Shown one piece after another: positions 1-34,137 of a DNA stretch of 34,137 nucleotides. Origin of the DNA: Pirellulaceae bacterium (GTDB taxonomy: Bacteria > Planctomycetota > Planctomycetia > Pirellulales > Pirellulaceae). The DNA lies in the NCBI GenBank assembly GCA_022446825.1, contig JAKVBY010000042.1, positions 1-34,137 on the forward strand. Reading direction: 5' to 3'. Numbering within the stretch: the stretch's first letter is position 1; every line of letters begins with the position of its first letter. A program made the translations under genes and the position numbers. The notes under the pieces are model-generated. The model was not told the DNA's origin, searched no databases, and saw only the letters and a list, made by a program, of their open reading frames with translations.

Positions 1-980
1 GCGGCTTGGGAAGTTTCGATCACCAGATGTTCTTCGTTTTGCAGCACTTCACGAGCATCCGGAATGGCGGGAAAAACGAGGCGGCTACCGGCCGGTGGGT
101 CGGACGCAACGGCTTTATACCCCAGATCAAAAGTGACACGATTATCAGTGGGGCGGCTGATTACCCGCGTTAAAATCAACGCAGCCGGTGTGAAGGTAAG
201 GTCGGGAAAGTATTCGCCGTAACCGACATCCTGAAACACACACGTCCCCGGGCTGAGTTCAATCGTTGCATCCTCCTGTGCTGCATAAATAGGGAAAGAG
301 CCCGTTCCCCCGGCAACAATTCGCGGGACTTCGTAGCCGTCACCCACGAGAGCATCGCGAAGTTTCCTGGCTTGATCCCAACATGCGTTCACCGCATGAC
401 GGCGTTCCCCAAGCGGCGTTTGATGATTCTGACCGTCATAAACATGTAGCCCACCCGCAATCAAGCCAGCGGTTTCAGCAATCGCCCCATACAATTGATG
501 AGCTTCCTGCGCGTCACAAACACCCGTTCGATGCTGCCCCGTGTCGAGGTCAAGCATGACTTGAATTCTCTGCTTCGACTCAACCATGGCCTGTCCCAAC
601 GCAGCAATGGGAACGGCGTGATCTGCAGTGACGATGAAAGTAACATCAGAGTACTTTTGGAGGAATTGCACCGCACGCGCGATATTTGGCCCCACAAGAT
701 TGTAAGCGAGTAGAATGTCCTTGACCCCGGCCAACGCCAGCATCTCCGCTTCAGCAAAGGTCGCACATTTATGCTTGGTAATTCCTCGTGAAAGTTGCAT
801 CTGGACCACCCGCGCCATCTTATGCGTCTTACAATGAGGTCGCAGACGTCTTGGATCCCCCGCAATTTCAATCATTTGTTCTAGGTTCTCTGTCAGAATA
901 TCGGAGAATACGACGAGACCCGGAGAAAGAATTTGGTTTGTATTTTCGATCGAATAACGTTCGTCCATCAATGGCTCCAT
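1..980 (-). CDS. D-threonine aldolase-like PLP enzyme, partial (C-terminus outside window)
   Basis: This is a fold-type III PLP enzyme of the D-threonine aldolase / D-serine dehydratase family. It would cleave D-3-hydroxy-amino acids to glycine plus an aldehyde, or a related reaction, in the cytoplasm. The frame is open from the ATG at 980 to the window edge, giving about 326 residues. The family signature RPHCKTHK lies at residues 47-54, and Lys51 is the expected PLP-binding lysine. Later segments also match the family: GLHVYDGQNH, an ELSPGTC stretch, and DLGYKAVASDPP near the end. The His/Cys metal-binding site expected in the last 40 or so residues would lie beyond position 1, so it cannot be checked. 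An AGGA ribosome-binding site precedes ATG 980. An in-frame ATG at 968 is a less likely start. Family assignment is secure; the substrate is inferred. Confidence 0.9.
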   Translation of the reverse strand, partial: MEPLMDERYSIENTNQILSPGLVVFSDILTENLEQMIEIAGDPRRLRPHCKTHKMARVVQMQLSRGITKHKCATFAEAEMLALAGVKDILLAYNLVGPNIARAVQFLQKYSDVTFIVTADHAVPIAALGQAMVESKQRIQVMLDLDTGQHRTGVCDAQEAHQLYGAIAETAGLIAGGLHVYDGQNHQTPLGERRHAVNACWDQARKLRDALVGDGYEVPRIVAGGTGSFPIYAAQEDATIELSPGTCVFQDVGYGEYFPDLTFTPAALILTRVISRPTDNRVTFDLGYKAVASDPPAGSRLVFPAIPDAREVLQNEEHLVIETSQA

Positions 981-1478
981 AGAGATCCTATTGGGCGACT
1001 AAACCAACCTCTGCAAACAGATCGTATCGCATTCTGCAGCACCGTCAATTGTTTGAGTTCTCGTCAATTGAAGAACCTGCACCAAAGGAAAAGGCAAATT
1101 GCTTGCTCCCATCACTCTGCTTGCCGTGACTACCTTCGATTTGTGTTCCTCTGCACACCCGCTAGATGCACCAACCACCTTCCCAGCCATCTTGGAAAAT
1201 TACCTGCCAAAAGGACGTCCATCCATGAACAGGACGGTTTTACCCCACAAATCGACTCCTAGCTCAAGATGGAAATTTTCTCAAATCCACAACTCCCGAA
1301 GTGTAGATGAACGGCGACGCTTCCCGCACAGATGTCGATCTCTATAAACCTCACATTTTGTCACCTATTATCTAACTTTTTCCAGGTCACAAAACGGCTG
1401 GACAGCACGTTCTTCACCTCCACAAATCTTAGGATTTTTCTGACAGCAGGAGGGAAGCTGGTATATCAACTCTGAGGA

Positions 1479-1510
1479 ACCTCGCGGCTTTTAAAACATA
1501 CACGCGAGGT
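1479..1510. repeat. Inverted repeat, 8-bp arms
   Basis: ACCTCGCG at 1479-1486 is perfectly complementary to CGCGAGGT at 1503-1510. The 16-base spacer contains the palindrome TTTTAAAA. No T-run follows on either strand, so it does not look like a simple intrinsic terminator. A protein-binding site or structured RNA are alternatives. Confidence 0.55.
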
Positions 1511-1654
1511 AGTGCAACAAATATTTCTGGCGACTGACCGCATCCAAAGACGTTACGAAATCCTCCCCTCCAGAGACAAACATTATGCCACTAAAGTCTT
1601 CTTCTCGAGCAGAGAAATCTCCTAAGCCGGAGAGAAAATGAACTCTCAAGATAC

Positions 1655-1683
1655 TTCTCAAAGGCCCTCATGTTCTTTGAGAA
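1655..1683. repeat. Inverted repeat, 9-bp arms
   Basis: TTCTCAAAG at 1655-1663 pairs perfectly with CTTTGAGAA at 1675-1683 across an 11-base loop. It is the longest perfect stem noticed in this gene-free stretch and lies 26 bases before the next palindrome. Confidence 0.6.
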
Positions 1684-1708
1684 ATACTCCAACTGACACT
1701 GCATACAT

Positions 1709-1723
1709 GGGTGCCAGGCACCC
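1709..1723. repeat. Palindrome with 7-bp arms (REP-like)
   Basis: GGGTGCC-A-GGCACCC is a 15-base palindrome. Read on the minus strand it is preceded by GTGAAAAG. It resembles short GGTGCC/GGCACC palindromic repeats that recur between genes in some bacteria. No second copy was seen in this window, so its repetitive nature is inferred. Confidence 0.45.
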
Positions 1724-1763
1724 CTTTTCACCAGTTCTTTGCACTCACCGACACCGGTTGTAA

Positions 1764-1784
1764 AAATGCCACACGTGGGCATTT
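1764..1784. repeat. Inverted repeat, 7-bp arms with CACGTG in the loop
   Basis: AAATGCC at 1764-1770 pairs with GGCATTT at 1778-1784, and the loop is ACACGTG. Together with the palindrome at 1709-1723 it may bound one small element of about 75 bases. Confidence 0.5.
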
Positions 1785-1961
1785 CGCAACATCCCTAAAC
1801 ATTCCTCGGTGACCTAACCGCGCCACCAATTCCTGCGCAAGTCGTTTTTTAGAAAAGCTTTACAGCCGCAGGGAAGAGCCCCACGCAAACTTTGGCCTAC
1901 CGATTGCATCACGAGACTCTCATCCTCAGCGATTCCCTGGTCTCCTATCTGGGTACGGCAA

Positions 1962-2870
1962 ATGATTCATGCCATAAAAACTCCGTTTCTTCGCCTCGGT
2001 ATTTTTGCGTGCCTGGCCCTCACCCATTTGGAAGATGGGGGTTTCTGTGCTGAAACCGTCTCCGTCAAACTCGCCAGCGGCCGATGGTTTACTGGGGAAG
2101 TCGATGCGCGAACCGATACCGAGCAACTCTGGTTGCGTTTTGGTGATTCGACAACCTCTCTCCTCAGACCGATCCGTTGGTCTCGTGTTGAATTCGGGAG
2201 CATCACTGAAACCGCTCTGGATTTGCCAGAGTTCAAAGAGCACGCCATGAATCTGGCAACTTCACATAACGTGTTCGAGCCGCAAGTCAGCGAGGCTAAG
2301 ACATCTGCAGTAAGGCCTGCTGACATCAGCCGCGATGATCGCCCCGACGCAAAAAAAGATATCCTACAAAACCTTACCAAAAGGAAACTTTTGGCATCGG
2401 TCGATTTTGAAGCCTACATCGCTAATTGGGACAATGACGTTGAAAATGATGGTCTCATCCTCCACCTCCAGCTATTAAACGATCAAGGTGGAATTCCCAG
2501 GATGGCCCATGGTACGCTCCACATTGAACTCATCACGACACTGCATGCAGAGCCTCACAACTCGTTCCGAAGACAGGGTCGCCAGATTGTCACCTTGGGG
2601 ACTTGGGTAAAACATCTTGTCCAAGATCATGTCGACACGAAAGGTATTCTCGTCAAGCTACCTTTCCAAGCAAATCATCCAGAATTTAGCTCCCGAATGG
2701 GAACCCACGGTCTGGTGCACGTCAAATTCGTCGTTCCAGGACAGGGGGTCTTTGAAGCTTCCCAAGACTCCATCCGCATTCGTCCATTTTCGCCACTAAG
2801 AGATTTGCGGGAGCAGCAACACGACCAGCGTTTTTTTGCGAATGAAGGGACCGGTCGAGCAAAGCGTTAA
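1962..2870 (+). CDS. Secreted hypothetical protein with N-terminal small beta-barrel-like segment
   Basis: This encodes 302 residues of unrecognised function. Residues 1 to about 30 look like a signal peptide: two basic residues, a hydrophobic stretch (LGIFACLAL) and a likely cleavage site near GFCA. Residues about 32-80 (VSVKLASGRWFTGEVDARTD and onward) are rich in alternating hydrophobic residues and read like a small beta-barrel. A low-complexity linker at about 110-135 follows. The C-terminal 160 residues look beta-rich (WDNDVENDGLILHLQLLND, then HVKFVVPGQGVFEAS). The basic tail ends in KR. The start at 1962 has no strong ribosome-binding site but is the only one that retains the signal peptide. 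It probably acts outside the cytoplasmic membrane. It stands alone, with opposite-strand genes on both sides. Confidence 0.7.
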   Translation: MIHAIKTPFLRLGIFACLALTHLEDGGFCAETVSVKLASGRWFTGEVDARTDTEQLWLRFGDSTTSLLRPIRWSRVEFGSITETALDLPEFKEHAMNLATSHNVFEPQVSEAKTSAVRPADISRDDRPDAKKDILQNLTKRKLLASVDFEAYIANWDNDVENDGLILHLQLLNDQGGIPRMAHGTLHIELITTLHAEPHNSFRRQGRQIVTLGTWVKHLVQDHVDTKGILVKLPFQANHPEFSSRMGTHGLVHVKFVVPGQGVFEASQDSIRIRPFSPLRDLREQQHDQRFFANEGTGRAKR

Positions 2871-2917
2871 GCGTTTTATGTCCTCGGAATCTAGTCAGCT
2901 AGACGGACCGACACAAG

Positions 2918-3208
2918 TCACGGCTTAGGCATAGCCAAACTATGCAGTGAAAGCACAATGCCAACCGACAGCACGAACCAACCAACCCACTTTGGTGGTT
3001 TCACACTCTTCGTCGCCAGAGGCATGGCAGTCGACATCACTTGAAACGGCAAGCGGCTGTTTGTGATTGCCGGTTTCTTGCTGATCCGCTCCTGGATAAA
3101 AGAGACGCTCTCATCATTCAGTACGTAGGTGTCGACCAAGCGTAATTGTGCGCCGATCGCTAAGACAATCAGTCCAACCATTAAATATTGGTTGCGGTTG
3201 AATTCCAT
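2918..3208 (-). CDS. Small two-helix membrane protein, hypothetical
   Basis: This encodes 96 residues with two predicted membrane segments: residues about 8-24 (YLMVGLIVLAIGAQLRL) and about 74-92 (WVGWFVLSVGIVLSLHSL). They are separated by a polar loop of about 50 residues. The start at 3208 has a GGGAG ribosome-binding site about 10 bases upstream, which supports a real gene. No known domain is visible. The 101-residue membrane-anchored protein lies upstream on the same strand with 285 bases and a strong hairpin between them, so co-transcription is uncertain. I think the pair is typical of planctomycete genomes, but this is recollection and not proven here. Confidence 0.65.
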   Translation of the reverse strand: MEFNRNQYLMVGLIVLAIGAQLRLVDTYVLNDESVSFIQERISKKPAITNSRLPFQVMSTAMPLATKSVKPPKWVGWFVLSVGIVLSLHSLAMPKP

Positions 3209-3336
3209 CGAGACTATCTCCCTCAGCGGCGGAACATCCGATTGGCTCGCAAACCGGAAAAATGGTTCGAAAACCGACGAAAATACTTCGTGTACGTCTG
3301 GATATTGATCGAACCGATCTCGGCGCAGACTCCAGC

Positions 3337-3354
3337 CGGTCCCGACAGGGACCG
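3337..3354. terminator. Strong GC hairpin, possible terminator or RNA element
   Basis: CGGTCCC (3337-3343) and GGGACCG (3348-3354) form a perfect 7-bp stem with a four-base loop. It lies between two minus-strand genes (3494-3799 upstream, 2918-3208 downstream). No U-tract follows on the minus strand, and AAAATG follows on the plus strand. It could be a factor-dependent terminator, a processing site or a repeat. Confidence 0.35.
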
Positions 3355-3493
3355 AAAATGATCGCTATACGGAATCTTTTTAGAATGCCGAATGTCCGCT
3401 GTGGTGAACACAAAACGTAACAACTGTGGCGAAAGTCACAGTTTTGTCACTTGCAGCGATGATTTCAGCAGGTAGGCTCGCAGCGCGTGAAAA

Positions 3494-3799
3494 TCACCCA
3501 CGGCTGCCACTGAGTGATTCCAAGACACCGTCCAACGTACGACGCAGGGGACTTGAGGTCATTTCTTTTAGGAGATGTTCTTTGTCTGCGCGTACAATTG
3601 CCGCTGCCAGAGCACGATTTTCATTCCATTCCAAGATGCCGAAATCCCGGATATCGACGTAACTCTGGGAAAAGTCAGAAGACATCTTCGGTACCATATG
3701 CACACCGTCATCAGCTCGCACCACGTGGTAATGCAGAGCGACGTATACCAGCACCCCACCCAAAACAAAACCCATGAAAAATGTGGGGATTCGACTCAT
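3494..3799 (-). CDS. Small membrane-anchored hypothetical protein
   Basis: This encodes 101 residues. Residues about 5-26 (PTFFMGFVLGGVLVYVALHY) form one hydrophobic anchor. A short soluble domain follows, with the stretches VRADDGVHMVPKMS and YVDIRDFGILEW, then a helix and a Ser/Arg-rich tail. GGAGGA about 8 bases upstream of ATG 3799 is a near-perfect ribosome-binding site. I recognise no named family. The arrangement of anchor, RADDG-HMVPK and YVDIR resembles a short protein I associate with planctomycetes, which I cannot verify here. It points away from the lipid-repair gene that starts at 3940 on the other strand, so 3800-3939 probably contains divergent promoters. Confidence 0.7.
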   Translation of the reverse strand: MSRIPTFFMGFVLGGVLVYVALHYHVVRADDGVHMVPKMSSDFSQSYVDIRDFGILEWNENRALAAAIVRADKEHLLKEMTSSPLRRTLDGVLESLSGSRG

Positions 3800-3939
3800 T
3801 TGAGAATTCCTCCGTTGACTTGGAATCCGTCCTGCAAGGAAACTTTAACCATAGTAAAATGTTCACCGCAAGATGAATTGCTCAAATCAACATTCATCGC
3901 GGGTCTGGCGTCGTTACCGACAAGGAAAGCGTTTTCAGC

Positions 3940-5865
3940 ATGACCGTGGAAAAACCACAGCTGCCCTTAACACCAGCCCCCCCATCCGATCGTCTGCTTT
4001 CAACAAGTTTTCTCGGTTTGCTCTTCACTCAATTGTTGACTGCGGTCAACGACAATACCTTTCGCTGGTTGGTCATCGGGATCGGCAAAGGTTACGTTGA
4101 GGACTCACAAATTTCCTTTGTCCTGACGGCCGGTACCGTCTGCTTTGTGGTCCCCTATATTGTTCTGGCTGCGCCTGCAGGCTATCTGGCCGATCGTTAC
4201 AGCAAGCGAACAATCCTTATGGCTTGCAAAGTGGCCGAGATCATCATTATGACGCTCGGGGTACTTGCCATCGTGCTGGGTGGTGAAGACAAGCCGCTTT
4301 CTATTTGGTTTTTGTTTGCCGTCGTTGGGTTGATGGGCGCTCAAAGCGCTATCCTAGGACCCGCAAAACTCGGTTCGATTCCTGAAATCCTCAAGCCAGA
4401 AAAGATCTCGGCGGCAAACGGCCTGGTGGGTTTGACCACTGTTGCCGCAACGGTGGTCGGCTTGATAACCGGCAACTACCTGGCCGACGTAACCGGACCA
4501 TTCGGTCAGGAACAATGGTGGCTTTCCGCACTGGTGCTGATTGGCACGGCAGTAATCGGTTGGCTTTGTTGTTTTCCCATTGCAAAGCTCACGCCTGCCA
4601 ACCCCAATCGACGATTTCCTTGGGATGCTGGTGCCCAGACATTGCGTGATCTGCGCACTTTGTCTGCAAACCGCGCCATGCTCCGCGTCGCCTTGGGGAT
4701 CATGTTCTTTTGGTCCTTAGGGGCCCTGGCACAAATGAACATTGACCGTTTCGCTGCGGAAGGTGGCGCGATTCAGGAAACCGACAAAATTGGGTTTTGC
4801 GTCGCTTTAATCATCGGCGTGGGACTCGGCAGCATTTGCGCGGGTGTGTGGTCCGCAGGTCGAGTCGAACTCGGCATTTTGCCCCTAGGAGCTGGTGGCA
4901 TCGCCATTAGCTCAATCTGCCTCTTCACGGTGCAAGGAGATTTGTTCGACCCCGAGGCCGGGTTTACAGCCGCTTACAACTGGGCCTGCTGCTTTTTGTT
5001 TCTTTTGGGATTCGGTGCCGGTTTATTCGACATTCCCTTGGCAGCTTACATGCAAGATCGAAGTCCGCCGGAATCACGCGGTTCGATCCTGGCGGCCAGC
5101 AATTTCTTGACATTTACCGGTATTGGGGCCATGGCCGTGTTGTTTGGCATTCTTAAATCACCGCAAGTCAATTTTTCTGCCCCGGAGATTTTCCTGCTCT
5201 GCGGCCTTTTCTGCGTGCCGGTCATGCTCTACATCGTTTGGCTTATTCCGCAAGCATCAATTCGTTTTGTTGTCTGGCTGGCCAGTAAGACCGTCTATCG
5301 CATTCGCGTCTACGATCATGACAAACTTCCCACCGAAGGCGGCGCGCTCGTGATTGCCAACCATGTGTCGTATCTTGATGGAGTGCTGCTATTACTGGCA
5401 AGTTCTCGCCCCATTCGCATCATCGCCTTTGGCGGAAACTTCAAACGGCGTTGGCTCAACGGGTTAGCAAAACTATTCGGTGTCATTATGATCAATCCTT
5501 CCCCGAAGTCAGTTGCGCGGGCTCTGAAAACGGCAACCAAGGCAATCCATAATGGGGAACTGGTTTGCATTTTCCCTGAAGGGGGGATCACCCACACAGG
5601 TGATCTTCAAGAATTCAAACCCGGGATGATGAAGATTATTCAAGGCACTGATGTCCCAGTTATCCCTGCCTACCTCGACCAACTTTGGGGTAGCTTATTC
5701 AGTTACGAAGGCGGAAAGTTTTTCTGGAAAATGCCGCGCAAGTGGCCCTATCCTGTTTCGATTCATTTCGGTGACGCTCTTCATGATTTACAAGATATTG
5801 CCGTAGCGCGACAAGCGATTGTCGATTTGGGAACCCAAGCCATTCAAAAGCGAGTTGGGAAATGA
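3940..5865 (+). CDS. LplT-like MFS transporter fused to PlsC-type acyltransferase
   Basis: This 641-residue fusion has an N-terminal major facilitator domain (about 20-435) of the lysophospholipid transporter type. It begins with FLGLLFTQLLTAVNDNTFRW and has a GYLADRYSKR loop motif at 81-90. The C-terminal domain (about 450-641) is a glycerolipid acyltransferase with the HX4D motif NHVSYLD (His475, Asp480) and FPEGG at 545-549. The expected role is to flip lysophospholipid inward across the cytoplasmic membrane and reacylate it. The stop overlaps the ATG of the next gene by four bases (ATGA), so translation is probably coupled. In E. coli the acyltransferase is fused to the acyl-ACP synthetase (Aas) and LplT is separate. 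Here the partition is different. Domain calls are firm; substrates are inferred. Confidence 0.9.
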   Translation: MTVEKPQLPLTPAPPSDRLLSTSFLGLLFTQLLTAVNDNTFRWLVIGIGKGYVEDSQISFVLTAGTVCFVVPYIVLAAPAGYLADRYSKRTILMACKVAEIIIMTLGVLAIVLGGEDKPLSIWFLFAVVGLMGAQSAILGPAKLGSIPEILKPEKISAANGLVGLTTVAATVVGLITGNYLADVTGPFGQEQWWLSALVLIGTAVIGWLCCFPIAKLTPANPNRRFPWDAGAQTLRDLRTLSANRAMLRVALGIMFFWSLGALAQMNIDRFAAEGGAIQETDKIGFCVALIIGVGLGSICAGVWSAGRVELGILPLGAGGIAISSICLFTVQGDLFDPEAGFTAAYNWACCFLFLLGFGAGLFDIPLAAYMQDRSPPESRGSILAASNFLTFTGIGAMAVLFGILKSPQVNFSAPEIFLLCGLFCVPVMLYIVWLIPQASIRFVVWLASKTVYRIRVYDHDKLPTEGGALVIANHVSYLDGVLLLLASSRPIRIIAFGGNFKRRWLNGLAKLFGVIMINPSPKSVARALKTATKAIHNGELVCIFPEGGITHTGDLQEFKPGMMKIIQGTDVPVIPAYLDQLWGSLFSYEGGKFFWKMPRKWPYPVSIHFGDALHDLQDIAVARQAIVDLGTQAIQKRVGK

Positions 5866-7454
5866 CACATTTAGTAGCTGATTTCATACGTCAATGTAAA
5901 CAACGTAAAAGCAGATTAAAAATTTCGGACTCGACCGGTATGGAGTTCACCGGTCGTGATTTGTTAACGCGCACACTCGTCTTACGGCGTCTCTTGCGAG
6001 ATCACCTTCTCGACAGCGAGGAAAAGCACGTAGGGGTGCTCTTGCCACCCTCTGCGGGTGGTGTCGTCGTGAACATGGCATTGGCTCTCGATCATCGCAT
6101 CCCTGTCAACCTTAATTACACCGTCACCTCCGAGGTGATGAATTCTTGTTTAAAACAAGCCGGCATCAAACGCATTTTGACTAGCCAAAAATTTATGGAC
6201 AAAATGAATTTTGAGCTCGACGCCGAAGTCGTCATGTTGGAAGGCATTCGGGACAAACTGACGCTTGGAAATAAACTGACGAGTGCAATTCAAGCCGCTC
6301 TCATGCCCGCATCGATGTTGATTCAATCGCTACGTCTAGCAGACATTCAAGCGGACGATGTGGCCACAATCATCTTCACCTCTGGCTCGACTGGTGAACC
6401 AAAAGGCGTGATGCTGACTTACGGCAATGTCGCATCTAATGTAGAGGCAATTCAGCAGGCAGTTAATCTCACACCAAGCGATACGCTGGTCGGTGTGCTC
6501 CCTTTCTTCCATTCCTTCGGTTACACAGTCACACTCTGGTCAGTGATGGCGCTCGACATCGCCGGCACCTACCACTTCAATCCTTTGGATGGAAAACAAA
6601 TCGGTAAGCTCATCGAAAAAAGCAAAGCGACTTTGCTACTCGCAACACCAACATTTTTGCGCACCTACTTACGCCGTTGCACTTCCGAACAAATGAAGTC
6701 CCTGGAAATTGTGGTCGCGGGTGCGGAGAAATTGCCGCTGGAACTTTCCAACGCGTTTGAAGAGAAATTCGGCACCCGTCCCGTCGAGGGTTATGGGACG
6801 ACCGAATTATCGCCCTTGGTTTCCGTGAACATACCTCCCAACCGTTCCTCCAAGGGAGGCGTGGAATTGAAAGAAGGTACCGTAGGTCGACCCGTGAAAG
6901 GAGTTTCTGCCAAGATCGTCGATCTGGATAGCGGAGAAGACTTAGGGCCGAATGAGTCGGGAATGCTCCTGATCTCTGGACCGAACGTAATGAAAGGTTA
7001 TCTGGGGCGCGAGGATCTTACTCAAGAAGTGATCAAAGATGGATGGTACACCACCGGTGACGTGGCGATGATCGATGATGACGGATTTATCAAGATCACC
7101 GGTCGCCAAAGTCGGTTCTCAAAAATCGGTGGCGAAATGGTTCCGCACATCCAAATCGAAGAAACCTTGACTCAGGTCATTGGCGCGGACGAAGAAGAAG
7201 GACTCAAAGCTGCCGTAACGGCCGTTCCCGATGCCAAGAAAGGCGAACGCCTCATTGTCATCCACACAGCCATCGAACAATCGCCAAGCGAATTACAAGC
7301 AAAGCTGCGCGAGGCAGGATTGCCGAACATCTACATTCCCTCAGCAGACAGTTTCCACGAAATCGCGGAACTGCCTATTCTGGGCACTGGAAAACTCGAT
7401 TTAAAAGGCCTACAACAACTAGCTTCTGAAATATTTGGCCAAACCATAGAATAG
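5862..7454 (+). CDS. Acyl-ACP synthetase / AMP-dependent acyl ligase (Aas C-terminal type)
   Basis: This 530-residue ANL-superfamily enzyme would activate a fatty acid with ATP and load it on acyl carrier protein for the acyltransferase encoded just upstream. Visible motifs are the phosphate loop FTSGSTGEPKG (172-182), YGTTE (311-315), the YTTGD aspartate near residue 400, the hinge region ITGRQSRFSKIGGE, and the C-terminal catalytic lysine in GTGKLDL (Lys511). The region FFHSFGYTVTLW resembles Aas-type enzymes. The four-base ATGA overlap at 5862-5865 supports coupled translation. Acyl-CoA ligase activity is the alternative, but the neighbour argues for the Aas role. No clear terminator was seen after the stop. 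Confidence 0.9.
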   Translation: MTHLVADFIRQCKQRKSRLKISDSTGMEFTGRDLLTRTLVLRRLLRDHLLDSEEKHVGVLLPPSAGGVVVNMALALDHRIPVNLNYTVTSEVMNSCLKQAGIKRILTSQKFMDKMNFELDAEVVMLEGIRDKLTLGNKLTSAIQAALMPASMLIQSLRLADIQADDVATIIFTSGSTGEPKGVMLTYGNVASNVEAIQQAVNLTPSDTLVGVLPFFHSFGYTVTLWSVMALDIAGTYHFNPLDGKQIGKLIEKSKATLLLATPTFLRTYLRRCTSEQMKSLEIVVAGAEKLPLELSNAFEEKFGTRPVEGYGTTELSPLVSVNIPPNRSSKGGVELKEGTVGRPVKGVSAKIVDLDSGEDLGPNESGMLLISGPNVMKGYLGREDLTQEVIKDGWYTTGDVAMIDDDGFIKITGRQSRFSKIGGEMVPHIQIEETLTQVIGADEEEGLKAAVTAVPDAKKGERLIVIHTAIEQSPSELQAKLREAGLPNIYIPSADSFHEIAELPILGTGKLDLKGLQQLASEIFGQTIE

Positions 7455-7490
7455 CTCCTCTCCAGTTCTCAAAGCACACGTTCGTCAATT

Positions 7491-7496
7491 TATAAT
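7491..7496 (+). promoter_or_regulatory. Possible -10 box (TATAAT)
   Basis: A perfect TATAAT lies 37 bases after the stop of the acyl ligase gene. A weak -35-like TTCTCA lies 19 bases upstream at 7466-7471, so spacing and match are not ideal. If used, transcription would start near 7503 and serve the small ORF and the TerB-DnaJ gene. Confidence 0.35.
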
Positions 7497-7564
7497 ACAA
7501 CCTTTGAATATCGCAGAATGTTTGCGACGCGACTGCTGGTTGAAGTATCATGGCGGGTGAGCTT

Positions 7565-7666
7565 ATGTTTCTGAGATTCGTTCGCAAACGGTCTACCGAG
7601 AGCTCTCAACTGAAATTGAACGAGACTGCCATCCGTAAATTGTGGCACACCGTGGAACTCGTGTAG
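7565..7666 (+). CDS. Possible small protein of 33 residues
   Basis: The reading frame starts at ATG 7565 (an in-frame ATG at 7550 would give 38 residues) and ends at TAG 7664-7666. It reads MFLRFVRKRSTESSQLKLNE and ends in TAIRKLWHTVELV. It has a GGTGAG-like ribosome-binding site. Its stop codon is embedded in the ribosome-binding region (GTAGGAG) of the next gene, which starts 10 bases later, an arrangement typical of coupled genes. It is basic at the N-terminus and has no known domain. Chance cannot be excluded at this length. Confidence 0.35.
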   Translation: MFLRFVRKRSTESSQLKLNETAIRKLWHTVELV

Positions 7667-7676
7667 GAGACGCGTT

Positions 7677-8390
7677 GTGTCTCACAATGGTGAATCTCCC
7701 TTTCAACAGATTTTCATTCTAACGAGTGAAAAAGTTCAGCTCAGCAGGCACGCCTTGTTGGCATGGATCGCCGCATCCGATGGCGAGATTACCAGTGATG
7801 AACATAAGCTCTTACAGGAAATAGCCAATCCACACCAACACTCCACGGAATTCCACGTGGCGCTCGAAGCAGCCAGAACCTGCAAATCGGACGAACTTAT
7901 TCTGGCCTGTGAAACGATGCGCGACCAACCCTTAAAAACGCGTACCGAGTTTTTAAGATACGCAGTTATGGTCGCAATTGCCGACCGAAAATTTACGACG
8001 ACGGAAAACTTCCTCTTACGATTCTATTCCGAGCTAACCGGAATTGCCATCGATTCTATCTACCAAGATTTGGCCGGTCACCCGCTGCCGTTGCCAGGCG
8101 ACCCGAGTTCTTTGACGTGGTGGGAGGCGTATGAACGTGATGCTGCCAGCAAAGAGAAACGCAAAACATCCTCACAAAGCACACTCGATGAGATGTCACG
8201 TAAAGAGGCGTTATCCATTTTAGGTCTGCCTGATGACGCCCAAGAAAACGAGATTCGCAAATCATACCATCGACTGGCGAACAAACATCACCCTGATCGT
8301 TTCGTAGATCTTGGACCCAACGCGGAAAAAGCAGCGGCCAAGAAATTTTCCCGTATCAAAGAAGCCTACGAAATCTTATCAACCAACTGA
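7677..8390 (+). CDS. TerB-like / DnaJ-domain co-chaperone
   Basis: This encodes 237 residues. Residues about 15-135 form an all-helical TerB/DjlA-like domain (LLAWIAASDGEITSDEHKLL, then YAVMVAIADRKFTTTENFLL, two similar acidic-hairpin motifs). Residues about 175-237 are a J-domain with YHRLANKHHPDRF and the essential HPD triad at 205-207, followed by KFSRIKEAYEIL. The J-domain should stimulate the ATPase of a DnaK-type Hsp70, and the TerB-like part would select the client or location. Unlike E. coli DjlA there is no membrane segment. The start is GTG 7677, with AGGAG seven bases upstream. The next gene starts one base after the stop and probably encodes a membrane partner. Confidence 0.88.
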   Translation: MSHNGESPFQQIFILTSEKVQLSRHALLAWIAASDGEITSDEHKLLQEIANPHQHSTEFHVALEAARTCKSDELILACETMRDQPLKTRTEFLRYAVMVAIADRKFTTTENFLLRFYSELTGIAIDSIYQDLAGHPLPLPGDPSSLTWWEAYERDAASKEKRKTSSQSTLDEMSRKEALSILGLPDDAQENEIRKSYHRLANKHHPDRFVDLGPNAEKAAAKKFSRIKEAYEILSTN

Positions 8391-8391
8391 C

Positions 8392-9432
8392 ATGCGTAAC
8401 CTGTACCTTCAAATCGGATATTGCGAACGAATTGATGACCTCAGCGTTATCCAATTGGGGATCGCTGGCTGTCGTGCCCCACAAAACGCGACCATCGCTC
8501 AACAAATTCTCTTGAATCCCGATCGCAAGGAGATCTACGACCAAAGTCATCAACTGCTACAAACCATTGGCGAATTGCGGCACCGCTTAGATATTCCTTT
8601 GTCGGAAGCATGGTCTGCACTCGGCAACGAAGATTTCGAAGATATCCCTTCTTCGCCAGAAACTTCAGCAGAAGAGGCTTTTTCTGATCCAATTCATGGT
8701 CATAATCACGAAGATCTGCACGCTACAAAAGACACTTTCCCCTTCGAAACCACCCCCGAGGATACCACCAACCATTTCCGGCCACAGGAATTTCAACCTG
8801 CCGCAACGAACTCCGCATCTAGGGACGATTCTATTCCACTACAGAACGACCAACCCGAGGTTGTTCCGTCAACGACTCGGCCACGTGTCAACACCGAGAC
8901 CGGCCGAAAACAGAAAAACCAATCGACATTTCGAACCACCTCTGCAGCCCGCCATAAAACTTCACAAGTGGTAACCATCATCCTGAGCGTGACCTGCGTC
9001 ACAGCCATCGTCCTTTTGGGGTTGTGGGTGCTGAATCACCCGCTTGCCCCCAACCCGGGCGACAGTCCCCCACAACCCACCTTACCCCCAACGGGTATTG
9101 TCCAATGGTTCGACTCCAAAGAAGGAACGATTCCATTTCAAATCCGGGTTGCTTTCGGCGACGAACATGTCTTTGTGATGCTTAAAAACGCGCAATCCGG
9201 AAACCTAGTCACAAGTATTTTTGTGCGCCGCAATGAGATCGCTAATTTCAAGGTACCAGCGGGAGAGTACACACTCGAACATTGGTCTGGTCACGCGGAA
9301 GACTGGCAAAACACGACCCTTAAATTTGGCCCCCGATCAAACTACAAGAGCCATAATTTTATTCACATTTGCGAACGCAAGAACGACCTCATCAAAGAAG
9401 GAAAGGTGGAGTTGGATTTGCGGAAAGAATAG
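8392..9432 (+). CDS. Membrane protein with degenerate J-like N-terminus and C-terminal beta domain
   Basis: This encodes 346 residues. The ATG at 8392 lies directly after the TerB-DnaJ stop. The frame stays open upstream to 8311, but that stretch overlaps the J-domain coding sequence in another frame. Residues 1-60 look like the second half of a J-domain (ILLNPDRKEIYDQSHQLL) without an HPD motif. Residues about 75-190 form an acidic, Pro/Thr/Ser-rich linker. Residues 191-214 are a single transmembrane helix (VVTIILSVTCVTAIVLLGLW). Residues about 235-346 are beta-rich, with FVMLKNAQSGNLVTSIFVRR, VPAGEYTLEHWSG and KFGPRSNY. This resembles a small domain seen in other bacterial membrane proteins whose name I cannot give. 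The C-terminal part would lie outside the membrane and the J-like part in the cytoplasm. Function unknown. Confidence 0.75.
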   Translation: MRNLYLQIGYCERIDDLSVIQLGIAGCRAPQNATIAQQILLNPDRKEIYDQSHQLLQTIGELRHRLDIPLSEAWSALGNEDFEDIPSSPETSAEEAFSDPIHGHNHEDLHATKDTFPFETTPEDTTNHFRPQEFQPAATNSASRDDSIPLQNDQPEVVPSTTRPRVNTETGRKQKNQSTFRTTSAARHKTSQVVTIILSVTCVTAIVLLGLWVLNHPLAPNPGDSPPQPTLPPTGIVQWFDSKEGTIPFQIRVAFGDEHVFVMLKNAQSGNLVTSIFVRRNEIANFKVPAGEYTLEHWSGHAEDWQNTTLKFGPRSNYKSHNFIHICERKNDLIKEGKVELDLRKE

Positions 9433-9472
9433 AGATTTTACGACCTGTGAGAAACGCATCTCTCCATACAAA

Positions 9473-11416
9473 TCATTTTTCTGTCTCTTCCAGGGTTGCT
9501 TTCAATTGCTCTGGAGTAATACGCCCCGCCGCCAACATGCCAGCCGCCTGAGCTGCATAAAGTCGGCCAAAGTAAGCATCAACGCCTTTCCAACCGATCG
9601 TCGAGAGACGATTCCCAACGTCAAACGCAAGCAAGTGTGACTCTTTGTCTGCCTCATAAATCTCGAGCAAAATACTCACAGTCCGCGCAACTTGTTTTGG
9701 CGTGAGGACAACCTGTGATCGCTCTCGATGAATTCCTGCCACACAAATCTTTGCCGCACAGCTCGGACACCACTCGAGGTTCTCCCCCGCACTCGGTACA
9801 CCCGATTCATGCAAATGCTTCACAGCGCACTCCCAGCAAAATACTTTTTCACATTCCGAACAGACAAACTGTTCCATCATCCAAAATGTCTTGCGGACCT
9901 TGCGCACAAATACGCTATCGTCAAGTCGGTTCTCAGAAACGAAGAAACGAACGTTTCTGTCCTCCGCTGAAAACACCGGTCGTGTACAGACGCTGCAGGC
10001 CAGGCCGTCGTCCGGCAAGGAAGCGTGTACATCATCATGAATGCGCACCCGTGGGGACTTGAGGCTCAGCGCCGGTTCGGCAGGAGCCTCCTGGGGTTCT
10101 GCTACATTCTGGGAGGGCGTTTCTTTTCCAGGCGGATCTTTCACAAACGTCGGATCCGCTCGCGAACGCAATTCTTGACGGGCCAGTTTGTTAGCAGCCG
10201 ACGTTTCACAGCGTTTGGAACGTGGGCCGGCCGGATCACGCAGATCCATTGCCACCACATCATCCAAAGCGGCCAATTGACGAATTTGCTCGTCGGTGAA
10301 GTCCCCAGGCGCTTTGATCAGCCAATCTTCAATCGCTTTGAGAGAGCACTCACTCAAAGCCGGCTCTTTTGTCAACTTAAGCATAAACGGCAAAGCCTTG
10401 ATATCACCGATCGACACCAATGTCTCGAGAGATTGCGGAACCCAATCTAAGCTATTCCATTCGGGATTCTTTTGCTCCTTCACTTCGGTCAACCGATTAA
10501 AAACGTCTTCCACAATCGGACGAATGGAAGCGCTCGCACATTCATTGACGGTTTCCCAATCGCCACCAGCGACGGCTTTGTTGGCCAATGCCTCGAGAGC
10601 CTCGAAGGCCCGATTGCGAAAATCACGATCGTCGTCGTCAAGATGTTTCCGCAAGTGGGGAATGGCAATCGCCTCTTCGATGTGTCCCAAGGCAACCATC
10701 GACTCGCGTTTTAATTCTTCGGAATCTCCTTCCAGTAAGTTCGAGAGGGCGACAATGGCGCTGTATTCTTTGATTGCTCCCAAAGCGCGAATCGCACAAA
10801 CGCGGACCTTTGAATTCTCATGTTTCAATGCTTGGAGCAAATGTGATGATGCCAAGGAACCGTAACTGACCATCGCGTCCTGCCCCGCCAGACGACACTT
10901 CTCATAATCGTCTTGCAGAATGAGTAACAACGGCACAATCGCACGTTCATCCGCAATATCACCTAGCGCTCGCGCCGCGGCCGCGCGGACATCTGCAGAA
11001 GCATCAGTGAGTGACGAAATCAGCGACTCCACTCCAGATTGGTCATTGAGTAGACCCAAGGCAGCAGCGGCGCCTTCGCGTAAGCGGTCGTTGTCACTCT
11101 TACTCGCCGCAATTAATTGAGGCACAACCGCATTGCCAAAACTGGTGATGGCAACTTTCACCGCCTGACCTGCATCCTCGTCTTTTTCTTCCAAGGCGAT
11201 TACCAAAGGCACAACGGCCTGATCGTCTCCGATCTCGCCTAACGCGGCAGCCGCTGCTCGACGTACCGAGGGATCTTCATGCTTGAGGGCTGAAGCTAGT
11301 GGAAAAACGGAGTTCGCATGCTGAATTTTCCCCAGCCACTCGGCTGCTTTACAGATCTTCTCGGGTTTCTTGGAGTTCAATCGGCGAGTAGCCGTCAAAG
11401 TCTTAAAGAACTTCAT
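9473..11416 (-). CDS. HEAT-repeat protein with C-terminal eight-cysteine (RING/FYVE-like) zinc module
   Basis: This encodes 647 residues. Residues about 15-380 are HEAT/PBS-lyase-type repeats (units such as VRRAAAAALGEIGDDQAVVP and VRAAAARALGDIADERAIVP), which form a curved scaffold. A Pro/Glu-rich linker at about 400-465 follows. Then come four CxxC pairs: C474/C477, C519/C522, C527/C530 and C550/C553. The segment CSECEKVFCWEC (519-530) has the spacing of the second and third ligand pairs in FYVE and some RING cross-brace fingers. The last 90 residues are helical (SILLEIYEADKESHLLAFDV). There is no signal peptide, so it is probably cytoplasmic. It lies 28 bases downstream of the PilT-like ATPase gene on the same strand, so the two are likely co-transcribed. 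Repeats are certain; the zinc-module type is a pattern match. Confidence 0.8.
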   Translation of the reverse strand: MKFFKTLTATRRLNSKKPEKICKAAEWLGKIQHANSVFPLASALKHEDPSVRRAAAAALGEIGDDQAVVPLVIALEEKDEDAGQAVKVAITSFGNAVVPQLIAASKSDNDRLREGAAAALGLLNDQSGVESLISSLTDASADVRAAAARALGDIADERAIVPLLLILQDDYEKCRLAGQDAMVSYGSLASSHLLQALKHENSKVRVCAIRALGAIKEYSAIVALSNLLEGDSEELKRESMVALGHIEEAIAIPHLRKHLDDDDRDFRNRAFEALEALANKAVAGGDWETVNECASASIRPIVEDVFNRLTEVKEQKNPEWNSLDWVPQSLETLVSIGDIKALPFMLKLTKEPALSECSLKAIEDWLIKAPGDFTDEQIRQLAALDDVVAMDLRDPAGPRSKRCETSAANKLARQELRSRADPTFVKDPPGKETPSQNVAEPQEAPAEPALSLKSPRVRIHDDVHASLPDDGLACSVCTRPVFSAEDRNVRFFVSENRLDDSVFVRKVRKTFWMMEQFVCSECEKVFCWECAVKHLHESGVPSAGENLEWCPSCAAKICVAGIHRERSQVVLTPKQVARTVSILLEIYEADKESHLLAFDVGNRLSTIGWKGVDAYFGRLYAAQAAGMLAAGRITPEQLKATLEETEK

Positions 11417-11444
11417 GGATAACGCTTTCTAGGATCTGCCAAGC

Positions 11445-12797
11445 CTACTGAGTAAAATCCAGCTTTTTGAAACCTTGCATTGTCTTCTCATCAATGAGTC
11501 CACGTTCAAGTAAATCATCCAAGCTACTCTTAAGCGTATACATGCCCATACCGCGACTGGTCTGTAAGACCGTCGACATTTGACTGAAACGGCCTTCGCG
11601 GATCATGTTGGATATAGCACTGTTACACATCATCAGTTCCGTTGCTGGGACTCTGCCACGAGACGGGCTCGGTAAGAGCGTTTGATACAAAACACCAACC
11701 AGACTGGTGGAAAGCTGCTGGCAAACACTCCCGGCGTGTTCGGGGGGGAACATGTTGACTACCCGTTGCAAAGCAGATGCCGTGTCGGGAGCGTGAACCG
11801 TGGTAATCACCAAATGGCCTGTTTCTGCCGCACGCATCGCTGACAAGAGAACTTCAGGATCCAACAATTCGCCGACGACAATCACGTCCGGGTCCTGACG
11901 CAACACCCGCCGCAAAGCATTTGCGTAGGAATGGGTATCTGATCCTAATTCTCGTTGCTTTACAACACATTTTTGACTTTGGTGCATATACTCAACCGGG
12001 TCCTCAATCGTGATGATGATATGATTCTCTGTAGTGTTGAGATATTGAATCATCGCTGCCAGAGTGGTCGTTTTCCCAGATCCTGTCGCACCTGCAATCA
12101 AAATCAAACCGGCTTTTTGTTTGCAGAACTCTCGCATCGGTTCCGCTGGCAATCCAAGCTCTGTAAAGGACTTGATCTGTGTAGGAATATTCCGCAACGC
12201 CGCTTCAAGATAACCACGTTGCCAATGCATGTTGACGCGCCAGCGAGCATGAATGTCAGGAGAAATCGCAAAATCTAATTCGCGTTCTTCTTCTAGATAT
12301 TTAATCTGATGTGGCAGAATTAACGGATACATCATCGCCGCCACTTCATCTTCCATGATGGGTTCGGTTCCCATCGGAATCACTTTGCCGTGCTTGCGCA
12401 TCATCGGCGCTCGACCGGTCGTTAAATGCACATCCGTCGCACCCGCTTTGCGTGCTTCTTCTAGTAATCGATAGATGTCGAGTTTTTCGATTGCTTCATC
12501 GAGTAACTCGAGGTGCTCCTCTTTGATTTTGTAGAAAGAGGCTTCCAGCTGAAACTCGTCACGATCGGCTAATGGTTCCACTTTGGTGATCTGAAGTGCA
12601 CAAGGAGCAATTGTATCCGTTCCCGGAATATACAAGTCGGCAAGCAGTACCGTTCCAGCAGGCACGATCTGTTTCGAATAAAACTGGATCCCCTGGCGAT
12701 TCAAACCATGGGAAATGAGTTCTTGTCCAAGTCCCTTTCGCTTACCGTTCTCATGCTCCCAATACATGATTGCAATCCGAATCTTGCGATATTCCAC
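11445..12797 (-). CDS. PilT-type ATPase with extra N-terminal (PilZ-like?) domain
   Basis: This 450-residue secretion/pilus ATPase has a PilT-like core at about 105-450. Visible motifs are Walker A GATGSGKT (236-243), the Asp box IITIEDPVEYMHQ (261-273), Walker B-type DVIVVGELLDPEV (304-316), and the His box TGHLVITTVHAPDT (His328, His335). PilT proteins usually read GEMRD at the Walker B glutamate. Here Glu310 is kept but the arginine is replaced (GELLD). Residues about 1-100 are not part of normal PilT (about 345 residues). They look like a beta-barrel of PilZ size, but the RxxxR and D/NxSxxG c-di-GMP motifs are not clear. GTG 12797 is chosen because AGAGGA lies about six bases upstream. 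No pilin or assembly genes are nearby. The core suggests filament retraction or a related motor function. Confidence 0.85.
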   Translation of the reverse strand: MEYRKIRIAIMYWEHENGKRKGLGQELISHGLNRQGIQFYSKQIVPAGTVLLADLYIPGTDTIAPCALQITKVEPLADRDEFQLEASFYKIKEEHLELLDEAIEKLDIYRLLEEARKAGATDVHLTTGRAPMMRKHGKVIPMGTEPIMEDEVAAMMYPLILPHQIKYLEEERELDFAISPDIHARWRVNMHWQRGYLEAALRNIPTQIKSFTELGLPAEPMREFCKQKAGLILIAGATGSGKTTTLAAMIQYLNTTENHIIITIEDPVEYMHQSQKCVVKQRELGSDTHSYANALRRVLRQDPDVIVVGELLDPEVLLSAMRAAETGHLVITTVHAPDTASALQRVVNMFPPEHAGSVCQQLSTSLVGVLYQTLLPSPSRGRVPATELMMCNSAISNMIREGRFSQMSTVLQTSRGMGMYTLKSSLDDLLERGLIDEKTMQGFKKLDFTQ

Positions 12798-13066
12798 GGT
12801 CTTTCCTCTCTACTGCGGTCAAGGCGACGTACAGAGAAGTCGATATTTTCTACTTGCTTACTCCGCACAATCGACTTGAATCATGCGAGGTTATTCATTG
12901 CTCGGAGTTCTTCTTAGAATTCTACCTCTGTTTAAGCACAAGTGACAATTGTGGTAAACAGGAGAGGCCAACGGACCGCAACTCAGTTTGTTTTATTTTT
13001 ACGAATGGCGCCGGGCAAACCAACTGCAAAGAGTGCGATCGTCCACGCTTAGATCTGCATCAGAAA
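12798..13066. other. Intergenic region upstream of the PilT-like gene
   Basis: These 269 bases hold no convincing gene. They contain the perfect ten-base palindrome TAGAATTCTA at 12915-12924 and are AT-rich in places. The promoter of the PilT-like gene and HEAT gene pair is expected here, and so is the end of the PSD1/DUF1501 transcript. I see no clear intrinsic terminator. Confidence 0.4.
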
Positions 13067-14464
13067 CTAAATTAATATCTCATGACAGACACGGCCGTGC
13101 ACGTCGGTAAGCCGGAAATCGCGTCCCGTCTGATGATAGGTAAGTCGTTTATGATCTAATCCAAGAAGATGCAGAATCGTCGCATGTAGGTCATGGATAT
13201 GAACCTTTCCCTGGACAACCCGGTAGCCAAAATCGTCGGTCTCTCCATACGTCATACCACCCTTAACTCCACCTCCCGCCAACCAAATCGTAAAACCATG
13301 TGGATTGTGTTCACGACCAACGCCGCTACCACTCCCACCTAAATCCTGACTATGGGGCGTACGACCAAATTCGCCCGCCCAGACGACTAATGTTTCCGCT
13401 AGCAGACCACGATTCTTTAAATCCGCCAGCAAGCCCGCAATCGGCTTGTCGGCAGCGGCGCACTGATTGGGCAAAGCAGACCGAATCTGGCCATGATGGT
13501 CCCAGCCCCCCATGCCCACTTGAATGAATCGCACCCCGGCTTCTGCAAAACGCCGCGCGAGCAAACACTGGCGACCCATTTGATTGGTTGGGGTTTGGTC
13601 GATGCCATAAAGATCGAGAGTTGTCTTCGTTTCTCCTGAAAAATCGACGAGCTTAGGTGCTTCCATTTGCATGCGAAATGCCAATTCCATCGACTCAATC
13701 ACACCTTCCATTTTCTGATCTTCACCCAAGCGATCGAGTTGCTCCCGGTTGATCGACTGTAGAAAATCAAGTTGCCGACGTTTCAATGGATTGGGAATTT
13801 CCGCATCCTTTAAATGACGAATTGGCAACTTACCAGCCGTTATCCCAACTTCTTGAATCGGCGTACCTTGATGGATCGCGGGCAAAAATGCGCTACCATA
13901 ATTACGAGCACCTTCCACAGGTAAAATCGTAAGGTAGGAGGGCAATTGGTCATTCTCTGTCCCCAAGCCGTAGGAGACCCAAGCTCCAAGAGAAGGCCAT
14001 ATTTGATTTGTCGTTCCCGTGTGCAGCATCATGGTCGCAACGGGGTGATTGGGGCTATCCGATTTCATGCCTCGCAGTACGCACAAGTCATCGGCATGCT
14101 GCGCTAGCTCGGGCAAGAGGTCAGTCATCTGCAACCCACTCTGACCTTGACGGCCAAAGCTGGTCACCGGCCCCAAAAGTCTCGTGTTATCAAGACCTAC
14201 GGTTGCCTCACTATCTGGCAAGGAAAATGGTAGCACACCACCGTGGAACCTAGCCAAGGCCGGCTTGAAGTCGAACATGTCCATCTGAGACGGACCACCC
14301 TGCATAAACAAGAAGATCACGCGCTTTGCAGCGGCTCGACAGTGTGGTTTCCTGGCAGAAAGGGAATTTGCTGCAAACCCTTCTTGGCGTAATAAATCGC
14401 CCAGCGCAAGACCTCCAAAACCGCAAGCTGATGACGTCAGCAATTGTCGCCGAGAATAGTTCAT
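13067..14464 (-). CDS. DUF1501 family protein, probable twin-arginine exported
   Basis: This 465-residue protein belongs to the DUF1501 family, a sulfatase/alkaline-phosphatase-like fold abundant in planctomycetes. The N-terminus SRRQLLTSSACGFGGLALGD is a likely Tat signal, with the twin arginine at 5-6. Typical family segments are FLFMQGGPSQMDMFD, WDHHGQIRS, VVWAGEFGRTPHSQD and HNPHGFTIWLAGGGVKGG. It is the second gene of a two-gene unit, 53 bases after the PSD1 protein gene, which is the standard pairing in this phylum. Its biochemical role is not established. Because of the pairing it is often thought to act with the cytochrome-like partner outside the cytoplasm, possibly in polysaccharide use. 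The family call is certain. Confidence 0.93.
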   Translation of the reverse strand: MNYSRRQLLTSSACGFGGLALGDLLRQEGFAANSLSARKPHCRAAAKRVIFLFMQGGPSQMDMFDFKPALARFHGGVLPFSLPDSEATVGLDNTRLLGPVTSFGRQGQSGLQMTDLLPELAQHADDLCVLRGMKSDSPNHPVATMMLHTGTTNQIWPSLGAWVSYGLGTENDQLPSYLTILPVEGARNYGSAFLPAIHQGTPIQEVGITAGKLPIRHLKDAEIPNPLKRRQLDFLQSINREQLDRLGEDQKMEGVIESMELAFRMQMEAPKLVDFSGETKTTLDLYGIDQTPTNQMGRQCLLARRFAEAGVRFIQVGMGGWDHHGQIRSALPNQCAAADKPIAGLLADLKNRGLLAETLVVWAGEFGRTPHSQDLGGSGSGVGREHNPHGFTIWLAGGGVKGGMTYGETDDFGYRVVQGKVHIHDLHATILHLLGLDHKRLTYHQTGRDFRLTDVHGRVCHEILI

Positions 14465-14517
14465 ATTTTAAGTCGCATACCACATTTAGATTGTATATTC
14501 CAGAATTTCTGCCGTTT

Positions 14518-17500
14518 CTATTCTAGAAACAAGAACTCATTAGAAATCAGCAGCGCATGACAATACTGAGTCCATCCATCCACGCGAGGACTACCCAGTG
14601 GATTCTCGGAGGTGGCATACGCCGCCGAGTACTCGCGGACAAATTCCAAATCTCGTTCGACCGTAGCACGATCACTCGGTCGATTGAAAACCATCAATCT
14701 TAAGTACTCAACTCGCTGTCGATCCTCAAGATCATCCCTTGCTAGAAGGCGTGAGGCCGTTTGTTGGGCGGCTGCTTTGACATAGGGCGAGTTGAGTAAA
14801 AACAGGGCTTGTGTGGGAACGGTCGTTGAATCCCGTTGACCAGTAATTTCATTCCGATTAGGGAAATCGAAAACACTCAGAATCTCTAACAGCGCCGCAG
14901 GTCGCTTGCGAGCGAACGCTTGATAGATCGTCCTGCGTGTGGCAATTGCCTCTGGCACAATGGCGCCTGTGTAAGTTGGCGGATTCGCATTTCCGCCAAT
15001 GCCCGCCACATTACCAACGAGTTCCAAAGCTAACGATGGCCCGGAACGATGCGGATTAAGCCGACCGCTGACGCTCAACAAGCCATCGCGAATTTCTTCC
15101 GCTTCTAATCTGCGGCGATTCATTCGCCAAAACAAACGATTGTCGGGATCTATTTCTCGACCCGCAGCATTATTGTCGCTAGACATCCGGTAGCTACGGG
15201 ACAATGCGATTTCTCGGATCAATCCCTTCAGTGACCAAGCCAAGCCAGGCGACTCTCCCTCGGAAGAGTCTCGACGGATGAACCGCGCAGCTAAATCGTC
15301 AAGCAGGGCTGGGTGACTAGGTGGTTCTGCCACGGTCCCCAAATAGTCCACAGTTCGAACCAACCCCTGACCGAACATTTTTTGCCAAATACGGTTAACC
15401 AGCACACGTGGGGTCAACGGATTTTCTGGATCAATCAGCCATTCGGCTAACTCACGTCTTCCACTGGTCGCTCGATTAACTTGAAAATTATCTTGGATTC
15501 GAATCGCGCTCAAAAAACCTCGTGGGATGACATTCCCATGGTTGTTAAAATCCCCACGAATATAAATTGGACTATCTCGAGGTGTTTCTACATCACGCAG
15601 CGCCAGGGCTTCGTCAATTTTGGGCTTATTGAACTCGAGCACCTGCAGTTGACTTGCCAATTCAGCCAATTCTTTCCGAGTCTCGTCGGCCAGAACGGGT
15701 GGGTTTCCTCCAAAGAATTGGATGGCGTAATCCTTCTCACCAATTTTTACAGCATGCGAGTGATTAATTCCTGCTCCCAGCCAACCTGGAAGCTGAACAC
15801 CAGCATAGACGGTTAAATGCGTATCGGGCTGTCGCCCCGTGATTGCGGTCAACGTAAGAGAATTGAAATCTTCTCTCAAAATAAGGACTTCCCCTGTCGT
15901 CCAAACCAACTGATCAACCGCACCTCCGAAGCGACCAATCGTCTCTAATCGCGGCTTGATTCTCAGGCGAACGGGGCCCGTACCATCCCCCTTATATTTA
16001 AACATTGCTGGTTCCAGCGACTGCGCCTGCGATTGACCAGACCAGGGCTGCGGAGTGTATTCATATCGATGAAGAACGGTCTCATTGCTACGAAGGATCT
16101 CGAAAACCAATCCATCATTTTCGGATGTGGCTTGCGAACGATCGGCCCACACCGATGGTCCTGCCTCAAACGAGATTTCGTAGAATTGGTTTGCTGTATT
16201 AGCGTCCAGCCCTTCTTTAAGCGTTAGCTGATTCGCTGTAGGGCTGGGAAGACCATCCAGCGGTTCTTGCTGAAGCGACTGCTGACGATCCTTGATCTGT
16301 TGCCTCTTCTGCTCAAACTCTCGCAAACTCGCCTTTCGTTTCCCCGCGTGTACTTCGGACTCTGGAAGAATCGTCGGAACGATTCGACTCCAAACCCCCG
16401 GTCCATCATGCCTTGTCGTGAGAGTGCTATGAAAAATCCCTGCTAATGCATAGTAATCCCGTGTTGGCACCGGATCGAATTTGTGGTCATGACATCTGGC
16501 GCATCCAAGCGACATTCCTAGAAAAATGCGTCCAATCTTCTCAATTTGATGATCCACAACGTCGGCAGCTAGTTGCCCCTTGATATAATTTTGTAGCGTC
16601 CAGGGGCCGATGGCGAGAAACCCTGTAGCAACGATTTGTTCCCGGCGTTCTATAGATGTATTTGCAGATAACAAGTCACCAGCAACCTGTTCTCGAATGA
16701 ACTGATCGAACGGTTTGTCGGAGTTAAAAGCTTCGATGACGTAATCTCGATAGCGCCAAGCCTCGCCAATCAATACATTGCCGTCGGCATCACCGGTGTC
16801 GGCGTAGCAGGCCAAATCTAACCAGTGCCGAGCCCAATGATCTCCAAACGCTTCCGACGTCAACAAACGCTCAACCACTTTCTCGAAAGCATCAGGTGAC
16901 TGATCTCCAACAAATTCATTGATCTCTAGGGGCGTCGGTGGTAGGCCGGTCAGATCAAACGTAATCCGTCGCAACAACGTATGCCGATGTGCTGGGGGAG
17001 CAGGTTGTAATCCCTGGCGTTCTAATTCTTTCAAGACAAAGTGATCAATCCGCTGAACTGGCCAGGCGGGATCTGAAACTACAGGGAGCTTGGCTGGTTT
17101 GATCGGTTGTAAAGACCACAAGTCCTTGGCGTGCGGTCTTTGATGTTCGTTTTCTTTCAGAGCTTTGTGCGGTCCTTCGCGAGGATCCGGAGCACCCATT
17201 TCAATCCAACGTCGAAAACGTGCAATGACGACTTCCGGAAGTTTCCCCTTGGGAGGCATGTCATAGAAATCTCCAGAAAACGAAATCGCATCGATCAACC
17301 GACTCGCTTCCACACGACCTGGAACGATCGCTGCTCCCGAATCGCCACCCGATCGGATCCCTGTACGTGTATCCAAACGCAAGCCGCCATTCGGTTCCTC
17401 ACTTTGAGCAGAGTGACACTCGTAGCACTGTTCAACCAAAACCGGCCGAATGTAAGTCTCAAAGAACTCGATCTTTGAGGGCTCTATAGAATCCGTAGCA

Positions 17501-17607
17501 AATCCCGGAGCTAAGAAGAACCACCAAGCCACAGCGGTGGTTATGACCGGATTCCAATACCGGGAGCAATTGTTTTTACGTGAGGAATAGAGCACGAGCA
17601 AAGCCAC
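14518..17607 (-). CDS. PSD1 (DUF1549/DUF1553) planctomycete cytochrome-c-like secreted protein
   Basis: This 1029-residue protein has a hydrophobic signal (about 21-38, ITTAVAWWFFLAPGFA). A planctomycete-type cytochrome c domain follows, with CYECH at 61-65 (Cys61, Cys64, His65) and DMPPKGKLP supplying a probable distal Met. The DUF1549 region follows (WSLQPIKPAKLP, RRITFDLTGLPPTP, HWARHWLDLACYADTGD). The middle part includes CARCHDHKFDP, a second CxxCH, and a beta-rich insertion. The C-terminal DUF1553 part contains RELAEWLIDPENPLTPRVLV, VNRIWQKMFGQGLV and FDFPNRNEITGQRDSTTVPTQALFLLN. It probably binds haem outside the cytoplasm. The start used is GTG 17607. An in-frame GTG about 12 bases further in is also possible, and neither has a clear ribosome-binding site. 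It precedes the DUF1501 gene in an operon. Confidence 0.93.
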   Translation of the reverse strand: MALLVLYSSRKNNCSRYWNPVITTAVAWWFFLAPGFATDSIEPSKIEFFETYIRPVLVEQCYECHSAQSEEPNGGLRLDTRTGIRSGGDSGAAIVPGRVEASRLIDAISFSGDFYDMPPKGKLPEVVIARFRRWIEMGAPDPREGPHKALKENEHQRPHAKDLWSLQPIKPAKLPVVSDPAWPVQRIDHFVLKELERQGLQPAPPAHRHTLLRRITFDLTGLPPTPLEINEFVGDQSPDAFEKVVERLLTSEAFGDHWARHWLDLACYADTGDADGNVLIGEAWRYRDYVIEAFNSDKPFDQFIREQVAGDLLSANTSIERREQIVATGFLAIGPWTLQNYIKGQLAADVVDHQIEKIGRIFLGMSLGCARCHDHKFDPVPTRDYYALAGIFHSTLTTRHDGPGVWSRIVPTILPESEVHAGKRKASLREFEQKRQQIKDRQQSLQQEPLDGLPSPTANQLTLKEGLDANTANQFYEISFEAGPSVWADRSQATSENDGLVFEILRSNETVLHRYEYTPQPWSGQSQAQSLEPAMFKYKGDGTGPVRLRIKPRLETIGRFGGAVDQLVWTTGEVLILREDFNSLTLTAITGRQPDTHLTVYAGVQLPGWLGAGINHSHAVKIGEKDYAIQFFGGNPPVLADETRKELAELASQLQVLEFNKPKIDEALALRDVETPRDSPIYIRGDFNNHGNVIPRGFLSAIRIQDNFQVNRATSGRRELAEWLIDPENPLTPRVLVNRIWQKMFGQGLVRTVDYLGTVAEPPSHPALLDDLAARFIRRDSSEGESPGLAWSLKGLIREIALSRSYRMSSDNNAAGREIDPDNRLFWRMNRRRLEAEEIRDGLLSVSGRLNPHRSGPSLALELVGNVAGIGGNANPPTYTGAIVPEAIATRRTIYQAFARKRPAALLEILSVFDFPNRNEITGQRDSTTVPTQALFLLNSPYVKAAAQQTASRLLARDDLEDRQRVEYLRLMVFNRPSDRATVERDLEFVREYSAAYATSENPLGSPRVDGWTQYCHALLISNEFLFLE

Positions 17608-18170
17608 TTCGGAACAAGCCCTTTGCCACGACGACCATTAGACTTGGTTCCACATCGCGACGTTACTAATCTTTTCCAGTATACCGCAAACTGAGGCAAA
17701 ATATCATTGACGCGACCGCACAATCTTTCGGACTTCGGAACACTTTCATACTCCTTCATACTCCTTCATACTGCGACACGATGAGCCTACGTCGACTCAC
17801 CTTTACAAAACTAATGGCAGCCTCCATTTCGGCCATGCGAGCACAACCGCAAAACGCCGATCATTTCTCTGAGGACTAAGCTCCAAACAATCCGCTACTG
17901 ACCTACAGGAGCGTGCAGTTCACAAGAAGACTCTCCGCAACCGCAGATCCAAACAGATCCTTCCTTACTGGCTCAGCTCAAAAAACAGTTCCTGCCTTCG
18001 CAAACTTACCTATGTCCCTCTAAAGTGGATTTTAACTAAACACCTTTCAATCATTGCCAAGAGTGACCAATCACAGCGATTTACGCATCACGTTCAAGCT
18101 GGCAACTTCTAGTCACACGCTGTCCAGAAAACTAAGATAATCTATTCGTTTCCAACCTATCTCATGGCCC
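17608..18170. other. 563-base divergent intergenic region
   Basis: This lies between the divergent PSD1 (-) and uvrA-like (+) genes. I see no RNA gene and no convincing ORF. The 32-codon frame at 17781-17879 is unsupported. It contains a short tandem repeat (listed separately) and an AT-rich stretch near 18130 (TAAGATAAT) that might be part of the uvrA-like promoter. Confidence 0.5.
17745..17772. repeat. Short tandem repeat, 10-bp unit x 2.8
   Basis: The unit TTCATACTCC repeats without mismatch at 17745-17754 and 17755-17764, with a partial third copy to 17772. It sits in the divergent promoter region, about 140 bases upstream of the PSD1 start. A ten-base period places each copy on the same helix face, as expected for a cooperative binding site, but slippage would produce the same pattern. 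Confidence 0.7.
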
Positions 18171-21044
18171 TTGAAAGTTGTGACGTTGTCCCCAGAATCG
18201 ATCGAACTCCGTGGCGTCGAAGTCCACAACTTAAAACATCTTGATCTGGACATTCCTCGCCATAAACTCGTTGTCATCTGCGGGGTTAGCGGCAGTGGTA
18301 AGACAAGCCTCGCTTTAGATACCCTCTACGCAGAAGGACAACGCCGTTACATCGAAAGCTTTTCAGCGCACACACGGCAATTTCTTGAACAACTCGACAA
18401 GCCGTCTGCGGAGCGCATAGACGGAATTCCGCCTGCCATTTCAGTAACGAGAAAAACCACTACTAGAAACAGTCGCGCCACTGTCGGCACCACAACAGAA
18501 ACCGCTGATTATCTGCGTCTATTGTTCGCCAAAATTGGTCGCATCTACTGTCCAGGTTGTCACTGCCAGGTGACCCGTGATTCACCAGCCAGTTCAGCAG
18601 AACGTTTGTCGACAATGGCTACGGGTGCACGGTTCATGGTTGGATTTTCAAAATCAGTCGAGCACACCAGCTATTTGCCTCAAGTTTTTGACGAACTCCG
18701 CGAAGACGGATTTGTCCGGGCGATGCTTGGTACACAAACCGTTGACCTCTCCAAAAAGACATCGCTTGATTTAATAGAAGACGACGAGACAAATCTGGAA
18801 CTGCTCGTGATTGTCGATCGCTTCAAGAACGGCAGGACATCAGAACAAAGGCTACGAGATTCATTAGAAACGGCGTTCGCCAAGGGAGCAGGCCAATGCT
18901 TGGCCTTGGTCGAATCGGCTACCGCTGACTTTCGCGACCAAGATGGAAGAAAATGGCAACGGATTGGATTTAGTCAGAGCTTGGCCTGCCAGCTCTGTGA
19001 ACGGGAATTTCCCGTGCCAGAACCGCGACTCTACAGCTTTAATAGTCCACTTGGTGCCTGCGCAGCATGTGAAGGGTTTGGACGTGTCATCGACATCGAC
19101 ATGGATTTGGTCGTACCCAATCGCGACAAATCCTTGCGGGAAGGTGCCATCGCTCCTTGGAACTCGCCCGCTTACGCTCATGAATTGGACGAGTTGCTGG
19201 CGTTAGCAGACGACTTTGACATCCCAGTCGATGTCCCTTTCAAAGAACTAAGCGAATCCCAAATCACTCGCATCCAAACCGGCATTCCAGAACGGGAATT
19301 TGATGGATTAAATGGCTTTTTCGAACGGCTGAAAAAACACAAACAGAAATTGCCTCTGCGAGTTTTTCTATCGCGTTGGAAAAGTTATCGATCATGCGCT
19401 GCTTGCCAAGGCAACCGCTTGACGGACGACTCATTGGCAACACAGATTGGAGGAAAACATATTGCCGCAATTTCGCAGCTACAGATCGACGACGCGTTGA
19501 CTTTTTTTCAGTCTCTAAAACTCAACGCATGGGAACAAACGGTCAGCCGTACGATGCTCGAACAAATCGTCTCGCGTTTGGGCTATTTGCAGGCAGTCGG
19601 ACTGGGATACCTTTCACTCGATCGCACACTTAGCACACTTAGTGGCGGCGAGTCTCAGCGCGTCGCTTTGACCTCGGCTCTCGGTTCTAGCCTCGTCAAC
19701 ATGCTTTACGTACTCGACGAACCGTCTGTTGGACTCCATCCACGGGATGTTGAACGATTAATCGCAGCAGTCCAAAATCTGCGTGCTCGTGGTAATTCCG
19801 TAATCGTCGTTGAACACGAAGAAGCAATGCTCCGAGCAGCGGATCAATTGATCGAAATTGGTCCGGGCGCTGGTCGCAGCGGCGGCACCTTAGTGTTTCA
19901 GGGATCCTTGGATGAAATGCAAAGTTACAAAGAAAGTTTAACGAACGATTATCTTAGTGGCCGCCGCGGAATGTCTCTGCCTAATTCACGGCGAACCGCC
20001 ACACGAGGGCGCATCAAACTTGTGGGGGCCAGGGGCAATAATCTCAAGAATCTCTCCGTCGAATTCCCCCTAGGTGTCATGTGCTTAATCACCGGCGTTA
20101 GCGGTTCTGGAAAAAGTTCGCTCGTTCAAGACACGCTTTACCCGGCTCTCTGTCAGAGAAAACAAAAAGAGTCTCATCCTTCCTTACCCTTCGATGATGT
20201 ATTGGGCGATGGGCAAATCGATGACATTGTGCTCGTCGACCAATCTCCCATTGGGCGGTCCCCACGATCTAACCCGGTAACCTACATTAAGGCTTTCGAC
20301 GAAATCCGCAAAGTATTTGCGGAGACGATCGAAGCGCGAACCCACAATTACACGGCGGGCCATTTTAGTTTCAACGTCGATGGTGGCCGGTGCTCAAAAT
20401 GCCAGGGGGAAGGTTTTATCGAAATCGACATGCAGTTTCTGGCCGATGTTTATATGAAATGTACTCAATGCCAGGGCCAGCGATATCGCAAAGAAATCCT
20501 TCAGGTAACCTACCGTGGTCGCACGATTGCTGACGTGCTTAAGATGACCGCTCGCGAAGCTTTTTCCTTCTTCCGTGGCCAACCTAAGGTTCAAGCAAAA
20601 TTGAATCGCCTCATCGAAGTCGGTTTAGACTACCTGCAACTTGGGCAACCCGCGAATACACTCTCGGGAGGGGAATCGCAACGACTCAAGCTCGCCGCTC
20701 ACATGTCTTCCAAAAGCCATAATCGCACACTGTTTATCCTTGACGAACCTACCACCGGTCTACATTTTTTTGACGTTGTTAACCTGATCGATTGCTTCGA
20801 CGCGTTGTTAGCCGTCGGTCATTCCCTAATTGTTGTTGAACACAATCTACAATTAATGAGAGCAGCTGATTACATTATCGACCTTGGGCCGGGCGCAGCC
20901 GACGAAGGTGGTGAAGTAGTTGTCACAGGAACACCAGAGCAAGTCGTCCAATGCGATCGTTCTGTTACTTCAAGATTCCTTGCCGAATCACTCACCACCG
21001 CACAAGATTATACCGCTGCTATTGATGAAATTTTAACGGAGTGA
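18171..21044 (+). CDS. UvrA-family excision-repair ATPase
   Basis: This 957-residue protein has the double ABC architecture of UvrA. Walker A1 is GVSGSGKT (38-45). An insertion carries CPGC (127-130). The first zinc site is C273/C276 with C297/C300, and the first signature LSGGESQRV is followed by LDEPSVGLHPRD. The second half has GVSGSGKSSL, the zinc finger CSKCQGEGF...CTQC, LSGGESQRL and LDEPTTGLHFFD. UvrA scans DNA for bulky lesions and loads UvrB. TTG 18171 is the annotated start, and GTG 18180 is possible; neither has a clear ribosome-binding site. Text around HTRQFLEQLDKPSAERIDGI and GSSLVNMLYVLDEPSVGLHPRD differs from what I expect for the housekeeping UvrA. It may be a second, divergent UvrA paralogue. 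The Gly-rich tail is absent. It starts a three-gene unit. Confidence 0.9.
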   Translation: MKVVTLSPESIELRGVEVHNLKHLDLDIPRHKLVVICGVSGSGKTSLALDTLYAEGQRRYIESFSAHTRQFLEQLDKPSAERIDGIPPAISVTRKTTTRNSRATVGTTTETADYLRLLFAKIGRIYCPGCHCQVTRDSPASSAERLSTMATGARFMVGFSKSVEHTSYLPQVFDELREDGFVRAMLGTQTVDLSKKTSLDLIEDDETNLELLVIVDRFKNGRTSEQRLRDSLETAFAKGAGQCLALVESATADFRDQDGRKWQRIGFSQSLACQLCEREFPVPEPRLYSFNSPLGACAACEGFGRVIDIDMDLVVPNRDKSLREGAIAPWNSPAYAHELDELLALADDFDIPVDVPFKELSESQITRIQTGIPEREFDGLNGFFERLKKHKQKLPLRVFLSRWKSYRSCAACQGNRLTDDSLATQIGGKHIAAISQLQIDDALTFFQSLKLNAWEQTVSRTMLEQIVSRLGYLQAVGLGYLSLDRTLSTLSGGESQRVALTSALGSSLVNMLYVLDEPSVGLHPRDVERLIAAVQNLRARGNSVIVVEHEEAMLRAADQLIEIGPGAGRSGGTLVFQGSLDEMQSYKESLTNDYLSGRRGMSLPNSRRTATRGRIKLVGARGNNLKNLSVEFPLGVMCLITGVSGSGKSSLVQDTLYPALCQRKQKESHPSLPFDDVLGDGQIDDIVLVDQSPIGRSPRSNPVTYIKAFDEIRKVFAETIEARTHNYTAGHFSFNVDGGRCSKCQGEGFIEIDMQFLADVYMKCTQCQGQRYRKEILQVTYRGRTIADVLKMTAREAFSFFRGQPKVQAKLNRLIEVGLDYLQLGQPANTLSGGESQRLKLAAHMSSKSHNRTLFILDEPTTGLHFFDVVNLIDCFDALLAVGHSLIVVEHNLQLMRAADYIIDLGPGAADEGGEVVVTGTPEQVVQCDRSVTSRFLAESLTTAQDYTAAIDEILTE

Positions 21045-21048
21045 ACGC

Positions 21049-21936
21049 ATGTCCGCTGACACACGGGTCGATATATTTTACAACGAAGTCAGTTCGCTTT
21101 CCGCATCGATTTACGTGCGCGGCAATGATTTTGCAGATACCGAAGGCGTCACGTTGCAGGGCACAGTCCAAGGCCCAGAATGTCACAATGCCACCACGCT
21201 TCCCGCCACCATCCCGTTGCGAACCGTACATGGTGCGGACCCGTTCCTAGCAAAAGCCGTCGTCCCCGATCCCTGTTGCTGGTCCCCACATTTACCTGCA
21301 ACTTATCGTGTTCGCGTCGAGATCGTTCGCAAAGATATCGTGGTCGCTGTGAGCGAACACACTGTGGGATTAAAAAGTTTACACACGGATGAGAATAGCC
21401 TCTATCTTGAATCTCGCCGCTGGGTCCTGCGCGCGGCCTATCTTTCCAAACCCAACGAAGTAAACCTTAATGCCTGGCGTAAAACCGGACTTGCCATGTA
21501 CGTAGAGGAACCCTCCGAGAAGTTGTGTCAGCAAGCAAGCGAACTTGGCATTCTCATTATTGGCTCCATTACCAACGCCAGTCACGATATTGCTGCACGA
21601 CTTCGTGAATTGTCGTGTTGGCCTGCCCTGGCCATCGCAGTTCTTGATCCCAGCGTCCAAAACCTCGCTCATTTGTCTCGTTTCGCTCCCAACCTGTTGC
21701 TAGCTCAACACATCGATGGAGAATCCCTGAATCAAGTCTGTCCAGACTGTGCTTTGGTCTTTGCTGATGTGAGTAAAATATCCGATTTATCCGCTATTTC
21801 AGCTCAATCATACTGCCCTATCATTGCTACTCGCCAAGTTGAAACAGAGCTGAACATCACAAATCGACGTACAGCATGCGATCATTTGCAACGGGACCTT
21901 GCACCTATCGGTGATTTCGCGGGATATTGCGTGTAA
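21049..21936 (+). CDS. Hypothetical protein resembling the non-catalytic part of a GH2 glycosidase
   Basis: This encodes 295 residues with no signal peptide and no assigned family. Residues about 75-135 (DPCCWSPHLPATYRVRVEIV, then VGLKSLHTDENSLYLESRRW) resemble the end of the immunoglobulin-like domain and the entry to the barrel in GH2 beta-galactosidases, where the pattern is P..W.P..P.LY.....fG.R....... NG....RG. The rest has alternating strands and helices (LAMYVEEPSEKLCQQASELG, ALAIAVLDPS, NLLLAQHIDGES), as in half a beta/alpha barrel. The catalytic Asn-Glu and nucleophile Glu motifs are not visible. GGAG lies 7-8 bases upstream of ATG 21049, overlapping the uvrA-like stop region. Its TAA overlaps the ATG of the next gene (TAATG). 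Tight spacing on both sides suggests one operon. The GH2 resemblance is an inference. Confidence 0.65.
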   Translation: MSADTRVDIFYNEVSSLSASIYVRGNDFADTEGVTLQGTVQGPECHNATTLPATIPLRTVHGADPFLAKAVVPDPCCWSPHLPATYRVRVEIVRKDIVVAVSEHTVGLKSLHTDENSLYLESRRWVLRAAYLSKPNEVNLNAWRKTGLAMYVEEPSEKLCQQASELGILIIGSITNASHDIAARLRELSCWPALAIAVLDPSVQNLAHLSRFAPNLLLAQHIDGESLNQVCPDCALVFADVSKISDLSAISAQSYCPIIATRQVETELNITNRRTACDHLQRDLAPIGDFAGYCV

Positions 21937-22979
21937 TGCCTGTAAGAGAAAACAGCCTCGACCGTTATACACGCCAAATGCGTTATGCCCCGTTAGGCGA
22001 AGACGGCCAGCGACAACTCCTAAAAAGTCGCGCCTTGATTTGTGGTTGCGGCGCTCTGGGGTCAGTTCTTGCCAACACCCTTGCCCGTGCAGGCGTCGGA
22101 TTCTTAAGAATTGTCGACCGCGACTTTCTTGAAAAGAACAATCTACAACGCCAAGTTCTATTTGACGAAGAAGATGTATCGTCGGGAGTTCCAAAAGCAG
22201 TTGCCGCAGCACGACGTTTACGAAAAATCAATTCCGAAATTGAAATTGAAGAACACGTCACCGATGTCGACCACACGAACATCGAATCGTTGATTAACGG
22301 ATGCAACATCCTACTAGATGGCACCGACAATTTTGAAACAAGATACCTTCTGAACGATGCTTCCGTAAAATTTGGCATCCCTTGGGTCTATGGTGGTTGC
22401 CTTGGCGCCGAGGGAAAGTCGATGACTATCCTTCCTGGTGAAACACCTTGCATGCGTTGTGTTTTTGAGGACGCTCCGCCCCCCGGAACAACAGCAACAT
22501 GCGATTCTGCTGGAATCCTTAGCCCCATCATTAATGTAATCGCATCCATTCAAGCCAATGAAGCCATCAAGATTCTCAGCGGAAATCGAGATGCGATCAG
22601 CCGCGTGTTGTCGGTCTTCGAACTTTGGGACAATCGCATCTTGCAAGTCAAACTCGATTCCTTAAAAGACCATACCGATTGCCCCGCATGCCACCAACGC
22701 GTGTTTCCTTGGTTAGACGGCGAACGAGGTAGCCATACAGCAATCCTCTGTGGCCGCAATTCGGTGCAGCTTAGTTACCCTGACCGTCAAAATGTGTGCT
22801 TGGAATCACTGGCCAAAAAGTTAGCTACGGTAGGAACCGTGACACAGAATCGATTTCTTTTGCGGCTACAAGTCAATGAGTTCCTCATTACTGTCTTCTC
22901 CGATGGTCGCGCCATTGTTGGAGGCACAGAAGACATTTCTGAAGCGCGTACTTTGTACACGAAATATATCGGCAATTAA
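21936..22979 (+). CDS. MoeB/ThiF-type E1-like adenylyltransferase
   Basis: This 347-residue E1-like enzyme would adenylate the C-terminal glycine of a small sulfur-carrier or ubiquitin-like protein (MoaD, ThiS or a relative). Visible motifs are the nucleotide loop GCGALGS (37-43), the NNLQRQ arginine (Arg72), DGTDNFETRY from Asp128, a Cys4 zinc site (C172, C175, C249, C252), and Cys189 in TATCDSAG, the position of the conserved cysteine in MoeB/ThiF. Residues about 265-347 add a C-terminal domain (LCGRNSVQLSYPD, FLITVFSDGRAIVGGTED). ATG 21936 overlaps the preceding stop. An in-frame TTG 21927 is less likely. No carrier protein is encoded in the window. MoeB, ThiF and MOCS3-like roles cannot be separated. 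Confidence 0.88.
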   Translation: MPVRENSLDRYTRQMRYAPLGEDGQRQLLKSRALICGCGALGSVLANTLARAGVGFLRIVDRDFLEKNNLQRQVLFDEEDVSSGVPKAVAAARRLRKINSEIEIEEHVTDVDHTNIESLINGCNILLDGTDNFETRYLLNDASVKFGIPWVYGGCLGAEGKSMTILPGETPCMRCVFEDAPPPGTTATCDSAGILSPIINVIASIQANEAIKILSGNRDAISRVLSVFELWDNRILQVKLDSLKDHTDCPACHQRVFPWLDGERGSHTAILCGRNSVQLSYPDRQNVCLESLAKKLATVGTVTQNRFLLRLQVNEFLITVFSDGRAIVGGTEDISEARTLYTKYIGN

Positions 22980-23128
22980 TGAGATCGTCGGCTTGCGGTG
23001 AGTCAACGCACCAACCTCAACACCATCACAGGTGTCTAGTTTTCTTGCCTCGACAGAATTAACTCGCATTGCTCGTTGGCAATGGCAAAACGCTCTCGTA
23101 AACACTTGCACAACTTTTACGCAAAATC
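22980..23128. terminator. Convergent intergenic region with two small hairpins
   Basis: The thiF-like gene (+) and the ABC ATPase gene (-) end here. ACACC (23020-23024) pairs with GGTGT (23031-23035), and CTAGTTTTC follows on the plus strand, a weak terminator-like arrangement. CATTGC (23067-23072) pairs with GCAATG (23079-23084). Stems are short and T-runs poor, so only the location supports a terminator role. Confidence 0.3.
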
Positions 23129-24658
23129 TTACTTACGAGCGCTCACGGTGGCGGCTTCCATAATTTTGTGTTCGGTAGCCTCCGAACGATCAAAACTAGC
23201 CGTCAGAACACCCTCACTCAACACCAGGATGCGGTCGCTCACAGTCAACAACTCAGGCAGTTCGCTGGATGTCAAGATGATGGCAATTCCTTGGCGACAA
23301 AGTTCATCCATCAGTCGATAAAGTTCGGCTTTGGCCCCCACATCGACCCCGCGTGTCGGGTCATCGAGTAGCAAGACCTGCGGGTCGGTAAGTAACCAAC
23401 GCCCGATAACCGTCTTCTGTTGATTCCCCCCACTAAGACTCGTAATACGCGATTCTGGACCAGAAGTTTTCACTCGTAAGCGGTCAACTATTTTATCTAC
23501 AAAGGTCTGTTCTCTGGCAGGCACGACTAAACCTGCCTGCACCGCCTTCTGCAAAGTGCAAATGCTAATATTTTCTCGAACCGACATTTCCGCAAAGATC
23601 CCCAAGCGTTTACGGTCTTCGGTCACCATCGCAATGCCAGCAGCCTTAGCTTCACTGGGATGGCGAAAGGAAACAGACTCACCTCCCAACAGAATACAAC
23701 CTTGAGGAACTTCTTCACTCGCTCCAAAGAGGCATTCAAGCAACTCCGTCCGGCCCGCCCCCATCAAACCAGCAATCCCCAACACTTCACCACTTCGCAA
23801 CTGAAAACTCACATCCTGCAATCGCCATTGTCGAGCATGTCCCGGCCAAGGCAAGGAAAGATTGTCGACTTCCAAAACCACTTCTCCGGCTTGTCTTGGC
23901 TGCCCAAAATCAACTGCCTCGATCTCGCGTCCAACCATCAGCCGTGTAACTTCAGTAGGACTCGTCGCTGCGCAATCGAGCGTTTTGACCAGTTCACCAT
24001 CGCGCAAGACTGTGATCCGATCCGACAATCGAAAGACTTCATCCATCTTGTGGGATATATAGAGAATGGTCACCTCGCGCTGGCGCAACCGCTCAATGAC
24101 ACGATACAAACGTTCCACTTCAGCCTCTGTCAACGCGCTCGTCGGTTCATCCATGATTAGAATGTCTGTATTCAACGATAGCGCCTTGGCAATCTCAACA
24201 AGTTGTTGGTCACCGACTCGCAACGAACCAGCTAAGGCGCGCGGGCTGATGTGACATTCAAGTTCTGCCAGCAGTTTTTCTGCAGCTAATTCCATTTCGT
24301 GATCATCAAGAAAACCAAAACGCGTGCGTTTTTCTCGTCCTAAGAAAATATTCGCTGCCGCAGACAACTGTTCAACGAGATTCAATTCCTGGTGAATGAT
24401 GCTGATTCCAGCGGCTTCCGCTTCGCGTGTCCCGGCAAACTTCATGGACTTTGATTTCAGGAATACTTCGCCTTCATAATCAACAATGACACCCGACAAA
24501 ATCTTCATTAGTGTGCTTTTGCCAGCGCCATTCTCACCACAAATTGAATGCAATTCTCCGTCTCGGACATCAAATGAAACGTCCGCAAGGGCAACCACCC
24601 CCGGAAACTGCTTGGTGACATGGGCAATCGAAACGATTGGTTTTGCTGTCTCGTTCAT
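23129..24658 (-). CDS. Sugar ABC transporter, double ATPase subunit (RbsA/MglA type)
   Basis: This protein of about 509 residues has two fused nucleotide-binding domains that power sugar import. Domain 1 has Walker A GENGAGKST (about 41-49), LRVGDQQLVEIAKAL and LIMDEPTSALTEAEV. Domain 2 has the degenerate Walker A GLMGAGRTE, typical for the second half of RbsA-type proteins, then LSGGNQQKTVIGRWL and LLLDDPTRGVDVGAKAE. The open frame begins with TTG 24661, but the ATG at 24658 is the natural start. It lies nine bases after the permease stop, so translation is probably coupled. It is the last gene of a binding protein-permease-ATPase operon. Substrate specificity cannot be read from this subunit. 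Confidence 0.93.
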   Translation of the reverse strand: MNETAKPIVSIAHVTKQFPGVVALADVSFDVRDGELHSICGENGAGKSTLMKILSGVIVDYEGEVFLKSKSMKFAGTREAEAAGISIIHQELNLVEQLSAAANIFLGREKRTRFGFLDDHEMELAAEKLLAELECHISPRALAGSLRVGDQQLVEIAKALSLNTDILIMDEPTSALTEAEVERLYRVIERLRQREVTILYISHKMDEVFRLSDRITVLRDGELVKTLDCAATSPTEVTRLMVGREIEAVDFGQPRQAGEVVLEVDNLSLPWPGHARQWRLQDVSFQLRSGEVLGIAGLMGAGRTELLECLFGASEEVPQGCILLGGESVSFRHPSEAKAAGIAMVTEDRKRLGIFAEMSVRENISICTLQKAVQAGLVVPAREQTFVDKIVDRLRVKTSGPESRITSLSGGNQQKTVIGRWLLTDPQVLLLDDPTRGVDVGAKAELYRLMDELCRQGIAIILTSSELPELLTVSDRILVLSEGVLTASFDRSEATEHKIMEAATVSARK

Positions 24659-24667
24659 CAAAATAGA

Positions 24668-25864
24668 CTAGCGTTTTGCAGCAGCAGATTCAGTAATTTT
24701 CCAAGCTGTCAGGATCGCAAGTACAGAAAAAAAAGTGACGATGCCAGCCGTATTTCCATACATCACGAATAACACGGAGGCACCTACCAGCGACAAAATC
24801 GGGATTACCGCAACTCCGAGACTTCCGGGAAAAAACTGCTTTTTCTTTCCACCACCTTGTCGCCTGAACTCGTTCACCGCCACCGCGAGAACGACTAGAA
24901 ATCCAACAATCATACCTTGGAAATCATCACTACCTTTGGGAACAACCTTGTTAATCGCATCGATCACGACGCGCAAAAATAACACCCCTAGCATCACCCC
25001 AGGAATTAAACCAATGCCACCGCGCAGACTACAGCCACCGACAACCGCAGCAGCGATCGCATTCAATTCATATCCAACACCTAAGGTGGCCGGATTGGCA
25101 GCACCAATCTTGGCCAGATAAAGGATTCCGGCAATCGACGCCGTGACCGCACCGATCGAATAGACAAGCCACTTCATTCGATCGGTTTGAATCCCGCTTA
25201 ATCGTGCCGCTTCTTCATTCCCACCCAAGGCGTACAAATGTCGACCACAAACCGTATGACTCATCAGGACATAGCACCCAACCGCCAGCACGAGAAACAC
25301 GGTCAAAGCGACCCACCATTCTGAAAGTAAAACAAAGCTCTCCGCATCAGCACGCACTTTGGTAACTTCACTACCAAGCGCTTTGCTAACGGCCGGATTA
25401 AGAACTTTTGCAAAGCTGCGAAGTCCAACTAATGAGGCAAGGGTTGCCACAAAGGGAGGAAGTTGGACCACCGTGATTAACCAGGTGTGTAAAGTGCCAA
25501 TAACCAAACCAACTACGATGGTTACGCCAATCGCTAACAAAACCGGAGACCAGCCGACAATCTGGTCGGTTTGCGGCATGCCCGTCGATTCATCCACCGG
25601 AGCGCAAGCCATCAAGACCAAGGCACAAATCGAGGCAGAAAACACAATCACCGAACCACTCGAAAGGTCGATACCACCCACGATGATGACCATCGCCGCA
25701 CCGAGCGCAAAGATGCCCAACAAGGCCGTTTGGTGCAGAATGTTTTTGACGTTTATTTCTGGGGCGGTGAGGTATGACTGATTGAAAATAAGCGTAAACC
25801 CAACGACACAGATAATCGCTACCAAGAGGCCAATTTCGTTTCGGTATTTTGAAGCAAACCCCAT
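24668..25864 (-). CDS. Sugar ABC transporter permease (RbsC type)
   Basis: This 398-residue integral membrane protein of the BPD_transp_2 / RbsC family has about ten hydrophobic segments. Typical stretches are ALGAAMVIIVGGIDLSSGSV, LGTLHTWLITVVQLPPFVAT, YALGGNEEAARLSGIQTDRM and AAAVVGGCSLRGGIGLIPGV, the last being the region that contacts the ATPase. It is longer than usual (about 320-340) because of two extra C-terminal hydrophobic segments after the basic stretch RRQGGGKKKQ. The start ATG 25864 is preceded by the 13-base palindrome ACTGAGACTCAGT (25870-25882). It forms the inner-membrane channel for the sugar bound by the upstream lipoprotein. Confidence 0.92.
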   Translation of the reverse strand: MGFASKYRNEIGLLVAIICVVGFTLIFNQSYLTAPEINVKNILHQTALLGIFALGAAMVIIVGGIDLSSGSVIVFSASICALVLMACAPVDESTGMPQTDQIVGWSPVLLAIGVTIVVGLVIGTLHTWLITVVQLPPFVATLASLVGLRSFAKVLNPAVSKALGSEVTKVRADAESFVLLSEWWVALTVFLVLAVGCYVLMSHTVCGRHLYALGGNEEAARLSGIQTDRMKWLVYSIGAVTASIAGILYLAKIGAANPATLGVGYELNAIAAAVVGGCSLRGGIGLIPGVMLGVLFLRVVIDAINKVVPKGSDDFQGMIVGFLVVLAVAVNEFRRQGGGKKKQFFPGSLGVAVIPILSLVGASVLFVMYGNTAGIVTFFSVLAILTAWKITESAAAKR

Positions 25865-25869
25865 TGGCT

Positions 25870-25882
25870 ACTGAGACTCAGT
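25870..25882. promoter_or_regulatory. Palindrome just upstream of the permease start
   Basis: ACTGAG-A-CTCAGT is a perfect palindrome six bases from the permease ATG (25864), where a ribosome-binding site would lie. It could lower permease translation or be a coincidence in an 82-base intergenic gap. Confidence 0.3.
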
Positions 25883-25946
25883 GAATCTTGACATGTCCCA
25901 AGAACAAAATGCTCTCGTCTCTAAATAAAAAATGCGTTACCCAGAC

Positions 25947-27089
25947 TTAAGAACTGACCAGCCGGCGTTCATCAAGCCAACTCTTAAAATCGTTGAAATA
26001 GAAGAATTGGGTTTCCGGTCGAAACATATCTGCTTTCAGTGGTGAATCCTCATCGGGCACCACAACCCGTAACTCGGTATTGTAAATATCGCCATCCGCT
26101 TCCGAAAAGGTTTTTGATTCAGGATCGTAGGAAGGATAAATTTCCTTGATCGTGTCACTATCCTCCTCAACCATGGCCTTAATCAACTTGACGCTCAAAT
26201 AACCCATTTGATAGGGATTTTGAACTACCATCGCATCGACTTTCCCTTCTGACATATCGGTCAGTGCCAACGAAGCCGCATCAAAAACAACAATGGCCGT
26301 CTTATCGCGAATTTCGCGTTCTTCAACCACTCGCACAATCGCATGGGCGTTGTATGCCCAGATGCCGACCAGTGCGGCCACCTCTTCATGCTTGTCCAGT
26401 ATTGCTTTAACATTTTCCTGGGCAACATTTTCATCGCCTTCGTCTGCCATGCTGTCAAGAGACGTGAATTGTTCACCGGCTCCCTCAGCAAAGCCTCCAA
26501 TCCGTTCAATGGCGTTGGCTACTGTCTTGACACCAACAAAAGTTGCATAGTTGCCGCCGTCCGGAAGCAGCCCCTTGGCAGCTTTACCCAGTTCTTCACC
26601 ACCCACTTTATTGTTCGTCCCCAGATACGCGAATCGGGAGTCACGATATTTTTCGTGATCCATGTCAGAATCAACACAGATTACTTTGACACCTTTATCT
26701 CGAAGTGCTTTCAATGCTTTGGCGGTTGCACGATTGCTGGCATCCACCGGTGAAATCGCTACGCCCGCAATATCAGATTGCGTCGCGTACTGTTCCAATT
26801 TCTCTACCTGTTTTTCAACTTTAAATTCACTGCCTTTGTCCATATTGTGGGTCAGCCCCACTGCCTCAATTCCTAGTTCCTCAGCAGCTTGATCCATGCC
26901 CGTTCGACAAGCATCCCAAAATGGATCATCTCCGTTACTGAGAAAAACAATACGTTTCTTTTCGCCACTACTGGAACCACTCCCCTGACTATTGCTACTG
27001 CTCGAGTTGTCGGTACCTCCACAGCCGGAAAATAGAAGCGTCGTGGCGACAAAGACCACCACTATCAAGGAATGGATCAAACGCGACAT
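25947..27089 (-). CDS. Sugar-binding lipoprotein of ABC transporter (Periplasmic_BP_4 family)
   Basis: This 380-residue periplasmic binding protein is anchored as a lipoprotein. Residues 1-22 are a signal with the lipobox LFSGC (Cys23), and a Ser/Gly-rich linker follows. The mature part begins with KRIVFLSNGDDPFWDACRTG, typical of ribose-type binding proteins. Other family segments are DIAGVAISPVDASN, GVKVICVDSDMDHEKYR, YLGTNNKVGGEELGKAA, AAIVVFDAASLALTDMSEGK-like text and VVQNPYQMGYLSVK. AGGA lies about nine bases before ATG 27089. It leads the transporter operon. The ligand is probably a monosaccharide or small polyol, but it cannot be named. A divergent kinase gene lies upstream, and the space between holds two palindromes. 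Confidence 0.93.
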   Translation of the reverse strand: MSRLIHSLIVVVFVATTLLFSGCGGTDNSSSSNSQGSGSSSGEKKRIVFLSNGDDPFWDACRTGMDQAAEELGIEAVGLTHNMDKGSEFKVEKQVEKLEQYATQSDIAGVAISPVDASNRATAKALKALRDKGVKVICVDSDMDHEKYRDSRFAYLGTNNKVGGEELGKAAKGLLPDGGNYATFVGVKTVANAIERIGGFAEGAGEQFTSLDSMADEGDENVAQENVKAILDKHEEVAALVGIWAYNAHAIVRVVEEREIRDKTAIVVFDAASLALTDMSEGKVDAMVVQNPYQMGYLSVKLIKAMVEEDSDTIKEIYPSYDPESKTFSEADGDIYNTELRVVVPDEDSPLKADMFRPETQFFYFNDFKSWLDERRLVSS

Positions 27090-27140
27090 AAGTCGTTCCT
27101 ATCAGTTGAATTGAAGCAAAAGACGGCTTGGGAAACTCAA

Positions 27141-27159
27141 ATTCTAATTTGCTTAGAAT
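27141..27159. promoter_or_regulatory. Perfect inverted repeat, candidate operator 1
   Basis: ATTCTAA (27141-27147) and TTAGAAT (27153-27159) are perfect 7-bp arms around the spacer TTTGC. The site lies 52 bases upstream of the sugar-binding lipoprotein start, a typical location for an operator. No cognate regulator gene lies in the window. Confidence 0.45.
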
Positions 27160-27199
27160 GGGCAAGCAAGGGGCAAATATTTCCGCTTTCCCAGGAAAA

Positions 27200-27211
27200 C
27201 AAGACGTCTTG
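27200..27211. promoter_or_regulatory. 12-bp palindrome with central CG, candidate operator 2
   Basis: CAAGACGTCTTG is perfectly self-complementary with a central CpG, the general form of LacI-type operators. It sits 111 bases upstream of the transporter operon and 133 bases upstream of the kinase gene. Binding is not shown. Confidence 0.4.
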
Positions 27212-27343
27212 AAAGACGAGATCACAAAACCCTCACAAGACAAAAACTTCAACTTTCACCTGTACCAAGGCCGATCCAATTTAACACTCACCCTTTATCT
27301 TCCGCACTCTCACCCCATCTTGGCTTTACGCCAAAACCCCTTT

Positions 27344-28243
27344 ATGTCGCTGTCAACTGCGCAACCACGCACTAAACGAGCGGATTCATTCACAGCACCC
27401 GGCCAGCGACCGTTCGGCTGCTGGCAACTGCTCGATCTCCTCGGTGAAGGCCAGTGGTCCCAAGTATTTCGCGCCCGGCCACTTCGGAGCCTCGGAGATA
27501 GTGCGGCTGATTACGCCATTAAAATCCTCCGCCCAGACGGCGACTCGCTGGGTACCGTGATGATGCAGCACGAAGTATACGTCGCCTATCACGTGTCCCA
27601 CCCAAATTTGTGCCCTATTCTCTCAGCGCATGTGGACGCACCGCCATTCTATTTCGTGATGCCGTTGCTTCCAGGTCAGACCGTCAAACGGTTGCTCAAC
27701 ACAAAGGTGTCTCTGCCTCCGTCCATCGCTTTGTGGACGGTGCGACAGGTAGCGGAAGCAATGCTGGAATTGCACAACAAGCGTTGGATCCACGGGGATA
27801 CCAAACCGGAAAACATTATCGTTGGCCCCAATGGCCATGCAACACTAACCGATCTCGGCTTTTGCAGATCTTTCGACCGCAACCACAATCTATCTCAAAA
27901 GCAATTTTGTGGAACCATTGCCTATGCAGCGCCAGAGACGCTCACAACCGCTTTGAATGCCACACCCCAAAGTGACATCTATAGCCTGGGTATTGTGCTC
28001 TTTGAAATGTTAACCGGAGAGTCACCATTCAGAAATGTACCAGATCACAATCTAGTGGTCGCACACCTTCAGAAAAAACCTTCCGACGTACGCTCGAAAA
28101 AGCCCTTTCTATCGAACAGAATCTCGGAACTCTTAACGCACATGCTGGCGAAAGATCCGCTACGACGTCCGACGGCGGAAGAACTAGTACCCTGGTTGAT
28201 GGATCTGGAAATTGATCTCATTGATGAACGCACCGTGGCCTAA
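27344..28243 (+). CDS. Cytoplasmic serine/threonine protein kinase (HGD / DLG variant)
   Basis: This encodes 299 residues from ATG 27344. An open frame extends upstream to TTG 27128, but that part overlaps the candidate operators and reads as non-coding, so the shorter form is chosen. Visible kinase motifs are the glycine loop GEGQWSQVF (34-42), the YAIK lysine (Lys60), a helix-C glutamate (Glu77), the catalytic loop HGDTKPENI (150-158), the metal aspartate in DLGF (Asp170), CGTIAYAAPE (189-198) and DIYSLGIVLFEMLTG. The usual HRD is HGD and DFG is DLG, so it is a non-RD kinase, but all catalytic residues are present. No membrane helix or sensor domain follows the kinase fold. It is transcribed divergently from the sugar transporter. 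Target unknown. Confidence 0.9.
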   Translation: MSLSTAQPRTKRADSFTAPGQRPFGCWQLLDLLGEGQWSQVFRARPLRSLGDSAADYAIKILRPDGDSLGTVMMQHEVYVAYHVSHPNLCPILSAHVDAPPFYFVMPLLPGQTVKRLLNTKVSLPPSIALWTVRQVAEAMLELHNKRWIHGDTKPENIIVGPNGHATLTDLGFCRSFDRNHNLSQKQFCGTIAYAAPETLTTALNATPQSDIYSLGIVLFEMLTGESPFRNVPDHNLVVAHLQKKPSDVRSKKPFLSNRISELLTHMLAKDPLRRPTAEELVPWLMDLEIDLIDERTVA

Positions 28244-28398
28244 CCTGTAAGATTCATCCAGAAACGCGCCGAGAATTCTTTTTCCGAGGATGCGTTTCCA
28301 GAGAAAGATTTCTCTTCGAAGCATAGACTCGTTGTTTGTTCCTACCAACGTTAAGCGTCTGTAGAAGTCGCATTTCTTCGAAATGCAAACAAGGGTCA
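28244..28398. terminator. Convergent intergenic region with three hairpins
   Basis: The kinase gene (+) and glcF (-) converge here. GAAACGC (28261-28267) pairs with GCGTTTC (28292-28298). GAGAAA (28301-28306) pairs with TTTCTC (28309-28314). GCATTTC (28370-28376) pairs with GAAATGC (28380-28386) across three bases, 13 bases after the glcF stop. These are plausible transcript ends, but clear U-tracts are missing. Confidence 0.4.
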
Positions 28399-29724
28399 CT
28401 AAAATATCAAAGGTTCCCCGCGATAACTCAAATCCAACAAGTCCATCGGATGCACAATCTTCAAAGCATGTTGATTCATTCGTGACTCACATGCAATCTG
28501 CATCAGACACCCGGTGTTCGCTGTCACGACAACCCGCGCGCCGGTACTGAGAATATTCTTCATCTTCCGACGGCTTAAACGTTCGGCCATTTCTGGTTCG
28601 GTCAAGTTGTAGGTTCCTGCGGCACCACAACACAACTCCGATTCTGGTAGTTCAACCAACTCGAGTCCGGGAATCTGTTTCAGTAAATTCCGCGGCTGCT
28701 CTCGCACTTGCTGGGCATGTGCGAGATGACATGCGTCGTGATAGGTGACTTTAAGGGGCAACTCACCTTCCGGCGGAACGAGGCCCAATTCATCTAAAAA
28801 CTCGCTGACATCTTTTACTTTATCGGCGAAACGCTGCCGCTCGGACTGTTTTGAGTCCTGCCAATGATGCCCATAATCTTTCAACATCGATGCGCAACCC
28901 GCGACATTGATAATCACCGCATCGACATCATCAACATTGAATTCTGACAAATTCGTATCGGCAAATTCTTGGGCCGGTTCACTACTACCCGCGTGCAGGT
29001 GAATCGCCCCACAACAAACTTGCTTTTGCGGAATGACAACTTCACAACCATTCTGTTGTAGCACTCTGGCTGTTGCCCAATTTGTTTCGCGAAACATTAC
29101 GTCTGCCACACAACCAGTAAAAAGTGCCACGCGGGCACGTGGTGTTCCCTTGGCAGGTAAAATGGGGGGGAGCTTGGCAGGTGGTCGTTGAAGTTCCGGC
29201 AACATGGCAACCAACCGCCCCAGCCTAGGCGGCAAGAGTTTCCACAATCCCGTCCGCGTAAGTAACCGATCGAGACGCAGTTTCTGCCCCCACCGCGCGG
29301 GCTTCAACCAGCGACGCAGACGATCTGGATAGGGAAACATTCCAAACAGAATCCAACGGTGAAACCAATCATTTGTTTTTTCCGTGCCGTCACCGGTCTG
29401 CTCCATTTCAATCCGGAAAGGTTCAATCAGTCGACCATATTGAACACCCGAGGGACAAGCCGTTTCACAAGCCCGACAATCGAGGCACAATTCCAAGTGA
29501 CGTCGGACTTCCTTTGTCAGATCCACTCGCCCGTCGCGTACTCCGCGCATGAGATAGATCCGTCCACGTGGACTATCGTTTTCATTTCCCAATTCAGCAT
29601 ATGTCGGACACGAAGCGGTACAAAGGCCGCAGTGGACACAGTCTAGAAAGAGCTCGTAATCGATTCCCGAACCAACCCTCGTAGTGGACGATTCACTGGT
29701 CGGAATGACCTCAATGTTTTCCAT
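28399..29724 (-). CDS. glcF: Glycolate oxidase iron-sulfur subunit GlcF
   Basis: This 441-residue protein carries electrons from the flavin subunits toward the quinone pool at the cytoplasmic membrane. Two ferredoxin-type 4Fe-4S motifs are visible: C29-x2-C32-x2-C35-x3-C39-P and C80-x2-C83-x2-C86-x3-C90-P. Two CCG-type domains follow (CCGAIHLHAGS in the middle and CCGAAGTYNL near the end), which coordinate further redox centres in this family. The start ATG 29724 lies 58 bases after glcE. It is the last gene of lhgO-glcD-glcE-glcF. Lactate utilisation (LldE/LutA-like) is an alternative for CCG proteins, but the ferredoxin part and the GlcD/GlcE neighbours favour GlcF. Confidence 0.93.
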   Translation of the reverse strand: MENIEVIPTSESSTTRVGSGIDYELFLDCVHCGLCTASCPTYAELGNENDSPRGRIYLMRGVRDGRVDLTKEVRRHLELCLDCRACETACPSGVQYGRLIEPFRIEMEQTGDGTEKTNDWFHRWILFGMFPYPDRLRRWLKPARWGQKLRLDRLLTRTGLWKLLPPRLGRLVAMLPELQRPPAKLPPILPAKGTPRARVALFTGCVADVMFRETNWATARVLQQNGCEVVIPQKQVCCGAIHLHAGSSEPAQEFADTNLSEFNVDDVDAVIINVAGCASMLKDYGHHWQDSKQSERQRFADKVKDVSEFLDELGLVPPEGELPLKVTYHDACHLAHAQQVREQPRNLLKQIPGLELVELPESELCCGAAGTYNLTEPEMAERLSRRKMKNILSTGARVVVTANTGCLMQIACESRMNQHALKIVHPMDLLDLSYRGEPLIF

Positions 29725-29782
29725 AAAATTGCTTGCTCACAATTGCGGGCTTCGCTCGGATTAAAAAGAACGGCCTTATTCC

Positions 29783-31027
29783 TTACACATAAACAAATCT
29801 CCCAGGATTCAAAATGCCCTGGGGGTCAAATCGCTGCTTGACGTCCGTCATCAAACGGAAGGGCGCATGAATGCCACCCCATACACTTTGGTGAGTCATC
29901 TCATGGCCTCCTGGATTGGACAACACCACAATATTTCCCTGAGCCGAGTTGGCAACCGGATGCAATTTGGCCAGTAAAGTACGCGATAGACCGTCTACCG
30001 GAAACTCGCTAAAACTCGCTATCACGATCCCATTACCAGCATGCGCTTGAATCGAGCAGTTAGGATCAACTCCCAAAATAGCTTCTATTAATTTGGTCGT
30101 CGCGCCAGGAACCACACTACCTTTTAACACCAATGGCGATTGGTGCTGCGCAGGAAACTCGCTCATGCTGGTCCAAGCATCTGCAACCTTGCTCTGCTCA
30201 ACTTCACGACAGTTCTCGACACCCCAGGTTTCTAGATCTTCTAACAATTGCGCAGACATCCACTGGACTTCCGCATCCGTTCCTTCTAAGCCAACCGCAA
30301 TTGCCAGTTCGTCTGCTGCATCTCCATCCCAAATAGCGTCGTCATGCCAAACTGGTCCGCATAGTAATTCAATCGCCGCGGGAGTAGTCGCTGATGTGAC
30401 CAACTCCGCCAAAACATTTTCTGCCTGAGCGAGATTTTTGACCGTACCCACCACAATCGCAGAGCGTTGAGGGCACGGCTTCACTTTGAGGGTCACTTGA
30501 TGAATCACTGCGAGCGTTCCTAACGAACCGGTCAAGAGCTTACAAAAATCGTAACCCGCAACATTCTTGACCACTCGCCCCCCTCCTTTGAAAGCGCGGC
30601 CAGTACCATCGACTGCGTGAATCCCAATGACGTAATCGCGTACCGTCCCCATCCCATAGCGTCGAGGACCATTGAAATTGGTCGCGATCACGCCACCTAA
30701 AGTGGCTTCCGACGCCTGGGGCACATCAATTGGCAAACGTTGATTCTCCTTGGCTAGTGTTTCTGCCAAGGACTGCATCGACACACCAGCCTCAACCGTA
30801 ATCGTCATATCACGTGCCGGATAATCAATAACTTGATCAAATTGTTTTAAGGAAACGCCCCAGCCAGAATGCTTAGCTGGCAACCCAAAGTTGAGTGCAG
30901 TTTCACCGCCCAGCGGGTAAATGGCTGTTTCGGAATCATGGGCACTCGTTATAAGGGCGCACAGGTCATCGCAATTCGATGGCTCGAACATCTCGGTAAT
31001 TGGTAACACTTCCAGTACAGTCGACAC
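29783..31027 (-). CDS. glcE: Glycolate oxidase FAD-binding subunit GlcE
   Basis: This 414-residue FAD-binding type 4 protein is the second flavin subunit of glycolate dehydrogenase. The FAD-binding half shows PLGGETALNFGLP (about 38-50), MTITVEAGVSMQSLAETLAK, PQASEATLGGVIATNFNGPR and YGMGTVRDYVIGI with GGRVVKNVAGYDFCKLLTGS. The C-terminus is short, as expected for GlcE, and ends FDPQGILNPGRFVYV. The start is GTG 31027, and 34 bases separate it from the glcD stop. GlcE alone does not normally carry the whole substrate site, so it likely forms a complex with GlcD and GlcF. Confidence 0.92.
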   Translation of the reverse strand: MSTVLEVLPITEMFEPSNCDDLCALITSAHDSETAIYPLGGETALNFGLPAKHSGWGVSLKQFDQVIDYPARDMTITVEAGVSMQSLAETLAKENQRLPIDVPQASEATLGGVIATNFNGPRRYGMGTVRDYVIGIHAVDGTGRAFKGGGRVVKNVAGYDFCKLLTGSLGTLAVIHQVTLKVKPCPQRSAIVVGTVKNLAQAENVLAELVTSATTPAAIELLCGPVWHDDAIWDGDAADELAIAVGLEGTDAEVQWMSAQLLEDLETWGVENCREVEQSKVADAWTSMSEFPAQHQSPLVLKGSVVPGATTKLIEAILGVDPNCSIQAHAGNGIVIASFSEFPVDGLSRTLLAKLHPVANSAQGNIVVLSNPGGHEMTHQSVWGGIHAPFRLMTDVKQRFDPQGILNPGRFVYV

Positions 31028-31061
31028 GATCTAAAAAAGCCTTTCCAGCAGGATCATTTCG

Positions 31062-32501
31062 CTACAATGCGGCACGACGTCCGGGATGTTTTTGCTCAAT
31101 TCCACAAGCACCAGAGGTGGGTAACATTTTGTCCGGGCTGAGGTTATTGAAGGGATTAAACGCATCTCTCAAATTGCCCATGGCAGCCAAATCTTCGTCG
31201 GTAAACATCTTGTTCATGAACTGAATTTTTTCCACACCGATTCCATGCTCACCAGTGACACTGCCGCCACAGTCAAGGCATTCCTGAAGGATTTCACCAC
31301 TCGCCTTGAGGACACGTTGTGTTTGTTCTTTTTCGCGTTCGTCAAATAGCAGTATCGGATGAAGATTCCCATCACCGGCATGAAAAACGTTGACAACCTG
31401 AAGGTCATACTTCGCACCAATTTCGGCAATCCGCTTTAAAATATGTGGTAACTTCGTGCGAGGAACGACGCCATCTTGGGTACAGTAGCTGGGACTTAAC
31501 CGTCCAATCGCTCCAAATGCTTGCTTGCGACACTTCCACAATTTTGCCCGTTCGGCTTCGTTTGCAGCCTGACGGACTTCACGCGCCCCAGCCTTTTCAC
31601 AGATCCCAACGATTTGATCACGCTGCGCGTCTAAACCAGCTTCAAGACCATCGACTTCAATCAAAAGAACTGCTTCGGCATCCAAGGGAAAACCAAATTT
31701 GAAAGCCTCTTCCAAGGCAACTAAAATTGGTCGGTCGAGCATCTCCAGGGCAGCCGGTACGATCCCAGCGCCAATAATGTCACTTATCGCATTGGACGTT
31801 TCCTCGACAGACTCAAATATTCCCAACATCGTCCGATAGCCCTGAGGATTTGGGGTCAGCCGTACCCAAACCCTCGTCACAATTGCCAAAGTGCCCTCAC
31901 TGCCAACCAGCGCGCCGACTAAATCCAGCCCAGGCGAATCCTCTGCTGGCCCACCGATCCTGACCACGCTCCCGTCGGCCAGCACGGCTTCCACACCCAG
32001 AACATGATTTACCGTCACACCATATTTTAAAGTATGAGGTCCACCTGAATTGGTAGCCACGTTGCCACCGATAGTACAAGCTCCTTGGCTTGACGGATCA
32101 GGAGCATAATGAAAACCGGTCCCCTTCAACGCTTGGGTTAACCAGACGTTAACCGTGCCCGGTTGCACAATTGCATAGCGGTCGCGAATGTTGATCTCTA
32201 AGATTTCCTTCATGCGCGTCAGCACAATCATGACGCCGCCACCAATCGGTAAACATCCTCCTGCTAAACTGGTTCCCGCTCCACGTGGCAAAAAAGGCAC
32301 CCCAAATTCGTTACACGCTTTGACAACAGTAGCAACTTGCGAGGTAGTTTCGGGAAAGACAACGACGTCAGGACTGTTCTTTTCAATCGTAAAACCGTCG
32401 CATTCATAGACCATTAAATCGGCATCGGCCGAAAGCACGTTTTCATTGCCTACAGCAGTCCGAAGACGCTCAGTGAGATTCGAAGAAACAGCAGTTGCCA
32501 T
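31062..32501 (-). CDS. glcD: Glycolate oxidase subunit GlcD / FAD-linked 2-hydroxyacid dehydrogenase
   Basis: This 479-residue FAD-linked oxidase carries the catalytic flavin for oxidation of glycolate or a related D-2-hydroxyacid to the 2-oxoacid. Visible parts are the FAD loop FLPRGAGTSLAGGCLP (70-85), ACTIGGNVATNSGGPHTLKY, the VGSEGTLAIVTRVWVRLTP segment, the C-terminal metal/substrate motif HAGDGNLHPILLF and GEHGIGVEKIQFM. ATG 32501 is the start, with no strong ribosome-binding site. The adjacent lhgO gene raises the possibility that D-2-hydroxyglutarate or D-lactate is the true substrate, because these enzymes are closely related. glcE and glcF downstream favour the three-subunit glycolate-type complex. 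Confidence 0.92.
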   Translation of the reverse strand: MATAVSSNLTERLRTAVGNENVLSADADLMVYECDGFTIEKNSPDVVVFPETTSQVATVVKACNEFGVPFLPRGAGTSLAGGCLPIGGGVMIVLTRMKEILEINIRDRYAIVQPGTVNVWLTQALKGTGFHYAPDPSSQGACTIGGNVATNSGGPHTLKYGVTVNHVLGVEAVLADGSVVRIGGPAEDSPGLDLVGALVGSEGTLAIVTRVWVRLTPNPQGYRTMLGIFESVEETSNAISDIIGAGIVPAALEMLDRPILVALEEAFKFGFPLDAEAVLLIEVDGLEAGLDAQRDQIVGICEKAGAREVRQAANEAERAKLWKCRKQAFGAIGRLSPSYCTQDGVVPRTKLPHILKRIAEIGAKYDLQVVNVFHAGDGNLHPILLFDEREKEQTQRVLKASGEILQECLDCGGSVTGEHGIGVEKIQFMNKMFTDEDLAAMGNLRDAFNPFNNLSPDKMLPTSGACGIEQKHPGRRAAL

Positions 32502-32615
32502 GGAAGTAAGACACCAAATCCTGGAAGTAATCTTAAAGTGATTTGATTATAGGCATACGCTGCCGTGACACCAGAGCCAGGGCCAGTTGATGAGATGCTC
32601 TCTCCCATAATCGAA

Positions 32616-33815
32616 TCAGGAAAGTTGCGGCTCAAGAGCATCCACAATCAATTTTCCGACATTCAAACAAGAAGTCGCTGCTGGAGACGGCGAGTTGTTG
32701 ACATTAATGATTCGTTGAGAATCCGTAATTTGAAAATCATCGATCAGGTGACCTTCGCGTGCCAGGAGCTGTGCGCGCACGCCGCTGCGCGCCGGCTGGA
32801 GATGTTCACCCCGTATCTCTGGCATCAAGTGCTGCAGTGCTTTGACAAATGCAGCTTTGCTCAAAGATCGCCACATTTCTCCGCAACCAACCCGCCAATA
32901 CTTCAGTGCCAAGCGAATGAAACCGGCATAAGTCAGCGACTCTGCAAGATCTCTCAAGTTGACATCCGTTTTTCGATAGCCTTCGCGCGCAAAAGCAAGG
33001 ACCGCGTTCGGACCACATTCGACGCCGCCATCGATCATGCGCGTGAAGTGCACACCCAAAAATGGAAAGCTTGGATCTGGCACGGGATAAATCAAATTCC
33101 GGCAGAGATGATGAACTTCTGGCTTCAGTTCATAAAACTCGCCGCGAAACGGTAGGATCTTCGCCTCGGGTTTTTCACCAACCATTTTGGTAACGCGATC
33201 CGAATACAGACCAGCGCAATTGATCAGATAGTTCGAGCGAAACTCCTGAGTTGTTGTGGCAACAACAATCTGACGTCCATCGCGTTGAATCGCCCGAGCT
33301 CGACAATTCGTAACAACTGCTCCACCTCGGTCTCTGATAATCTCGGCAAATCGTTCTGCGACACGACGATAATTTACGATACCGGATTCGGGTACGTGAA
33401 TCGCCTGGATCCCGGCCGCATGCGGCTCTAACTCCTGGAGCCGTTCGCGACCAATCATCTCACACTTGACCTGATTCTGTTTTCCTCGCTCAAAAATTTT
33501 TTCCAGCCTTGCTAGTTCAGACTGGTCAACAGCCACAATTACTTTTCCGCAAACATCGTATGGAATGCCTTCCTCTTCGCAAAAACGCTCCATGGCTTCT
33601 TTGCCTGTGCGACAATTTTGCGATTTGAGAGATCCTGGCTTGTAATAGATGCCCGAGTGCAAAACACCTGAATTGTGACCGGTTTGATGACTCCCAACAG
33701 TTGCTTCTTTTTCAACCACCACAACGCGCAAGCGAGGATATCGCTCACTTAAATTGTGCGCTGTCGCCAAGCCGACAATTCCGCCACCGATGATTAAAAT
33801 ATCTGATTCGTTCAT
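32616..33815 (-). CDS. lhgO: L-2-hydroxyglutarate oxidase (LhgO family)
   Basis: This 399-residue FAD-dependent oxidoreductase has the N-terminal dinucleotide-binding motif IIGGGIVGLATA (8-19), then VVVEKEATVGSHQTGHNSGV and LHSGIYYKPGSLK, a hallmark of the LhgO family. Further matches are CGKVIVAVDQSELARLE, FAREGYRKTDVN and the C-terminal VNVNNSPSPAATSCLNVGK-like stretch that closes the FAD site. It oxidises L-2-hydroxyglutarate to 2-oxoglutarate and passes electrons to the respiratory chain or oxygen. The start ATG 33815 has only a weak ribosome-binding site. It is the first gene of a four-gene strand-coherent unit, 114 bases upstream of glcD. Confidence 0.9.
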   Translation of the reverse strand: MNESDILIIGGGIVGLATAHNLSERYPRLRVVVVEKEATVGSHQTGHNSGVLHSGIYYKPGSLKSQNCRTGKEAMERFCEEEGIPYDVCGKVIVAVDQSELARLEKIFERGKQNQVKCEMIGRERLQELEPHAAGIQAIHVPESGIVNYRRVAERFAEIIRDRGGAVVTNCRARAIQRDGRQIVVATTTQEFRSNYLINCAGLYSDRVTKMVGEKPEAKILPFRGEFYELKPEVHHLCRNLIYPVPDPSFPFLGVHFTRMIDGGVECGPNAVLAFAREGYRKTDVNLRDLAESLTYAGFIRLALKYWRVGCGEMWRSLSKAAFVKALQHLMPEIRGEHLQPARSGVRAQLLAREGHLIDDFQITDSQRIINVNNSPSPAATSCLNVGKLIVDALEPQLS

Positions 33816-34137
33816 AATGCGAACTTGCGGCTCAAATTCTCTTGCTCAAACTCGACCTTTGCTTTCATCCGTTTAGCTGGATCCTTTCAGTAATCCAAGG
33901 GGTTCGGTAGGACTCCAAGCGCTCGTAATCCCATCGTGTGCCGCGGACATCGCCTGGAAACAGCCGCGGAGAAAAAACCTCAGGTCGCCAGTTTCATCTT
34001 CGCAAAACGTCCCTGTCGCGGGTACCAGGGGTTGCCCGCGCTAGACGCTAGCACCGATGCTGTCCCACCGCGAGCGACATAATGCCTGACGCTACCAGCT
34101 TTCGCAAGCCGTGACCTGCGGAACTCGAGAAAGATCG
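33816..34137. other. Upstream region of the lhgO operon with overlapping GC-rich stems
   Basis: No ORF is supported here. Between 34011 and 34078 several perfect short stems overlap. CCCTG (34011-34015) pairs with CAGGG (34026-34030). CGCGGG (34017-34022) pairs with CCCGCG (34035-34040). GCTAG (34040-34044) pairs with CTAGC (34048-34052). GTCGC (34015-34019) pairs with GCGAC (34074-34078). Some are mutually exclusive. The block is visibly richer in G and C than its surroundings. It could be a leader RNA, a dispersed repeat, or the edge of something outside the window. I match it to no known riboswitch, SRP RNA, RNase P RNA or tmRNA signature. Confidence 0.45.

Follow-up and report, generated by a model that had tools for sequence, protein, structure and literature searches.

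Does a bacterial HEAT-repeat protein carry a zinc module of the RING or FYVE kind, and what might such a module do there? The question is raised by the gene P0001, which lies in a 34,137-nucleotide stretch of DNA from a Pirellulaceae bacterium (here called the window). The source genome is 6.17 Mb in length and comprises 153 contigs. Neighbouring genes in the window include PSCyt, DUF1549/DUF1553 and DUF1501 genes, which are typical of Planctomycetes.

Architecture and distribution of P0001

P0001 is encoded on the reverse strand. Its features are as follows, with the basis of each in brackets:

9473..11416 (-): whole P0001 gene, 647 aa, a HEAT solenoid with a C-terminal putative zinc module (single ORF, ATG start)
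10577..11347 (-): HEAT repeats, residues ~24-280 (Pfam HEAT families and structure matches)
10037..10576 (-): middle region or linker, residues 281-460, no family found (Pfam negative for residues 281-441)
9986..9997 (-): first cysteine pair, CSVC, Cys 474/477 (sequence)
9851..9862 (-): second cysteine pair, CSEC, Cys 519/522 (sequence)
9827..9838 (-): third cysteine pair, CWEC, Cys 527/530, where a modelled helix starts (sequence and both models)
9758..9769 (-): fourth cysteine pair, CPSC, Cys 550/553 (sequence)
9476..9724 (-): C-terminal helical domain, residues 565-647 (four modelled helices at residues 131-204 of the modelled piece P0002, pLDDT blocks 65-84)

The preliminary description of this locus had identified P0001 as a HEAT-repeat protein, and this is confirmed. 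P0001 scores over the curated Pfam cut-offs for HEAT_2, HEAT, HEAT_PBS and HEAT_EZ, and the HEAT_2 match (E 5.5e-41) reaches 139.2 bits against a cut-off of 27.7, as tandem HEAT repeats. The structural matches of this part are to alphaRep and other HEAT structures. P0001 has its repeat sequence in common with other bacterial HEAT-repeat proteins (phycobilin lyase CpcE/NblB-like repeats, alphaRep designs) but differs from the other HEAT-like frames in the loci examined by its cysteines: among 38 such frames, at least three of which are P0001 itself or pieces of it, only P0001 has two or more CxxC pairs. Further frames with both HEAT repeats and CxxC pairs may have been missed because many frames end at locus ends. 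No Pfam match was found for residues 281-441 (window 10094-10576, -), and none above cut-off for the C-terminal helical domain.

Codon statistics give a coding signature that is in frame over the whole gene and weakest at the cysteine-bearing segment (hereafter the finger). The finger scores 0.048 bits/codon in its own frame, whereas none of the five other frames exceeds -0.12, and its flanks likewise score best in their own frame; the signature of the HEAT part is stronger, at 0.289 bits/codon.

The four CxxC pairs are spaced x41, x4 and x19 around the core CSECEKVFCWEC, exactly as first described, and a ninth cysteine of the C-terminal part lies at residue 558. When the pattern C..C-x(5,60)-C..C-x4-C..C-x(8,35)-C..C was searched in 713,860 six-frame residues (the window and 90 loci, L001-L090), it gave three matches, all of them in the P0001 gene, a result that speaks to the rarity of the pattern and not to its folding.

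Searches of GTDB contigs, with either the whole protein or the finger as query, and of plasmid, phage and viral contig collections gave no homologue of the module. Three genome sets, which overlap so that their counts are not additive, also yielded none: the E-values elsewhere were 0.0058 or worse for the other 18 genomes matching at E up to 0.1 among 241 from the family, 0.0064 or worse for seven others among 396 from the order, and 0.0051 and 0.0078 for two others among 392 from the phylum. No paralogous module occurs in the source genome, where the sole match is P0001 itself. Most of the weak matches contain internal stops, and none of those in seven loci (L038, L039, L048, L049, L053, L089 and L090) keeps the four-pair set. 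Literature listings and excerpts likewise contained no bacterial protein combining HEAT repeats with a RING-like domain. The case for the module rests on one sequence.

Family and structural comparisons of the finger

For the finger, Pfam returns 18 families (RING, IBR, B-box and other zinc fingers), all below their cut-offs. The best weak match is to IBR_1 (E 0.00073), among the IBR/RBR half-RING families (PF22191, PF01485). FYVE (PF01363) is matched with an E-value of 0.0052 and 17.3 bits, below its cut-off of 27.8; the alignment covers pairs 2 to 4, starting at profile position 16 and finger residue 48 and leaving out pair 1. As a control, ten shuffles of the finger were made with the cysteines kept in place. 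The best FYVE score among them was 13.9 bits (E 0.06, in one of the ten), and one of the ten matched IBR_1 with an E-value of 0.00015. Because this shuffled sequence scores better than the finger itself, the IBR match says little beyond cysteine spacing. Much of the FYVE signal also comes from cysteine spacing alone, with at most a small excess over the shuffles remaining. At their second pair, FYVE domains carry the basic motif R(R/K)HHCR; P0001 lacks this patch, the corresponding sequence being MMEQFVCSEC. The finger is like FYVE in its CxxC-x4-CxxC core and in having its fourth pair 19 residues on, but with its below-cut-off score and the outcome of the shuffle control the FYVE label is unsupported.

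The FYVE profile was also run over related genomes. At E up to 1, matches appeared in 109 of 119 family genomes, but 10 of the 14 control genomes gave matches too, so the scan yields mostly noise. The frames of 16 regions were inspected: one scored over the cut-off, and the others resemble, by eye, multihaem cytochromes, zinc ribbons, kinases and other proteins. The single region over the cut-off, also the only one in the 119 family genomes, is a bacterial ORF in genome G003 of the same family (L103:1795-3132, +), with a FYVE domain of 34.1 bits and a typical HHCR-type core. In a search of 97 related genomes for this ORF, just short N-terminal pieces recurred, in its own genome and in a genus-mate. 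Another frame of mixed composition was seen in genome G008 (L118): its 1594 aa appear by eye to comprise WD-like repeats and small GTPase-like, TIR-like and ABC-type ATPase parts.

AlphaFold was run on the single sequence, with no alignment, for residues 443-647 and for residues 462-572. Modelling followed by a Foldseek search had been proposed in the preliminary description as a check, and its outcome is mixed: both models contain a helix (residues 528-537) that begins inside the third pair, as treble clefs do, but mean pLDDT is low (52.3 and 43.1, respectively) and Foldseek returned no match with an E-value under 0.001 for either model. The Foldseek matches were re-ranked with VIA-align. For the finger alone, Z reached up to 5.3, with a ribosomal chain in the top row, and 19 of the 50 rows are titled as RING, U-box or ZZ domains (Z 4.2 to 5.2), values in a range (under 8) that by the tool's own note may mean merely a common arrangement. 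Most of the other rows are RING proteins as well. The RING-like rows cover all four pairs (model residues ~3-100); with residues 443-647 the highest Z for rows of this type, which include an E2-E3 complex, is 4.3. Since Foldseek picks candidates by sequence as well as shape, the cysteine letters account for part of these rankings. Rows for EpsF (Z 4.7 and 5.2) and OutF prompted a comparison of the C-terminal helices with T2SSF/GspF-like proteins, which failed by sequence: a PF00482 (T2SSF) profile search of the source genome at E up to 10 gave 18 matches, none of them in contig C91.

Prokaryotic binuclear treble clefs are reportedly the subject of a 2011 paper by Burroughs and colleagues. The cysteines of P0001 supply four candidate metal-binding pairs in order, as a RING-like binuclear treble clef requires. 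The finger is like RING, U-box and ZZ domains in these four pairs, in the third-pair helix of the models and in the span of the VIA-align rows; it differs from them in the x41 first spacing, in matching no family above cut-off and in its bacterial host, where the scanned neighbours included neither an E2 nor a ubiquitin-like family. PMC4999995 gives interleaved half-sites as a mark of RING-like, PHD, AN1 and FYVE domains. The models and their rankings tentatively favour a cross-brace, in the wide RING-like class of binuclear treble clefs, over two ribbons. Of the RING/FYVE-like cross-brace originally suggested, the RING-like part is thus favoured by the pair-3 helix and the VIA-align ranks, and the FYVE part is unsupported. 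At best, the P0001 module resembles a RING-like structural module, as distinct from a demonstrated member of the RING, IBR or FYVE families.

Genes adjacent to P0001

The gene upstream of P0001 encodes a motor ATPase:

11445..12797 (-): P0003, a PilT/PilU-type ATPase (residues 108-438; TIGR01420) with an extra N-terminal region of ~107 residues

P0003 scores 382.7 bits with TIGR01420, over the cut-off of 319.1. The P0001 gene lies 28 bases downstream on the same strand, and no terminator-like site was found in the gap between them. The N-terminal region of P0003 has no Pfam match, and a search with its first 115 residues gave nothing at E up to 0.01 in any of the 239 other genomes among 240 from the family. 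Among the matches listed outside its own genome, the earliest start of a P0003 alignment is query residue 56, and most start beyond residue 100; the match that starts at residue 56 contains four internal stops. A PilZ domain, guessed by eye for this region, was discarded: PF07238 has no match in the source genome at E up to 10. The adjacency of P0001 and P0003, both with unmatched domains, suggests that the two arrived or evolved together.

Two other parts of the window were noted. A 237-aa frame at 7677-8390 (+) combines a TerB domain with a C-terminal DnaJ domain. Within 18171-22979 (+), a 957-aa UvrA-like ATPase with additional matches to the mad3 and mad8 defence models is followed by a 295-aa protein with no Pfam match and a ThiF/E1-like protein.

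Proposed role of P0001 and alternatives

The best explanation of these observations, tentative and put at somewhat below an even chance, is that P0001 is a cytoplasmic HEAT scaffold with a two-zinc RING-like module and then a four-helix domain, serving as an adaptor for the PilT-type motor. The scaffold would be lineage-specific, and its HEAT solenoid would bind partners. In the C-terminal part, two zinc ions would organise a binuclear treble clef of the RING-like type whose first loop is enlarged, pairs 1 and 3 holding one zinc and pairs 2 and 4 the other. Together with the helical tail that follows it, the zinc module would form another docking element, probably used by the adjacent motor. 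We infer both the zinc binding and the cross-brace, and a role for the module as a structural or protein-binding unit as opposed to a ubiquitin ligase or lipid binder; P0001 would, on the same footing, be an adaptor of the adjacent motor.

It is rather unlikely that the cysteines instead form two sequential zinc ribbons, or some other non-cross-brace arrangement that merely stabilises the C-terminal part. Zinc ribbons are common in bacteria, several of the weak FYVE-profile matches in relatives are ribbons or multihaem cytochromes on frame reading, and a gap of x41 is long for RING or FYVE; against this, the helix at pair 3 and the four residues between pairs 2 and 3 suit a treble clef, and the VIA-align rows for the finger are mostly RING-like. 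The low model confidence and the lack of homologues would also fit a cysteine cluster with a redox or regulatory function, or a lineage-specific tail that is decaying and has no stable fold, but we consider this quite improbable, as four regular CxxC pairs with an in-frame coding signature are unexpected in decaying sequence.

Two further readings are weaker still. The RING-like rank list, and a ThiF protein about 10 kb away (21927-22979) that also matches the E1 regions of PADLOC E1-E2 models, could be taken to make P0001 an E3-like, RING-type part of a bacterial system for ubiquitin-like conjugation whose E1 would be the ThiF-type enzyme. This is very unlikely, given the neighbour scan described above, the position of the ThiF gene on the opposite strand in a separate cluster, and the ordinary occurrence of ThiF enzymes in cofactor synthesis. 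A true FYVE domain binding phosphoinositides is barely credible: the weak match does exceed all ten cysteine-keeping shuffles, and one relative has a protein over the FYVE cut-off, but P0001 falls below that cut-off, leaves pair 1 outside the profile match, lacks the HHCR patch and has no similarity to the relative's protein.

The adaptor reading can be taken a step further, to a lineage-specific protein whose RING-like module, carried on HEAT repeats, would bind and control a PilT-type motor with an unmatched N-terminal domain of its own. This fuller version is unlikely. The pairing of a HEAT/RING-like protein with such a motor did not turn up in the related genomes that were searched. Should the cross-brace prove real, P0001 would be a bacterial case of a HEAT solenoid fused to a RING-like module whose first loop is unusually long, encoded beside a pilus-type motor, and the known uses of RING-like modules would widen outside ubiquitin and lipid signalling.
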